Shown: piece by piece, positions 1 through 64,000 of the stretch | Position numbering within the stretch: the stretch's first letter is position 1 | Layout of the letters: each line of letters begins with the position of its first letter | Assembly (NCBI GenBank): GCA_027307235.1 | Contig: DAHUXH010000013.1 | Span: 248,001 to 312,000 of the forward strand | Source of the DNA: Vulcanimicrobiota bacterium | GTDB lineage: Bacteria; Vulcanimicrobiota; Vulcanimicrobiia; Vulcanimicrobiales; Vulcanimicrobiaceae | Direction: 5' to 3' | DNA: 64,000 bases | Made by a program: the position numbers and the translations under genes | The notes under the pieces: generated by a model | Told to the model about the DNA's origin: nothing | The model's database searches: none | What the model saw: the letters and a program-made list of their open reading frames with translations, nothing else

Positions 1-1
1 T

Positions 2-2332
2 GCAGATGAACGCACGCTCGACGCACTCGACTTCGACGCGGTGCGCGAGCGCGTCGTCGGCTCCACCGCCACCGAGCGCGGACGCGCGACGGCGCGCACG
101 TTCGCACCCGACGTCCATTTCGATGCCGTCCGGCGCGAACAGCGCCTGACCAGCGACCTCCGCCTTCTCGTCGAGTCCCACGATTTCTTCATAGAAGCGG
201 CGGTCGATCCGCGGGCTTTGCTCGATCGCGCCGCAGTGGGTTCGACGTTGTCCGCGATCGAAGCGCGCGGTGTCGGTGATGCGCTCGCGGCCGCCGCCGG
301 TGCCTATCGGCGTGCGCGCGCGATCGAGAGCGACGCGATCGGCGCGCTGTGCGCGCGGTACGTCGCGCTCGACGACGTGCGTCGCGAGATTCATGAAGCG
401 GTCGACGAGCGCGGCACCGTGCTCGACCGCGCCTCGCCCGCGCTCGCGCGCCTGCGCAAGAATCTGGTGCAGGCGCAAGCCGATGCGCGCGATCGCGTCA
501 CCGCGCTGGTGCGCTCGGGAAAACATGCGCGTGCCATTCAAGATGCGGTGGTGACCATCCGAGACGGCCGCTTCGTGGTGCCGATCAAAGCCGAGTTCTC
601 CGGCGAGTTTCCGGGTATCGTCATCGACACCAGTTCCAGCGGGCAGACGCTGTTCGTGGAGCCGCTCGCCGCACTTGATGCGAACAATCGCGTGCGCACG
701 CTGCGGTTGGAAGAAGAACATGAGATTGCGCGCATTCTCGAAGCGCTCTCACGGCGCATCGGCGCGCGTGCGTCCGAGATCGACGCGGATGTCGAGGTGC
801 TCGCACAGCTTGATCTGCGATGCGCGCGGGCACGCGTCGCACGCGAGATGCGTGCCATCGAACCCGAGTTGCGCGATGAACCCGAGATACGCATCGCCGA
901 CGGACGTCATCCCTTGCTCGGTGATCGCGCGGTTCCGCAGTCACTCGTGCTCGACGACGCGACGCGCTTGATCGTGATCAGCGGGCCGAACATGGGCGGC
1001 AAGACGGTGGCGCTCAAGATGCTCGGTTTGTTCGTCACCATGACCTATTGCGGCATGCAGATTCCGGCGCAGCCCGGTTCAGCCATCGGGTGCTTCACCC
1101 ATCTCTTCGCCGACATCGGCGACGAACAGTCGATCGCGGACAACGCATCGACGTTCTCGGCGCACCTCGTGCGCATGCGCGAGGCGCTCGAAGCACCGGA
1201 CCGTCGCACGCTCGTCCTCGTCGACGAGATCGGCGGCGGTACCGAGCCGACCGCCGGTGCCGCGCTCGCGATCGCGATGCTCGAACGGCTGCTCGCGGCG
1301 TCGGCGCGCGGCGTGGTGACGACGCACGCAACCGAACTGAAACTCTTCGCGCACGCGGCGCCGCATGTGGCCAACGCGAGCGTGCGCTTCGATCCGCAGA
1401 CGTTCCGGCCGACGTATCACTTGGACGTCGGCGCGCCCGGCCAATCGCTGGCGTTTCCGCTGGCCCGCGCGCTCGGCATCGACGCTGGGATCGTCGAGCG
1501 TGCCGAAGCATTGCTCGAATCGCGCGAGCGCGACTACGAGTCGGCGCTCGCGGAAGTCGCGTCGCTGGGCGCGCAATTGCAGCGCGAACGCGATGAGGCG
1601 GCGCGCGAACGGCGCATCGCGCAAAGGGAACGGCAGTCGATCGAACAGGAACGCGTGCGTTTCGATGAGGAGCGCCGCAGCTTCGCCGAGCGCGCGGACG
1701 ACCGTCTGCGTTCGGCGCTGCGCGAATTTTCGACGGAATTGCAGCGTCGTGCTGAGGGACGTCGCGCCGCCGGGAAAGTGACCGCCGCCCAGAGCGCGCT
1801 GTTGGGACAGGTCGCGCAGGAGATGCGCCGCGATCTCGGCATCATCGAGCCGAGCGTCCCGGCGCAGACGGCCGCGATCGCACCGGGCGACCGCGTTCGC
1901 ATTCGGTCGCTGCGGCAAGACGGTATCGCGCTGGAAGATTACGGCGAGAGCATCCTGGTCGCGATCGGACCGATGAAGACCGTCGTCGCGAAGACCGACG
2001 TGGAACGCTCGGGGCCGCAATCGCCGCCACTGCGCGCGGCGCGCGACGGCAGCGCGGCCAAGCTTGCCGCTTCGGCGCGCATCGCAAGCGAACTCGACGT
2101 ACGCGGCAAGCGCTACGTCGAAGCCGAACCGCTGGTCGAAAAATGGATCGACGATGCCGTGCTGGCGGGCGTGTCCACGCTGCGTCTGATTCACGGCAAG
2201 GGCACCGGGCAACTTGGCCGCGGCCTGCAAGAGTATCTGCAGTCGCACCCCTCGGTCGAGAGTGTGCGCTACGGCAGCGAAGGCGAAGGTGCCGGCGGCG
2301 TCACCATCGTCGTCTTGCGCGGCGGCGAGTGA
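2..2332 (+). CDS. mutS2: Endonuclease MutS2, 5' end outside the window
   Basis: MutS2 binds branched DNA and collided ribosomes; it suppresses homologous recombination or rescues ribosomes, depending on species. The frame is open to the first base. The residues before the GTG at 41 (DERTLDALDFDAVRERV) match the family N-terminus, so that GTG is internal and the true start lies upstream of the window. Numbering from 41, the Walker A GPNMGGKT is at about 315-322, Walker B LVLVDEIGGGTEP at about 390-402, a long Arg/Glu-rich coiled coil at about 490-590, and a C-terminal Smr nuclease domain from about 680 with the HGKGTG signature. No mutS1-type mismatch-recognition domain is present. tyrS follows 48 bp downstream on the same strand. 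Identification is secure. Confidence 0.96.
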   Translation, partial: ADERTLDALDFDAVRERVVGSTATERGRATARTFAPDVHFDAVRREQRLTSDLRLLVESHDFFIEAAVDPRALLDRAAVGSTLSAIEARGVGDALAAAAGAYRRARAIESDAIGALCARYVALDDVRREIHEAVDERGTVLDRASPALARLRKNLVQAQADARDRVTALVRSGKHARAIQDAVVTIRDGRFVVPIKAEFSGEFPGIVIDTSSSGQTLFVEPLAALDANNRVRTLRLEEEHEIARILEALSRRIGARASEIDADVEVLAQLDLRCARARVAREMRAIEPELRDEPEIRIADGRHPLLGDRAVPQSLVLDDATRLIVISGPNMGGKTVALKMLGLFVTMTYCGMQIPAQPGSAIGCFTHLFADIGDEQSIADNASTFSAHLVRMREALEAPDRRTLVLVDEIGGGTEPTAGAALAIAMLERLLAASARGVVTTHATELKLFAHAAPHVANASVRFDPQTFRPTYHLDVGAPGQSLAFPLARALGIDAGIVERAEALLESRERDYESALAEVASLGAQLQRERDEAARERRIAQRERQSIEQERVRFDEERRSFAERADDRLRSALREFSTELQRRAEGRRAAGKVTAAQSALLGQVAQEMRRDLGIIEPSVPAQTAAIAPGDRVRIRSLRQDGIALEDYGESILVAIGPMKTVVAKTDVERSGPQSPPLRAARDGSAAKLAASARIASELDVRGKRYVEAEPLVEKWIDDAVLAGVSTLRLIHGKGTGQLGRGLQEYLQSHPSVESVRYGSEGEGAGGVTIVVLRGGE

Positions 2333-2380
2333 CGTCATGCGAGGCATTTTGCGCTCGCGCAGCGTAAGGACCGGCGATTC

Positions 2381-3583
2381 ATGGTCACTGTGAGCAATGC
2401 GGCCGACGAGCTGCTCGACGGGTTCGAACACGTCGAGACCGTGCCGGAATTCAGAGAGCGGCTCAAGCTCGGCCGGCCGCTCAATGTGAAACTCGGCATC
2501 GACCCGACCAGCCCCGACCTGCATCTGGGCTTCATGGTCGTGCTGCACAAGCTCGCGCAGTTTGCGCAGGCGGGACACGCCGTCACGCTGATCATCGGAG
2601 ACTTCACGGCGCGCATCGGCGATCCAAGCGGCCGCAACGCGATGCGCCCGCCGCTGACGATGGAAGAGATCGACGCCAACATGCGTACGTACCGGGAGCA
2701 AGCCGGCAGGGTGCTCGACCTCGAACGCGTGACGATTCGCTACAACTCGGAATGGCTTGACTCGCTGCGCATCTCCGATTGGATCAAGCTGCTGTCGCAT
2801 GTGACGGTCGCGCAGATGCTCACGCGCAACGATTTCGCCAAACGCTATGCCGACGGCACGCCGATTTCGCTGCACGAGTTCATGTATCCGGTTGCGCAGG
2901 CGTATGATTCGGTCGCGATTGCGGCCGACGTCGAACTCGGCGGCATAGATCAGCTCTTCAATTTGCTGCTCGGCCGTCACTATCAAGAGAAGTTCGGTCA
3001 ACCGCCGCAGATCTGCGCGATGACGCCGCTGCTGGTCGGTTTAGACGGCGTGAAGAAGATGAGCAAGTCGCTCGGAAACTACGTCGGCGTCACCGAGCCG
3101 CCCAACACGCAGTTCGGGAAACTCATGTCGATCGGAGACGATCTGATACCGACGTATGCACGGTACGCCGCGTTCCGCCCGCAAGCCGACGTTGACGCCC
3201 TCGCGGCTGCGCTTGCGGCCGGGCGCGTCAACCCTATGGACGAGAAGAAGCGGCTCGCGCAAGAGATCGTCGCCCGCTATCATGGAGCCGGCGAGGGCCT
3301 GCGCGCCCGCGAGTTTTTCGAGCGCACCGTGCAGCGCCGAGAGCTGCCGACCGAGGACGTCCCCGAGATGCGTGTCGGCGATGCTCGCCGCGTCGCCGAT
3401 CTGCTGACCAAGGCGAACTTTGCGGAGTCGAAGCGGGCCGCCGAGCGACTAATCTCGGGGAACGGGGTCAAGGTCGATGGTATAGTCGTGACCGACCCGC
3501 GAGCCGAATGGACGGCGACGCAGCCGGCAGTGCTGTCGGTCGGGTCGCGAAAATTTGTACGCGTGGTTCCGAACGAGGGATAG
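2381..3583 (+). CDS. tyrS: Tyrosyl-tRNA synthetase
   Basis: Class I aminoacyl-tRNA synthetase that charges tRNA-Tyr with tyrosine in the cytoplasm. The 400-residue product has the HIGH-type motif HLGF at residues 48-51, the KMSKS loop at 226-230 and a C-terminal S4 RNA-binding domain (about 335-400). The KLGIDPTSPDLHLG start and the 400-residue length fit the TyrZ-like subgroup. An AAGGA about 10 bases upstream supports the ATG. The stop is two bases before the next start codon, so the small zinc-ribbon gene is probably cotranscribed. Confidence 0.96.
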   Translation: MVTVSNAADELLDGFEHVETVPEFRERLKLGRPLNVKLGIDPTSPDLHLGFMVVLHKLAQFAQAGHAVTLIIGDFTARIGDPSGRNAMRPPLTMEEIDANMRTYREQAGRVLDLERVTIRYNSEWLDSLRISDWIKLLSHVTVAQMLTRNDFAKRYADGTPISLHEFMYPVAQAYDSVAIAADVELGGIDQLFNLLLGRHYQEKFGQPPQICAMTPLLVGLDGVKKMSKSLGNYVGVTEPPNTQFGKLMSIGDDLIPTYARYAAFRPQADVDALAAALAAGRVNPMDEKKRLAQEIVARYHGAGEGLRAREFFERTVQRRELPTEDVPEMRVGDARRVADLLTKANFAESKRAAERLISGNGVKVDGIVVTDPRAEWTATQPAVLSVGSRKFVRVVPNEG

Positions 3584-3585
3584 CA

Positions 3586-3822
3586 ATGGCGGATTTTGGC
3601 CAGACATGGACATCGTCGATGCCGGCGGTCGAAGAAAAGAAGTTCGTTTGCAAACGCTGCAAGCGCGTCTACCCCTATCCGCAAGCCGGCGGGCGCCCGA
3701 TCCGTTGCGAGTGCGGTTGGTGGTACTACAACGACGGTTTGGCGATGCGTGAAGTGTTTTGGCAACGGCTCGCGCCCTACCGCGTCCCGCCCGAACTGCG
3801 GCACTTCTTCGAACCGAACTAG
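3586..3822 (+). CDS. Small zinc-ribbon-like protein of unknown function
   Basis: A 78-residue protein with two cysteine pairs, CKRC at about residues 22-25 and CEC about 20 residues later, spaced as in a small zinc ribbon, followed by an aromatic stretch (GWWYYND). I do not recognise a named family. I chose the ATG at 3586, two bases after the tyrS stop and preceded by GAGGG, rather than an in-frame ATG inside tyrS. The C-terminus overlaps the convergent hslO by 4 bp. It may be a nucleic-acid-binding accessory protein; that is only a guess from the fold. Confidence 0.7.
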   Translation: MADFGQTWTSSMPAVEEKKFVCKRCKRVYPYPQAGGRPIRCECGWWYYNDGLAMREVFWQRLAPYRVPPELRHFFEPN

Positions 3823-4724
3823 GAAGACTCGCTCGCCTGCGCTTCGAGCCGGTCAGCGAGCGCGAAGAGATCGCCGGCCAAGAAGATATAGGGCGTCGTG
3901 CAGAAGTCGCAGATCGCTTCGGTTTCGACGCTCTCGCGCGCCATCGCGCGCAATTGCTGTTCACCCAAGCTCAATAGCGCCGTCGCGACTTTCTCTCGAT
4001 TGCACAAGCAGTCGAAGTGAACCGGCATCGTGCGATGCGCGCGTAGTTCAAATGGCCCGGCCAGTTCGTGGAGAATCGCATGCGCGTCGGCGCCGCGCGC
4101 GATCAGTGTGGTGATCGGCGGCAGCGCGAGGGCGCGTTCTTCGAGCATCGCGATCGCGCGTTCGTCGGCGCCCGGCAGCACGTGCGCGATCACGCCGCCG
4201 GCAGCCGCCACGCCATCCGGATTCGCCAGCACCCCCAGTGCGACCACGCTCGGTATCTGCTCGGAGTTGATCAAGTACGCGGCCAGGTCTTCGGCGATTT
4301 CGCCCGAGATGAGCGCAACGACGCCCACATAGGGTTGGCCGACCTCGTAGGATTTCGTCACCTGCAGCGATCCGGCGCCGATCGCCCCGGCAACGTCGAA
4401 TTTTCCGTTGGCATTGAGCGGAAGGTCGACGTGCGGATGGCGCGTGTAGGCGCGTGCGGCGACGCGGTCTTCGCCCGGCAGCCATGCATCGGCTGCGAGT
4501 GCGCCGAGCGGCCCATCCCCCGCGATCTGCAGCGTAATGCGCTCGCTGCCTTTGAGATTCGCGCCGAGGAGCGCCGCGCCGGTGATCAGGCGGCCGACCG
4601 CGGCGGTCGCCGTGGGCGCGAGATCGTGTCGGGCGCGCGCTTCGCGCACGAGGTCGGTGGTGATAGCCGCGGTGATGGAAATTCCCGCATCGGGTGCCGT
4701 GGCGCTCAGTACGAGATCGAGCAT
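3819..4724 (-). CDS. hslO: Hsp33 redox-regulated chaperone
   Basis: Hsp33 is a cytoplasmic holdase switched on by oxidation and unfolding, protecting proteins during bleach or peroxide stress. The 301-residue product has the family body, with VIAHVLPGA in the core and C-terminal zinc-binding cysteines arranged CxC (C239, C241) and CxxC (C272, C275), as in the redox switch of characterised Hsp33. All four ligands are intact. It is convergent with the zinc-ribbon gene (4-bp overlap) and divergent from aroQ with a 50-bp gap that must hold both promoters. Confidence 0.95.
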   Translation of the reverse strand: MLDLVLSATAPDAGISITAAITTDLVREARARHDLAPTATAAVGRLITGAALLGANLKGSERITLQIAGDGPLGALAADAWLPGEDRVAARAYTRHPHVDLPLNANGKFDVAGAIGAGSLQVTKSYEVGQPYVGVVALISGEIAEDLAAYLINSEQIPSVVALGVLANPDGVAAAGGVIAHVLPGADERAIAMLEERALALPPITTLIARGADAHAILHELAGPFELRAHRTMPVHFDCLCNREKVATALLSLGEQQLRAMARESVETEAICDFCTTPYIFLAGDLFALADRLEAQASESS

Positions 4725-4774
4725 GCGCCGCTCTTTCCGAGGTTGCGGTGCTTTCCTCCACGAAGCGGACGACG

Positions 4775-5209
4775 ATGCGCGTATTGGTCATTCACGGCCC
4801 CAATTTGAATCTGCTCGGCGAGCGCGACCCTGCGATCTACGGCACGGCCACGCTCGACGAGATCAACGCGATGATCGAGAAAACCGCGTCCGAGCTGGGC
4901 ATGCGGGTCGATTGCGTTCAGCACAGCGACGAGGGCTCGATCATCGACGCGCTGCACGGCGCGCGCACCGTGTGCGACGCGATCATCATCAACCCCGGGG
5001 CATTTGCGCACTACTCCTACGCCATCGCCGACGCGATCGCGTCGATCTCGATTCCGGTCGTCGAAGTCCACCTTTCGAATCTCGCCTCCCGAGAGGAGTT
5101 TCGTCGCCGCAGCGTGACGGCCGGGTCGTGTCGCGGAAGCGTCTGCGGATTCGGTGCACATTCCTATCTGCTCGCGCTGCGGGCAGTCGCGCAAACCCCC
5201 GTAAAATAA
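4775..5209 (+). CDS. aroQ: Type II 3-dehydroquinate dehydratase
   Basis: Catalyses dehydration of 3-dehydroquinate to 3-dehydroshikimate, step three of the shikimate pathway. Family signatures are GPNLNLLGERDPAIYG at the N-terminus (with the catalytic Tyr), NPGAFAHYSYAI and VEVHLSN in the middle, and GFGAHSY near the end. The 144-residue length is typical. An upstream in-frame ATG at 4694 would run into the divergent hslO start and add residues with no family match, so 4775 is preferred. No other shikimate gene is in the window. Confidence 0.94.
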   Translation: MRVLVIHGPNLNLLGERDPAIYGTATLDEINAMIEKTASELGMRVDCVQHSDEGSIIDALHGARTVCDAIIINPGAFAHYSYAIADAIASISIPVVEVHLSNLASREEFRRRSVTAGSCRGSVCGFGAHSYLLALRAVAQTPVK

Positions 5210-5219
5210 GGCCTTTTCG

Positions 5220-5245
5220 CGCGATGCGCGGAAGGATGCATCGCG
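5220..5245 (+). terminator. Hairpin between aroQ and hup
   Basis: Eight complementary bases (CGCGATGC at 5220-5227 and GCATCGCG at 5238-5245) enclose a 10-base loop just after the aroQ stop. No T-run follows. It could end aroQ transcripts or shape the hup leader; the sequence does not decide between these. Confidence 0.3.
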
Positions 5246-5320
5246 CCGCCTGCGTATTACAGCCCCCCAAGGCAGACACAACCCTCGACCACCACCATGG
5301 TGCCGCTAAGGAGTATAGTT

Positions 5321-5656
5321 TTGACGAAAGCCGATCTCATCGAAGCCGTCGCTGAAGGCGCCGAACTTTCGAAACGTCAAGCGGGCGAAGTCGTCGACAT
5401 GATCCTCGACGAGATTCGCAGCGCGCTTTCCAAGGGCGAAAAAGTCGCACTCACGCCGTTCGGGAGCTTCGTGGTCCGCGCGCGCAAGGCACGCGAAGGC
5501 CGCAATCCGCTCACCGGCGAGAAGATCAAGATCGCCGCGCGCAAGGTTCCGGCATTCGTTGCCGGTAAGGGCCTCAAGGAGGCCGTCGGCGGCGCTCGTG
5601 CGGCGAAGAAGGCCCCAGCCAAGAAAGCCCCCGCAAAGAAGGGCAAGAAGCGCTAG
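5321..5656 (+). CDS. hup: HU-family nucleoid protein with basic Lys/Ala/Pro tail
   Basis: HU is a small dimeric architectural protein that bends and compacts DNA. The product (111 residues from the TTG) starts LTKADLIEAV and carries the flexible-arm signature GRNPLTGEKIKI. The start is decided by the ribosome binding site: AAGGAG at 5308-5313 lies 7 bases before the TTG at 5321, whereas an upstream in-frame ATG at 5297 precedes this site and lacks its own. The last 20 or so residues repeat AKKAPAKK, a basic extension beyond the usual 90-residue HU that resembles tails of actinobacterial HupB or histone H1 and probably adds nonspecific DNA contacts. Confidence 0.93.
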   Translation: MTKADLIEAVAEGAELSKRQAGEVVDMILDEIRSALSKGEKVALTPFGSFVVRARKAREGRNPLTGEKIKIAARKVPAFVAGKGLKEAVGGARAAKKAPAKKAPAKKGKKR

Positions 5657-5688
5657 CACCTCGTATCACCCGAGTGCTATGATCTTCT

Positions 5689-5718
5689 GACGAGCATCTC
5701 CATACGGAGATGCTCGTC
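5689..5718 (+). terminator. Perfect 13-bp inverted repeat after hup
   Basis: GACGAGCATCTCC (5689-5701) and its exact complement (5706-5718) flank the loop ATAC. It sits 32 bp after hup and ends 6 bp before the tRNA gene. There is no T-tract, so it is a terminator only if this organism uses stem-only signals; it could also be a processing site. A second, bulged hairpin (TAGCAC...GTGCTA, about 5654-5679) lies directly before it. Confidence 0.5.
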
Positions 5719-5724
5719 GGTCAT

Positions 5725-5799
5725 CGGGCTGTAGCGCAGCTTGGTTAGCGCGCTTGACTGGGGGTCAAGAGGTCGCAGGTTCGAATCCTGTCAGCCCGA
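5725..5799 (+). tRNA. tRNA-Pro (anticodon GGG)
   Basis: The 75-base cloverleaf has acceptor arm CGGGCTG/CAGCCCG, D arm GCGC...GCGC, anticodon stem CTTGA/TCAAG with loop CTGGGGG (anticodon GGG), five-base variable loop and T arm GCAGG-TTCGAAT-CCTGT, then discriminator A. The GGG anticodon reads CCC and CCU proline codons. CCA is not encoded and must be added after transcription. Confidence 0.95.
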
Positions 5800-5810
5800 T
5801 AGCGAACAAG

Positions 5811-5841
5811 AAATGCCCAAGAAAACATCTTGGGCATTTTT
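5811..5841 (+). terminator. Rho-independent terminator of tRNA-Pro
   Basis: AAATGCCCAAG and CTTGGGCATTT form an 11-bp stem around a 7-base loop, directly followed by further T residues. It begins 11 bases after the tRNA 3' end and is the textbook position for its terminator. Confidence 0.85.
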
Positions 5842-5899
5842 CGTTGATGTTCGCGTACGCGGCATCCAAATGCGGTGTGAGTGCGTTCTTGAGGTTGAG

Positions 5900-6316
5900 A
5901 TGATGAAACACGATGTAACGCCCGAGATCGTCAAGCCGGAAGAGGAGTGGCGCCATCAGCTTTCGCCCGAGCAGTATGCGATTTTGCGTGAGGCGGGGAC
6001 GGAGCGGCCGTTCACCGGCAGTTACCTCGACCATCGCGAGGACGGCATATACGTATGCGGCGCGTGCGGCGCCGAACTCTTCGCGGCCGACGCGAAGTTC
6101 GATTCGCACTGCGGCTGGCCGAGTTTCACGCATCCGGCGCAACAACACAACGTCCGCCTTCTCGATGACGACTCCCACGGAATGCATCGCGTCGAGGTGC
6201 GCTGCAAGAAGTGCGATTCGCATCTTGGGCACGTCTTCGACGACGGTCCGGGGCCGCGGAACACGCGGTATTGCATCAACTCCCTCTCGCTCGGCTTTCG
6301 CCCGGCGGGCCGGTAG
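5900..6316 (+). CDS. msrB: Peptide methionine-R-sulfoxide reductase MsrB
   Basis: Reduces the R epimer of methionine sulfoxide in proteins, restoring oxidised methionines. The 138-residue product shows the MsrB core: GSYLDHREDGIYVC, the structural-zinc pairs CGAC and CKKC, GWPSF, GHVFDDGP and the catalytic cysteine in RYCINS (about C125). A longer frame extends back into the tRNA gene, so I start at the ATG at 5900 after GAGG; the ATG at 5903 is equally possible. No msrA is adjacent. Confidence 0.95.
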   Translation: MMKHDVTPEIVKPEEEWRHQLSPEQYAILREAGTERPFTGSYLDHREDGIYVCGACGAELFAADAKFDSHCGWPSFTHPAQQHNVRLLDDDSHGMHRVEVRCKKCDSHLGHVFDDGPGPRNTRYCINSLSLGFRPAGR

Positions 6317-6364
6317 CGCGCGGCGCTGGCGGAGAGCCGGCCTTTTCCTCGAACGTCTTGCGGT

Positions 6365-6823
6365 GTGGAATCGCTGTTCGCTTCCGCGCCACCCGAGGCG
6401 ATGATGTTCGCCGACGGCGGGTCGCGCGGGAATCCCGGCCCGGCCGCTGCGGCGGCCGTTTTAGTGCGCCCCGACGGGGCGATCATCGTCGACGTCGGTG
6501 AGTTTCTCGGGATCACCACCAACAACGTTGCCGAGTGGACCGGCGTGTGCATTGGCCTGGAGGCCGCGCTCGAACGCGGCATCCGCCGCCTGGCCGTTCG
6601 GCTGGACTCAGAGCTTGTCGTCAAGCAGTTGCTCGGCGAATATCGCGTCAAGCACGACGGGCTCAAGCCGCTCCACCAGCGCGCCAAGGCGCTGCTGCGC
6701 AAGTTCGAGCAGGTCGACATTCGCCACGTGCCGCGCAATCAGAACAAACTGGCCGACGCCGTCGTCAATCGCGTCCTCGACGAGGAGACCAAGCCCTCTG
6801 GCCGGGAAAATTTGGGCCAATGA
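6365..6823 (+). CDS. rnhA: RNase H type I family protein
   Basis: Cleaves the RNA strand of RNA-DNA hybrids during replication and repair. The 152-residue product shows the fold of the bacterial/archaeal RNase HI-like group: ADGGSRGNPGPAA (first Asp), NNVAEW (Glu), RLDSELVVKQL (Asp) and HVPRNQNKLADAVVN (last Asp), so the metal-binding acidic residues appear complete. It starts at GTG 6365 or possibly ATG 6401, where the conserved domain begins. Its stop codon overlaps the next start (ATGA at 6820-6823), which points to translational coupling. Confidence 0.88.
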   Translation: MESLFASAPPEAMMFADGGSRGNPGPAAAAAVLVRPDGAIIVDVGEFLGITTNNVAEWTGVCIGLEAALERGIRRLAVRLDSELVVKQLLGEYRVKHDGLKPLHQRAKALLRKFEQVDIRHVPRNQNKLADAVVNRVLDEETKPSGRENLGQ

Positions 6824-7473
6824 AACGCAACCCACTGCCGCTGATCTTGACGATCTTCTTCGGCGTCATGCTCGTCGCGAGTGTGTTCATCTACCGCAAG
6901 AACAACGAGTTCTCGCACCTGGGCGAGGTCACGAAGATCGTGAATTCCCGCAGCGAGCTCTACGCACGGCTCCTCGTGCGGTACGACAGGCCGCCGATCT
7001 ACGAAGAAGAGTACTCGATGCAGGACGTCAACGGCGTCTCTACGTCGCGCTACCGCATTCGCGGGTACGCCGGAAAAGAAGTTCGCGTCACCGCGCCGGC
7101 GGCCAGAGTGCGCGAGGTCTCGTACTTCTTCGGCTCGCTGAATCAAGAGGGCGTCTGGGAGCTGATCAATCGGCCGCCTGTGGGCAACACCGGCGTCCAC
7201 TACACGCTCTATGTCAAGCAAATCCTCGGCGACAAGCAGGGCGAGCGAACCGTCACGTTCACCGATCCGCAGTACTGGGCGGCAGCCTCGGTGCCGGGGA
7301 AGCACTACGAGATACATCTCGACAAGAACGCGCCGGTCGATCTCTCCAGCGTTCAGAGCATCGACGTCGATGCGCGCTACCAGGCGATCGTCAATGAATT
7401 TCGGAATTTCGGCTCGCCTGCATTTCGTGCCGACGTGGCGCGCGCGCAAGCGGTGATTCGTTCCGCCAAGTGA
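6820..7473 (+). CDS. Membrane-anchored protein of unknown function
   Basis: A 217-residue protein with a short basic N-terminus and one hydrophobic segment at about residues 6-23, then a soluble region probably outside the cytoplasmic membrane. I recognise no family. The body is rich in beta-prone stretches such as KEVRVTAPAARVREVSYFFG. Both ends overlap neighbours by 4 bp (ATGA with rnhA, GTGA with the deacetylase), so the three genes are one transcript and this one may serve the envelope with the deacetylase. The start comes from the overlap; a longer frame reading back into rnhA is spurious. Confidence 0.8.
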   Translation: MKRNPLPLILTIFFGVMLVASVFIYRKNNEFSHLGEVTKIVNSRSELYARLLVRYDRPPIYEEEYSMQDVNGVSTSRYRIRGYAGKEVRVTAPAARVREVSYFFGSLNQEGVWELINRPPVGNTGVHYTLYVKQILGDKQGERTVTFTDPQYWAAASVPGKHYEIHLDKNAPVDLSSVQSIDVDARYQAIVNEFRNFGSPAFRADVARAQAVIRSAK

Positions 7474-8267
7474 CGGCGCTGAGGGCGCGCTTGGTGTGGC
7501 TCTGCGCGGCGCTGGCCGCGTTGTCGCTGACCGGTTTTGTCGCCTACGAAGTCGCGGAGAATCCGGGGAACCAACTCTTCGGCAGCACGGTCGTGAGCGG
7601 TCCGGCCGACCGCAAGGTCGTCGCGCTCACCTATGACGACGGGCCGAATCCGCCGTACACGACCGCGATTCTCGACGTGCTCAAGAGCGAGCACGTCCAT
7701 GCCACGTTCTTCGTCGTCGGCCGCGCGGTGCAAGCCTATCCGGCGGTCGTGCGGCGGGAAGCCGCCCTCGGCCATCTGGTCGGCAACCACAGTTGGTCGC
7801 ACGAACACCTCATCGTCGAAACGCCCGCGCATCTGCGCGGTTCACTCGAGCGCACCGATGCCGCCATCGAACGCGCGAGCGGCCAACGCGTGCGTTTCAT
7901 GCGCCCGCCGTTCGGCGCCCGGGATTGGCTCGTGCTGGACGTAACGCGCAAGCTGGGGTTGGTTCCCGTGATGTGGTCGGTGCCGTTGGCCAAGGACTGG
8001 GAGTATCCCAATGCCGCGACCATCGCCGCGCGCATCGTGCCCAATGTCCGTGATGGGTCGATCATCGTGCTGCATGACGGTAATCGCGGCCTGCTATGCG
8101 GCCGCGATCGTCTTTCCGCGCACATCTGCGATCGCAAAGCGGACGTGCAAGCGACACGGCTGATCGTTCGCGCGCTGAAGGCACGCGGCTTTCGCTTTGT
8201 GACCATCGCGCAACTGGTTGATCTGGGGCGCTCTACGCGTACGTCCGGCCGTCCGCAAGGCGAATGA
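7470..8267 (+). CDS. Exported polysaccharide deacetylase (NodB homology)
   Basis: Carbohydrate esterase 4 family enzyme, probably removing N-acetyl groups from peptidoglycan or an exopolysaccharide outside the membrane. An N-terminal hydrophobic segment (about 8-27) is a signal or anchor. The metal triad is visible: D57 in TYDDGP, with H107 and H111 in NHSWSHEH. RPPFGA supplies the conserved arginine and IIVLHDG the late histidine. The start is GTG at 7470, overlapping the previous stop by 4 bp. The 3' end overlaps the convergent DUF3465 gene by 35 bp. The exact polymer cannot be read from sequence. Confidence 0.92.
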   Translation: MTALRARLVWLCAALAALSLTGFVAYEVAENPGNQLFGSTVVSGPADRKVVALTYDDGPNPPYTTAILDVLKSEHVHATFFVVGRAVQAYPAVVRREAALGHLVGNHSWSHEHLIVETPAHLRGSLERTDAAIERASGQRVRFMRPPFGARDWLVLDVTRKLGLVPVMWSVPLAKDWEYPNAATIAARIVPNVRDGSIIVLHDGNRGLLCGRDRLSAHICDRKADVQATRLIVRALKARGFRFVTIAQLVDLGRSTRTSGRPQGE

Positions 8268-8565
8268 ACCCGCCGGCATGTTTTCCGCCGGGGTCATGGT
8301 GCGTCCAGTGGACGACCGGGAGCCGGCCGGGATCGTGGACCATCTCGCCGCGAACCTCAATGTGATCCCCCGGCGCCACCGGGACCTTCGGCGCAATCGC
8401 AACGTTGTCGACGACCTCGACGGGCCCGGCACTGGTCTGCGCGTCGAAGGCCTCATGCTGCGCGTGCGTGCGTGAGCCGTAGAAGAAGTGGGGCGTCGTC
8501 AGCACGGTCGCGGGAAAATCGACCTGCGCAGCCGATCGAGCATGATAGGCGGCGTTCACATCCAT
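8233..8565 (-). CDS. DUF3465-like protein
   Basis: A 110-residue protein whose C-terminal half (VEVVDNVAIAPKVPVAPGD, then VHWTHHDPGGKHAGGFI) resembles DUF3465, a small OB-like family of unknown function usually found in exported proteins. No signal peptide is seen here, so the protein may be cytoplasmic or the start may be wrong. It is alone on its strand, convergent with the deacetylase and overlapping it by 35 bp. The family assignment is from memory of the motif. Confidence 0.7.
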   Translation of the reverse strand: MDVNAAYHARSAAQVDFPATVLTTPHFFYGSRTHAQHEAFDAQTSAGPVEVVDNVAIAPKVPVAPGDHIEVRGEMVHDPGRLPVVHWTHHDPGGKHAGGFIRLADGRTYA

Positions 8566-8656
8566 CGGGCACCTTGCCTTTCCGCGCCTCTTTCACGCGC
8601 GGCGGCTCGTTTGACAAGAGGCGCGGCGGTCGTTCGCGAATGCAGCATCACCTCGC

Positions 8657-9187
8657 ATGCAGATGATTCGCACGGAGCGTCTTTCGCTGGTCCCGGTGAC
8701 ACCGAATAACTCCGACGTGCTGTGGCGCGTATTACAGGAGCCGGATCTTCGCGAGTTTCAGGACCTCCCCGAGGTCAATGCCTTGCGTTTCCGCGAGATG
8801 GTCGCCGAGCGCCCCAGGGAACTGCGGCCGGGCGCCTACGGACGATTTGAGTGGATCATCTATGCCGACGGCCACGACGAACCGATCGGGTGGCTCTCCC
8901 TGCGGGTCTCCGATCGCACCAAGCGCCGCGGTGAGATCGGCTACAGCATCGTGCGCCAACACCGTAAGCGCGGCTATGCCACCGAAGCGGTGACGGCGCT
9001 GATCGCCGAAAGCGCCGGCCGCGCGCACATCAAGCAGTTGCGCGCGTACTGCGTTCCCGACAACGACTCGTCGCGCACGGTGTTGCGCAAACTGGGCTTC
9101 GTCGAAGAGGGCATCTTACCCAAAGGGGCGACGGTCAACGGCCTTCCGGTGGACGTGATCGGGCACGTGCTCGACGTGCGCGGCTGA
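8657..9187 (+). CDS. GNAT-family N-acetyltransferase (RimJ/RimL type)
   Basis: Transfers acetyl from acetyl-CoA to an amino group; the substrate is unknown. The 176-residue protein starts with the typical IRTERLSLVPVTPNN and has the acetyl-CoA loop RQHRKRGYATEA at about residues 101-112, then NDSSRTVLRKLGFVEEG. Its stop (TGA 9185-9187) shares a base with the ATG of the next gene, so it is coupled to the nuclease/helicase. Confidence 0.88.
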   Translation: MQMIRTERLSLVPVTPNNSDVLWRVLQEPDLREFQDLPEVNALRFREMVAERPRELRPGAYGRFEWIIYADGHDEPIGWLSLRVSDRTKRRGEIGYSIVRQHRKRGYATEAVTALIAESAGRAHIKQLRAYCVPDNDSSRTVLRKLGFVEEGILPKGATVNGLPVDVIGHVLDVRG

Positions 9188-12100
9188 TGCAGCGCATCGG
9201 CGAGCGGTGGGTCTTTTCGATCAGCGACGTCAACGATTTTCTCGCATGCGAGCATCTCGTTGAGTTGGAACGCGGCGTCGCCCATGGCGAACTCGCTGCA
9301 CCGGAACTTGACGACGCGACGCGCTTGATTCGCGAGAAAGGCGAACTTCACGAACGCGCGTATTTCGAACGGCTGCGCGCCGCAATCGGGGATGCCGGAA
9401 TTGCCGATCTCTCGGCGCATGCTCCGCGTTCGATCGACGACATGCAGGCGGCGCAGCGGGAGACGCTCGATGCGATGCGGCGCGGCACGCGCATCATCTA
9501 TCAAGCCGCGGTGTTCGACGGTGCGTTCTACGGTCGCGTGGACTTCTTGCGCCGGATCGACGTTCCGAGTGAAGAATGGTCGTGGAGTTACGAGGTGCTC
9601 GACACCAAGCTCGCGCTGTCGACCAAGCCGGCGTATCTGGTGCAGCTGTGCCATTACAGCGAACAAGTGTCGCGGTTGCAAGGACGCGCGCCTGAACACG
9701 GGTACGTCGTCCTCGGCAATGCGAGCGAACGGCGCTTTCGCATCGAGGACTATTCCGCCTACTACCGCCACGCGAGGCAGACATTTCTTGACGCGTTCGC
9801 CGCGAACCGGGCGACCTATCCGTCCGAATGCGCGCAATGCCGCCTCTGCCGGTGGGAGGAGCATTGTTCGCGCCGTCGTGATGACGACGATCATTTGAGC
9901 ATCGTCGCCTTCATGCGCAACGACCAGATCGAAAAACTCGAGGGCGCTGGGATCGCGACCGTCGCGGCCCTCGCGCGCGCGAGCGACGAGCAACGCCCGC
10001 ACGGCGTGCGGCCGGAAACCTTCGCAACGCTGCGTGCCCAAGCGGCGCTGCAGCACCGCCAGCGCACCATCTTCACCGCGACCGGCGAGCGCCGGTATTT
10101 TTACGAGTTCTTGGATCGCAACGCGCGTGCCGGTTTTGAGGCGATGCCGTTGCCCGACCCCGGCGACGTGTTTTTCGACATGGAAGGCGATCCGCTGTAC
10201 TCACCCGAGCACGGCTTGGAATATCTCTTCGGTGTCTATCTGCCGCACGAAGACAGCTATCGCGCGTTTTGGGCGCGCAGCGAACGCGAGGAGCGCGCGG
10301 CCTTCGAGGCGTTTGTCGATTTCATCGTGGCGCGCCGCGCCCGCTTTGCGAACTTGCACATCTATCATTACGCGCCGTACGAACAGACGGCGTTGCGCCG
10401 CTTGATGGGCGTCTACGGCACGCGCGAGCGCGAGATCGACGAACTCTTGGCCGAGCGCGTCTTCGTCGACCTGTACGCGGTTACGAGACAAGCGCTGCGC
10501 ATCTCGCAGCCGCGCTACTCTATTAAACAACTCGAGCCGTTCTACGGCATGACCCGCGCGACCAACGTCCGCCGCGGCGACGATTCGATCGTGATGTTCG
10601 AGACCTGGCTTTCGAGCGGTGACGATGCGATCCTCGACGACATCGAACGCTACAACCGCGACGACTGCCGCTCGACGTATCTCCTGCGCGAATGGCTGCT
10701 GGAACGCCGCGCCGAGCGGGAGCGCACGACGGCCGGCGACCCGCTGCTGTGGCGCGCGCCGGGAAGAGCCGTCGAAACCAGCGAGGCGAACGAGCCCGAC
10801 ACGATCGCGGAACGTCTGCTCGCGGGGATTGCCCCGCCGCTCTCGCTGCCGGCGTTTCGGGGCGCGGCCGACGACGTGCGCGCGCGCTGGCTGCTCGGGC
10901 ATCTGCTCGAATATCACCGGCGCGAGGCGAAACCCAACTGGTGGAAGCTCTTCGATCGCTATGAGAATCGCGATCGGCTCATCGAATTTGACCACGAGGC
11001 GATCGGCGGATTGCGCCTGCGCACCGACATCGCGCCGGCGAAACTCAGCTCGAGCGACCGCAACTTCGTGTACACGTACGAATTTCCCGAACAGCAGCAC
11101 CATCTGGGCACCTCCACGCCGCATAGTCCCGACCACGAGCGGGCCGCCGGCAAGATCGTGGAGATCGATACGGAGCGCAATCTCGTGCGCGTGAAGCTGC
11201 ACCGCGACATCAAGCCGGACGAGCTACGCGCGCTCATTCCCGGTGGTCCGCTTCAGGTCAACGTCCAGCGCGCCGCTTTGCGCCGGATCGCGCAATCGTT
11301 GCTCGACGGGCGGCTGGCGAGCGATGCGCCGGCAACGCGCGACCTGCTCCTAGCGCATGCGCCGCGCCTGCGCGAGCGCCGCGTGGGCGCGCGCATACAA
11401 CCCGAAGCGGTGACGGCGCAGGCGCTTGCGGATCTCGTCTTCGCATTGGATGACAGCATCGTGTTCATCCAAGGACCGCCGGGTTCGGGAAAGAGCACCA
11501 TGGGCGCCGCGATGATCGTGTCGTTGCTGGCCGCAAAGAAGCGCGTGGGTATCCTCGCCAGCAGCCACCGCGCGATTCACAACCTTCTGGACAAGATCGA
11601 AAGCGAGGCGATGGCACGCGGTGTTCATTTCACGGGGCTGAAGAAGTCCCGTGACGGCAGCGAAGAATCATGCTACCGCTCGCGCCATGAACACGCCATG
11701 ATCGAGTCAGATGACGATAACGCCATGTTCACAAACCGCGCGCACGATCTCGCGGCCGGGACGGCGTGGTTGTTCGCGCGTGAGGAACTTGCCGGCAGCT
11801 ACGACTATCTGGTGATCGACGAAGCCGGTCAACTCTCACTGGCCGATGCGCTCGCGTGTTCGCTCGCCGCGCGCAACGTGGTGTTGCTCGGCGACCCGCT
11901 GCAACTCGCCCAAGTCTCTCGCGGATCGCATCCGGTCGGCACGGATCTTTCCGTGCTCGAACATCTCCTGGGCGACCACGCGACGGTTCCGCCCGAGCGG
12001 GGCGTCTTTCTCGACGTGTCGCATCGCATGCACCCGCAGATGTGCCGTTTTATCTCGCATGTCGTCTACGACGACCGGCTGCACGCCGCTCCGGCCACTC

Positions 12101-12654
12101 AACGCAATCGCGTGGCCTCGCCGGGCTTGAACGGATCGGGACTGCGCTATCTGCCGGTCGAGCATCGCGGCAACGTGCGCTCGTCCGTGCAAGAAGCGGC
12201 GGCAATCGCGCGCGAGATTGCGCAACTCGTCGGCGGCCGGGTGACGCTGCGCGACGCGCCCGAACGGCCAATGACCCAACACGACGTGCTGGTGCTTTCG
12301 CCATATAATGCGCAGTGCGCCGTGCTGCGCGCCCACCTGGCGAATGCCGGACTGAGCGACGTTCGCGTCGGCACCGTCGACAAGTTTCAGGGTCAGGAAG
12401 CGGCGGTCGTGTTCTATTCGATGGCGACGTCGAGCGGTGACGATCTCCCGCGCAATCTCGAATTTCTCTTTGAGAAGAACCGCTTCAATGTCGCGCTCTC
12501 GCGTGCGCAGTGCATGACCGTTCTCGTGTGCTCACCGCGCCTGCTCGACGTCGATTGCCGCCATCCCGAGCAGATGGCGCTCGTGAATCTGGTCTGCGCC
12601 TACGTCGAGGCGTCGGGCCACTCGATCGACACGTCGGCGGCCGCGTACCCGTAG
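9187..12654 (+). CDS. TM0106-family RecB-like nuclease fused to an SF1 helicase
   Basis: A 1155-residue fusion likely to process DNA ends or structured nucleic acid. The N-terminal RecB/Cas4-like PD-(D/E)xK domain has the active-site line GRVDFLRR...YEVLDTK, followed by a cysteine group (ECAQCRLCRWEEHC, about 213-226) typical of an iron-sulfur nuclease. A RNase H-like exonuclease domain follows, starting DVFFDMEGDP at about 327. The C-terminal half is a Dna2/Upf1-type helicase: Walker A GPPGSGKST at 763-771, motif II DEAG at 878-881, and late motifs TVDKFQGQE and NVALSRA. The start is coupled to the acetyltransferase; the 3' end overlaps the convergent Nudix gene by 55 bp. The family is known but its role is not well established, and no cas genes are nearby. 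Confidence 0.9.
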   Translation: MQRIGERWVFSISDVNDFLACEHLVELERGVAHGELAAPELDDATRLIREKGELHERAYFERLRAAIGDAGIADLSAHAPRSIDDMQAAQRETLDAMRRGTRIIYQAAVFDGAFYGRVDFLRRIDVPSEEWSWSYEVLDTKLALSTKPAYLVQLCHYSEQVSRLQGRAPEHGYVVLGNASERRFRIEDYSAYYRHARQTFLDAFAANRATYPSECAQCRLCRWEEHCSRRRDDDDHLSIVAFMRNDQIEKLEGAGIATVAALARASDEQRPHGVRPETFATLRAQAALQHRQRTIFTATGERRYFYEFLDRNARAGFEAMPLPDPGDVFFDMEGDPLYSPEHGLEYLFGVYLPHEDSYRAFWARSEREERAAFEAFVDFIVARRARFANLHIYHYAPYEQTALRRLMGVYGTREREIDELLAERVFVDLYAVTRQALRISQPRYSIKQLEPFYGMTRATNVRRGDDSIVMFETWLSSGDDAILDDIERYNRDDCRSTYLLREWLLERRAERERTTAGDPLLWRAPGRAVETSEANEPDTIAERLLAGIAPPLSLPAFRGAADDVRARWLLGHLLEYHRREAKPNWWKLFDRYENRDRLIEFDHEAIGGLRLRTDIAPAKLSSSDRNFVYTYEFPEQQHHLGTSTPHSPDHERAAGKIVEIDTERNLVRVKLHRDIKPDELRALIPGGPLQVNVQRAALRRIAQSLLDGRLASDAPATRDLLLAHAPRLRERRVGARIQPEAVTAQALADLVFALDDSIVFIQGPPGSGKSTMGAAMIVSLLAAKKRVGILASSHRAIHNLLDKIESEAMARGVHFTGLKKSRDGSEESCYRSRHEHAMIESDDDNAMFTNRAHDLAAGTAWLFAREELAGSYDYLVIDEAGQLSLADALACSLAARNVVLLGDPLQLAQVSRGSHPVGTDLSVLEHLLGDHATVPPERGVFLDVSHRMHPQMCRFISHVVYDDRLHAAPATQRNRVASPGLNGSGLRYLPVEHRGNVRSSVQEAAAIAREIAQLVGGRVTLRDAPERPMTQHDVLVLSPYNAQCAVLRAHLANAGLSDVRVGTVDKFQGQEAAVVFYSMATSSGDDLPRNLEFLFEKNRFNVALSRAQCMTVLVCSPRLLDVDCRHPEQMALVNLVCAYVEASGHSIDTSAAAYP

Positions 12655-13061
12655 TACCGGTGTCCGCCGTCGGCCAGGTGATCGCGCAGCGGCTCGCGCA
12701 CGACCCGCGCCATCGCAAGGTGCTCGACTTGCTCGGCTGAAAAAAATCCGACATCGGCGATGTGATCGACGTCGTGCGGCATACGAGGCTCGCCTGCCGC
12801 TTCGACCGCGAAGGTAAAATTCGTGAAGTGAACGTCGCCGTCGTACGACTCGCTCACGTAGAGCAACTTCCCAACGCTCGCGTTCAGTGCGACTTCCTCG
12901 CGAAATTCGCGCACCAGCGCGTCGCGCAACAGTTCGCCCGGCTCTTGACGCCCGCCCGGGAGATTCCAGAGCGGCGTCGCGCGACCGGCATAGTGCGAGG
13001 CGACCAAGAGAATCTCGCCGCTGCGAACGAGCAGACCGGTGACCAGATGGATGCGCGTCAT
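12600..13061 (-). CDS. Nudix hydrolase
   Basis: Hydrolyses a nucleoside diphosphate linked to another group; the substrate is unknown. The 153-residue product has a complete Nudix box from G37: G-x5-E43-x7-R51-E52-F-x-E55-E56-V. The start at 13061 overlaps the upstream glycosyltransferase stop by 4 bp (ATGA), making it the last gene of a three-gene coupled operon, so a nucleotide-sugar-related substrate is plausible. A longer frame reading back into the glycosyltransferase is not used. Confidence 0.9.
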   Translation of the reverse strand: MTRIHLVTGLLVRSGEILLVASHYAGRATPLWNLPGGRQEPGELLRDALVREFREEVALNASVGKLLYVSESYDGDVHFTNFTFAVEAAGEPRMPHDVDHIADVGFFSAEQVEHLAMARVVREPLRDHLADGGHRYYGYAAADVSIEWPDAST

Positions 13062-14101
13062 CGGTGACCGCTCTCGGCGACGACGCGCTCGAAGACCGTG
13101 AGCGTCGCGTCCGCAGTCTTGCGCCAGGTCATGCCGGCGGCGCGTTCGCGGCCGCGCGTGCGCAACTGGGATGCGAGCGCGGGGTCGTCGAGGATGCGCG
13201 CGATCGCGGCGGCAAGTGCGGGCGCATCGTCGATCGGCGCGTAGAGCGCGGCGTCGCCGCCCGCTTCGACCAGCGCATCGGCCGTCGATGCCACCACGGG
13301 AGCGCTGTTGCTCATCGCCTCTAACACGGGCAGTCCGAAACCTTCGTAGCGTGAGGGCATCGCGAAGACGGCGCAATCCCGGTAGAGCTGCGCGAGCGTG
13401 TCGTCATCGACGAATCCGAGCGCATCGATCTCGACGTCGTCCGCATAGGGAATCTGCTGCGAGATGCGTCCGGCGATGACGAGTCGCACGTCGGTGCGCC
13501 GCAACTGCTGCATGGCCGCGATCAGGGTGTCGATCCCCTTGCGTGGATCGGTCTCCCCAACGAAGAGGACGTATTGCCCAAAGGACGTCGTGTCGACCGC
13601 GCTCCGCACCCACGTCTTGGCCGGAGCAACGCCGAGCGCGATGGGTTCGATACGTTCGGGTGCGATCGAGAGAAAGCGCGCGAGTTCCCGGCGCGCCGCG
13701 TTGCTGTCGGTGATGAGCGCTTCGCAGCGGCGCGCGGCATTGAGGTAGGTGAGCTTCTCGGTGTCAGGATACTCCGCGCGCACGAACGGCATCGCATCGT
13801 GCAACGTTGCGATCGACGGCAGCGTGAAGTTCGTCCAACTCGGGCCGTTGAATGGAAACCAGAGCGCGTCGAGTCCGGCTCGCGCGTAGCGCGCGCGCGA
13901 ACGAATCTCATACGGCCGGTTGTGGAGTTCGCGCCGGTAGCGAGGGCCGGCCGTCCACGTGTGCCATTCTGGAACGATCAAGACCGGTTCGATGCGATCG
14001 CGAAAGTGTTCGGCCCACGCATCGAGCAGCGCGCGTACGTAGCGCCCGATGCCGCGACGATCGCCCGGAAGATTCCAAGCGTCCACGCCCATGCGAATCA
14101 T
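13058..14101 (-). CDS. GT4-family glycosyltransferase
   Basis: Retaining GT-B glycosyltransferase that moves a sugar from a nucleotide donor to a surface polysaccharide or lipid carrier. The 347-residue product has the N-terminal MGVDAWNLPGDRRGIGRYVRAL, the domain-linker motif VGETDPRKGIDTLI and the donor-site motif MPSRYEGFGLPVLEAM. The start at 14101 is fixed by the 4-bp ATGA overlap with the upstream gene; an alternative start 150 bp upstream lies inside that gene. It is clearly related to its neighbour, suggesting an old tandem duplication. Confidence 0.92.
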   Translation of the reverse strand: MIRMGVDAWNLPGDRRGIGRYVRALLDAWAEHFRDRIEPVLIVPEWHTWTAGPRYRRELHNRPYEIRSRARYARAGLDALWFPFNGPSWTNFTLPSIATLHDAMPFVRAEYPDTEKLTYLNAARRCEALITDSNAARRELARFLSIAPERIEPIALGVAPAKTWVRSAVDTTSFGQYVLFVGETDPRKGIDTLIAAMQQLRRTDVRLVIAGRISQQIPYADDVEIDALGFVDDDTLAQLYRDCAVFAMPSRYEGFGLPVLEAMSNSAPVVASTADALVEAGGDAALYAPIDDAPALAAAIARILDDPALASQLRTRGRERAAGMTWRKTADATLTVFERVVAESGHR

Positions 14102-15147
14102 GATGCGCGCTCGGTGACGACGCGCACGAACACATCGAGGTGTTCCTGCACCGACCGCTCCCACTGAAACTTGCGAACGTTCGCACTGCCGCGTTCGAGC
14201 AAACGCTGACGCAATGCGGGATCGGCGGCGACGCGCGCGAGCGCGTTCGCCCATCCGGCCACGTCATGCGGTGCAACGTAGAGCGCGGCGTCGCCGCCGA
14301 CTTCGGGGAGTGAACTCGCGTCGGCTGCCACGACCGGTGTGCCGCAGGCCATCGCCTCCAGCACCGGCATGCCGAAGCCCTCGTAGGTGGACGGAAACGC
14401 GAATGCCGTGGCTGCGCGATACAGTTGAGGGAGGCGATCGCTATGAATGCCGCGCAGTCCGATGACGTCGTCGGGAACGTGATCGCTCGATACGACGACA
14501 AGTTCGACGTCGCGCTGCGGGAATGCGGCACGCCACGCCTCGACCAACGTCGGCAGATTCTTGCGCGGTTCGTACGACCCGATGTAGAGCACGAACGGCT
14601 TTCCGTTCACTTCCGGCGGGCGCCAGGTGACCGGCCCCATGGTGAATTCGGCATCGACGCCGTGATGGATCACGTCGACGCGGTCGGGATGGATGCCGAA
14701 CGCATCGACGATCTCGCTTTTCCCGAAGTGCGAGACCGCGATGAAGCGCGTCGCGGTCGCCACCGTGCGCAAAAAGGGCCGCTGCTCGTGGTCCCGCCGC
14801 CGCGGATCGTGGCTGGGCAGACGAAACGGCGCCGCGTCGTGAACGGTCGCCACGCTTGGGCCCCGGGTGTCGAAAAACGTTCCATTGGCCGGATTCCACA
14901 CCAGGTCCGTGTCGCGCGGCACCGATGCGGTCACACAAAAACGGTCCGATTGAAGGGCTTCGGTGAGCGCGCGGCGCTGCGTGAAGGCGAAGGGACCGCG
15001 AACCAGCATCGTGAGGTCCACGTCGTCGCGCGTCGCCAGGCGGCGCACGATGGCGCGCGTGTACCTGCCGATCCCGCGCAGATCGTACGGGAGGTCGCGC
15101 GCATCGAGTGCGAGGCGTATTGGTCGCTGCAGCGAAGCGGCGGACAT
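14098..15147 (-). CDS. GT4-family glycosyltransferase
   Basis: Second GT-B, family 4 enzyme (349 residues) and the first gene of the minus-strand operon. Motifs are LALDARDLPYDLRGIGRYTRAI at the start (glycine loop), HDAAPFRLP, YIGSYEPRKNLPTLVEAW in the second domain and FPSTYEGFGMPVLEAMACGTPVV, the donor-binding EX7E-type region. It starts at 15147, where CATG gives a start codon on both strands; the plus-strand frame there begins with a glycosyltransferase-like remnant. It probably builds the same glycan as the next gene. Confidence 0.92.
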   Translation of the reverse strand: MSAASLQRPIRLALDARDLPYDLRGIGRYTRAIVRRLATRDDVDLTMLVRGPFAFTQRRALTEALQSDRFCVTASVPRDTDLVWNPANGTFFDTRGPSVATVHDAAPFRLPSHDPRRRDHEQRPFLRTVATATRFIAVSHFGKSEIVDAFGIHPDRVDVIHHGVDAEFTMGPVTWRPPEVNGKPFVLYIGSYEPRKNLPTLVEAWRAAFPQRDVELVVVSSDHVPDDVIGLRGIHSDRLPQLYRAATAFAFPSTYEGFGMPVLEAMACGTPVVAADASSLPEVGGDAALYVAPHDVAGWANALARVAADPALRQRLLERGSANVRKFQWERSVQEHLDVFVRVVTERAS

Positions 15148-15712
15148 GACCCTACGGATCGCCGTTGACGGTCGTCATCTCCTGCGTGACCGCCCGGGAA
15201 TGGGTGCCTCTATGCGCGCGCCACTTCGCGCATCCCAAGCGAGCGGCGGTCGTCTGGAACGTCGCACCGCATCGACGACCACGCTGCACCATCACGCCGA
15301 AATACCGCCTTCTATTCTCACTTCTGCGCCAACACATCACCTCTCGTGGGCTTTGGGGCCTGGGGACGTCGTGGTGTCCGTACCCTCCGGCTTCCATTTT
15401 CAGAAGAGGCAAGGGTTCGAGTGGGACTCGTATGACGTCTACGACGGGACGAGAAACCTGTTTTATATCGCTCTCGGTAACAACCCCAACTTGCAACCCT
15501 TAGCGCATGAGAAGAAAAGGTTGTTTGTGGGGGGAGTCGTTGGGACAATCTATTTCTTTCCCGACGGGAACGTGAGTGATATCGTGCTGCAGCCGCCATG
15601 CGGCCAAGACGGATACGCGTGGTTTAGTCGCGTCGGCAACGATCATTCGGCGCTGCCTGCCATGGTTTCAATTGCCCGCAGTTTACGATGCGTGACCAAG
15701 CGGCGGACGTAG
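15146..15712 (+). CDS. Hypothetical chimeric frame starting like a glycosyltransferase
   Basis: The first 20 or so residues (LRIAVDGRHLLRDRPGMG) match the GT4 start seen in the two neighbouring genes (VDAWNLPGDRRGIG, LDARDLPYDLRGIG). The rest does not continue as a glycosyltransferase: a low-complexity stretch is followed by an unrelated part (GDVVVSVPSGFHF onward) with lower GC. It may be a decayed third glycosyltransferase joined to another remnant, or a small real gene starting further downstream. No ribosome binding site supports the ATG. Treat as uncertain. Confidence 0.35.
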   Translation: MTLRIAVDGRHLLRDRPGMGASMRAPLRASQASGGRLERRTASTTTLHHHAEIPPSILTSAPTHHLSWALGPGDVVVSVPSGFHFQKRQGFEWDSYDVYDGTRNLFYIALGNNPNLQPLAHEKKRLFVGGVVGTIYFFPDGNVSDIVLQPPCGQDGYAWFSRVGNDHSALPAMVSIARSLRCVTKRRT

Positions 15713-15816
15713 CTCGCCGGAAGCCATCAGACCCATTCAACGAGGAGTGCGGGCATGACTAGCGACGGTATTGAAAGTCGTAAAAATAGGCTTGGGTTCG
15801 CTGACGCGGTTGCAGA

Positions 15817-16356
15817 GTGAGTGAAGTGGATGCGATCATAAGAAAAAAAACGCGTCTCTGTTTCCTTCTAGCGCTTGCAATCGGTGCGCTGTTGGCATCT
15901 TGCGCGCGGTCGGGTTCGCCGCAAGTGCTGTGGTCATTCGACGTTCAAGAGGAAAACGCTCATGTGGAACTTACCGTTAACGGAAAGTCATTCGTCGAGC
16001 GGATTTGGGTTGCTGGACGCCTCGCAAAAATTGCTGTTGGTGATGCCAAGTTCGAGCGCTACCCTGAAGATCCATTAAGGTCGCTTGCATCGTCGGTCAA
16101 GAAGAAAGTCATTTACGCATCATCCGTGCCATCGTTGGCGGAGGCCGCAGCGGAGCTTCATTGCGGCGCCATGGTGCCTATGCTCAGCTGGGATGACGAA
16201 TTGAAACGTAGCGCCTCCGAGCGGCTCTTTATCAAGCATGCCGCGAAGTATCGAACGTGCATAGTGCAATCTAATAAACATGGAAGCGGCTGGCGGAAGG
16301 GATTTTTTATCGTTCGTTCTGACCTCGATGGTATTACCGTCATTTCGATTCCATAA
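15817..16356 (+). CDS. Putative lipoprotein of unknown function
   Basis: A 179-residue protein with a basic N-terminus, hydrophobic segment (about 13-28) and lipobox LASC with the cysteine at residue 29, so probably a membrane lipoprotein. The rest matches nothing I know; two later cysteines (in ELHCGAM and YRTCIVQ) could pair. Codon use is less GC-rich than neighbouring genes, which hints at acquisition. The start is GTG at 15817, with no convincing ribosome binding site. It converges on the secretin gene. Confidence 0.6.
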   Translation: MSEVDAIIRKKTRLCFLLALAIGALLASCARSGSPQVLWSFDVQEENAHVELTVNGKSFVERIWVAGRLAKIAVGDAKFERYPEDPLRSLASSVKKKVIYASSVPSLAEAAAELHCGAMVPMLSWDDELKRSASERLFIKHAAKYRTCIVQSNKHGSGWRKGFFIVRSDLDGITVISIP

Positions 16357-16403
16357 CCTGAAGTGACAGCGCTGACGTTCATGAGGTGGCCCCTCGAACG
16401 CAC

Positions 16404-18812
16404 TCAGCGTAAGAGACTCACGGGAATTTGAATGGTGGCGGTGGCGCCGTCGTTGCGGTAGGCCGTCAGCGTCAGTTGAAATGTATTGAGCGAACCGATC
16501 GCTCCCGATGCGTTGAACGCGTACGTCGATTGCCAACGAGACGGTCCGATTTGCGCGATCGGCGTGATGTATCCCGGATAGCCGACCGTGACGCGCTTGA
16601 CGTTGCTGGTGGTGATCGCGCTCACGGTAACTTGCGCTCCATTTTGCAGCACGGTCGGCGAGAAGCTCGCGTAGAAAATTTGCGGCGGATCGCTATCGCG
16701 TGCGAACGTATTTTGCGGCGCGCTTCCAAACGTGAAAACGTTGGTATTCGGAAATGCCGTCGGCGTCGGTGCGGGCGAAGGCGTGACGGCGGGCGGTGGT
16801 GTTTGCAAGACCGGACCAACTGCAATCGGCGTCGGCATGGGTCGAACGCCGCCGCGCGGGGGCGGCAATGTCGTTCCTTGCGGTAACGTGGGAAGCGGTT
16901 CCGGTGTGGGAATCGCGGTGGTGGCCCCGGCCGGAGGCGGTGCGGGCGCTCCGGGTGTCACGATATGCGGCGTGACCACAATCACCAATTCGTTGCGCGC
17001 AAGGCTGTAACTGTCATCGCGAAAGAGATGACCGAGCAACGGAAGGTCGGCGAGATACGGGATGCGCGTGCTCTGCCGCTGCGATTGCTCTTGGATGAGC
17101 CCGCCGATGACAAGCGTCTGATTGTCGTGCAATGCGACGACGGTCTGCGTGTCGCGCGTTGAAATCGTCGGCAGGGTGGAGCCGCCCGATCCCGGTGCGA
17201 GACTGTTGACGACGGGATGCAGCGCAACCGTGACGTTCTGATTGTCATCGACGATCGGGGTGATGTCCAAGGTGACACCGGTGTTGAACTGTTGAATCTG
17301 CTGCGTCACCGCGGTGCCGACGCCGCCGCCGGTCGTGGTAAGGACCGAAATAGTGTCGCCGGCTCGAATCGATGCGGTATGTCCCGAGATAGTCGTGATG
17401 CGTGGATCGGCAAGCACGCGTGCATTGCCCTTTTGCACGAGCAGATTCAACGTTGCCGTCAACGAGATCGGCGTGCGGCCGACAGGCTGTAAGCGGATGA
17501 GTCGTGGGGTTTGCCCGGTCGGGTCGGGCGTCGGTTGAATCTCCGTGAACGTCGTCGAGATCGCTGAGCCTAATGAGAGGCCGAGGTTCTTCGCATCGGT
17601 CTCGTCGACTTCAAACACCTCGGTGTCGAGGACGACCAGCGGCGCGGTCACGTCGAGCTTCGCGATCAAGTCCTTTGCCATGCGGATGCTGGCCGGACTG
17701 CCGGAGAGGATGATGTCGGTCGAATTTGCCGGCACGGTCACATGAAGATCGGGAGCCATCTGCTGCAGCGCCTGTGTGACGGCGGTCGCGATGTCGGATG
17801 GGGTCGTCGATCCCTGCGTCGGCGACGGTACGGCGGACGTGAGGTGAACGATCTCGACATTGCTTGTTCCAAACGCGGCCTGCTCGGCCGGCACACCAGG
17901 CTGCGCCTGCGTGGCGGCTCCGTCGAGTTGCGCGATCGCGTCGGCGATGCGCTCGTGCTGTGCGGCGGTCGCCAGCACCGAGATCGCATTCAATTCCCTG
18001 TCCACGTCAACGCGAATAGCGGCAAACGATTTTCCGATCAGGTTGGCAACGGATGTCGCATCGACGTTATGCAGGCGATAGACTTGCGTGTAGCGTGTGC
18101 CGAAGGGCGGTTGATCGATCTGTGCGATCAGTGTCTTGGCTCTGGTGATGTCGTCGGGATCGCCGACGACGATGACGGTCGCGCCGGAAACGCTTGCCCG
18201 CACATGAGGTAATTGGCGCTCGACCGCGCGTGCGACGGAGCGCGGGATCGCGTTGACGATCTTGATCGCCTCGGCGGGTTGCGCGACCGGCGGTGCCGGC
18301 GTGGGGATGGAAACGTCGAGATTGGTGATCAGCGCTTTGATTTGAGCGAGATCAAGCGGAGCGGCACGAACGAGGACACTGGTCTTGGAGGCGGCCTCGA
18401 AATGCGCGCGAGGATAGAGCGGGTGCAGCCGGTCGATGAGGGCCTGCGGCTTGATTGCGCGGAGTTGCTCGATCTCAACGGTCGGCTCGCTCGGGTTGGG
18501 AACATCAATGCCTTGCGCGATCGAGCGCATCGCCTGCACGTCGTCCGGCGGAGCCACGACGATGATCGAGTTCGAGGAATGTTCCACTCGAATGGATGCA
18601 TGCGGATAGAGTCCATGCAGAATCGCCGCCGCACGATCGACGCGTGCGACCGCGAGAGGGATTACCGCCGCAACCGGCGTCGGTGTCGGAGTCGGCCGTG
18701 CCTGCGATCGCGAGCCGGATTGTGCGCTCGCCCCCGGCGGCGCAACCACGACACCCGCTGCAACGCCAGCAACGAGCCAGATGAGACAAAACGAAAAGCG
18801 GAGCACCCTCAT
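16404..18812 (-). CDS. Secretin (PilQ/GspD-type outer-membrane pore) with Pro-rich linker and C-terminal domain
   Basis: Secretins form multimeric outer-membrane channels for type II/III secretion or type IV pili. The 802-residue product has a signal peptide (about 1-31), a PTPTPTP linker, several N-domain modules (about 50-330; the IKIVNAIPRSVARAVERQLP and VYRLHNVDATSVANLI parts), and the secretin core at about 390-615 with VVALHDNQTLVIGGLIQE and LPLLGHLFRDD. A Pro/Thr-rich stretch (about 620-690) and a C-terminal beta domain follow, which ordinary secretins lack. No other pilus or secretion gene is in the window, so it appears orphaned. It is divergent from the RHS gene across a 256-bp gap. 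Confidence 0.9.
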   Translation of the reverse strand: MRVLRFSFCLIWLVAGVAAGVVVAPPGASAQSGSRSQARPTPTPTPVAAVIPLAVARVDRAAAILHGLYPHASIRVEHSSNSIIVVAPPDDVQAMRSIAQGIDVPNPSEPTVEIEQLRAIKPQALIDRLHPLYPRAHFEAASKTSVLVRAAPLDLAQIKALITNLDVSIPTPAPPVAQPAEAIKIVNAIPRSVARAVERQLPHVRASVSGATVIVVGDPDDITRAKTLIAQIDQPPFGTRYTQVYRLHNVDATSVANLIGKSFAAIRVDVDRELNAISVLATAAQHERIADAIAQLDGAATQAQPGVPAEQAAFGTSNVEIVHLTSAVPSPTQGSTTPSDIATAVTQALQQMAPDLHVTVPANSTDIILSGSPASIRMAKDLIAKLDVTAPLVVLDTEVFEVDETDAKNLGLSLGSAISTTFTEIQPTPDPTGQTPRLIRLQPVGRTPISLTATLNLLVQKGNARVLADPRITTISGHTASIRAGDTISVLTTTGGGVGTAVTQQIQQFNTGVTLDITPIVDDNQNVTVALHPVVNSLAPGSGGSTLPTISTRDTQTVVALHDNQTLVIGGLIQEQSQRQSTRIPYLADLPLLGHLFRDDSYSLARNELVIVVTPHIVTPGAPAPPPAGATTAIPTPEPLPTLPQGTTLPPPRGGVRPMPTPIAVGPVLQTPPPAVTPSPAPTPTAFPNTNVFTFGSAPQNTFARDSDPPQIFYASFSPTVLQNGAQVTVSAITTSNVKRVTVGYPGYITPIAQIGPSRWQSTYAFNASGAIGSLNTFQLTLTAYRNDGATATIQIPVSLLR

Positions 18813-19068
18813 ACCCTGGTGAGCGACGGTTAGCTACCAAGACGCTATCGCCTTTTTCCGGAAAGAGGTTGTACTCCTGAACACCAGTCGCAACAGTAAA
18901 GATTCGAAAAAGTCGCAGATGTCTTTACAGGGACCATGTCGTGATCGTGCGTAGGTGCGGTGGACAAATCACAATCGAAGATCGATTGACAATGCGGGTG
19001 TAGGTGTCGGCGTATAGCAGACATCTATCGTTTTGTCATCGTGTCGGGTGCCGATGGGAGACAGTAGG

Positions 19069-22000
19069 ATGCGTCGCGTTCTTGCGCTTACGCTTTTGGT
19101 AGCGTTGTGTATGCAGTTGTCGGGTGCGACGATCGCGCAGGCGCAAGCCGCGCGGTTGGATTCGCCCGAACGGTATGCGGCGATGCACGCCGCCATCCCG
19201 ATGATGGCGCCGATCGTGCAAAGCGATCACCCCGCGCCGCGCGTGCTCGACTATCGCCACGTGCCGCGCGTGCAGCGCCTCGGATCGCTGGTCTTTCGCA
19301 ACGACATGCGCACGACGCGCGTGGATGTACGCAACGCCCCACGCGACCCGCAAGCCGTGCATCACGCGATGACGCCGCCGCTGGTAAAGCTGGGCGTTCC
19401 CGTCCCCCTGCCGGCGCGCTCGCGCCATGGTCTGGGAAAGACGGTCGATGCGCCGGCTGCCTCGCCGACACCGCTTGCCAACGCGTGTCCGTCGTGTAGC
19501 CCGCCGCCGCGGCCGACGCCGACACCGACGCCGCGGCCATTCCCCTCGCCAACCGCCTCGCCGACGCCGCGCCCCTCGACCGCACCCACACCGACTCCGC
19601 TGCCGCCGACCCCGACGCCGATTCCGACGCCGTTCGCAACGGCGCCGCCTCCGGCCGCGCTGCCGCCGGCGACCACGGGCATCAATCACTTCTGGACGTA
19701 CGAAGAAGCCGCGATTGCCGGTGTGGGCAAGACGATGGTCAACACCAACGGCAATCTGCTGGTGCAGGCCGACGACATCTCGATTCCCGAGCGCGGCATT
19801 GATCTGGCCTTCCGCCGCACCTACAACAGCTCTAGCCGTCACGATTATGCCAACACCGATGGTTCGCAAGTGTCGAACTTCGGCAACGGCTGGACGTCGA
19901 CGTTCGACGCGCACTTGGGCTACAACGCGGCCCAGACGGTGCTAAGCGTGTACGACTTGGACGGCGCGCGCTACGACTACACGCCCGACCCGAGCGGAAA
20001 CGGCACGTGGGATCCGCCGGCGGGCATGTACAACCGCTTGGTGCGGGCATCGAACTGCGAGTACCAGTGGATCAAGAAGAACGGCACGACCTACGCATTC
20101 TTTGCCCCCGACGGGGTGCAGGGGTGTTCGCAGCCGGCGGGAGAGGCCGGGCGCATCTTCATGATCTTCGGTCGCAACACCAACGACACGTTGCAGTTTC
20201 AGTACTCGTTTGTGAATCCGGCGCTGGCGAGCACGCTCACGCAGATCAACGTCGTGCACTCCGACGGTCAGCAGCTGGTGCTGACCTTCGCGCTGCAGAA
20301 CGGTTTTGACGAACTGTCGAGCATCACGCGCCCGGACGGTCAGGTATTGCAGTACACCTACGATGCGAACGGCAATTTGGCGCAGGTGCAGTTGCCGGGC
20401 ACGAGCGGTGCGCTGGTGCTGCAGGAGCAGTATGTCTACGCACCGGGCACGCATCGGTTGACGGCGGTGGAGAATCCGCGCTTTGTCAGCAGTGCGCTGA
20501 GCCACGGCGGCACAGCCACCGACGGCGACTCGATCAACTTCGGCTATGATGCGCTCGGGCGCGTGACGTCGCTGACGCATATCGGGATGACGAACCTCAC
20601 CCCGGCCGACGGGACCGGCACGCAACTCTTGCCGGGCCTGCCGACGACGCCGTATGCGTGGCATCAAGACCTCTACCGGTACACCGGCGCGCAGACGGAG
20701 TTCCTCGATAGCGACGGCCACGTCACGATCTATACCGCCGACACGGGAGCCAACGTTCCAGCCGACGCGGTCGGGCGGATCGTGCAGACGCAGGAAAGCA
20801 CCGGCTCGATCTTCCTCGTGAGCAGTCAAACGTGGGATGCGCGCAACAACTTGGTGCAGACGATCGATCCGCGCAACAACGTGACCGACTACGCCTTCGA
20901 TGCCAACGGCAACACGATTGCGGTGGCCCAGCCGCTGGCGACGACGGCAACCGGGACGTTTCGTCCGACGAGTCTGTTCACGTACGATGCGAACAACAAC
21001 ATCACGACGTACTGCGATCCGAACTTCACGGCGGCAAACGGGCTGAACTGGGCGGGCCCCGGCACGACGCCGGCGACCTGTCCGGCAATCGCGGGTGCGA
21101 CGATCTACACGTGGGACACGAGCGATCCGGCTGAGCCGTTCGGGCGCCTGATCCGCACGCAGTCCCCGCTCGGCTATCACCGCACGTTTGCGTACAACGT
21201 CGCGGCGCAAGGCGGCGACTTCTCCTTGCCGACCGACGTGACCGGTGATCCGATCGCGCAGAACGATCCCTCGACGCCCACACGCATTTCGCATCAAAGC
21301 TTTGCGTACGACGCACGCGGCAACCTGACGAGTTACAACACCGGTACGGGCGCGTGGACGCTGACGTACAACGTGACCAACGAGCCGGTGATGCGCACCG
21401 ATCCCGACGGCGTATCGTCGTACAAGTGCTACTACTACAACGGCTTGGTCGCCTGGACGGAGACCTCGGCGCAGCACGCCAACGACGGCGGCAGCCGCGG
21501 CGTGCCGCCGGCGAACCTCACGTGCTCGCAGACCGGACCCAACCATGCGGTGGCTTTCGTCTACGATCTCGACGGCAACAAGGTGGCCGAGGTACATCGC
21601 TACACCGGGACGGCGGCCACACCCGCACTGGACGTGACGCGCAACGTCTACGACGGCGACGATCGCTTGGTGGAAGTGATGGTGCCGCACGATCCCACGT
21701 ACGACATCTACGCATTCTCGTGGATGACGCGCTACATCTACGATCCCTCGCAGAACGGAGGGAACGGGGCGATCGCGATCGGCGGCGGTCCGGCGATCAC
21801 GGCGCACGGTAACCTGTACAAGACACAAGAGTGCTTGGCCGGCACGACGGTGGCCTATGAACTCAACGGTCCCAAGCCTGCGGCCACGAGTTGCGCGTTC
21901 ATGGACGTGCGCGGCACGGCGTTCGATGCGCTGGATCGCGCGACCGCGACGTATGAGGCTGCGGTCGGGAACACGCCGACGCAAACGACCGTCTATGACG

Positions 22001-24822
22001 GCACGTGCGCCGACGGCATGAGTTGCGTGGGTTTGGTCAACGAGAAAGTGAACGGCGCAGGCCAGACGCAGTCGATGAACTACGACCCGCTCGGGCGCCT
22101 GTCGCACATCGCCTTCAACGATACGGTGCAAACGAATCGTCTGACGGCGGCACCACCGCTCAGTCCGGTAGCGGCGCCTAGCGCGACAGTTCCGCCGCTC
22201 AACCATTGCAACGTGTGTCCGGGAGGAGGTCCGACACCGACGCCGCGGCCGACGGCAACGCCGCGCCCGCCGCGCCAGACACCGACACCGCGTCCAACGG
22301 CAACGCCGATTCCGCCGCGTTCGACACCGACACCGATCCCGACGCCGGTGCCGACCATGACACCGATTCCGACGCCGGTGCCGACCGTGCCGCCGCGTCC
22401 GACGCCGCCGCCTGCGCGCACGTATGTGTACGATGCCGATGGCCATCCGACGACGGTGACCTCCAGTCAGTTCGGGCCCATGACCTACACGTACGATGCC
22501 GACGGCAATCGCACGTCGATGGTCGAGCCGACGAACGAACCCAACTACACGGATGCGGCCACGATCAGCTACCGCTACTACCCCGATGACTTGCGCAAGA
22601 CGCTCTCGCTAAAAACACCGCTTGGCAACTGGCAAAACGTGTTCCGCTACGCCTATCGCAGTGACGGCAAGCTAGAACAAGAAGCCATCCACGTCCCGAG
22701 TTTGCGGCTCGCGCACCCGTTTTCGTGGACCTACACCGCTGCCGGGCGTGAGGTGAGCGAGAGCGACCCATTCACGGGCTCGGTCGTGAATACCACATCG
22801 ATCTCCGAAACGAAGCCCGCCTTCCACGCGCAAACATTTGATTTCCCCACCTGTATCGCAAAACCAAATCCATTTCCATTGGCGCCTTCGGCTACGCTAG
22901 TTGCCAAGCAGTACACCTACGATGCGAACGGACAGATCGCCACGATGACGCTTCCGCGCGTCAACGCCGATCGAACGGGAACATCGTACTCGCGGTTCTC
23001 GTATGACGATGAAGGCGAAACGCTCGGCTACGCTGCCTATCAGGTGAGCCCGCTCGAACCTGCTTCGGTGGTGAGCAACACCTATACGGTGCGTGGGGAA
23101 CACGCCGGCGCAACGTGGAGTGGGAATCTTACGTCAGCCGGTTTCAACCCACCCCAGAAGAGCACGTGCGCAAATCCCGGTTTCCCGCTCGCCATGGCGA
23201 CCGATGACTACCCGGCTGAGCGCTATATGTTCGGCAACGGCATCCGCTTTGGCAGCAGCGGCGTGGATGGCAACGGTTTAGGCGGCGGAACGCCTGCCGT
23301 AACGGGACCGGATACCACGGTCTACGATACGCGCAACGGCGCCATCATCGGCCAAGTGGATAGCTTCGCGCAACAGAACTCCTGGACGTACGACGGAGCC
23401 ATGCGTCAAGCGCAATCGACGGGGAAAGGCTTCTTTTTCAACGGGCGCCTCTTGGTGTCGGGAACGACAACGCACACGTATGACGCCGAGAATCACCTCA
23501 CAAACGAAACGCTCGCGAAGTATCCGCAGCCCGATGCGGTTCCGCTCACGGACGAGACGACGCGCAGTGACTTCTCGGTGAACGGTACCTCGGGAAGCGG
23601 TACCTACGCCTATGGTGCCGACGGGCATCCTTGGCTGGATGCCGAGTTTCAGAACAATCAGGGCGGTTCCGCCAGTTTGCATTGGGACGGCGATGAATTG
23701 CTCTTCACGGCCCTCGCGGCAGCTGTGGCCAACGGGCAGCCGTTCTCGCTGAAGATCGGCAATCTCGGTGAAGTCTTTGGCGCTGGTGGAACAACGCCGC
23801 AATTGTGGGTGTATGACCGCGACTGGACCGGCACGGTCGTCAATGAGCATACGAGCAACGATTTCACCAAATGGGAACCGCCCAACTCGATCCACAAGCC
23901 CGCGTACACGATCCCTTCGCTCGTGCCGCCGATCACCCGGACCCCGAACGGCCAGCCGGTCGGCGTGCCTACTCTCGGCGTCGGCGTGCAATCCCCGTGG
24001 GGCGACGAGCCGCCGGCTGGCGGACCGCAGGAACACTGGGGCGATCCGAACTTCAGCGGTACGTGCGAATGCAGCATGCCCGATGGTTTTGCAATTCGGC
24101 AAGTTGGCCCCGACGGCTACTCCGACGGCCTCAACTCGTTCCAAGGCGTGCGCACCTTCGACCCGATCACCGCCCAATGGACCACCCCTGACGCCTACAA
24201 AGGCGACGTCAGCGACCCCATGACCCAGAAACCCTTCATGTGGAACAACAACAATCCATATGACTATGAGGATCCAAGTGGGTACTACGTCTTTGATGAT
24301 GGCATGTATAGCGAAGCCCTCGAGTTCGAGCAACTCGCCTTCGCTCAAGCAGCCCTAGCTACTGACAAAAAGGTTCTCGCGGCAATGAAGAATCTTGACC
24401 CGAAGAGTACAGAGTACGCGGCACTAGAGGCTCTTCACGAGGACCTACAACCAGGCCAGGGCAATTGGCACGTTAACTTCGGCGCGACCGATCCGACAAA
24501 CATTGCGGAGACGCATACGTCCTGGTTCGCTAAACTTGGAGCCACCACGGCGATGCCGTCGTCCATTGAAGTTAAGGGTACCACTGTTGGGCCGCAGTTT
24601 TCGGGAATTTCACTTTCGCAGCAAATGTCGACGGTTGTGTCAGAAGGCGGAATATATGAACTTGGAACGGGAAGAGCCGGTAAAGTGCTTCAATCGAAAT
24701 ACGCGAAAGCAACTTACACTGACGAGTATAATAATGATAAAACTATCGACAGCGATAAGAACGTCGATGACATGACCAATAACTACTTTGCAATTCCGAT
24801 CGGAGTTCCAATCGACCAATGA
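19069..24822 (+). CDS. Large exported RHS/YD-repeat protein with variable C-terminal domain
   Basis: A 1917-residue Sec-exported protein (signal peptide MRRVLALTLLVALCMQL..., about 1-27). Pro/Thr linkers lie at about 144-198 and 1054-1118. Between and after them are tyrosine-aspartate repeats (TYDANGN, YVYDADGHPT) that in RHS proteins fold into a hollow shell. The core signature (RTFDPITAQWTTPDAY ... NPYDYEDPSG) sits at about 1684-1740 and is followed by a roughly 175-residue tail unlike the rest and lower in GC. In known RHS proteins this position holds a toxin or effector. I recognise no catalytic motif in it. I chose ATG 19069 because of GGGAGA 7 bases upstream and the signal peptide. It overlaps the next gene by 4 bp. 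Confidence 0.93.
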   Translation: MRRVLALTLLVALCMQLSGATIAQAQAARLDSPERYAAMHAAIPMMAPIVQSDHPAPRVLDYRHVPRVQRLGSLVFRNDMRTTRVDVRNAPRDPQAVHHAMTPPLVKLGVPVPLPARSRHGLGKTVDAPAASPTPLANACPSCSPPPRPTPTPTPRPFPSPTASPTPRPSTAPTPTPLPPTPTPIPTPFATAPPPAALPPATTGINHFWTYEEAAIAGVGKTMVNTNGNLLVQADDISIPERGIDLAFRRTYNSSSRHDYANTDGSQVSNFGNGWTSTFDAHLGYNAAQTVLSVYDLDGARYDYTPDPSGNGTWDPPAGMYNRLVRASNCEYQWIKKNGTTYAFFAPDGVQGCSQPAGEAGRIFMIFGRNTNDTLQFQYSFVNPALASTLTQINVVHSDGQQLVLTFALQNGFDELSSITRPDGQVLQYTYDANGNLAQVQLPGTSGALVLQEQYVYAPGTHRLTAVENPRFVSSALSHGGTATDGDSINFGYDALGRVTSLTHIGMTNLTPADGTGTQLLPGLPTTPYAWHQDLYRYTGAQTEFLDSDGHVTIYTADTGANVPADAVGRIVQTQESTGSIFLVSSQTWDARNNLVQTIDPRNNVTDYAFDANGNTIAVAQPLATTATGTFRPTSLFTYDANNNITTYCDPNFTAANGLNWAGPGTTPATCPAIAGATIYTWDTSDPAEPFGRLIRTQSPLGYHRTFAYNVAAQGGDFSLPTDVTGDPIAQNDPSTPTRISHQSFAYDARGNLTSYNTGTGAWTLTYNVTNEPVMRTDPDGVSSYKCYYYNGLVAWTETSAQHANDGGSRGVPPANLTCSQTGPNHAVAFVYDLDGNKVAEVHRYTGTAATPALDVTRNVYDGDDRLVEVMVPHDPTYDIYAFSWMTRYIYDPSQNGGNGAIAIGGGPAITAHGNLYKTQECLAGTTVAYELNGPKPAATSCAFMDVRGTAFDALDRATATYEAAVGNTPTQTTVYDGTCADGMSCVGLVNEKVNGAGQTQSMNYDPLGRLSHIAFNDTVQTNRLTAAPPLSPVAAPSATVPPLNHCNVCPGGGPTPTPRPTATPRPPRQTPTPRPTATPIPPRSTPTPIPTPVPTMTPIPTPVPTVPPRPTPPPARTYVYDADGHPTTVTSSQFGPMTYTYDADGNRTSMVEPTNEPNYTDAATISYRYYPDDLRKTLSLKTPLGNWQNVFRYAYRSDGKLEQEAIHVPSLRLAHPFSWTYTAAGREVSESDPFTGSVVNTTSISETKPAFHAQTFDFPTCIAKPNPFPLAPSATLVAKQYTYDANGQIATMTLPRVNADRTGTSYSRFSYDDEGETLGYAAYQVSPLEPASVVSNTYTVRGEHAGATWSGNLTSAGFNPPQKSTCANPGFPLAMATDDYPAERYMFGNGIRFGSSGVDGNGLGGGTPAVTGPDTTVYDTRNGAIIGQVDSFAQQNSWTYDGAMRQAQSTGKGFFFNGRLLVSGTTTHTYDAENHLTNETLAKYPQPDAVPLTDETTRSDFSVNGTSGSGTYAYGADGHPWLDAEFQNNQGGSASLHWDGDELLFTALAAAVANGQPFSLKIGNLGEVFGAGGTTPQLWVYDRDWTGTVVNEHTSNDFTKWEPPNSIHKPAYTIPSLVPPITRTPNGQPVGVPTLGVGVQSPWGDEPPAGGPQEHWGDPNFSGTCECSMPDGFAIRQVGPDGYSDGLNSFQGVRTFDPITAQWTTPDAYKGDVSDPMTQKPFMWNNNNPYDYEDPSGYYVFDDGMYSEALEFEQLAFAQAALATDKKVLAAMKNLDPKSTEYAALEALHEDLQPGQGNWHVNFGATDPTNIAETHTSWFAKLGATTAMPSSIEVKGTTVGPQFSGISLSQQMSTVVSEGGIYELGTGRAGKVLQSKYAKATYTDEYNNDKTIDSDKNVDDMTNNYFAIPIGVPIDQ

Positions 24823-25400
24823 GCAGAATTTTCTCCGCGATCACTTTCGTTAGTATTCTGCTTACGTGCGCGGGCCACTCGCAGCTTGGCGGGATCGAGC
24901 GAACATCTGTGAGGTGGCCAACTAAGGAAGATGCTTGGATCTTATATAGCGCCGAGCAGAGTCGCCTCTTGCTTTTTCGGCATCGTGATGTGCTTGAAGA
25001 GCTGACTTACGAGGCTTCCGATAAGGCAAGAAGCCTTGCCGGAGGGAAAATTGCTCACCTTCCCGCGCCGGCAACCGAAAGGGATTTGCTTTCATTGGAC
25101 ACGATTCATGACATTTACGAGCGCGCCGTCAAAGAGTTGAGGTGCGGCCGCCGGTGGAAAACGCTAGAAACGCGAACAATAGAGGGACCTTATACGCTAA
25201 TTCATAGTAGAACGCAAAAATGCATCCGGGTTTCAATCCTTGCGCGAGACAAAAAGATAGAAACGGATTTTCTGTTTAAGGATGACGAACACCGGGTTTA
25301 CCAAACAATATCCATGAGCTATGACGACCCGACTGACCAGGGTGGGAATCCTCGGCGTTGGACTGAAGCTGGCCTGCTTTCGCGGAGAGTTATTTCATGA
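24819..25400 (+). CDS. Exported protein overlapping the RHS gene, candidate immunity protein
   Basis: A 193-residue protein that starts inside the RHS stop codon (ATGA at 24819). It has an N-terminal hydrophobic segment (about 4-17) ending LLTCAGHSQ, so it is probably exported or a lipoprotein. The rest is charged and mixed alpha/beta, with two later cysteines (ELRCGRR, TQKCIRV), and matches no family I know. Its position directly after an RHS variable tail and its equally low GC are what is expected of a cognate immunity gene. Since it is exported, the RHS tail would act outside the cytoplasm. That role is inference. Confidence 0.75.
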   Translation: MSRIFSAITFVSILLTCAGHSQLGGIERTSVRWPTKEDAWILYSAEQSRLLLFRHRDVLEELTYEASDKARSLAGGKIAHLPAPATERDLLSLDTIHDIYERAVKELRCGRRWKTLETRTIEGPYTLIHSRTQKCIRVSILARDKKIETDFLFKDDEHRVYQTISMSYDDPTDQGGNPRRWTEAGLLSRRVIS

Positions 25401-25595
25401 GACATCAAGCGGCATGCCTCATCCGCTGTTCAAATGCCAGGCCAAGTCCGCGGACGGGCGTAAGATCGAGCTGCGGATGATCGCGTAAGAAAGATGTGTC
25501 CCATCGAGAGAACTGGACTTGACCCGGTTTCGAGGGCGGTCTTGCGAGTGACGCTTTCGGTGCGTTCGTTCAATCCTCACAAGAGCGGATAGACT

Positions 25596-26564
25596 CTACG
25601 GGTTGAGTTGCTGGAGGAGTTTGTCGGCTTCTCCGGCGAGGTAGTTGTTTTGGGCGTCGATGGCGAGGCGTTCGGCTTTCTTTGCGTCGGCGATCGCGGC
25701 GTCGGTTTGTTTGAGCGCCGCTTCGATTTGTGCGCGGCGCCAATAGTAGTAGCCGTTGTTGGGATCGATTGCAATGCCCGCGTTCACACTTTGCAGGGCG
25801 TTGGCGTCGTCGTTGACCGCGTGATACGCGCGAGCTAGCGCGTCGTAGAGGGCGCCTGACGGTTTGGTCAGCTTGGCGCGCTGCGCGGTTAAGAACGCGA
25901 TCGCTTCCTTGTACTTCAGGTCGTCGACCATTGCGAGACCGAGATTCTCCACCTGGGTCTGGTTGGAAGGGCTGAGGTCAAAGGCTTTCTGGCAATCGGC
26001 CAGCGCCTCGTCGTGCTTCTCCATGTCGCGGTAGATGTAGCAACGGTACTCATACCCCCACGGATTTTGCTGGTCGACGGTGACCGCGATGTTGGCGTCG
26101 TCGAGTGCGTCGGTATAGCGTTCGAGATCGTCGTATGCAAGCGCGCGCTGGCGGCGCGTGTAGCCGTCGCGCGGGTTGGTCTCGATGTACTTGGAACAAT
26201 CGCTGACCGCTTGTTGGGAGTTGTCGCGGTCGATGTCGATGCCGCACATCTGACGCCAGGGCCAATCATACCCATGATCGAGCTTCACCGCTGTCTGCTG
26301 ATCTTGATACGCCTTGTCGAGCTGATGCAAATCCCAATAGACGCTGCCGCGCAAGGAATAGGCCTCGGCATTCTTCGGGTCTTTCGAAAGAATGTCGAGC
26401 GCGATCTTCATCGCCGCCGTATCATCGTCGGTGTTGTAGGCCTTCCACCCCGCGTCGAGTTGCGTACGGTACGGGTTGTCGTCAGCGCGCGCCGGAGCAG
26501 CCGACGGCAGAACGATCGCGAGCGCAAGCGCGCTCCACATCAGAAAACGAATGGGCGCCAGCAT
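25596..26564 (-). CDS. Exported tetratricopeptide-repeat protein
   Basis: A 322-residue protein with a signal peptide (ending ...APARADD) and about seven TPR units, for example YSLRGSVYWDLHQLDKAYQD and RRQRALAYDDLERYTDAL, so probably a periplasmic scaffold. I chose the ATG at 26564 because AAAGGA lies 6 bases upstream; an in-frame ATG 15 bp earlier precedes this site. It follows the MFS gene by 21 bp on the same strand and is probably cotranscribed. No partner is evident. Confidence 0.85.
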   Translation of the reverse strand: MLAPIRFLMWSALALAIVLPSAAPARADDNPYRTQLDAGWKAYNTDDDTAAMKIALDILSKDPKNAEAYSLRGSVYWDLHQLDKAYQDQQTAVKLDHGYDWPWRQMCGIDIDRDNSQQAVSDCSKYIETNPRDGYTRRQRALAYDDLERYTDALDDANIAVTVDQQNPWGYEYRCYIYRDMEKHDEALADCQKAFDLSPSNQTQVENLGLAMVDDLKYKEAIAFLTAQRAKLTKPSGALYDALARAYHAVNDDANALQSVNAGIAIDPNNGYYYWRRAQIEAALKQTDAAIADAKKAERLAIDAQNNYLAGEADKLLQQLNP

Positions 26565-26585
26565 GGGTGTTCCTTTCATTCGGGG

Positions 26586-28085
26586 CTAGTCAGCCGCGAG
26601 CGCGGCAGCGGGAAGACCCGTCTTGCGGCGTGACGGTCGCATGAAGAAGACGAGCGGAGCGGAGATGAAGAAGACGATCGCACTCAAGCGGAAGAGATAG
26701 TCGTAGGCGATGATCGCGGCCTGCTGATCCACGAGCCGGCTGATCAGGCCGACCGGAACGCCGTGCGTTTGCGTGACGCCCGAAGCCAACACGTTCATTG
26801 CGACGGCGGTTTGGTGCGTGAGCAGCGTCGTCAAGATCGCGATGCCGAGGCTTCCGCCCAACTGGCGAATCAACGTCGAAAGCCCGGTTGCACCCGCCAT
26901 GTCCGAAATCTCCACGGCGCCGAGCGTCGCGGTCGTGAGCGGAACGAACAGCGCGCCGAGCGACAGTCCTTGCACGAAGCGCGGCCAGAATACATCCCAA
27001 TATCCAGCTTGCGATGTCAAACCGCCGAGCCACCACGCCGAGATGCCGAAGACGATCATCCCGGCTGCGACCAGGATGCGCGCGTCGAAATAGTTGCCGA
27101 TGCGCCCGATGATCATCATGCTGATCGCCGTAGCGATCGCGCCCGGCAAGAGCGCCATGCCGGTGTCGAACGCGGTGAACCCGAGAATCGTCTGGAAGAA
27201 GAGCGGCAGAATCAGCGTGATTCCGAACAGCCCGAACCCCGCGATCAACCCGATGATGTTGCCGGCGGTGAACGTTCGCAATCGAAAGAGCTTGACGTTC
27301 ACCAGCGGATGTTTGTCTCGTATCGTTTTGACGATGAACCAGGTAAGCGCCACGACGGCGAGCAGCGCGAGAAAGACGATCGTGTTCGAACTCCACCAGT
27401 CGTTGTGCTCGCCGCGTTCGAGCACGTATTGCAGCGCGGCGAGGCCGGTCGAGAGCAGGCCGAGCCCCATCCAATCGACGCCGCCTTTGGGCTTGGCGAT
27501 GTAGGTGGGGTTGGGAATGAACGCAAGCGTCATGATGAACGCGAGAATGCCGATCGGGATGTTGATGAAGAAGATCAACGGCCACGTCGCGTTGTCGATG
27601 AGATAGCCGCCCAGCGTTGGGCCGATCGCGGGGCCGACCATCGCGCCCAGTCCGAAGATCGCCATGGCCGCGCCGCGCTTCTCGGGCGGATAGGTTTCGA
27701 ACATGATCGCCTGCGCGGTCGGCTGCAGCGCGCCCCCGCCGAACCCTTGAATGACGCGATAGATGACCAGCGTCCAGATGTCGTGCGCGGTGCCGCACAG
27801 CAAGGATGCCACGGTGAAGATCGCAAGCGAGGCTGCGTAGAAATTTTTCCGGCCGAAATATGCGGTCAGCCACCCGTTGAGCGGCATGACGATCACGTTG
27901 GCAAGGATATAGCCGGTTGCCACCCACGAGACTTCGTCGACCGATGCGCCGAGGTTGCCGCCGATCGTGTTGAGCGCGACATTGACGATCGTCGAATCGA
28001 TGATCGCCATGATCAGTCCGAGCATCACCGTGATGGTGATGATCGCAACCGGCGCCCCTGAGGTCCGCACTGTCGTGGTAGCCAT
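26586..28085 (-). CDS. DHA2-family (EmrB/QacA-type) MFS drug exporter
   Basis: A 499-residue proton-driven multidrug exporter with about 14 predicted membrane helices. Signatures are MAIIDSTIVNVAL in helix 1, WVATGYILANVIVMPLNGWL, GWLTAYFGRK (motif A) and RVIQGFGGGALQPTAQAI, then GPAIGPTLGGYLID (motif C of antiporters). No EmrA-like adaptor or regulator is adjacent; the TPR protein downstream is the only likely cotranscript. The substrate is unknown. Confidence 0.92.
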   Translation of the reverse strand: MATTTVRTSGAPVAIITITVMLGLIMAIIDSTIVNVALNTIGGNLGASVDEVSWVATGYILANVIVMPLNGWLTAYFGRKNFYAASLAIFTVASLLCGTAHDIWTLVIYRVIQGFGGGALQPTAQAIMFETYPPEKRGAAMAIFGLGAMVGPAIGPTLGGYLIDNATWPLIFFINIPIGILAFIMTLAFIPNPTYIAKPKGGVDWMGLGLLSTGLAALQYVLERGEHNDWWSSNTIVFLALLAVVALTWFIVKTIRDKHPLVNVKLFRLRTFTAGNIIGLIAGFGLFGITLILPLFFQTILGFTAFDTGMALLPGAIATAISMMIIGRIGNYFDARILVAAGMIVFGISAWWLGGLTSQAGYWDVFWPRFVQGLSLGALFVPLTTATLGAVEISDMAGATGLSTLIRQLGGSLGIAILTTLLTHQTAVAMNVLASGVTQTHGVPVGLISRLVDQQAAIIAYDYLFRLSAIVFFISAPLVFFMRPSRRKTGLPAAALAAD

Positions 28086-28133
28086 GAACGGTGCGTCTAC
28101 TCTACGCTTTCCGTCCGCAATGTCATTTGCGGT

Positions 28134-29465
28134 CTAGGCCAGCAGCAGCAGACTCAAGCCGAAGACGACGAGCGCGATGAAGAAGCTCACGACCGTAAAG
28201 GCCATCACACGGCGCAGACCGACGCCGGCGATCGCGAGAATCGGCAAGCACCAGAACGGTTGAATCATGTTGGCGACTTGTTCGCCGATCGCCACCGCCA
28301 TCGCCGTTGCCGCTTGCGAGACGCCGAGCTTGGCGGCTGCCGGGACGATGAAGGGCCCTTGCACGGCCCAATGCCCGCCGCCGCTCGGAACGAACAGCGA
28401 GATGATGATTGATGAAATGTAACTCCAGAACGGCAGCGTGGCGGCGGTCGAGAAGGTGAGAAACCACTGCGCGATGACGCCCGCGAGTCCGGTTCCGGTC
28501 ATGATGCCCATGATGCCGCCGTACAGCGGATACTGGATGAGCAGCGGTCCGGTGACGCGCGCCGCGTCGTTGATCGCCCCGACGTAGCGAATCGGCGTCC
28601 AGTGCAGCAGCAAGCCGAGCAAAAAGAATAGGAAGATCACGCTGTTGATGTCGAGCGAGAACCCGTTTGCGTGCCACGTGTTCACGAGATACACCGCGCC
28701 CGCGATCACGATGACGATATTGAGCGCCCAAGCGTTTTCGAGTGCGCTTGCGAGGGTGTTCGCCGCGCGCGGCGGCGGCGCGTGTGCGCCGTCGATGCGC
28801 TCCAAGCGTTGGCTCGGGGCTTCGACGACGTCGCGCGGTTCGAGCATGGGCAGCACCAGCGCCAGGATCGCGACCAGCACCACCACCGGAATCCAATTGA
28901 ACGGTGCGAAGATGGTGTCGCGCAGCGGCAGCACGACGCCGGTCAGATGCTGCACGATGTTGAGCGAACTGCCGGGCGTCGCTTGCGCGAGCGCGATCGA
29001 CGACGACAGGCCGCTGGCCCACACCAAGAATCCGCTGTAACCGGCCGCCACCAGCCAGCCGAAGTCGATGCGCATGCGCTTGGCGATCTCGCGCGCGACG
29101 ATGCCCGCCACGACCAAGCCGAAGCCCCAGTTCAGCCAGCAGGCGGCCGCCGACACGAGGAAGGTCAGCGCCACCGCCTCGCGCGGACGGTTGGGCACGA
29201 AGGCCAGTGCTTCGAGCAAGCGTCCTACCGGAGGGCTGGACGCAAGCGCATAGCCGGTGACCAGAATCAAGATCATCTGCAGCGCGAAGGCAAAGATGTC
29301 GAAGATGCCCTTGTACCACGCGCCCAAGATCTCTTCGAGACCCCGATGCGGCGCGACGATCGCCGCCAGCACGCCCACCAGCAGCGTCAGGCCCACCGCG
29401 AAGACGTACGGGTCCGGAATGACGTATTCAAAGAAGCGAACGAAAAAGGCGGTCACTCGCGACAT
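28134..29465 (-). CDS. atoE: AtoE-like short-chain fatty acid transporter
   Basis: A 443-residue integral membrane protein with about 12 hydrophobic segments. It carries the AtoE family signature VPSGGGHWAVQGPFIVPAA at about 361-379 and the start RFFEYVIPDPYVFAVGLTLL. E. coli AtoE takes up acetoacetate and short-chain fatty acids. No atoDAB-type CoA transferase is nearby, so the physiological substrate is open. It begins at 29465, with a gap of about 120 bp to a possible small plus-strand gene. Confidence 0.88.
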   Translation of the reverse strand: MSRVTAFFVRFFEYVIPDPYVFAVGLTLLVGVLAAIVAPHRGLEEILGAWYKGIFDIFAFALQMILILVTGYALASSPPVGRLLEALAFVPNRPREAVALTFLVSAAACWLNWGFGLVVAGIVAREIAKRMRIDFGWLVAAGYSGFLVWASGLSSSIALAQATPGSSLNIVQHLTGVVLPLRDTIFAPFNWIPVVVLVAILALVLPMLEPRDVVEAPSQRLERIDGAHAPPPRAANTLASALENAWALNIVIVIAGAVYLVNTWHANGFSLDINSVIFLFFLLGLLLHWTPIRYVGAINDAARVTGPLLIQYPLYGGIMGIMTGTGLAGVIAQWFLTFSTAATLPFWSYISSIIISLFVPSGGGHWAVQGPFIVPAAAKLGVSQAATAMAVAIGEQVANMIQPFWCLPILAIAGVGLRRVMAFTVVSFFIALVVFGLSLLLLA

Positions 29466-29584
29466 GCGCTCTGCCTTCAGCCGCTCTTAGAGGATTCCTC
29501 GCCTGCCGACGGGCGGCTCCTATGGACCTGGGCAGCAGAAAAGCGGCGACGGGGTTGACGCGATCTGCTACTATGTCAGGCAAC

Positions 29585-29764
29585 ATGCCCGCCACTCATC
29601 GCTTCCATCCCTACGAGGTCCAGTTGGTGGCATTTGCGCTGGCGCTGCTGCCGGTGATCGCGGCGATGGTCCTCGTGGCCTGCGGGCGCTTTGTCCAGCG
29701 CCGGGGCCGAGGGCAGGCCGGCAAGGCATTTGACAGCGGCTTGGAGGCTGTAGTACGCTCGTAG
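29585..29764 (+). CDS. Possible small single-span membrane protein
   Basis: A 59-residue frame (from ATG 29585) with one strong hydrophobic segment (about 12-30: QLVAFALALLPVIAAMVLVAC) followed by a basic tail (GRFVQRRGRGQ). Support comes from the plausible membrane topology and a hairpin with T-run just downstream. No good ribosome binding site is seen, and ATG 29576 is also possible. Unknown function. The rest of the 29466-29915 gap holds this frame, a terminator and the rpoB leader. Confidence 0.4.
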   Translation: MPATHRFHPYEVQLVAFALALLPVIAAMVLVACGRFVQRRGRGQAGKAFDSGLEAVVRS

Positions 29765-29804
29765 CCTATGCCCCGCGCCTTCTAAGGCATCACGTCGATC
29801 GAGG

Positions 29805-29844
29805 ACGAGCAAAACCCCATTCCCGGTGACGGCTCGTTTTTTTT
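29805..29844 (+). terminator. Hairpin with eight-T run in the rpoB leader region
   Basis: ACGAGC (29805-29810) pairs with GCTCGT (29832-29837), and TTTTTTTT runs from 29837 to 29844. It ends about 70 bp before the rpoB start and about 80 bp after the small frame. It is either the terminator of that small gene or an attenuator in the rpoB leader. Confidence 0.6.
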
Positions 29845-29915
29845 CACATGCCTGAAATTCGGCAGGCGGGCAGTACCGAACAGCGCGCTTATAAGACGGT
29901 AAGGTAAAGGCAAGA

Positions 29916-33782
<3,867 letters not shown>

Positions 33783-33804
33783 CACTCACGCGTTGCAAAC
33801 GCGA

Positions 33805-33834
33805 AGAGACCCGGTCGAAAGACCGGGTCTCTTT
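33805..33834 (+). terminator. Rho-independent terminator of rpoB
   Basis: A 12-bp perfect stem (AGAGACCCGGTC with its complement) around a GAAA tetraloop, followed by TTATT, starting 23 bp after rpoB. Its 3' edge overlaps the stop codon of the convergent LuxR gene, which it may also terminate. It shows that rpoB is transcribed without rpoC. Confidence 0.88.
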
Positions 33835-35389
33835 ATTGCAGCAAGCCGAGTCGTGACGCGGCGACGAGGAGTTGGGAGCGGTTCTTCACCCCGAACTTCC
33901 GATGGATCGACCGGATGTGATTGCGGATGGTGTTCGGCTTGGTACCCAGTCGCGCCGCCGTATCTTCAATCGAACCGCCCGCACACAGGACCTCAAACAC
34001 GTTGCGCTCCGTGGGCGTCAGCACGTTCAAGCTCGGCGTGCGCGCCCGCAGTTGCTTCCGCTCGACTTCCACAGCGATAAACGATCGCGGGTAATCGCGG
34101 ATCTTCTCAGCAGCCTCGGCGAGCCATCGATCACCGCCGCCGCAGGCGTGCATGATCAGCGCCGCGCGAGCGGCGCGCCAGTTGAAGCGCAGACGCCTAA
34201 AAATCTCGAATGCGGCGCTCGCGTGGCTCAACGCGCGATGCGAGTTCCCGAGGCTCTGCTCGATCGCGGCGCGCGCATAGTGTTCCATTCCAAGCAGCCG
34301 CTTCGTATGGCGAAAGCCAGAGCTTTCCGGAATGCGATCCCGCACGGCGAAGTAGTGATCGAGGTGCTCGCGGGCGCGATGCGGATCGACCCGTGCGAAG
34401 AGTTCGGCCGCGAGCAAGAGCGCGACGACCTCCTCATTCTGCGTTTGGCTCCAGTCTAGCGAACGAATCAAATCATCCGCATCGAGCAGCTCCGCCTGCG
34501 CGGTGGAAGCTTCGCCGGTCGCAAACGCCATCATCGCATGGTCGAGCCGCGACAACACCAACCAAAACTTCGACGGAGCAAGCTCCTTCGACCGATTGAC
34601 CGAGCGAATGCCATGAATGTAATCGCCCTGCATCGCGACCGCCCATCCCAGTGCTCGAAACGTCTGGAATTCTTCGAGATGGCTGTCATGCGGCCATGGA
34701 AAATTCCGCGCAAGCGCTACCGCGAAGTCGGTCGCCTGCGGAATAAAGACCTCGCGGCATACGCCAGCGAGTGCATGTAATGCCTTGTACATGACGCCGA
34801 GATCGGGCACCGACGCCTGCTGCATCGTCGTCAGGCCCTTGACGAGAAGGTCACCTTGAGCTGTGAACCGATCGTTTGAAGCCGCGATCCACGAGTGTAG
34901 AATGAGAGCCTTTGTTTCAGCGACGGGATCTTCAGTATCCATGTGGCGCAGCAGGTCCTGCGCGCGCTGCGCCTGCCCGGCTCTCCAGGCGCAGAGTGCT
35001 CGCGTATACTGCACCTCGGTTTGCAGATCGTCGGATTGGGCGCGGAGACTAGCGTTTGAAATGCGCGACAGAGCCTCTTGGGCCGCTGCCGTGTCGCCCT
35101 GGCCGCTCGATGCCAACGCGAGCAACATAAGCGATTCGATTCGTTCCGCTGGTGTGACAAAGTGCGGCGTGCCTGCCGCAATCATTTGACCAGCACGGTC
35201 GAACTGGCCGGACCAATAGGCAGCCGTTGCCGCAGTAAGAAATCGCTCCGCTGACGGCGGTAAGCCGTCGCATACTTTCAGGCACTGGGCATACGCCCCG
35301 GCGTGTACTAATGCGCGCGCGTAGACGAGTTCGGCGTGGTGAGATGGCGGAGCACCTCGAGCGTTCTTTCTCTCCGGGGTGTGCGCCAT
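33833..35389 (-). CDS. LuxR-type regulator with TPR-like N-terminal helical repeats
   Basis: A 518-residue regulator. Residues 1 to about 440 are helical repeats of TPR type (for example ERFLTAATAAYWSGQFDRAGQM), a fold often used to bind peptides or proteins. The last 65 residues are a LuxR/FixJ helix-turn-helix: LTPTERNVFEVLCAGGSIED, TAARLGTKPNTIRNHIRSIH, RKFGVKNRSQL. There is no receiver and no STAND ATPase motif. The start codon and its AGAGGTGAG lie in one arm of a perfect 12-bp inverted repeat. A tiny exported peptide gene lies 66 bp upstream on the same strand, and an HD-GYP-like gene beyond it. I infer that it senses that peptide or a related signal. Confidence 0.85.
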   Translation of the reverse strand: MAHTPERKNARGAPPSHHAELVYARALVHAGAYAQCLKVCDGLPPSAERFLTAATAAYWSGQFDRAGQMIAAGTPHFVTPAERIESLMLLALASSGQGDTAAAQEALSRISNASLRAQSDDLQTEVQYTRALCAWRAGQAQRAQDLLRHMDTEDPVAETKALILHSWIAASNDRFTAQGDLLVKGLTTMQQASVPDLGVMYKALHALAGVCREVFIPQATDFAVALARNFPWPHDSHLEEFQTFRALGWAVAMQGDYIHGIRSVNRSKELAPSKFWLVLSRLDHAMMAFATGEASTAQAELLDADDLIRSLDWSQTQNEEVVALLLAAELFARVDPHRAREHLDHYFAVRDRIPESSGFRHTKRLLGMEHYARAAIEQSLGNSHRALSHASAAFEIFRRLRFNWRAARAALIMHACGGGDRWLAEAAEKIRDYPRSFIAVEVERKQLRARTPSLNVLTPTERNVFEVLCAGGSIEDTAARLGTKPNTIRNHIRSIHRKFGVKNRSQLLVAASRLGLLQ

Positions 35390-35395
35390 CTCACC
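35338..35395 (-). promoter_or_regulatory. Inverted repeat covering the LuxR regulator's start codon
   Basis: GGTGAGATGGCG (minus strand, 35395-35384) contains the end of the ribosome binding site and the ATG. Its perfect 12-base complement lies 34 bases downstream at 35349-35338, within codons 13-17 or so. In mRNA this would form a hairpin hiding the start codon. As DNA it could instead be an operator. Confidence 0.6.
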
Positions 35396-35455
35396 TCTCT
35401 GTTATAGCGAACGCGGGTGCGCTTGAACGTCTTCCTAATGACCCGCTAGGGTCAG

Positions 35456-35665
35456 CTACATCGGGCCACCCGAGGTGTCACTGCTCGGAGGTGGCGTGGG
35501 TGCCGTTGCCGCGAGCGGCGGGCGTACTCCTGCCATGGGACCGCCCGAACTGTCGCCGATGGGAACCGGCGTGGATGCGACAGCGGGATGAACGCCTCCC
35601 ATCGGGCCACCCGATGTGTCGAGAAACGACGACATTCCGGCGATAAGGAGAAGAACGTAGAGCAT
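35456..35665 (-). CDS. Tiny exported peptide with three DxSGGPM repeats
   Basis: A 69-residue product: a hydrophobic start (MLYVLLLIAGMSS, about 1-14) like a short signal, then three copies of D-[ST]-S-G-G-P-M. The first two (about 16-27 and 38-49) continue [GA]-G-V-[HR]-P; the third (63-69) ends exactly at the stop codon. Spacers are Pro/Ala/Thr-rich. An AAAGGAG lies 8 bases before the ATG at 35665, so translation is likely. The repeat layout suggests a precursor cut into short signalling peptides. It lies upstream of, and in line with, the LuxR gene, and a palindrome sits in its promoter region. I know no named family. Confidence 0.7.
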   Translation of the reverse strand: MLYVLLLIAGMSSFLDTSGGPMGGVHPAVASTPVPIGDSSGGPMAGVRPPLAATAPTPPPSSDTSGGPM

Positions 35666-35695
35666 CGTGAAGACTCCTTTTTGCAAAGTGCAGAA

Positions 35696-35715
35696 TATAG
35701 TCGGTAACGACTATA
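35696..35715. promoter_or_regulatory. Perfect 20-bp palindrome upstream of the peptide gene
   Basis: TATAGTCG-GTAA-CGACTATA: two exact 8-base arms with a 4-base centre, 30 bp before the peptide ATG. On the minus strand the inner edge overlaps a -10-like TATATT (35699-35694). Size and symmetry fit a dimeric LuxR-type operator; the neighbouring regulator is the obvious candidate to bind it. Confidence 0.6.
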
Positions 35716-35855
35716 CCCTAGGCTTACCACAGAGCATGGCGCCGGACCTTATGAAAGCCGACCCGAATCGCGTGTTGCGCGGTACCGTATCGTCGGTTTC
35801 GCGTACAGGATTTTAGGGCTGCGCCGGCACTGCAGGGGATTGCTATGCTGCACCT

Positions 35856-36353
35856 GTGGCGGGATGTTCCAATGTGGCGAGCGATGATGGCGAGGCGGCC
35901 TGCGAGGCTCTCATCGAGAGGGCGATCGACGTGCTGCTCGCCGAGGCGACGGGCGGCGATGTCTGGCAACGTCAGCACCTCCGGCGAACCGGCGAGTTTG
36001 CCAAGCGGATCGCCGAAGAACTCGATGGAGCTTTCTCCGCGCAGTTCATCCGCAGATGCGCGCTTCTGTCCGGCATACCACCCCGCGTGCTGAACCTCAT
36101 ACCGGAATTACGCGGGTTCGCTCGCGTGGTCGCCTACTGTCAGGAGCCCGAAGCAACCCCTTCCGGCGACCCGCTGCTGATCATCACGCGCGCGATCGTC
36201 GAAGTATCCGACGCCTTCGACCGCATGATCGATGACCAAGATCACCGCTCACGATTCACGCCAGCCGCTGCCCTCGATGCTCTCTACGCCCATCCGCGCT
36301 ACTCACGTGCCATCGTCGAAGCCCTCGCACACGCTCTCCACGGCACGCCATAA
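35856..36353 (+). CDS. Degenerate HD-GYP-like protein
   Basis: A 165-residue protein that aligns by eye with the intact HD-GYP protein at 56206-57189. RRTGEFAKRIAEEL corresponds to SRATAEWARRLCTVL, FIRRCALLSGI to FVERCAILHDLGK, and RAIVEVSDAFDRMI...HRSRFTP to ARIIAVADAFHAMI...HRRAMAP. The HD pair is replaced by SG, and the segment bearing HHE...GYP is largely missing, so it should not hydrolyse cyclic di-GMP. It could bind a nucleotide or a partner protein. It starts at GTG 35856 and is divergent from the peptide gene, with the palindrome between them. Confidence 0.65.
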   Translation: MAGCSNVASDDGEAACEALIERAIDVLLAEATGGDVWQRQHLRRTGEFAKRIAEELDGAFSAQFIRRCALLSGIPPRVLNLIPELRGFARVVAYCQEPEATPSGDPLLIITRAIVEVSDAFDRMIDDQDHRSRFTPAAALDALYAHPRYSRAIVEALAHALHGTP

Positions 36354-36430
36354 ATCAGACCTGCGTTTGGTCGTTTTCGTTGGTGCGAACGAGGCGCGAC
36401 TGCTAAAGCAAGCCGGTCCTCGGCGTTACG

Positions 36431-36459
36431 TTGTTCTTGGGCTGTGACGGTGATACCAT
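36431..36459 (+). promoter_or_regulatory. Possible promoter of the cupin gene
   Basis: TTGTTC, 17-base spacer, TACCAT, about 45 bp before the cupin ATG. Matches to the housekeeping consensus are 3 of 6 and 4 of 6, so this is only a candidate. Confidence 0.3.
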
Positions 36460-36503
36460 TCGCTTCACTGGGTGTTTCATTGAGAACTCAGGAGGTTAAG
36501 AAC

Positions 36504-36878
36504 ATGCCCAAAGTCGCGACCCCCACTGCGGAACGCAAGTCGTTCAGTGCCGCTGATGAAGTGCGTAAGTTCCAAAACGGAAAAATGGAAATCGTTCACA
36601 TCGGCAACACCGAAGTCGGACTAGCGACGTTCTTGCCTGGTTGGAAATGGTCGAATGACGTGAAGCCGATCGCGCAGACATCGAGTTGCCAGGCACCGCA
36701 TTTGGGTTACGTGATCAGCGGACACATGCATCTCGTGACCGACGACGGCGTGAAAGTCGATTACGGCCCGGGCGATGCGATGTACGTTGCTCCCGGACAC
36801 GATGCGTGGGTCACCGGCAACGAGCCGTGCGTCATTTTTGACGTAACCTCACCGCCGGTCTACGCCAAGCGCAAATAA
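36504..36878 (+). CDS. Small cupin-domain protein
   Basis: A 124-residue single-domain cupin. The barrel motifs are HLGYVISGHMHLVTDDG (about 70-86) and YGPGDAMYVAPGHDAWVTG; one metal ligand position has His, but the full His-His-Glu-His set is not obvious. AGGAGG lies 8 bases before ATG 36504, a very strong ribosome binding site that overrides a longer upstream frame. Substrate unknown. It ends 6 bp before the convergent lhr stop. Confidence 0.82.
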   Translation: MPKVATPTAERKSFSAADEVRKFQNGKMEIVHIGNTEVGLATFLPGWKWSNDVKPIAQTSSCQAPHLGYVISGHMHLVTDDGVKVDYGPGDAMYVAPGHDAWVTGNEPCVIFDVTSPPVYAKRK

Positions 36879-36884
36879 CGAACG

Positions 36885-39800
36885 TTACGATACGGAGGCG
36901 AACGCGGCGGCGCGGGGGCCGGGGAGGATCACGCCGTCGAGTTGCAGCGGGTCGGAGGTTCCAAGCGTAATCGTGCTGCCGTCGTCTCCCAGGCGCCGTG
37001 CCGCACGGAGCGCTTCGATTGCTTCGGGCAATGCGAATTGCTCGCCGACGAATCCGGCGACGAAGCGGCCGCCGCGAATCTCGCCGCGCGCTTCCATTCG
37101 GCGCAGCACCGCAAGCAGTTCACGCCAGGGTGGAGCCAGGGTTTCGCGGGCGGTGACATCGCGCAAAAGCACGCCCCACCGATCGAGTAATCGCCGCGCG
37201 AACAGTTCGGGATCGATGCGGTCGGTGGCCGACGTTAGTCGCGTCCATCGGCCGCTCGACGAACGCGGCCGCGCGCGCAATCCCTTTTCACCGAGCCTGC
37301 GCTTCGCATCGATCAACGAACGCAGCGCATCGAAACCGTCGGCGGTCACGAGTCCGGCGGCGACAAGCTGCCACAGCGCTTCCTCGACTTCGCTCGGCAA
37401 TCGCTTGGTGCCGCGAACGATGTCGGCGAAGAACGGCGCTCCGCGCAGTTCGATCTCAGCCAGCACATCACGCGCCGCGTGCGAGAGAGCGGCTGCATCG
37501 AACTCGTTGCGCACGACGAGCGCATCGGCGCTGGCGCGTGCAAACAACGCGATCGGCGCCAGTTTCGTCGGACGCACGCGGCGTTTACGTTCGTCCTCGC
37601 TTGGCGTGAGCGCGGGATGTTCTGAGATGCGCCCCCACATCACCTCGCCCGAGTAACACAGCCGGTCGAGGAACTCCGGCCGGTAGCCGGCCACGCGCGC
37701 GGGCAGAATGGAACCTTCCCAAGCCGCGGCGGGAATCTCGTAGCCTTCGAGTTGGCGGATGATCTGCAGCGTGCCGTCGATACCGTGCAAGCGCGATGCC
37801 GGCGCGACGTGTTGCCAACGCTGCAAGAAACGTACGTACTCGGCGCTGGTGACGGGTTCGATCTCGCGGCGCAGTTGCCCGAGCGTCAAGCGGTGAATGC
37901 GCGCGAGCACGCGACGGTTGCACCACTCCTCGGTATCACCGCCGCGGAAGCGGCCGCGCAGGAGTTGTCCTTCGGTTTCGAGCCGGATCAGCGCGCTCTC
38001 GATCGTCGCGGCGTCGGTGATAAAGCGTTCCGCTAGTTCGGGTATCGTCGCAGGGCCGGTCGATTCCATCCATCCGCGCAATACCTCCGCGAGCGCCGCG
38101 TCGCGCTGTCCCGGCACGTTCTGCGCGGGAACCGCGCCAATCTCCGGCTCAATGCGCGTGTCCGGAAAGGCGGCGCGAGCGAGGTCGAGACGCTCGGCGC
38201 ATGTCCAGAAGCGCGCGTCGCCGGCGATCACGGTGGTCGCGCGTCGCGCTTGGACCAACTCGGTGTACCACGTGTGCCAATCCGGCTGCTCAGGCAGCAC
38301 GACGAGCGTCGAGAGCGCATCGTGCAACTCGTCGGCGTTGCGCACGACCGGCCACGATTCGTCGGCAACCTCGGCGATGACCGCCTGGTCGAGAATACCC
38401 GCGCCGTCGAGGTCGTCGCGCATCGCGCGGCGCAACTGCACGGCGCGCGCGCGACGCTCTTCCAGCGGCGCGTCGTCGAGAAAAGCGAACGGGTTGGAGT
38501 TGAGTATCTCGTGGCAGAAGGCCGACGGTTCCGGCGTGTCGACCGCGACGGTGCGAATCTCATTGCGTTCCAGCGCACGCAAGATGTTGAGCAGGCCGTC
38601 GAGGTCCATCGCCTCGTGCAAGCAGTTGCCGATCGTTTCGCGCACGAGCACGTGGTCGGGAATGCGAATCGGACCGGTGAGATTCTCGGCGCACGCGGCC
38701 TGGTCGGGGAAGACCGAGGCCAATAAATCGTCCGAGCGCATGCGCAGCAACTGCGGCGGAACCTTGCGCCCGCCGTTCATGCGCAGAATGGCGAGCGACC
38801 GCATCGCGTTCCAGCGCCACCGCGCGGCGAACATCGGCGCGGGCAGCAGCGCTTGCGTGAGCGTATACTCGGCGCTCGCCGACTTGACGAACTCGAAGAC
38901 GATCTCGAGGGGGAATGCATGCTGATCGGTCAGCGAAAGCAGCACGCCGTTGTCGGTCGCAGCCGCTTGCAACTCCAGATTGAACGAGCGGCAGAAGCGC
39001 TTGCGTAACGCTAGTCCCCACGCACGGTTGATGCGCGCGCCGAACGGCGTGTGCAAGATCAACTGCATGCCGCCGCCTTCATCGAAGAAGCGTTCGGCGA
39101 CGATGGTCGTGTCGGTGGGTACCACGCCGAGGACGGCTTTGCCCGCGCGTACGTACGCGACGGCCTGCTCCGCGCCCGCCCGATCCACGCCGCAGGTTTC
39201 GAGCAGCAGAGCGATCGCATCCGCGTCGTCGCGCGTGTCGATGTCCGCACGCAGGGCGCAGACCTCGTGCGAGAGTTCGCGCGTGCGGCCGAGTCCCTCG
39301 CCGTTCCAAAACGGGATGGTCGGCGGCGCGCCGTGCGCATCTTCGACACGGACGACACCGGCCTCGATGCGCCGGATCTTCCAGGAGTTGGTGCCGAGCA
39401 AGAAGATGTTGCCCGCCATGCTCTCGATCGCGAAGTCTTCGTCCAGCGTCCCGACGATGTGCCCTTCGGGCTCGACGACGACATTGTAATACGCGGTGTC
39501 GGGGATCGCGCCGCCGCAGGTGATCGCTGCGATGCGCGCGGAACGGCGGGCGCGGATGCGTCCGTTGACGCGATCGTAGTGGAGATACGTTCCGCTGCGG
39601 CCGCGTGAGGTTGCGACACCGTCGGCGAGCAGGGAAAGCACGTCGTCGAAATCACGCCGTTCGAGCGTGCGGTAGGGATAGGCGCTGCGCACCAGTGCGA
39701 ACAACGACTCGACGTCCCATTCGTGCGCGGCGCAGGCTGCGACGATCTGCTGCGCGAGAATGTCGAGCGGCGCGGCCGGAATCGTGATGGCATCCATTGC

Positions 39801-40979
39801 TCCGGTACGAATTGCGCGCACGAGCGCCGCACATTCGAGCAAGTCGTCGCGCGTGGTCACGAACAGCTTGCCTTCGGGCCGCGCGCCGATCCAGTGGCCG
39901 GAGCGGCCGATACGCTGCAACGCGACGGCGATCGAGCGCGGCGAGCCGAGTTGCACGACCAGATCGACGCTGCCGATGTCGATGCCGAGTTCGAGCGACG
40001 CCGTAGCGACGACGGCGCGCACCTCGCCGTTTTTCAGGCGGTGTTCGGCATCGAAGCGTATCTCGCGCGAAAGACTGCCGTGATGCGGAAGCACGATCCC
40101 TTCGCCCAGACGCTCGGTCAGCGCGAAGGCCACACGTTCGCTCATGCGCCGCGTGCTCACGAAGACGAGCGTCGTGCGATGCGTGCGAATCAACTCGGCG
40201 ACCCGATCGTAGATGTCGGCCCACATCTCGCTGCTCGCCACCGGGCCCAGTTCATCGCGCGGCACTTCCACGGAGAGCGTCATCGCGCGGCGGCTGCCGA
40301 CATCGACGATGCGCGTGCGAGGGCTCAAGAAACGCGCCACCTCGTCGAGCGGGCTGACCGTCGCCGAGAGGCCGATCCGTTGCGGCGCGCGCCCGGTCTG
40401 CGCGCGCACCAGATGATCGAGGCGCGCCAGTGTCAGCGCTAGGTGAGAACCGCGTTTGTCGTCGGCGATGGCGTGAATTTCATCGACGATGACCGTCGTC
40501 ACGCGCTCGAAGAGCCTTCGCGACTTCTCGGCCGTCAGCAGAATGTAGAGCGACTCGGGCGTTGTGACGAGAATGTGCGGCGGCGTGCGTAACATCGCCG
40601 CGCGCTCGGAGGCCTTCGTGTCGCCGGTGCGGACGGCGGTGCGAATCGGTGAGAGCCCAAGCCCGCGCTCTTGCGCGAGCGCGAGCAGCTCACGCAGCGG
40701 CGTTTCGAGGTTCTTGCGAACGTCGTTGGTCAGCGCCTTCAGCGGAGAGACGTAGACGACCAGTGTCTGTTCGGGAAGCGTGCCGTCGGCGGCGCGCCGG
40801 ACCAACTGGTCGAGGCAGATCGAGAACGCGGCCAGCGTCTTCCCCGAGCCCGTCGGGGCACAGATCAGGACATCCTCGCCCGCCGCAATGAGGGGCCAGC
40901 CTTGGAGTTGTGGCTCGGTCGGCTGCGAGAAGCGCTCGCCAAACCAATCCCGAACGAGCGGAGAGAACGTCTCCATCAC
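36885..40979 (-). CDS. lhr: Large helicase-related protein Lhr
   Basis: A 1364-residue SF2 helicase of the long Lhr type, an ATP-dependent 3'-5' helicase on DNA or RNA-DNA hybrids in repair. Walker A APTGSGKT is at 41-48, motif II DEIH at about 167, and motifs TGDTKASER, VVATASLELGIDIGSVDLVVQLGSPRS and QRIGRSGHW follow in the RecA-like domains. A winged helix and the long C-terminal half occupy the remainder. The protein is somewhat shorter than the E. coli and mycobacterial enzymes (about 1500) but appears complete. It is a single-gene unit. Confidence 0.94.
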   Translation of the reverse strand: MMETFSPLVRDWFGERFSQPTEPQLQGWPLIAAGEDVLICAPTGSGKTLAAFSICLDQLVRRAADGTLPEQTLVVYVSPLKALTNDVRKNLETPLRELLALAQERGLGLSPIRTAVRTGDTKASERAAMLRTPPHILVTTPESLYILLTAEKSRRLFERVTTVIVDEIHAIADDKRGSHLALTLARLDHLVRAQTGRAPQRIGLSATVSPLDEVARFLSPRTRIVDVGSRRAMTLSVEVPRDELGPVASSEMWADIYDRVAELIRTHRTTLVFVSTRRMSERVAFALTERLGEGIVLPHHGSLSREIRFDAEHRLKNGEVRAVVATASLELGIDIGSVDLVVQLGSPRSIAVALQRIGRSGHWIGARPEGKLFVTTRDDLLECAALVRAIRTGAMDAITIPAAPLDILAQQIVAACAAHEWDVESLFALVRSAYPYRTLERRDFDDVLSLLADGVATSRGRSGTYLHYDRVNGRIRARRSARIAAITCGGAIPDTAYYNVVVEPEGHIVGTLDEDFAIESMAGNIFLLGTNSWKIRRIEAGVVRVEDAHGAPPTIPFWNGEGLGRTRELSHEVCALRADIDTRDDADAIALLLETCGVDRAGAEQAVAYVRAGKAVLGVVPTDTTIVAERFFDEGGGMQLILHTPFGARINRAWGLALRKRFCRSFNLELQAAATDNGVLLSLTDQHAFPLEIVFEFVKSASAEYTLTQALLPAPMFAARWRWNAMRSLAILRMNGGRKVPPQLLRMRSDDLLASVFPDQAACAENLTGPIRIPDHVLVRETIGNCLHEAMDLDGLLNILRALERNEIRTVAVDTPEPSAFCHEILNSNPFAFLDDAPLEERRARAVQLRRAMRDDLDGAGILDQAVIAEVADESWPVVRNADELHDALSTLVVLPEQPDWHTWYTELVQARRATTVIAGDARFWTCAERLDLARAAFPDTRIEPEIGAVPAQNVPGQRDAALAEVLRGWMESTGPATIPELAERFITDAATIESALIRLETEGQLLRGRFRGGDTEEWCNRRVLARIHRLTLGQLRREIEPVTSAEYVRFLQRWQHVAPASRLHGIDGTLQIIRQLEGYEIPAAAWEGSILPARVAGYRPEFLDRLCYSGEVMWGRISEHPALTPSEDERKRRVRPTKLAPIALFARASADALVVRNEFDAAALSHAARDVLAEIELRGAPFFADIVRGTKRLPSEVEEALWQLVAAGLVTADGFDALRSLIDAKRRLGEKGLRARPRSSSGRWTRLTSATDRIDPELFARRLLDRWGVLLRDVTARETLAPPWRELLAVLRRMEARGEIRGGRFVAGFVGEQFALPEAIEALRAARRLGDDGSTITLGTSDPLQLDGVILPGPRAAAFASVS

Positions 40980-41030
40980 GGCCCCTATCTTCGAAGCCGT
41001 GCCCCCGTCCTACTCTCGGCTGCTAGGAGC

Positions 41031-41141
41031 TTAGTGCCCCGCGCTTTGCCCGCGTGACGATTCGATCGCGCCGCCGAAAAAGAGCGCGAGGTTCATCAAG
41101 ATACCGATCGTTGCAACGAGGTACACAACTCCAGAACTCAT
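41031..41141 (-). CDS. Possible 36-residue membrane protein
   Basis: A short frame reading MSSGVVYLVATIGILM then NLALFFGG, with one membrane-spanning segment and a polar tail ending SRGQSAGH. It lies 14 bp downstream of the lipoprotein gene on the same strand, so it could be the last gene of that unit. No clear ribosome binding site is visible, and no family is recognised. The membrane-like composition in GC-rich DNA is the main reason to list it. Confidence 0.4.
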   Translation of the reverse strand: MSSGVVYLVATIGILMNLALFFGGAIESSRGQSAGH

Positions 41142-41155
41142 AGGCGCTACTATCG

Positions 41156-41524
41156 CTAGCTGCTCGGAAAAACCCTGTAAGCGGCGAGCTTGCCGTCCGC
41201 ATCGACGCGGACGACGACATTCATCGCACCGGTGTCGAAGTCGGCCCGGTAGGTGAACTCGTTCTTGACGGGATCGCTCGCGACCAGCGTGAGCCCCTTG
41301 TAGGCTCCAAGCGCGTGCATCTTGTCGGAGAGCGTTCCGATCTCAGCCCGCGTGATGCTGGCTTTGATCGCATCGTCGGCGTTGCCGACCACCGAGTCAT
41401 AGTCGTTGGCGTAGACCGCCTTCGTGGTGGTGTCGGCAAGCGTTTGCGCCGAACCGCCATCACCCGAACAGGCGGCGCACACCAGCGCGAGCGCAATGAT
41501 CGCGCCGAGGCTCGTTGCGCGCAT
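41156..41524 (-). CDS. Small lipoprotein of unknown function
   Basis: A 122-residue protein with signal segment and lipobox VCAACSG (lipidated cysteine about residue 19). The mature part (KAVYANDYDSVVGNADD, then ALGAYKGLTLVA...NEFTYRADF) resembles small DUF3887-like domains that adopt an NTF2 or cystatin-like fold, a loose comparison made by eye. It lies 3 bp after the coiled-coil secreted protein gene and is certainly cotranscribed with it. Confidence 0.72.
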   Translation of the reverse strand: MRATSLGAIIALALVCAACSGDGGSAQTLADTTTKAVYANDYDSVVGNADDAIKASITRAEIGTLSDKMHALGAYKGLTLVASDPVKNEFTYRADFDTGAMNVVVRVDADGKLAAYRVFPSS

Positions 41525-41527
41525 CGG

Positions 41528-41986
41528 TTACAGCGTCCCCCATCCGTAGGACGAGCCCGTGAATGCGACCTGCGCGCTCGGAGCGCTCGACGCAACGGTG
41601 CGCTGCGTCTCAGCTGGCTGCGCGGTGCGCACGCCGAGCGACGCTAACTGCGTGCGCTGCTGCACGACGATCCGATGCTGATACGCGACTTCGCGTTCGA
41701 GGTCTTGAGTCTCGGCCAATTGATTCTGGTAGGCGCGCTTCTCGGCGCTGTACGCGGTCCATGCGTCGTTGCGCTGCTGCGCCAAGCTTGCGTTGGCGGC
41801 GGCGTCCTCGGCGTATTTCTGATGCACTTTCTTGTTGTGCTGGAGGATCAGGTAGGTCGCAGCTCCGATGCCCAGGATGATGTTGCGCGTGCTGGCTCTG
41901 CCGTCCGCGAGCACCGTTGCGCTCGGGACGAGTCCGGCGAGAAGGCCGGTCAGCGCGGTTGCGGCAAGTATGCGGGTGAACGTCAT
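41528..41986 (-). CDS. Exported coiled-coil protein of unknown function
   Basis: A 152-residue protein with a signal peptide (about 1-28), a second short hydrophobic segment (NIILGIGAATYLIL, about 35-48) and a Gln/Ala/Glu-rich coiled coil (about 58-118), ending in a Gly/Ser tail (GSSYGWGTL). It is first in a unit with the lipoprotein and possibly the 36-residue membrane protein. No family recognised; a structural envelope role is a guess. Divergent from the dehydrogenase gene. Confidence 0.7.
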   Translation of the reverse strand: MTFTRILAATALTGLLAGLVPSATVLADGRASTRNIILGIGAATYLILQHNKKVHQKYAEDAAANASLAQQRNDAWTAYSAEKRAYQNQLAETQDLEREVAYQHRIVVQQRTQLASLGVRTAQPAETQRTVASSAPSAQVAFTGSSYGWGTL

Positions 41987-42079
41987 GATTGCGATTCCTC
42001 CTAGATATGGGATGAACGAATCGGTTGTTCCCCAGGTTTCGTTTTGCTAAACACCCGCTCGATTGGTGAAGGAAAAAAC

Positions 42080-42961
42080 ATGAAGATCGGAGTCGTCGGC
42101 ACCGGCCGCATGGGCGCCAATATCGCTCGCCGGCTCACAGACGTCGGTCACCGGATCGTCGCCCTGCACGACGTGAATCCCGGCGCGGCCCAGGCCGCAG
42201 CCGACACCGGCGGCGAGATCGTCGCGACGCTCGCCCGCGTCACGGAACTTTCAGAGGTGGTGATTACCGTGGTCTCCGACGATGCCGCGACGGAGCGCAT
42301 CTTCGCCGAGCGCGGGGATTCGCTGCTGGCCGGCGCCGAGGGGCGAGTCTTCATCAACTGCGCGACGATCTCGCCCGCCGTTCACGTCGAGGTGCAGCGC
42401 CGCTGCGAGGCTCATGGCGCGCAATCGTTAGAAGCCTGCATGGCAAGTTCGATTCCGCAAGCGCGCGAGGGCACGCTGTATCTGATGATCGGCGGCCGCC
42501 GTGACGTCTTCGAACGCATGCGCCCGCTGCTCGCGCAGATGAGCGCATCGCTTCGCTATATCGGAGAAGCCGGCAAAGCGGCGCAGGTCAAAGCGCTGGT
42601 CAACATGGTGATGAACATCAACACCGCTGGTCTTGCGGAGGGGCTCGGTCTGGCCGAGGCGCTCGGTCTCGACCTCGACGTCGTCCGCGCCGTCTTCTCG
42701 CAGACCGGCGCCAATTCGCGCGTCCTCGAAACCGACGGCGCCGACATGCAGGCGCGCGAGCACGATGTGTACTTCTCGGCCGAGCACGCCGCCAAGGATT
42801 CCGGCATCGCGCTGCGGCTGGCGAGCGAGGCGGGATTGCAGCTTCCGCTCGCGGCCGCGACGCTCGCCCAATACGAGCGCATGAAGACACTTGGCCTCGG
42901 CGAGCTGGACAAGTCGGGTATCGCGGAGTTGACGTTCAAAGGGCGGCGCGGACAGGCATGA
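42080..42961 (+). CDS. NAD(P)-dependent 3-hydroxyisobutyrate dehydrogenase-family oxidoreductase
   Basis: A 293-residue beta-hydroxyacid dehydrogenase. The N-terminal Rossmann loop is GVVGTGRMGANIARRL, followed by VVITVVSDD and FINCATISPAVH. The substrate-binding signature AMxS..GxxxAxxGTL appears as ASSIPQAREGTLYLMIGG, and the catalytic Lys is in GKAAQVKALVNMVMN. AAGGA about 6 bases before ATG 42080 sets the start; an upstream TTG/ATG frame is not used. It overlaps the hydrolase by 4 bp (ATGA). The natural substrate is not evident. Confidence 0.9.
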   Translation: MKIGVVGTGRMGANIARRLTDVGHRIVALHDVNPGAAQAAADTGGEIVATLARVTELSEVVITVVSDDAATERIFAERGDSLLAGAEGRVFINCATISPAVHVEVQRRCEAHGAQSLEACMASSIPQAREGTLYLMIGGRRDVFERMRPLLAQMSASLRYIGEAGKAAQVKALVNMVMNINTAGLAEGLGLAEALGLDLDVVRAVFSQTGANSRVLETDGADMQAREHDVYFSAEHAAKDSGIALRLASEAGLQLPLAAATLAQYERMKTLGLGELDKSGIAELTFKGRRGQA

Positions 42962-43740
42962 GCGTGCTCGCATTCGCCGACGGCGCGCACACGACCATCG
43001 AAACGTGGGGTTCGCGCGGCCCCTTGATCGTGTGCATCCACGGCATGACGAGTTCGCGCAAGTCGTGGACGCGTTTCGCTGCGGCGTTCTCGGATCGCTA
43101 TCGCGTGGTCGCCTACGATCAGCGCGGGCACGGCGACAGTGCCGGCGTGACCGGTCCGATGACGCTCGCGCAAGCGCTTGACGATCTCGCGTGTGTGGAG
43201 CGTGCGCTCGGTGAGCCGGTTGAGGCGCTGATCGGACACTCGTGGGGCGGCGCGGTCGCAATTCTCGGCGGCGAAGTCTCCTCGGCGCGGCGCGTCGTGG
43301 CGGTCGACCCGATGATCGTACAAGTTGCCGAGGATTGGTACGGCGAGTTCATCGCCGAACTCGACGACGCGTTCACGGCAACGGGCGCCGCGCGCGACGA
43401 GCGCATGCGAAGCGAGTACGCGCACTGGGCGGAACTGGATCGCGAAGGCAAGGTCCACGCCGTCCATGCGATGACGACCCAGCCGATTGCCCGCCTGCTC
43501 GCCGAGAACCCGGCGCCGTCGTGGGACCTGCGCGCCTGCGTCGCCGGCTACGAGAAGCCGCTGCTGCTCGCGATGGCCGGCGACCGCGAGTCGATCGTTC
43601 CGCCGCCCGTTCTCGAAGCGATTCGAGCGAACCACGGCCCGCAGGTCCAGATCGAGACCTTCGTCGGCGAAGGCCACAACCTGCACCGAACCGGCTTCGA
43701 CGCATTCGCCCAAAGCACACGCCGCTTTCTCGAAAGCTAG
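42958..43740 (+). CDS. Alpha/beta hydrolase
   Basis: A 260-residue alpha/beta-hydrolase fold enzyme: oxyanion motif VCIHGMTSSRKSW, DQRGHGDS, nucleophile elbow GHSWGG (about 94-99), acid in AGDRES and catalytic His in GEGHNLHR. It is translationally coupled to the dehydrogenase (4-bp overlap), suggesting a two-step pathway on a hydroxy-acid ester or thioester, which is inference. Substrate unknown. Confidence 0.9.
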   Translation: MSVLAFADGAHTTIETWGSRGPLIVCIHGMTSSRKSWTRFAAAFSDRYRVVAYDQRGHGDSAGVTGPMTLAQALDDLACVERALGEPVEALIGHSWGGAVAILGGEVSSARRVVAVDPMIVQVAEDWYGEFIAELDDAFTATGAARDERMRSEYAHWAELDREGKVHAVHAMTTQPIARLLAENPAPSWDLRACVAGYEKPLLLAMAGDRESIVPPPVLEAIRANHGPQVQIETFVGEGHNLHRTGFDAFAQSTRRFLES

Positions 43741-43804
43741 AGGCCCCATGTCTAGGCACGGAGGGGACATCTCCGCCGTGCGCCTAAAGCTTGCGAGGTG
43801 AGCC

Positions 43805-43833
43805 TTGTCCGGCTGGGGTTGGGGTGATACAAT
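43805..43833 (+). promoter_or_regulatory. Candidate promoter for rpoC
   Basis: TTGTCC and TACAAT are separated by exactly 17 bases, matching the housekeeping consensus at 4 of 6 and 5 of 6. It lies about 135 bp before the rpoC GTG and after the hydrolase gene, giving rpoC its own promoter. The intervening leader has no frame I can support. Confidence 0.5.
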
Positions 43834-43967
43834 ATCCGCCTGTGCCCCGAGGGCGGGTGTGCCCAAAGATCGGCGGTGGCAACGGTGGGTCCGCTTACGT
43901 GACAACGTGAGACGCGCGCCCTGCGTCAGCCCGAGCCGACGGTACAGGCGGTTGGACGGAGTATCCT

Positions 43968-47756
<3,789 letters not shown>

Positions 47757-47766
47757 CGCGCGATAG

Positions 47767-47796
47767 CACCGTGTGCCACACACGTGGCACACGGTG
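47767..47796 (+). terminator. Perfect 13-bp inverted repeat after rpoC
   Basis: CACCGTGTGCCAC and its exact complement flank a 4-base loop (ACAC), starting 10 bp after the rpoC stop. There is no T-run after it. Geometry is the same as the hairpin after hup (13-bp stem, 4-base loop). Confidence 0.55.
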
Positions 47797-47814
47797 GGCG
47801 CATCATCTCTACGG

Positions 47815-48327
47815 ATGGATGCGCTGCTGGCGGCGGAACGGCTGCCGAAACTTGCCGATCGCGCGATGCGCGACGCGATCACGATCCAGGCCACGCTGCA
47901 CGGCCGGCCGACGCTGCGTGCCCTGGTGGATACGGCGCTGCGCCGTTTCGAATTCTATGTCCAATGCCGTCACCGTGACGGCGTTCGTCCGGCTCTGCTC
48001 TTCGCTCAGCGCGACCGCATCGTCACGTGCATCCGCCGGTTCACTGGCAGCCGATTGGCCAAACGCCTGGAGCGGCTGGAACGCTGTGAGATCACCGCCG
48101 CCGGAATCGATGCGTCGCCGTTCGATATCATCGTTCGCGCACGCAACGGCGCGCTGCACGCCATCGTCCTGCGAACGCTCGCTCACGATGCGCGCCGGCT
48201 GGACTCGCTGCGTCTGGCTCGCCTGCTGCTTACGAAAAGAAACGAGGTCGCGAGCGTGTTGCTCTACGACCTCGAATCCGGACGCGTGCGCGCTCTCCGC
48301 CGAAAGACGCGAACGCTTGCTGCCTAA
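47815..48327 (+). CDS. Hypothetical protein
   Basis: A 170-residue basic protein of unknown function. The middle (PFDIIVRARNGALHAIVLRT, about residues 102-121) faintly recalls the D...xhExK strand pair of PD-(D/E)xK nucleases, but the acidic/lysine pair is not intact. I start at ATG 47815 because an earlier in-frame ATG lies inside the rpoC hairpin. It ends 4 bp before the convergent LuxR gene. Confidence 0.6.
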   Translation: MDALLAAERLPKLADRAMRDAITIQATLHGRPTLRALVDTALRRFEFYVQCRHRDGVRPALLFAQRDRIVTCIRRFTGSRLAKRLERLERCEITAAGIDASPFDIIVRARNGALHAIVLRTLAHDARRLDSLRLARLLLTKRNEVASVLLYDLESGRVRALRRKTRTLAA

Positions 48328-48331
48328 GGGC

Positions 48332-48922
48332 CTAGACGACGCCGCAGCGGATCGCTGCCACCGCAATCTGCGTGCGAGCGGCAAGTTTCAGTTTTGCAAG
48401 GATGTGTGAGATGTGATTCTTCACCGTCTTGTCGCTGAGACCGAGGCGCGAACTAATCTCCTTATTCGACAATCCCTCGGCCACGAGACGAGCGACGTCG
48501 AGTTGGCGCGGTGACAGCTCTTCGCGCAGATCGCGATGGTCGCTCGATTTTTGGGGTGTGGGTACTGCTTGCAGATGCGAAGGCCCCATCGGTTCGTTCT
48601 CGTTGGCGAGCGATGCGACGAGATTGAGAAATTCGCCGACCGTGAGTTCGCGCACGGAATCCAGAAACAATGTGCTGCTCTCCGGACTCATGCTCCGAAT
48701 GTAGTCGGCCGCGCCGGGCACGGCGCTCTGCTTGGCATCGAGCACCACGACCGCCGGTTTTGCGTGCTCGATCGGGGCGCCGGGGGCGGAGGGGTAGGAT
48801 TCGACTGGGCCGATTCGCTCGTCCAGGGCGATCAAGTCGCCGATGTTCCGAGCATCCGGGGTTGAGCCGATCACGAGAACGGCAGGGTGCCGTTCAGGCG
48901 CCGGGTGAGAATAGGTTGTCAT
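48332..48922 (-). CDS. LuxR-family response-regulator-like protein, degenerate receiver
   Basis: A 196-residue protein. Residues 13-110 look like a receiver fold (AVLVIGSTPDARNI, then AVVVLDAKQS, which offers one Asp in the usual site), but the acidic pocket after strand 1 is missing, so normal phosphorylation is doubtful. Residues 133-196 are a LuxR HTH: LSPRQLDVARLVAEGLSNKE, SRLGLSDKTVKNHISHILAK. GGAGGA lies 5 bases before the ATG. It is divergent from the STAND-BTAD operon across a 97-bp gap and could control it. No kinase is adjacent. Confidence 0.85.
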   Translation of the reverse strand: MTTYSHPAPERHPAVLVIGSTPDARNIGDLIALDERIGPVESYPSAPGAPIEHAKPAVVVLDAKQSAVPGAADYIRSMSPESSTLFLDSVRELTVGEFLNLVASLANENEPMGPSHLQAVPTPQKSSDHRDLREELSPRQLDVARLVAEGLSNKEISSRLGLSDKTVKNHISHILAKLKLAARTQIAVAAIRCGVV

Positions 48923-49019
48923 CCGTGTCCTCCGGGATAACGGGAATGCGGCTACAGTACCAACGGCCTCTTACGAATGTCTTACATGGGTAATCCGCCT
49001 CACGGCGAAGACGCGGTGG

Positions 49020-51872
49020 GTGCGGATCGCCACGCCATTTGAACTGCGGCGCAACTCGCTCCTCGATCGCATCGAGCGCGCTCGACCCAAGATCGTCGTG
49101 CTCGTTGCCCCAGCCGGGTTCGGGAAGAGCACGCTGGCCCAGCAGTACCTGCGCGACCGGGGCGCTGTAGCGATCTGCGATTGCTCGGCCGCCGGAGACG
49201 ATCTCGACCTGGCCCGCCGCTTGATACCGGCACTGGCGGTGGAGTCGCCCGATCGAGAACAATCGCTCACGCAGCGCGAACTGATGCTCGGCGATGGCGG
49301 CACGAGCGTCGCTCATCGCATCGACCTGGCGCTGGAAGCCTGGTGCCAACCCACGGCCGGGACGACGTTCGTCTTTGAAAATGCCGAGCATCTCGTCGAA
49401 CGGACCGGAGCGCGCGACTTCCTTGCGCGCCTGCTTGCACGGCGCCCGGAAGGGCGCACGATCTTTATCTGCTCGCGCGAGAGCCTGCGCATTCATCTCA
49501 CGCGATTCGCCGCGCCGCATGAGATTCTGGTGCTGCGCGCCCCGGATCTCGCATTCGGCCGCTCCGAGATCGCTCGCCTCTTTGCGATGTCACTGGACGA
49601 TCCGCTGCTCGATCGCGTCATCGCCGTGGCGCAAGGCTGGCCGATCGCCGTTCTGCTGCTCAAGCGCTTCGTTGATGAGGGACGGATCGAAGAGCTGCTC
49701 AATCATCTTGACGACATTGCGTTCGACGAGTTGCATGACTATCTGGCCGATCAAGTCCTCGCGATGTTGCCGGAAAGCCTCGTCGAAGCGATTTTCGCAG
49801 TCGCGTGCATCCCGCACGCGACCGCGGCCGACGTCGGTGTCGCGCTCACCCCGGGCATAGCGGCCAACCTCGCTGAATTTGCGAAGGAGTCTCCGTTCAT
49901 CACACGTGCCGAGAACGGCACCCTCAGCGTCCATCCATTGCTGGCGTCACTGCTGCTCGAATATCACGAGGAACGCAAGGCCGCATTGCTCGAGCGAGTC
50001 GCTAGCGCCTACGCCGATGCCGAGAACTATCAGCGCGCCGCAGAACTGCATTTGGCGCGCGGCGATCGCGCCGCGGCAGCCCACGCGCTCGGGCGCTACG
50101 AGGTGATTCGCGACCATACGCCCGCAATGAGGTATGCGCGCGTGCTGGCGTCGTTGGATCGCGCGCTCGTCCGGCGCTATCCACGCTTGTGGGGAGTCAC
50201 CGCGCTGTTGCGGATGTTCTGCGTCGACACCGAAGAGTTGTTCGAGGAGGCTGAGACCATCTGGCACACGCTGCCTCCGGAAACGACGCCGCTCGAAAGC
50301 TTCTACGTTTTCTTTTTCCGCGCGTTGTTTCGCAGCTATATCGGCATGTTCGAAGAAGGCCTCGCGCTGGTCGAAGCGTTCGGCCGCGCCGCCGGTGCCG
50401 ACGACCTGCCGCGCGAGCCGATCGACGGTTATGTCATCTACTTGCGCGCGGTGCTTCAAGCTCGCATGGGGCGCCTGGATGAGGCCGAACGCGGCTTGCG
50501 CGCTGCGCTTCCCTTCACGCAGGGAATGGACGTCATGGCTTCGGGGACCTATCTCACGCTGGGCGCCGACATCGCGCGCGTTCGCGGGGAACGAACGCTC
50601 GAGCGCCAGTGCATCGAACATTCACTAGAACACGCTCGACGATCGGTGCTGCCGAATTTCGTCGCCTTCGATCTCGCTGAGGCGACGTTTGGAGCATGGT
50701 TCGCCGGCGAGGATACGCTCTTCGAGCGCCGCCTGTACGAACTCTCCGAGGCCAGCAATCGTGTCGGTGCGCGCGCATTTTCCTATTTCACCGCGGCTGC
50801 GCGCGGACTTCACGAGGAGCCGAGCGACGCCGACCTTTTGAAATACGTGGCGCTCGGCCGTCTGATCGAAGCCGCCAATGCCGGCGACGGCGCGCAGGCG
50901 ATTCGCTTCGCGCACGCCGCACTTGCTTCAGCCGAGCAGAATCGCACCCCGTTCGTCATCGTCCTCGCGGCCGTGGCGTGCGCGCTCACCGACGAACTGC
51001 ATCGCGATGCCTTTCTTGAACGCGCGCAAGAGGCAGCGAGCCGGTGCGAATCACCGCCGCTGATCGCCGCGCTTGGAGCGCTCAAGGAAGAGCGAAGCGA
51101 TTGCGGGATGTTGACGGCATACGCATCGCGCCTGCGGCGCGACCGGAGGGCGCAAGCTCCCCCGCTCGACGTGCGCATCACCGATGGTACGGTTCGTTGT
51201 CACGCACGTGAGGTCGCCGTTGCGGGACGCGAGCTGGAATTATTGACGGCGCTTGCGATGCGGCGTGACGGCGCGACGCGCACCTACCTTGCCGATCTGC
51301 TCTGGCCCGAACTCGACGGTTATGCGGCACGCAACGCGCTCTCGGTCTGCGCGCATCGATTACGGCAGCGCTTGGGCGTCGATGATGCGATCGTGCGGAC
51401 GGAGAACGGCTATCGTTTGCACGACGCCGCGCAGGTGGATATCTGGGAGATCGAGCGCGTGCTGACGACGCTGGCGCGGCGCGAGCGTTTGACCGATGCC
51501 GATCGCGCGGTGCTCTCGGCGACGTACGCGCAACTACGCTTCGATCGGGGTGCGCGTACCAAGGGGTGGGAGTGGTTCGAGGCGATCGAACGGCGATTGC
51601 GCGACATGCGTATGGAAGCGGCGCATCGTTTGGCGTCCGACGCGCTGGAACAGAACGATCCTTCGACGGCATTGGAACTTGCTCGTCAGATGATTTCGTA
51701 CGACCCGTGCGACGAGCCGGCGCGCGAGCTTGCGATCCGCGCGTACCTTCGCATCGGCGACCGATCCGCGGCGATGCGGCAGTTCCGGCAGTATCGCGAA
51801 ACACTGCAGGCAGAACTGCAGTGCGAGCCATCGCCCACGCTCGCCGAATTGGTCGGCGCCGGTCCCGCATAG
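49020..51872 (+). CDS. STAND ATPase regulator with SARP-type winged helix and BTAD domain
   Basis: A 950-residue signal-transduction ATPase. The N-terminal P-loop is APAGFGKST (30-38), followed by the NB-ARC/MalT-like body and helical repeats. At about 717-804 there is an OmpR-type DNA-binding domain (VAVAGRELELLTALAMRR, LWPELDGYAARNALSVCAHRLR) and at about 805-950 a bacterial transcriptional activator domain (QNDPSTALELARQMISYDPCDEPA). This differs from MalT, which ends with a LuxR HTH. It is first in an operon of at least five genes; the start is GTG 49020, the best fit to the P-loop N-terminus. The signal is unknown. Confidence 0.87.
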   Translation: MRIATPFELRRNSLLDRIERARPKIVVLVAPAGFGKSTLAQQYLRDRGAVAICDCSAAGDDLDLARRLIPALAVESPDREQSLTQRELMLGDGGTSVAHRIDLALEAWCQPTAGTTFVFENAEHLVERTGARDFLARLLARRPEGRTIFICSRESLRIHLTRFAAPHEILVLRAPDLAFGRSEIARLFAMSLDDPLLDRVIAVAQGWPIAVLLLKRFVDEGRIEELLNHLDDIAFDELHDYLADQVLAMLPESLVEAIFAVACIPHATAADVGVALTPGIAANLAEFAKESPFITRAENGTLSVHPLLASLLLEYHEERKAALLERVASAYADAENYQRAAELHLARGDRAAAAHALGRYEVIRDHTPAMRYARVLASLDRALVRRYPRLWGVTALLRMFCVDTEELFEEAETIWHTLPPETTPLESFYVFFFRALFRSYIGMFEEGLALVEAFGRAAGADDLPREPIDGYVIYLRAVLQARMGRLDEAERGLRAALPFTQGMDVMASGTYLTLGADIARVRGERTLERQCIEHSLEHARRSVLPNFVAFDLAEATFGAWFAGEDTLFERRLYELSEASNRVGARAFSYFTAAARGLHEEPSDADLLKYVALGRLIEAANAGDGAQAIRFAHAALASAEQNRTPFVIVLAAVACALTDELHRDAFLERAQEAASRCESPPLIAALGALKEERSDCGMLTAYASRLRRDRRAQAPPLDVRITDGTVRCHAREVAVAGRELELLTALAMRRDGATRTYLADLLWPELDGYAARNALSVCAHRLRQRLGVDDAIVRTENGYRLHDAAQVDIWEIERVLTTLARRERLTDADRAVLSATYAQLRFDRGARTKGWEWFEAIERRLRDMRMEAAHRLASDALEQNDPSTALELARQMISYDPCDEPARELAIRAYLRIGDRSAAMRQFRQYRETLQAELQCEPSPTLAELVGAGPA

Positions 51873-51878
51873 CGTCGC

Positions 51879-52547
51879 ATGCTCCGCGGATTTCTCATTG
51901 CGCTGGTCTGCGCCGCGACGGCCGGTCCGAGCCGGGTGAACGCGGACGCGAGCCGCTACGACGTGCTCGTGTCGGCCGGCCATGAAGGCCGGCCGGCGAG
52001 TTGCGCCGCGTTTCCGGCACGGCCATGCAATCTCGGCGCGGCGGGTGAGCGCACCTGGACGCCGTTGGTTGCCGAGCGCGTGACCGCCGATCTGCGCGCT
52101 CGCGGTCTGCGCGTGCTGCGCGAACCGGCGGATTTCACGGGTACCTACGACGTCGCCGCAGCGGTCTTCATTCATTTTGACGGGGCGAGACCGGCGTGCA
52201 CGAGCGGCGCATCCATCGGCTATCACCGCTCGGCCGAGCGCGCCGTCGCCGCCCAATGGCGCGCGCGCTACCGGCGGCTGTTTCCGTTTCGCTTCATGCC
52301 GGATGATTTTACAGCCGGCTTGCGCGACTATTACGCATTCAAACAAGTGCGCGCGCGTGCGGCGCTGGTGCTCGAGCTCGGCGAGATCACATGCCCCGCG
52401 CAACGAGCCTGGCTCGCGCCGCATCTGCGCGACGTCGCCGACACGATCGCCGCGTTTCTTGCGCGCATCGTTGTCGCGCCGGGGAAAACGTTCGCGGTGA
52501 CAAGAAAACACAGCGGCCAGCAGACGAATTCGAAGGAGTTTTCGTGA
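51879..52547 (+). CDS. Exported N-acetylmuramoyl-L-alanine amidase-like protein
   Basis: A 222-residue protein with a signal peptide (about 1-23). The mature part resembles Amidase_3 zinc enzymes that cut the peptide from peptidoglycan glycan chains: SAGHEGRP gives the first ligand, a Glu follows in AGERTWTPLVAERV, a His in VFIHFDGA and a catalytic Glu in LELGEITCPAQRAWL. The assignment is by pattern only and the sequence is divergent. It lies 6 bp after the STAND-BTAD stop. Confidence 0.65.
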   Translation: MLRGFLIALVCAATAGPSRVNADASRYDVLVSAGHEGRPASCAAFPARPCNLGAAGERTWTPLVAERVTADLRARGLRVLREPADFTGTYDVAAAVFIHFDGARPACTSGASIGYHRSAERAVAAQWRARYRRLFPFRFMPDDFTAGLRDYYAFKQVRARAALVLELGEITCPAQRAWLAPHLRDVADTIAAFLARIVVAPGKTFAVTRKHSGQQTNSKEFS

Positions 52548-53071
52548 TGAAATATGTTGTTGTGATGGGTCTGCTCTGTGCGCTGGCGTCGGCGGCGTGC
52601 GCATCCGATGCGACCGTGCGCGGCGTCTCATCTCCTGCTGAGGTGGTGCGGGCGTACGACGTGATCGGCGCCGCTTACCGTTCCAACGATTTTACCCTGT
52701 TCAAGCCGCTCGTGCTCCCACAGTTTTCGTTCATCGAGGTCGGCGGCGCTCGCGCGTCGCTCGCCGACCTCGAAACGGGCGCGCAGCAAGCTCGGCGCAG
52801 CGGCGGAACCGTGACCGGTGCGACGGTGACGCTGCAGTCCTTTCACATCGCCGGCGACCGAGCCGACGCGATGGTGACGGTGACGACGCGCGGGCGCATC
52901 GGGGGAACGAAAATCCCGTGCTCGTACGTGCAGATCGACCGCGATCGCGATACCTGGCAGCGCACGAACGGGACGTGGAAATTGCTCGTGTCGGCAATTC
53001 AGACGGAGACGACCACCGTGACGCACGATGCGGTGAACCCGTCGCCGAATGACGCGAAGCCGCGGGGATGA
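52547..53071 (+). CDS. Exported SnoaL/NTF2-like protein
   Basis: A 174-residue protein with a signal segment (YVVVMGLLCALASAACA; a cysteine at about 18 could make it a lipoprotein). The mature part has the NTF2-like pattern VVRAYDVIGAAYRSNDFTLFKPLVLPQF...FIEV, and then TWQRTNGTWKLL. AAGGAG 8 bases before the ATG fixes the start; its first base is the last base of the amidase stop. It may bind a small ligand. Function unknown. Confidence 0.72.
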   Translation: MKYVVVMGLLCALASAACASDATVRGVSSPAEVVRAYDVIGAAYRSNDFTLFKPLVLPQFSFIEVGGARASLADLETGAQQARRSGGTVTGATVTLQSFHIAGDRADAMVTVTTRGRIGGTKIPCSYVQIDRDRDTWQRTNGTWKLLVSAIQTETTTVTHDAVNPSPNDAKPRG

Positions 53072-53412
53072 TCGAGGTCTTTTACCGGTACCGGGTGCAT
53101 CGCTCGCAGGTTCGTGCGTTCGAGCATGCCTTTGGGCCGACCGGACCATGGACGCAGTTGTTCTCGCAGCATCCCGGCTTCATCCGGACGCGGTTATTCC
53201 GCCATCGCGACGACGTTTCAACCTATCTGACCATCGACGTGTGGGAGGACAAACCGGTGTGGGACGCTTTTCGCGCGGCGCAGGCGCGCGCGTATGCGGA
53301 GTTGGACCGCCGCCTGCGGCTGCTCTACCTCGAGGAACTGCTGCTCGGGTATTACGAAGGGACCGAACAATACGCGCTTCCGGCCGATAGTAAAAGAGGG
53401 GGGGACAGGTGA
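53068..53412 (+). CDS. Antibiotic-biosynthesis-monooxygenase-like (ABM) protein
   Basis: A 114-residue alpha+beta dimeric-barrel protein. The pattern EVFYRYRVHRSQVRAFEHAF, HPGFIRTRLFRHRDD and YLTIDVWEDKPVWDAF is typical of ABM/EthD-like domains, some of which oxidise aromatic compounds or bind haem. No catalytic residue can be assigned. Both ends overlap neighbours by 4 bp, so it is coupled to the SnoaL-like gene and to the STAND-LuxR gene. Confidence 0.75.
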   Translation: MIEVFYRYRVHRSQVRAFEHAFGPTGPWTQLFSQHPGFIRTRLFRHRDDVSTYLTIDVWEDKPVWDAFRAAQARAYAELDRRLRLLYLEELLLGYYEGTEQYALPADSKRGGDR

Positions 53413-56042
53413 TTCGGCCGGTAACGTCCGACGGGCAGATCGAAACTGGCGGCGCTTTTGCGCCGATTGCCCGGCCGCGCGTGAGTGCGCGGATCGCCGC
53501 CGCAGCCCGCGAACGCATCACCCTGATCGCGGCTCCCGCGGGATTCGGCAAGACGGTCGCGCTGCGCGCATTCTTGGAGACGTACGCCGGTCCGGTCGCG
53601 CGCTTTGACGTGCGCGCCGAGCACGCGACACTGCTCGCATTCTTGCGCGGTTTCTCGCTCGCTCTCGCGCCGATCGCACCCGATCTCGTTCCGACGCTGC
53701 CTTCCGCGTACGAGCGCTGCTCGTCGGGCCTTGATGCGGTAGATGATTTGGCGAGTTGGATGGATGCCCACCTCGCGTCGTTCAACGGGATGATCGCGAT
53801 CGACGATCTCCACCGAACCGACGGCGCCGACGGCGATGTGTCCGCCTTTCTCGCCGCGTTGATCGATCGCACCAAGATGCACATCCGATGGATCGTGGCG
53901 ACGCGCAACTCGTTCGAATTGCCGGTGGCAACTTGGCTTGCGTACGCCGACATGGACATGACCATCGATGAACGTGATCTGGCGTTCACCCTCGACGAAG
54001 CGCGTTTGGCGGCGAAGGCCTCGAAGCTATCGGTACGCGACGAAGAGCTTTCCGCAATTCTGAAGTTGACCGAGGGCTGGCCGTTCGCACTCAGTTTCGC
54101 GCTGCGTTGGACGACGCGCTCGGTCGATTTGGAGAACGTGTCGGCAAACACGCGCGAGCTGGTCTACGCGTATCTCGCCGAGCAGGTCTATCGCGCGCTA
54201 ACCGAAGAGGAAAGCGCATTGCTGGCGGTTGCGGCGCTTCTTCCCGAGATCGACGTGAACGTCCTGAGGCATGCCGGGTTCAATCATGCCATCGAAATCA
54301 TCGACGCATTGCGTCGCCGCGTGTCGTTCGTGTACGCCGAGGGCAACGGAATCTTCCGCTGTCACGATCTCTTCCGCGATTTCATCATCGACCGCAACGA
54401 GCGCAAAGGCTCGGAGCACTTCGAAGCCTTGCAGATTCGCGCCGCCCGTGCGCTAGAGGCGTCCGGCGCGCCGCTGGCGGCGCTGTTGTTGTTCACGCAT
54501 GCGCGCGCGCTCGACGACGTGATGCGGCTGCTCGAACGGGATGGCGTCGCCGCCATCGACCGCGGCGAAGCCGACGTCATCGCCGGCGCGCTGGATCTGT
54601 TCGATCAGAAGCACGACAGTCTGCCGCCGATCGTTGCGTTTCTCAAAGGACTGGTCGCGTCACTGCGCGGCGCGAGCGATCAAGGGCGTGCGTTGCTGAA
54701 GAAGGCGTTCGAGAAAGCGGCGCAGCCGCAACTGCGCGTGCGGATCGCAACGCGCTTGGCGATGATCGACGTCACCGCCGGCCGTGAGGTGGAAGCCGCC
54801 GTGCTGGCGGCGCTCGACGCGCCCTGCGACGACCTCGACCTTTCCGGCGAGGCGATTGCCGCGAAAGCGGCGGCATTGGCGCGTCAGCGCGAGTCGGCAG
54901 GTTCCCAAGCGGCCATCGCTCGCGCGCTCGAGGTGTCGGCAGAACTCGAAGGCGACGACGTACGCGCACGCATCTTGGAAAAATGTTCGTTGGCCGCGAT
55001 GGACTGCGGCGACATCGAGCAGTCCTACGATCTCGGCAAACGCGCGGCGGAGTTTGCGACTTCCTCCAAACAGTACAGCGTCGCGAGCAAGGCGTACATT
55101 TTGGTCGGCATCGCCGAGACCACGCTGCGGGATGACGTGCACAAGTATGTCGACTGGTGCGAAGCCGCATTGAAAGCGGCCCGGTTGGCGGGCGATGCGT
55201 TCGACGTTCAAGCGACGCTGATCGGTCTTGGCAACGCGATGCTGCGGCTGGGCGATCTCACGCGCGCGGTGGAGATTGCGGGGCAGCTCGCCGCGCTGCG
55301 ATTGCACCCGGTCATCCGTTCGATCTATTTTCCGGTCCTGGGCGGACTGATCGCGGGCTGGGACAGTCGCTATCGTGATTCGCATCTCGCGCTCAACTCG
55401 GTGTGGCAGCGTCTCCCGCTCTGCGAGGATCGGGCGCAGACCGCAGCCATCTGCGCTTTGATGTTCGCGCTCGACGAACGATCCGATGAAGCCAAGGCCA
55501 CCGTGGCGGCGGCTCTCGCCGAGATCGAGGCCGCGGTCTCACCCTACCAGCACAATCGGCGCAGTCTCGTCGTCGCGGTCGCCTTCTGCGCCCTCGCGGA
55601 GTTCGCCGACGGCCGCAAGACCTCGGCGAATCGGCTTCTAGGCCGGCTGGGACGTTTCGATGACGCCGTCGCGCGGGCCATCCGAAGCGCCGTCGGCGAG
55701 GCCTGTGAATACCCGATGCGGGCCGTTCACGACGCGGCCGAGGGTGCGAACGCTTTCGAGACCCTCGCAGACGAGGGCTACGGCGGCATCGGTCGACTGA
55801 TCGCCTTGGTCGCGGCCAAGTTCATGGACGAAGAACCGGTGACCAGCACGACCTTGACTCCCTCCGAACTCGCGGTGCTCCGGGATGTCGCCAACGGGGC
55901 CAGTCCCAAGCAAATCGCGATCCGGACCGGCCGCAGCTTGACCACGGTGCAGACCCAGATCCAGAAGGCGATGGTGAAACTCGGGTGCCACAGCCGCACC
56001 GAGGCGGTGGCGACCGCTCGCCGGCTCGGCATGCTGGTGTAA
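53409..56042 (+). CDS. STAND-LuxR (MalT-like) transcriptional regulator
   Basis: An 877-residue regulator. P-loop AAPAGFGKT is at 41-49, Walker B MIAIDDLHR at about 127-135, then a winged-helix region and a long TPR-like array. A LuxR HTH closes the protein (about 816-877: LTPSELAVLRDVANGASPKQ, TGRSLTTVQTQIQKAM). MalT-type proteins bind an inducer in the repeat array and ATP in the STAND domain. The start is GTG 53409, overlapping the ABM gene by 4 bp. A perfect 18-bp palindrome lies 5 bp after its stop, followed by a 22-residue peptide gene and an HD-GYP gene, which are likely targets. Confidence 0.88.
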   Translation: MIRPVTSDGQIETGGAFAPIARPRVSARIAAAARERITLIAAPAGFGKTVALRAFLETYAGPVARFDVRAEHATLLAFLRGFSLALAPIAPDLVPTLPSAYERCSSGLDAVDDLASWMDAHLASFNGMIAIDDLHRTDGADGDVSAFLAALIDRTKMHIRWIVATRNSFELPVATWLAYADMDMTIDERDLAFTLDEARLAAKASKLSVRDEELSAILKLTEGWPFALSFALRWTTRSVDLENVSANTRELVYAYLAEQVYRALTEEESALLAVAALLPEIDVNVLRHAGFNHAIEIIDALRRRVSFVYAEGNGIFRCHDLFRDFIIDRNERKGSEHFEALQIRAARALEASGAPLAALLLFTHARALDDVMRLLERDGVAAIDRGEADVIAGALDLFDQKHDSLPPIVAFLKGLVASLRGASDQGRALLKKAFEKAAQPQLRVRIATRLAMIDVTAGREVEAAVLAALDAPCDDLDLSGEAIAAKAAALARQRESAGSQAAIARALEVSAELEGDDVRARILEKCSLAAMDCGDIEQSYDLGKRAAEFATSSKQYSVASKAYILVGIAETTLRDDVHKYVDWCEAALKAARLAGDAFDVQATLIGLGNAMLRLGDLTRAVEIAGQLAALRLHPVIRSIYFPVLGGLIAGWDSRYRDSHLALNSVWQRLPLCEDRAQTAAICALMFALDERSDEAKATVAAALAEIEAAVSPYQHNRRSLVVAVAFCALAEFADGRKTSANRLLGRLGRFDDAVARAIRSAVGEACEYPMRAVHDAAEGANAFETLADEGYGGIGRLIALVAAKFMDEEPVTSTTLTPSELAVLRDVANGASPKQIAIRTGRSLTTVQTQIQKAMVKLGCHSRTEAVATARRLGMLV

Positions 56043-56046
56043 AACC

Positions 56047-56064
56047 GTACTGAATTTTCAGTAC
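56047..56064. promoter_or_regulatory. Perfect 18-bp palindrome upstream of the 22-residue peptide gene
   Basis: GTACTGAA-TT-TTCAGTAC, exact 8-base arms, 68 bp before the micropeptide ATG and 5 bp after the STAND-LuxR stop. No T-run follows, so an operator is more likely than a terminator. A weak -10-like TACGCT at 56088-56093 would place the palindrome centre about 45 bp upstream of the start point, where LuxR-type activators usually bind. Confidence 0.55.
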
Positions 56065-56131
56065 AGACCGGCTCCCCCCTCGGGCGGTACGCTTACACCA
56101 AGCCACCACCGCCACTCTAAGGGAGCCTCAC

Positions 56132-56200
56132 ATGTCACTCGTCCTCGCCCTCCTCGCCCTCGCAGCCGCCGGTATCGTCTTTCCGCCCACGGGCGGGTAG
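56132..56200 (+). CDS. 22-residue hydrophobic micropeptide
   Basis: A frame of 22 codons: hydrophobic start MSLVLALLALAAAG followed by IVFPPTGG. AAGGGAG lies 6 bases before the ATG, stronger than most ribosome binding sites in this window, so translation is very plausible. It stops 5 bp before the HD-GYP start and may be needed to couple that gene's translation. It could act as a leader peptide, a membrane peptide or a signal precursor with a C-terminal PPTGG. Too short for homology. Confidence 0.55.
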   Translation: MSLVLALLALAAAGIVFPPTGG

Positions 56201-56205
56201 CTGTC

Positions 56206-57189
56206 ATGGCCATCCGTTCAGCAAGTGAGTTGGGTTCGGCCCTCGCGGGCCGCCTCGCCGCCATCGTGCAGGCGGCGCGGACCGACCTCGCGCCCACCAC
56301 CGACGAGTCCGTGGAAGCGGAACTGTCATCCCTCTCCGATCGCCTGTGCATGTCGCTGACTTTCTCGCGGCCGATCGGTTTGGAATCGTGGGCGCGCGCC
56401 ACCGCTGAACGCCGCGGAAAGATCGAAGCGACGGCTATCGTCGGCGCCGTCGTCCGCGCCATCTTGAACCTCTCATCGTCCTATCAGGTCGAGAGCCGGC
56501 AACTCGTCGCGGCGCTCGAACCCTTCATCGCCGTCATCGATGCGGCGATGCACCCGAACCGTCACCTGGAGACGCGCGACGATCACGGCGCGGCAGCGGC
56601 CGTCGTTGACGCGCTCGTCTCCGTAGTGCAGGAGCGCGACGCGCTGACCGGCTGTCATTCTCGTGCAACCGCTGAATGGGCACGCCGGCTCTGTACCGTC
56701 CTCGGCCTCTCACCCGAAACGACGGAGTTCGTCGAGCGCTGCGCGATCTTGCACGACCTCGGCAAGATCGCCACGCCCGACGACATTTTGCAGAAACCCG
56801 CTGAATTGAGTTCATCGGAGTGGAGCGTCATGCGCGATCACTCCGCCGCCGGACAGCGGATTCTTGAGCGCATTCCGTCCCTGCATCGCTGCGCGATCGT
56901 CGTCCGCGCGCATCATGAAAGCTTCGACGGAACCGGTTACCCCGATGGACTTCGGGGCGTGAACATCCCCCTTGAAGCACGCATCATCGCGGTGGCGGAT
57001 GCCTTCCATGCGATGATCAGCGAGCGCCCGCACCGCCGTGCCATGGCTCCGCGAACCGCGCTGGAGATCATCGCGGCCGGCGCCGGCAAACAATGGGATC
57101 CCGACGTCTGCGCCGCATTGGCGAGCATGCTGATACACGCCGACGAAACGCCTGCCGACGTCCGTCCGGTCACGATTTCCTATGCCTAA
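56206..57189 (+). CDS. HD-GYP domain protein
   Basis: A 327-residue protein. The N-terminal 140 residues are helical with no sensor family I recognise. From about 150 an HD-GYP domain follows with H183-D184 (HDLGK), RDHSAAGQRIL, H236-H237 (AHHESFDGTGYPDGLRG), then IIAVADAFHAM. The metal ligands and GYP loop are intact, so cyclic di-GMP hydrolysis is likely. It lies 5 bp after the micropeptide and ends in a good terminator. A degenerate relative sits at 35856-36353. Confidence 0.9.
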   Translation: MAIRSASELGSALAGRLAAIVQAARTDLAPTTDESVEAELSSLSDRLCMSLTFSRPIGLESWARATAERRGKIEATAIVGAVVRAILNLSSSYQVESRQLVAALEPFIAVIDAAMHPNRHLETRDDHGAAAAVVDALVSVVQERDALTGCHSRATAEWARRLCTVLGLSPETTEFVERCAILHDLGKIATPDDILQKPAELSSSEWSVMRDHSAAGQRILERIPSLHRCAIVVRAHHESFDGTGYPDGLRGVNIPLEARIIAVADAFHAMISERPHRRAMAPRTALEIIAAGAGKQWDPDVCAALASMLIHADETPADVRPVTISYA

Positions 57190-57230
57190 CGCCAGAACGG
57201 CATAGGAGAGCCCGAAACCGGGGGTGGGCA

Positions 57231-57258
57231 AAAAGGCGCCGCGCGATCGGCGCCTTTT
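57231..57258 (+). terminator. Rho-independent terminator after the HD-GYP gene
   Basis: AAAAGGCGCC and GGCGCCTTTT form a 10-bp stem around an 8-base loop, ending in T residues, 41 bp after the stop. The A-rich start makes it potentially bidirectional. Confidence 0.8.
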
Positions 57259-57311
57259 AATTTCCCCGGCTGTGCCGGCCAGTTGGCACCCGACGCCTTC
57301 ATACTGGCTGC

Positions 57312-57692
57312 ATGATGAATCTTTTGATCGGTCCAGGTCTCGTGCTGGAGGGCGGTCACGCGCGTGCCGTCAGGGTGCATGCGCAGATGGCGGCCGGGAG
57401 CAGATCACCCGAAAGCGCGGTCGCCATCGACGACGGCGCTGCGATGACCGTGGTCGCGCCGGCGCTTGACTCGGCGCGCTTTCGCGAACTCATCGGCCCG
57501 TCCGCCGGCGGCGACCTGAGCCGGCTGTTCGCGGAAGTGGCGCGGGCGAGCGGGGTTGCTCGGGTCGATGTCTTTACCGATCGTTTACTCGAAGAGCGAG
57601 TGATCGCTGACCTTGTCCTTGGCGGTATCGAGATCGTTTCGCGACCCGCGCGCGAGATCGAGGCGGTCGCGGTCGTCGCCGCCGATTCGTAG
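57312..57692 (+). CDS. Hypothetical protein
   Basis: A 126-residue, Ala/Val-rich protein with no recognised family. It contains alternating hydrophobic stretches (ARVDVFTDRLLEERVIADLVLGG), as in a small alpha/beta fold. Coding character looks normal for the region and the ATG follows a terminator, so it probably starts the unit with the two-component genes 38 bp downstream. Confidence 0.55.
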   Translation: MMNLLIGPGLVLEGGHARAVRVHAQMAAGSRSPESAVAIDDGAAMTVVAPALDSARFRELIGPSAGGDLSRLFAEVARASGVARVDVFTDRLLEERVIADLVLGGIEIVSRPAREIEAVAVVAADS

Positions 57693-57730
57693 CGAAATCA
57701 CAGGGTCTTCGCGCATGATTGGGCGTAGCA

Positions 57731-58423
57731 ATGGACGCCATGCTTCATGCCAAGATCGCGGTGATCGACGACGATCGCTTTGTGCGCGAGATGCTCGAAC
57801 TCGGCCTCTCGCGCGAGGGCTTTGAAGTTCGCGCGGCCGCCGACGGACAGGCAGCGCTGGGCCTCGTTCGCGAGTGGAACCCCGAGGCGATCGTGCTCGA
57901 CGTTATGCTTCCGAAGATCGACGGCTTCGCCTTGCTGCCCATGCTGCGCGAGATCACCCAGGCGCCGATTCTCATGCTGACCGCCAAGGGCGAGACCAGC
58001 GACAAAGTGACCGGGCTCGCCGCCGGGGCCGACGACTACTTGGTTAAGCCGTTCGTCTTCGAAGAACTGCTCGCGCGGCTGCAAGCTAAGCTCCGGCGTC
58101 CGCAGCTCATCGAAGAGAACGCGCTGCGCTGGCGTGATCTGACGCTCGACCCAGTCGCGCGCGAAGTGACGCGCGGCAAGGAGCGGATCGACCTGACGCA
58201 GCGTGAGTTCGATCTGCTCGAAGTGCTGATGCGCGATCCGCGCCGCGTTTTTTCCAAGGACCATCTGCTCGAATTGGTGTGGGGGCACGATTTCGACGGC
58301 GGGCCGAACATCGTCGAGACCTACATCTCGTACCTGCGCGCGAAGCTGGACAAGCCGGACATGTCGGCATCGATTATCCGGACGGTCCGCGGCGTCGGTT
58401 ACGGCGTCGCACCGGAGCGATGA
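57731..58423 (+). CDS. OmpR-family response regulator
   Basis: A 230-residue response regulator. The receiver has the acidic pair in VIDDDR, phospho-acceptor D57 in VLDVMLP, Thr in MLTAKGE and Lys in YLVKPF. The winged-helix output domain follows (LTQREFDLLEVLMRDPRRVFSKDHLLELVWG, TYISYLRAKLD). The start is ATG 57731. It overlaps the kinase start by 4 bp. Confidence 0.95.
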   Translation: MDAMLHAKIAVIDDDRFVREMLELGLSREGFEVRAAADGQAALGLVREWNPEAIVLDVMLPKIDGFALLPMLREITQAPILMLTAKGETSDKVTGLAAGADDYLVKPFVFEELLARLQAKLRRPQLIEENALRWRDLTLDPVAREVTRGKERIDLTQREFDLLEVLMRDPRRVFSKDHLLELVWGHDFDGGPNIVETYISYLRAKLDKPDMSASIIRTVRGVGYGVAPER

Positions 58424-59877
58424 TGCGCCGCACCGTTGCCGCGCGACTCGCAGCTCTCTATGCGACCATGCTCGGTATCACCGTGATCGTCGTGATTCTC
58501 GCGTCGTCGGCGGCGCTTGTCGTCGAGCTGGGAAACTTCACCGGTGACATCGCGGTGGCAAAACATGAGGAAGCGCGCGCGTTAGCCGATCTTGCGCACG
58601 ATCGCGGACAGTCGCTGGCGTCGATCGGGCCGCAGATCGTCTCGCGTTTGTCCGACAGCGGTCTGCGCGTCGCGGTCTACGACGAACACGGAACATTCCT
58701 CGCCGGCGATAGCGGCGTGCATCCGCCGTTGCTCGATCAAGTGCTCAAAGGCGACGTCAAGCTCATCAACGACGGGAGCGGGCGCCTTTCGGTCACTGCA
58801 CCGCCCTCGCCGGCATCACCGGATCAAACGCCGGGTTCGGCGCGCGTCGTGTACGAACGCATCGGCAGCGGCGACAACCAGTTGCGCCCGATTCCCTTCT
58901 CCCTCACGCGTGTCGCCGGCGGATACGTCGCGTTCGCGCCGTCGATCACCGGCTTTCTCGCGTCGATGCTGCCGTATTGGCGCGTCGTGGTGACGATCGC
59001 TATTGTCGCCATCCTGCTCTCTTGGCTGGTCGGCGCACTGGTCGCACGTCAGGCACTCGCGCCGATCAATGAGATCGTGGTTGCGCTACGCGCGCTTGCC
59101 GACGGCGACTTCGCGAAGCGCACCTTCGCGTTCGGCGGTCGCGACGAGATCGGTGTCCTCACCTCGGCCTACAACGCTGCCGCAACCGGCGTCGCGGCAG
59201 CGATGGAAGAACGCCGCAGCACTGAGGAGCGCATGCGCCGATTCGTCGCCGACGCAGGCCATGAACTGCGCACCCCGCTCACCGTAATCGGCGGCTATAT
59301 CGACGTACTGCGCCGCGGCGCGGTCGACGAGCCGAAGATCGCGCGACAGATTCTCGGCACGATGGGCCTCGAAAAAGAGCACATGCGCGGGCTCATCGAT
59401 CGCCTCGTGCGTTTGGCGCGGATGGACACCGACGAGCCGCCCACGATTGAAGCGATCGACGTTCCCGACCTGCTGCGCCGCCAGTGCGAAGCTGCCCGCC
59501 GGGTCGACGACGACGTCGCCATCGACTTTAGCGCCGACGGCGCAACGACGGTGCGGGCCGATCGCAGCGAGCTTTCCGAAGCTTTGTGGAACGTCATCGA
59601 AAATTCGCTAAAGTACGCGCCGCAAGCACCGATTCATCTGCGTGCCGCGCAATGTGGCGGGCGCACGGTCATCAGCATTCACGACGAAGGTCCGGGGATG
59701 ACCGAAGTCGAGCGTCTGCATGCGTTCGAACGCTTTTACCGCGGTGACCGCCGCGGCGAGATCGCCGGCAGCGGGCTTGGACTTGCTATTGCCAAACGCG
59801 CGGTCGAACGAGCCGGTGGCACGATCGAACTTGAAAGCGCGCCGGGTCACGGCACCACCGTCACCATCGCCATTTAG
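58420..59877 (+). CDS. Sensor histidine kinase
   Basis: A 485-residue membrane kinase partnered with the upstream regulator (ATGA overlap). Two membrane helices (about 11-33 and 186-209) flank a periplasmic sensor of about 150 residues; a HAMP linker follows (about 210-262), then HisKA with H281 in DAGHELRTPL and the ATPase domain with N box NVIENSLKYAPQ, DEGPGM and GSGLGLAIAK. The domain order fits envelope-stress or phosphate-type sensors. The signal is unknown. Confidence 0.94.
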   Translation: MMRRTVAARLAALYATMLGITVIVVILASSAALVVELGNFTGDIAVAKHEEARALADLAHDRGQSLASIGPQIVSRLSDSGLRVAVYDEHGTFLAGDSGVHPPLLDQVLKGDVKLINDGSGRLSVTAPPSPASPDQTPGSARVVYERIGSGDNQLRPIPFSLTRVAGGYVAFAPSITGFLASMLPYWRVVVTIAIVAILLSWLVGALVARQALAPINEIVVALRALADGDFAKRTFAFGGRDEIGVLTSAYNAAATGVAAAMEERRSTEERMRRFVADAGHELRTPLTVIGGYIDVLRRGAVDEPKIARQILGTMGLEKEHMRGLIDRLVRLARMDTDEPPTIEAIDVPDLLRRQCEAARRVDDDVAIDFSADGATTVRADRSELSEALWNVIENSLKYAPQAPIHLRAAQCGGRTVISIHDEGPGMTEVERLHAFERFYRGDRRGEIAGSGLGLAIAKRAVERAGGTIELESAPGHGTTVTIAI

Positions 59878-59982
59878 GGAAGTCGTGATTTCCGCCAGGC
59901 CTTCGTTGCGGAAAGACCCGTGTACCGAAGGGAAGTCGTGATTCCCGCCAGGCCTTCGTTGCGGGAAGACTCGTGTACCGTA
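59877..59982 (+). repeat. Two tandem 53-bp direct repeats
   Basis: Units at 59877-59929 and 59930-59982 differ at only a few positions; both contain GGGAAGTCGTGATT, CCGCCAGGCCTTCGTTGCGG and GTGTACCG. They begin at the stop codon of the histidine kinase. No coding role is evident. Confidence 0.75.
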
Positions 59983-60031
59983 GTACACTTCGTCTTTCCG
60001 CGCCTCGGCCTGGCGAAAATCACGGCTTCCC
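59930..60031 (+). repeat. Long imperfect hairpin formed by an inverted third copy
   Basis: The segment 59983-60031 is an inverted, diverged copy of the preceding unit: GTACAC...CGGCCTGGCG...CACGGCTTCCC mirrors GGGAAG...CGCCAGGCC...GTGTAC. Arms of about 49 bases meet at a 4-base loop (CGTA). It could end kinase transcription or mark an intergenic mobile repeat family. Confidence 0.65.
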
Positions 60032-60093
60032 TTGGGTCTCAGGCTTCCCTTGGTCTCAGAGGTTTCTCAAGGGGTGAGTGCATTATTTTTCTT

Positions 60094-63000
60094 ATGATTC
60101 GGCGATGGGTTGTTGGGGTTTTTGCTGTCCTGCTGGGGTTGTCGCAGGTTTTCGTTGGGCCGGCTTCGGCGCAGACGAGTGATGCCGGTGTGATCCGGAT
60201 CGTCGTCGTCGATGCGGCGACACAGAAGCCGGTCAATCTGGCGCGCGTCTTGCTCGACGGGCCGGTGATCACCAGCGAATTCACCGGGAACGACGGACGC
60301 TCGGCATTTACCGAGGTCCCCGACGGGATCTATCGCGCGCGAATCTTCAAGAACGGGTATCAGAGCGCGACCACGACGTCGTTTGAAATCGTCTCCGGCA
60401 ACTCGGTGACCATCAGCGTGACGCTGGCCCAATCGACGCAGCTCAAGACCATCGCCATCGTGAGCGCACGTTCCACCGCGACTGTGTCGGCGACGTCAAT
60501 CACCAACGATTCCCCGCAGCGCAAGCTCTCGACCGACCTTGCCGATGCGTTGAACAAACTCTCGGGCGTGAGCGTCGCCACTGCAAGCGACGACTCCGAT
60601 GCCTCGCAGACGATCTCGCTTGAAGGCCATGACGCGAGCCAAACGCAGCTCTCGCTCGACGGCATTCCGCTCAACGCGCCGGGCGCGGCCGGCGATCTGC
60701 GATCGTTCGCGACCGACCTGTTCTCGGGGGCGTCCGTGCGCAACGGACCGCAAGCCGGCGGCTTGGGCGGCGGCGTTAACTTCTCGACGGTGGAACCGAC
60801 CCTCTCATGGACGGGAAGCACGACGATCGGCGTGGCGAGCAACGGCAAATCGAACGATGCGTTCTCTGAGAGCGGTTCGTTCGGGAAGGTCGGAATCGCG
60901 CTCATGCACACCGACCGCACCAATACGAGTCTGCTCGACGGCATGCGGTTTCTCGATGCGAGCGGACTCGACTATTCGCACGACGGCGACGCCTACTTCG
61001 GCGGCAATCTCGCGAAGCTGCGCTGGAACGCCGGCGACGCACAAACGCTGAACTTCATGTATCTGGGATCCGTGCGCAACATCGCACTGTCATGCACGCG
61101 CCTGGTGAACTCGATCCCGTGCGGTTTCGGACCGAATAATTTCGCCACCGGCAACGTCTCGTTGATGTCGCTCTCCGACGACGCGCTGCTGGGTTCGACG
61201 GCCGTCCGCGGCTCGCTGTTTCGTAACGCGTCGACCAACGACCGTGACTTGCTCGATCGCTTCGTCAACGGTGTGGCGCAGCCGTCGGGCTTCAACGTGA
61301 ATTCCGCGTCGACCGGCTATTCTCTGAGTGCGGAGTTGCCGGCGCGCGAGCGCCACACGATCTCGCTGCAACTTTCGGGAACGTCCACGTCGGTCGATAC
61401 GCTGCCGCTGGTCGCGCAAAGCGTTCCGTTCGCAAATGGGCCGCAGCACAGCGGCTACGGCACCTTTCAGATCGTCGACACGATGCATTCCAACGCGAAG
61501 CTGTCGTTGACGGACACGCTCGGCGGCAGTATCGCGACCAACTCCTCGGCCGGGCTGCTCGGCAGCGTCGGGATCGGCTGGCGGCCGACGTCGCACGACG
61601 CCTATTCAGCGTCCTACTCGATCGGCGGCGTCGCGGCGCAGTTCCCGCGCGCGCAGATCCTGTCCGATCCGCAATCCTTGACATTCGATTGCAACGCCAA
61701 CGTCGCGTTCGGCAACGCGCCGGGAGATCAGGCGACCGCGACCTCGTCGACGTCGGCGCGGGCCGGCTATTCGCGCAGCTGGACGGGGGGCAATGTCTCG
61801 CTCTCGCTCTACCGGCAAACGCAAAACGGCGTGCTGCTGCCGGTTGAGGTCAACGCCACGCTGTTGGGCGGCGCGCTGCCCGTGGGCTATCTCGCGAGCG
61901 TACAGCAACTGTACAACTCACCGGCGGGATGTAACGGAGCGCAGCCGTTCGGTCTGCAAAACCTATATTTCAACGAACAGATCGCCGGCGTTCGGCGCAT
62001 CTACCAAGGCGGAAGCATCAGCGGATTCTTCTCGCTGGGCAATCTGATCGCGCAGCCGTACATCAACGTAAATTCCACCTCGATCGCGAGCAGCGACCCG
62101 CGTATCGATAACCCGTTTTCGTTCGAATTGCCCAATGCCCAGGTGCCGAACGTGCCGCTCCACCGCGCGGGTGTGACCGTAGACTACAAAGCGCCGCGTT
62201 CATCGGTGGAATATCTCTTCGACGCGCAATACGTCGGAGCGAACAATCCTAACAACCTTCCGGCGTACACGACCTACGATGGCGCGATCAGCACGCTCTT
62301 CGCACGCGGTGCGCTGACGTTTTCGGTGAACAACCTGAGCAACCGATTCGCCGGCATCTTCGCATCGCCGCAGAATCAGGTTCCTTACCAGACGGCCAAC
62401 GGCACCTTGATCGCGAACATCGCGCGGCCGCTCGCGCCGCGTTCGTACAACGTGAGCTACACGGTTCGCTTCGGGGCCGGCGCGGCAGCGCTCTCCGCCC
62501 CGTCGTTGCTCGCGCAGAACCGGCGTGGCGGCGGCGGTCCGCGCAACGCTCCGCTGCCGCTGCCCTCGACGCCGCCGGCTGACCCGCTCGCGCTGGTCGC
62601 GTCCGCACGGTGCGACGCGAACGCGTCGGGGAAGGCCAAACCGGTTCTGGACGGGCTCAAAGCCTATGTCGCGCAGATCGAAGCGGCGAAGACGGGCACC
62701 GGCTACCCGGAGAGCATGGCCGCGCCGCAGATCGGCGGCATCGCGGTCAGTTATCACAAGATGGGCGATTCCTACGCGCTCTCGATCGTCCCGAGCGACT
62801 TCACGATCTTACGCTCCCTGTTCCCATGCGTCGCGTTGCATCGTGCGACCGAAGATGACGTGAAGGCGCGCAACCTCTACGAGCCCAAGCAGGCCGCGTT
62901 CTTCCGTTTGGAAGTCGCGTTCATGCCGTCGGTCGGGCTGTACATCGTGCCGCGTCCGCCGCAGGCAGGCCAGGAGCAGTTTCGTATCTACGCGCTGCCG

Positions 63001-63369
63001 TCATCGCCGCCGGCAGCGCCGTTCGCGCTGCACGCGGGTGCGGCATGCGACGCGGACATGCATGCGTCGGCGCAGACGGCCCTCGCTGAACTGCAAGCCT
63101 ACTTCGCAAGCCCGGGAGCGGCGGTACCGTCGTGGACGATCACGGCTCACGCCGGGAAAGCCGGCACCTGGTACGAGCTGGCGCCGCGCGATCCGTCGAC
63201 GCTCGGCGCGGTGCTGAGCTGCGGGCGGGTTGCCGCCGCAGCGGCGGCCGATCTGCAGCAACGCGGCTTTGACGGCGCGGCGCCGCCCTCGCTGAATTAC
63301 ACGCCTTCGCTCGGTCTCTACATCCTGCGCCGCATGCCGCCGGCCGGTGCGCCCGCACGGGGACAATAG
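60094..63369 (+). CDS. TonB-dependent receptor with carboxypeptidase-like N-domain and duplicated C-terminal domain
   Basis: A 1091-residue outer-membrane receptor. The signal peptide (about 1-27) is followed by a CarboxypepD_reg-like domain (about 32-115: VVVDAATQKPVNLARVLLDG), a plug (about 140-235: LADALNKLSGVSVAT, LDGIPLNAPG, NGPQAGGLGGGVNF) and a 22-strand-type barrel ending near SYNVSYTVRFG (about 796). Unusually, about 295 residues follow, including two copies of a roughly 110-120 residue domain (about 834-957 and 976-1085), each with a CDA start, a second cysteine and a PS[VL]GLYI end. ATG 60094 is chosen from the signal peptide; the longer frame reads through repeats. Ligand unknown. 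Confidence 0.9.
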   Translation: MIRRWVVGVFAVLLGLSQVFVGPASAQTSDAGVIRIVVVDAATQKPVNLARVLLDGPVITSEFTGNDGRSAFTEVPDGIYRARIFKNGYQSATTTSFEIVSGNSVTISVTLAQSTQLKTIAIVSARSTATVSATSITNDSPQRKLSTDLADALNKLSGVSVATASDDSDASQTISLEGHDASQTQLSLDGIPLNAPGAAGDLRSFATDLFSGASVRNGPQAGGLGGGVNFSTVEPTLSWTGSTTIGVASNGKSNDAFSESGSFGKVGIALMHTDRTNTSLLDGMRFLDASGLDYSHDGDAYFGGNLAKLRWNAGDAQTLNFMYLGSVRNIALSCTRLVNSIPCGFGPNNFATGNVSLMSLSDDALLGSTAVRGSLFRNASTNDRDLLDRFVNGVAQPSGFNVNSASTGYSLSAELPARERHTISLQLSGTSTSVDTLPLVAQSVPFANGPQHSGYGTFQIVDTMHSNAKLSLTDTLGGSIATNSSAGLLGSVGIGWRPTSHDAYSASYSIGGVAAQFPRAQILSDPQSLTFDCNANVAFGNAPGDQATATSSTSARAGYSRSWTGGNVSLSLYRQTQNGVLLPVEVNATLLGGALPVGYLASVQQLYNSPAGCNGAQPFGLQNLYFNEQIAGVRRIYQGGSISGFFSLGNLIAQPYINVNSTSIASSDPRIDNPFSFELPNAQVPNVPLHRAGVTVDYKAPRSSVEYLFDAQYVGANNPNNLPAYTTYDGAISTLFARGALTFSVNNLSNRFAGIFASPQNQVPYQTANGTLIANIARPLAPRSYNVSYTVRFGAGAAALSAPSLLAQNRRGGGGPRNAPLPLPSTPPADPLALVASARCDANASGKAKPVLDGLKAYVAQIEAAKTGTGYPESMAAPQIGGIAVSYHKMGDSYALSIVPSDFTILRSLFPCVALHRATEDDVKARNLYEPKQAAFFRLEVAFMPSVGLYIVPRPPQAGQEQFRIYALPSSPPAAPFALHAGAACDADMHASAQTALAELQAYFASPGAAVPSWTITAHAGKAGTWYELAPRDPSTLGAVLSCGRVAAAAAADLQQRGFDGAAPPSLNYTPSLGLYILRRMPPAGAPARGQ

Positions 63370-63400
63370 GCAGCAGGATATCGGGGCGCGACAGAAGCAG

Positions 63401-63431
63401 AAGCGGGCACACGGTTTCCGGGGGCCCGCTT
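63401..63431 (+). terminator. Hairpin between the TonB receptor and the Mpo1-like gene
   Basis: AAGCGGGC and GCCCGCTT form an 8-bp stem around a 15-base loop, followed by TCGC. It lies 32 bp after the receptor stop and ends 8 bp before the next ATG, so it may end one transcript or limit translation of the next gene. Confidence 0.45.
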
Positions 63432-63439
63432 TCGCATTC

Positions 63440-63874
63440 ATGACCAAGTCCGAGATGTTCAGAGAATATGCGTCGTATCATCGCGATACGCGCAATCGGG
63501 TTTGTCATGCGATCGGGATTCCGGCAATTGTTCTCGGGCTAATGAGCATGCTCGCAACGGTACACGCCGGGTCTTTGGACGCGGCGTTCGTCATTGCACT
63601 CGCCGTGCTCGTCTACTACGCCGCGATCGACCTTCGCGGCGCTGTGCTGTGCGCGGTGATCTTCGCGATAGCGTATGTCGTCGGACGTCAGTTGGCATGG
63701 CCGCTCGGAACTGGCATTTTCATCTTCGGATGGGTGTTCCAGTTGGTCGGTCATCGCTTCGAAGGCACGAAGCCGAAGTTCTTGGAGAACCTGGTGTACC
63801 TGTTGATCGGTCCACTCTACGTGTTCGAAGAGCTTGCCTCGGCGCTGGTGCGGCGGGCGCGGATACTACCCTAA
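63440..63874 (+). CDS. Mpo1/DUF962-like membrane protein
   Basis: A 144-residue protein with three to four membrane helices. It has the DUF962 marks YASYHRDTRNRVCHAIGIP near the start and GWVFQLVGHRFEGTKP near residues 98-113, with the conserved histidines. Yeast Mpo1 of this family is an iron-dependent dioxygenase in fatty-acid alpha-oxidation. The bacterial role is not established. The start is ATG 63440 by homology; an earlier frame begins inside the receptor gene. Confidence 0.85.
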   Translation: MTKSEMFREYASYHRDTRNRVCHAIGIPAIVLGLMSMLATVHAGSLDAAFVIALAVLVYYAAIDLRGAVLCAVIFAIAYVVGRQLAWPLGTGIFIFGWVFQLVGHRFEGTKPKFLENLVYLLIGPLYVFEELASALVRRARILP

Positions 63875-63952
63875 ACGGATTCACGTGTTGCGTGGCCGGC
63901 ATTCGCATGTTTGACCCGCCACGCCGTTGTTTTTGAAGGAGTTTGACACCGC

Positions 63953-64000
63953 ATGTACGGTGATGAAATGTTGGATTGCGTGGACTGCGGGCAGCAGTTT
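63953..64000 (+). CDS. Zinc-ribbon protein, 3' end outside the window
   Basis: Sixteen codons are visible: MYGDEMLDCVDCGQQF. The pattern MY-x-D-E-x-L-x-C-x-x-C-G-x-x-F is that of small bacterial zinc-ribbon proteins of unknown function. AAGGAG is about 12 bases upstream. The remainder lies beyond the window. Confidence 0.65.
   Translation, partial: MYGDEMLDCVDCGQQF

Follow-up and report, generated by a model that had tools for sequence, protein, structure and literature searches.

A repeat-bearing propeptide gene beside a TPR-LuxR regulator: a possible RRNPP-like peptide signalling circuit in Candidatus Eremiobacterota

Peptide quorum sensing is considered to be the mode of Bacillota, with small molecules used in Pseudomonadota and Actinomycetota (PMC10075063), and the RRNPPA group has been described in Firmicutes (PMC9765709). 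The rules applied for detection of RRNPP systems ask for a propeptide of 10-100 aa lying -60 to 400 bp from a receptor of 250-500 aa, and the receptors carry an N-terminal DNA-binding domain of the HTH_3 type or none (PMC10075063). The locus presented here was found in a 64,000-nucleotide stretch of DNA, called the window below, and shares with RRNPP(A) systems (Rap-Phr, NprR-NprX, PlcR-PapR, AimR-AimP) a small, multi-copy propeptide whose gene adjoins that of a cytoplasmic TPR receptor. The propeptide (69 aa) and the gap (66 bp) fall within the rules, the receptor (518 aa) slightly exceeds the upper limit, and the best fold matches of the regulator are Rap, NprR and AimR. In contrast to RRNPP receptors the regulator has a C-terminal GerE/LuxR HTH, not an N-terminal HTH_3 (PF01381) or none, and the host belongs to Candidatus Eremiobacterota, not to Bacillota. 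The new precursors also differ in often having a lipobox, in carrying up to 13 units and in a recurring D-x-x-GG motif, and the new loci in a putative operator, the dyad TAG-N3-N4-N3-CTA, and a divergent, dead HD-GYP neighbour. As the DNA-binding domain is GerE and C-terminal, the system can be called RRNPP by logic, not by membership, and there is a fair chance that it forms an independent class. No earlier report of such a system was found in the open literature searched, which was limited to open-licence PMC papers.

The genome around the locus comprises 2.4 Mb in 20 contigs. Three genes fill the interval between rpoB (29916..33782, plus strand) and a cupin gene: the regulator (33833..35389, minus strand), the 69-aa ORF preceding it on the same strand with a gap of 66 bp, and a divergent ORF of 165 aa. 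A GC-rich, terminator-like stem-loop (33806..33831) can be read between the convergent rpoB and regulator genes, and the short gap indicates that propeptide and regulator are apparently co-transcribed. Inspection of ORFs and sequence revealed no modification, transport, protease or immunity gene beside the window locus. Multi-core precursors occur in families of modified peptides, and the repeats described below could be imagined as core peptides of a ribosomally made, modified natural product with the regulator as its pathway regulator; nevertheless, without any modifying enzyme, transporter or protease at the window locus, and with a dead HD-GYP gene as the conserved neighbour, such a product is a very improbable explanation.

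The preliminary description had named the regulator a LuxR-type protein with TPR-like repeats, and this was borne out. Pfam recognises the GerE/LuxR HTH at residues 456-510 (33860..34024, minus strand; PF00196, E 7.7e-11), a domain present in 49 of 50 members of the regulator family, and the AlphaFold (AF2) model (pLDDT 94.3) is an all-helical, right-handed stack of helix pairs followed by GerE. Pfam matches to TPR are weak, and the limits of the TPR superhelix, presumed to be the peptide-binding part (residues 17-430; 34100..35341, minus strand), were taken from the helix pairs of the model. The best VIA-align rows for this model were Rap with peptide (Z 22.6), phage Rap with pheromones and RapI, and further top rows were MalT domain III (Z 21.5), NprR and AimR. 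The Rap, NprR and AimR rows reach Z 17-23 at an identity of 6-11% in the structural alignments, those of Rap and NprR covering residues 79-434. LGN is nearly level with the best rows (Z about 20), eukaryotic TPR proteins come first in the Foldseek ranking, and the solved chains retrieved by sequence search were generic TPR and GerE among the best 60 of 173. Because TPR proteins are much alike in general and LGN comes so close in score, the similarity to Rap, NprR and AimR supports peptide binding and does not prove it; this role is inferred from fold likeness of a predicted model, with no binding data. TPR superhelices can also bind whole proteins.

MalT-type LAL regulators likewise combine a TPR-like sensor with a GerE HTH at the C-terminus, and the best NCBIfam row for the regulator is MalT, via the HTH only. 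The ligand of MalT is maltotriose. The window regulator differs from this type in the lack of the N-terminal NOD ATPase part (~400 aa), in its size (518 aa versus about 900, with TPR starting at residue 17) and in being paired with a peptide gene. With LuxR-type AHL receptors (LuxR, CviR, RhlR) only the C-terminal GerE HTH is held in common, since at the window locus TPR takes the place of the autoinducer-binding domain and a peptide gene that of the luxI synthase gene.

The propeptide gene (35456..35665, coding part 35459..35665, minus strand), defined by its ORF and by its placement in relatives, encodes 69 aa with a hydrophobic, signal-like start and three D[TS]SGGPM units, and is preceded by a Shine-Dalgarno AAGGAG (35674..35679, minus strand) at normal distance from the ATG. 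The size, the strand and the 66-bp distance were described correctly beforehand; export, which had been asserted as well, is visible only as a hydrophobic start (Kyte-Doolittle score 2.37, a measure of hydrophobicity alone). Pfam gave no match for the peptide. Sequence and codon comparison place unit 1, DTSGGPM, at 35600..35620 and unit 2, DSSGGPM, at 35534..35554, both on the minus strand. Unit 3, again DTSGGPM (35459..35479, minus strand), is preceded by TPTPPPSS and ends at the stop codon; it is the predicted mature peptide, and its PPPxxD context is found again in three further precursors of this genome. Candidate peptide forms for this propeptide are DTSGGPM and also TPPPSSDTSGGPM. The SGGPM repeats reported earlier are thus present in three copies at the window, whereas SGGPM itself is merely the local version of a wider D-x-x-GG motif.

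Pairing of a small ORF with the regulator was followed in 107 regulator loci, collected from 149 genomes of the phylum, 70 of which had a match at E <= 1e-15. For counting, enough upstream sequence was required and a sister clade with a large lipoprotein upstream was excluded, which left 82 homologues; a signal-like ORF on the same strand, ending <=260 bp upstream, was scored, and 179 other genes of the same loci served as controls. Such a short signal-bearing ORF lies upstream of 67 of the 82 homologues versus 29 of 179 controls (Fisher p 1e-24), and the figures become 54/82 and 7/179 (Fisher p 3e-27) when the signal must be followed by a [DE]-x(1-3)-GG motif. As two of the seven motif-positive controls sit at genes of the regulator family, the contrast is, if anything, understated. 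The p-values are optimistic, since related loci were counted as independent; the effect extends over deep clades of the receptor tree. The median gap between propeptide and receptor is 62 bp, and an SD-like motif precedes 53 of 69 propeptide starts versus 491 of 4691 ATGs (~10%). Signals were judged by hydrophobicity alone, some start codons of the small ORFs are uncertain, and for 15 of the 82 homologues no precursor was detected. Searching the relatives with the peptide sequence returned weak matches only, so that the pairing is visible only through the receptor. Nevertheless, dozens of genomes keep the peptide frame beside a regulator of this family. Given the GC-rich genome, the small ORF could be suspected of being spurious, as signal-like ORFs stand upstream of 16% of the control genes, but the enrichment, the SD sites, the repeats and the purifying selection described below contradict it, and chance can be given practically no weight. 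The GG motif could have another role.

Named records with relatives of the receptor all belong to Candidatus Eremiobacterota or Eremiobacteria. A plasmid search gave matches confined to the GerE part of the regulator; of two scans of genome contigs, the first was empty and the second returned only close relatives of one clade, all from Eremiobacterota/Eremiobacteria. Scarcity outside the phylum is not established by these searches, for other phyla were barely searched and absence there was not shown.

Each precursor has its own unit, often repeated, and 2-13 near-identical units are found per precursor. DTSGGPM occurs three times with one T/S change at the window, and among relatives there are DTPGGPIP x3 (L041), ADSIGGPL x3 together with variants x5 (L175, L015), DSVGGGPP x7 (L135), SVGGGPP x13 (L140), VVGGGPTP x8 (L160) and DTIGGGF x3 (L168), as well as DTGTTTG x3 (L197), EGSHPPY x3 (L052), ADGTLPPY x2 (L050) and DTLSTSGPPG x2 (L191). 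Summed over 24 precursors, differences between units of the same precursor affect 97 of 165 synonymous and 5 of 393 nonsynonymous sites. Because units were chosen by protein sequence, the second figure is biased downwards; the divergence at synonymous sites shows that these are not recent DNA duplications but old units maintained as protein sequence. Free of this bias is the comparison of precursors of related receptors, where pairs with estimable dS give dN/dS of roughly 0.06-0.4. Judged from these coding comparisons, the precursors are under protein-level selection. The preliminary description had named three outcomes that would speak against it, two of them testable, namely a peptide frame not conserved beside the same regulator and a frame without protein-level constraint; neither was met.

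Lipobox-like cysteines, present in 28 of the 69 precursors, mean that the chain may be lipid-anchored, and in the sister receptor clade a DUF4382 lipoprotein stands in place of the small peptide. Together with the place of MalT domain III among the best fold matches, these observations can be claimed for another reading, in which the small exported protein would serve as an effector (lipoprotein, bacteriocin-like or envelope peptide) under the control of a regulator that senses something else, as MalT does. Against it, the units are kept to the letter while the spacers drift, they end at the C-terminus and they differ between receptors of one genome; the D-x-x-GG motif is found near the start even in the DUF4382 lipoproteins, and the window locus, between rpoB and the cupin gene, has no immunity, transport or modification gene. 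An effector is accordingly considered unlikely, although it is the rival taken most seriously. A lipobox-like site would likewise keep the chain at the membrane, and with the apparent co-transcription this would suit a modulator co-expressed with the regulator and acting inside the cell, never exported, its hydrophobic segment being merely a membrane tether. This possibility is held to be more doubtful still, because of the N-terminal signal, the position of the units in the presumed outside part and the arrays of up to 13 units, which are hard to explain without cutting. The preferred reading remains that of an exported precursor from which short peptides are released.

Five receptors are present in this genome (the window, L033, L034, L035 and L036), with precursor tails DTSGGPM, DSVGGGPG, DTGGGPSGK, EDSGGVMPGK and DNTGGIGI respectively. 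Four of the five tails have the PPP-x-x-D context in common, while identity among their receptors is no more than 22-31%. A search at the DNA level for PPPxxDxxGGxGG or related patterns gave five places in the genome, four of which are the receptor-linked precursors, and no convincing further precursor without a receptor was found in this genome through the PPPxxDxxGG pattern. The shared context and the pattern matches suggest, as far as sequence can tell, either a common maturation step cutting before D or exchange among precursors. Tails are more alike within this genome (mean score 47.8) than between genomes (24.9), and such sharing was not seen in other genomes taken together.

A perfect 20-bp palindrome had been reported ahead of the peptide gene; the element (35696..35715) is imperfect and consists of 8-bp arms, perfectly matched, on either side of a 4-nt centre (8+4+8), TATAGTCG-gtaa-CGACTATA, with the core TAGTCG-N4-CGACTA at 35698-35713. 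That this inverted repeat is more than chance was confirmed, as the exact core has two sites only in the 2.4-Mb genome, one in the window locus and the other in its paralogue L033, each flanked by the propeptide gene on one side and the divergent HD-GYP-like gene on the other. No second site within 3 mismatches was found in the window. The core is shared by the relatives L168, L173 and L197, the spacer of L197 being 5 nt long, and a version with a single mismatch is found in L015 and L175. Over 69 loci, the 120 bp ahead of the propeptide contain TAGNNN-N4-NNNCTA dyads at ~136 times the density seen in other places, the spacer being 4 in 14 of 16 TAG dyads before propeptides, and among the 64 leading triplets TAG and the overlapping CTA alone stand out there. 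In all loci 20 exact 16-bp dyads were counted, 18 of them before the propeptide or receptor or between the two (L162, where the dyad separates propeptide and receptor, is included); of the remaining ones, as counted, two follow closely on the 3' end of the receptor and one is more distant. In L165 the dyad is placed 1.4 kb upstream. Clades differ in the inner triplet, which would be expected of operators with separate specificity. One operator for all clades was rejected, because the inner triplet differs in this way and several clades are without an exact dyad. Comparison of the recognition helix with the inner triplet showed no simple link in 18 rows. The dyad is regarded as a putative operator, DNA binding being inferred without binding data.

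The divergent gene (35856..36353, plus strand, GTG start uncertain) encodes 165 aa, and the degenerate HD-GYP gene facing away, postulated before, was recovered in it by hhalign and Foldseek. Pfam gave no match for this protein and no HD domain, so that profile and fold comparison was needed. An alignment of nine relatives matched the intact HD-GYP protein of the window (56206-57189) with an hhalign value of 96.9%, and rows 1-8 of Foldseek are all HD-GYP structures, with modest E-values. The protein thus keeps the fold and a detectable sequence relation to HD-GYP c-di-GMP phosphodiesterases, but in the alignment with the intact protein the H, HD, HH and GYP catalytic and metal-binding residues are gone and a loop is deleted. 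By its residues the product is a pseudoenzyme; that it might sense c-di-GMP or act as a partner of another protein is no more than a guess. The gene recurs at L033, L122, L015, L175, L198, L168 and L173, with a weaker match at L197. The loci with this neighbour are those of the window receptor's own clade, and it lies 130-190 bp from the propeptide where measured.

Taken as a circuit, the 69-aa propeptide would be exported through its N-terminal signal and cut by a protease after the TPPPSS-type spacer, giving peptides of ~7 residues, with DTSGGPM as the predicted form, which would be taken up again, plausibly through an oligopeptide permease, and bind to the regulator on the inner face of its TPR superhelix. 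A dimer of the regulator would then act on the TAGTCG-N4-CGACTA dyad by means of the C-terminal GerE HTH, controlling the propeptide-regulator operon as well as the divergent HD-GYP gene with its dead catalytic site. The genome encodes five Opp-type binding proteins (SBP_bac_5), which are an indirect hint at peptide uptake only. The pairing, the coding constraint, the repeat structure, the dyad with its placement, the HD-GYP-like neighbour and the fold similarity are direct observations; export, processing, release, import, peptide binding, DNA binding and the sign of regulation are all inferred. The peptide-sensing interpretation of the preliminary description is supported, its mechanism remaining an inference, and the full loop, in which an exported peptide and a TPR receptor of RRNPP-like logic regulate their own genes and the HD-GYP-like gene, is considered probable. 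With less assurance, the balance leans slightly towards a whole class of peptide-pheromone systems across the phylum that arose independently of RRNPP, having exported, multi-copy D-x-x-GG precursors, TPR-LuxR receptors, TAG-N3-N4-N3-CTA operators and several channels per genome (five here), with the dead HD-GYP protein as an original output that may tie cell density to c-di-GMP.

The many gene pairs of this kind in soil Eremiobacterota have the look of bacterial peptide-hormone signalling in a form that is new and evolved independently. If this is true, an uncultured lineage has evolved RRNPP logic with the DNA-binding domain of LuxR replacing that of Bacillota, which would be a clear convergence, and TPR-LuxR proteins elsewhere may be unrecognised peptide receptors. 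Dozens of predicted sets of receptor, peptide and operator are available for testing, and they offer a first handle on signalling in the barely studied Eremiobacterota.

In the genomes of the phylum, homologues of the window regulator (here called receptors) include a sister clade (loci L016, L017, L178-L180, L184, L189, L192 and L199) in which the small propeptide is replaced by a lipoprotein of about 300-330 aa encoded directly upstream of the receptor. A DUF4382 and a carboxypeptidase-regulatory-like domain were recognised in the one lipoprotein tested, and several of these proteins carry a D-x-x-GG-like motif shortly past the lipobox. At L181 and L193 the receptor gene is preceded at 85 bp by the operator-like dyad TAGCCC-N4-GGGCTA, and despite this no propeptide was found at either locus; perhaps the propeptide there is very short or has been lost. 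The L123 receptor (genome G096) is the second-closest to that of the window (36-37% identity), and its locus lacks both the propeptide and the HD-GYP-like neighbour; perhaps it is an orphan receptor reading the peptide of a paralogue.

Within the window, a GC-rich stem-loop (33806..33831) lies where the rpoB and regulator genes converge and is probably a two-way terminator. Further along (53409..57189), the gene for an 877-aa MalT-like regulator with AAA and GerE domains precedes an intact HD-GYP gene, which is the closest intact relative within the window of the dead HD-GYP gene at 35856.

Four precursors of the window's own genome, G000, namely those of L033, L034, L036 and the window (last unit at 35459-35479), have a PPPxxD context before the last unit in common. 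The receptors of these precursors are unrelated, and the sharing looks as if one protease did the cutting.
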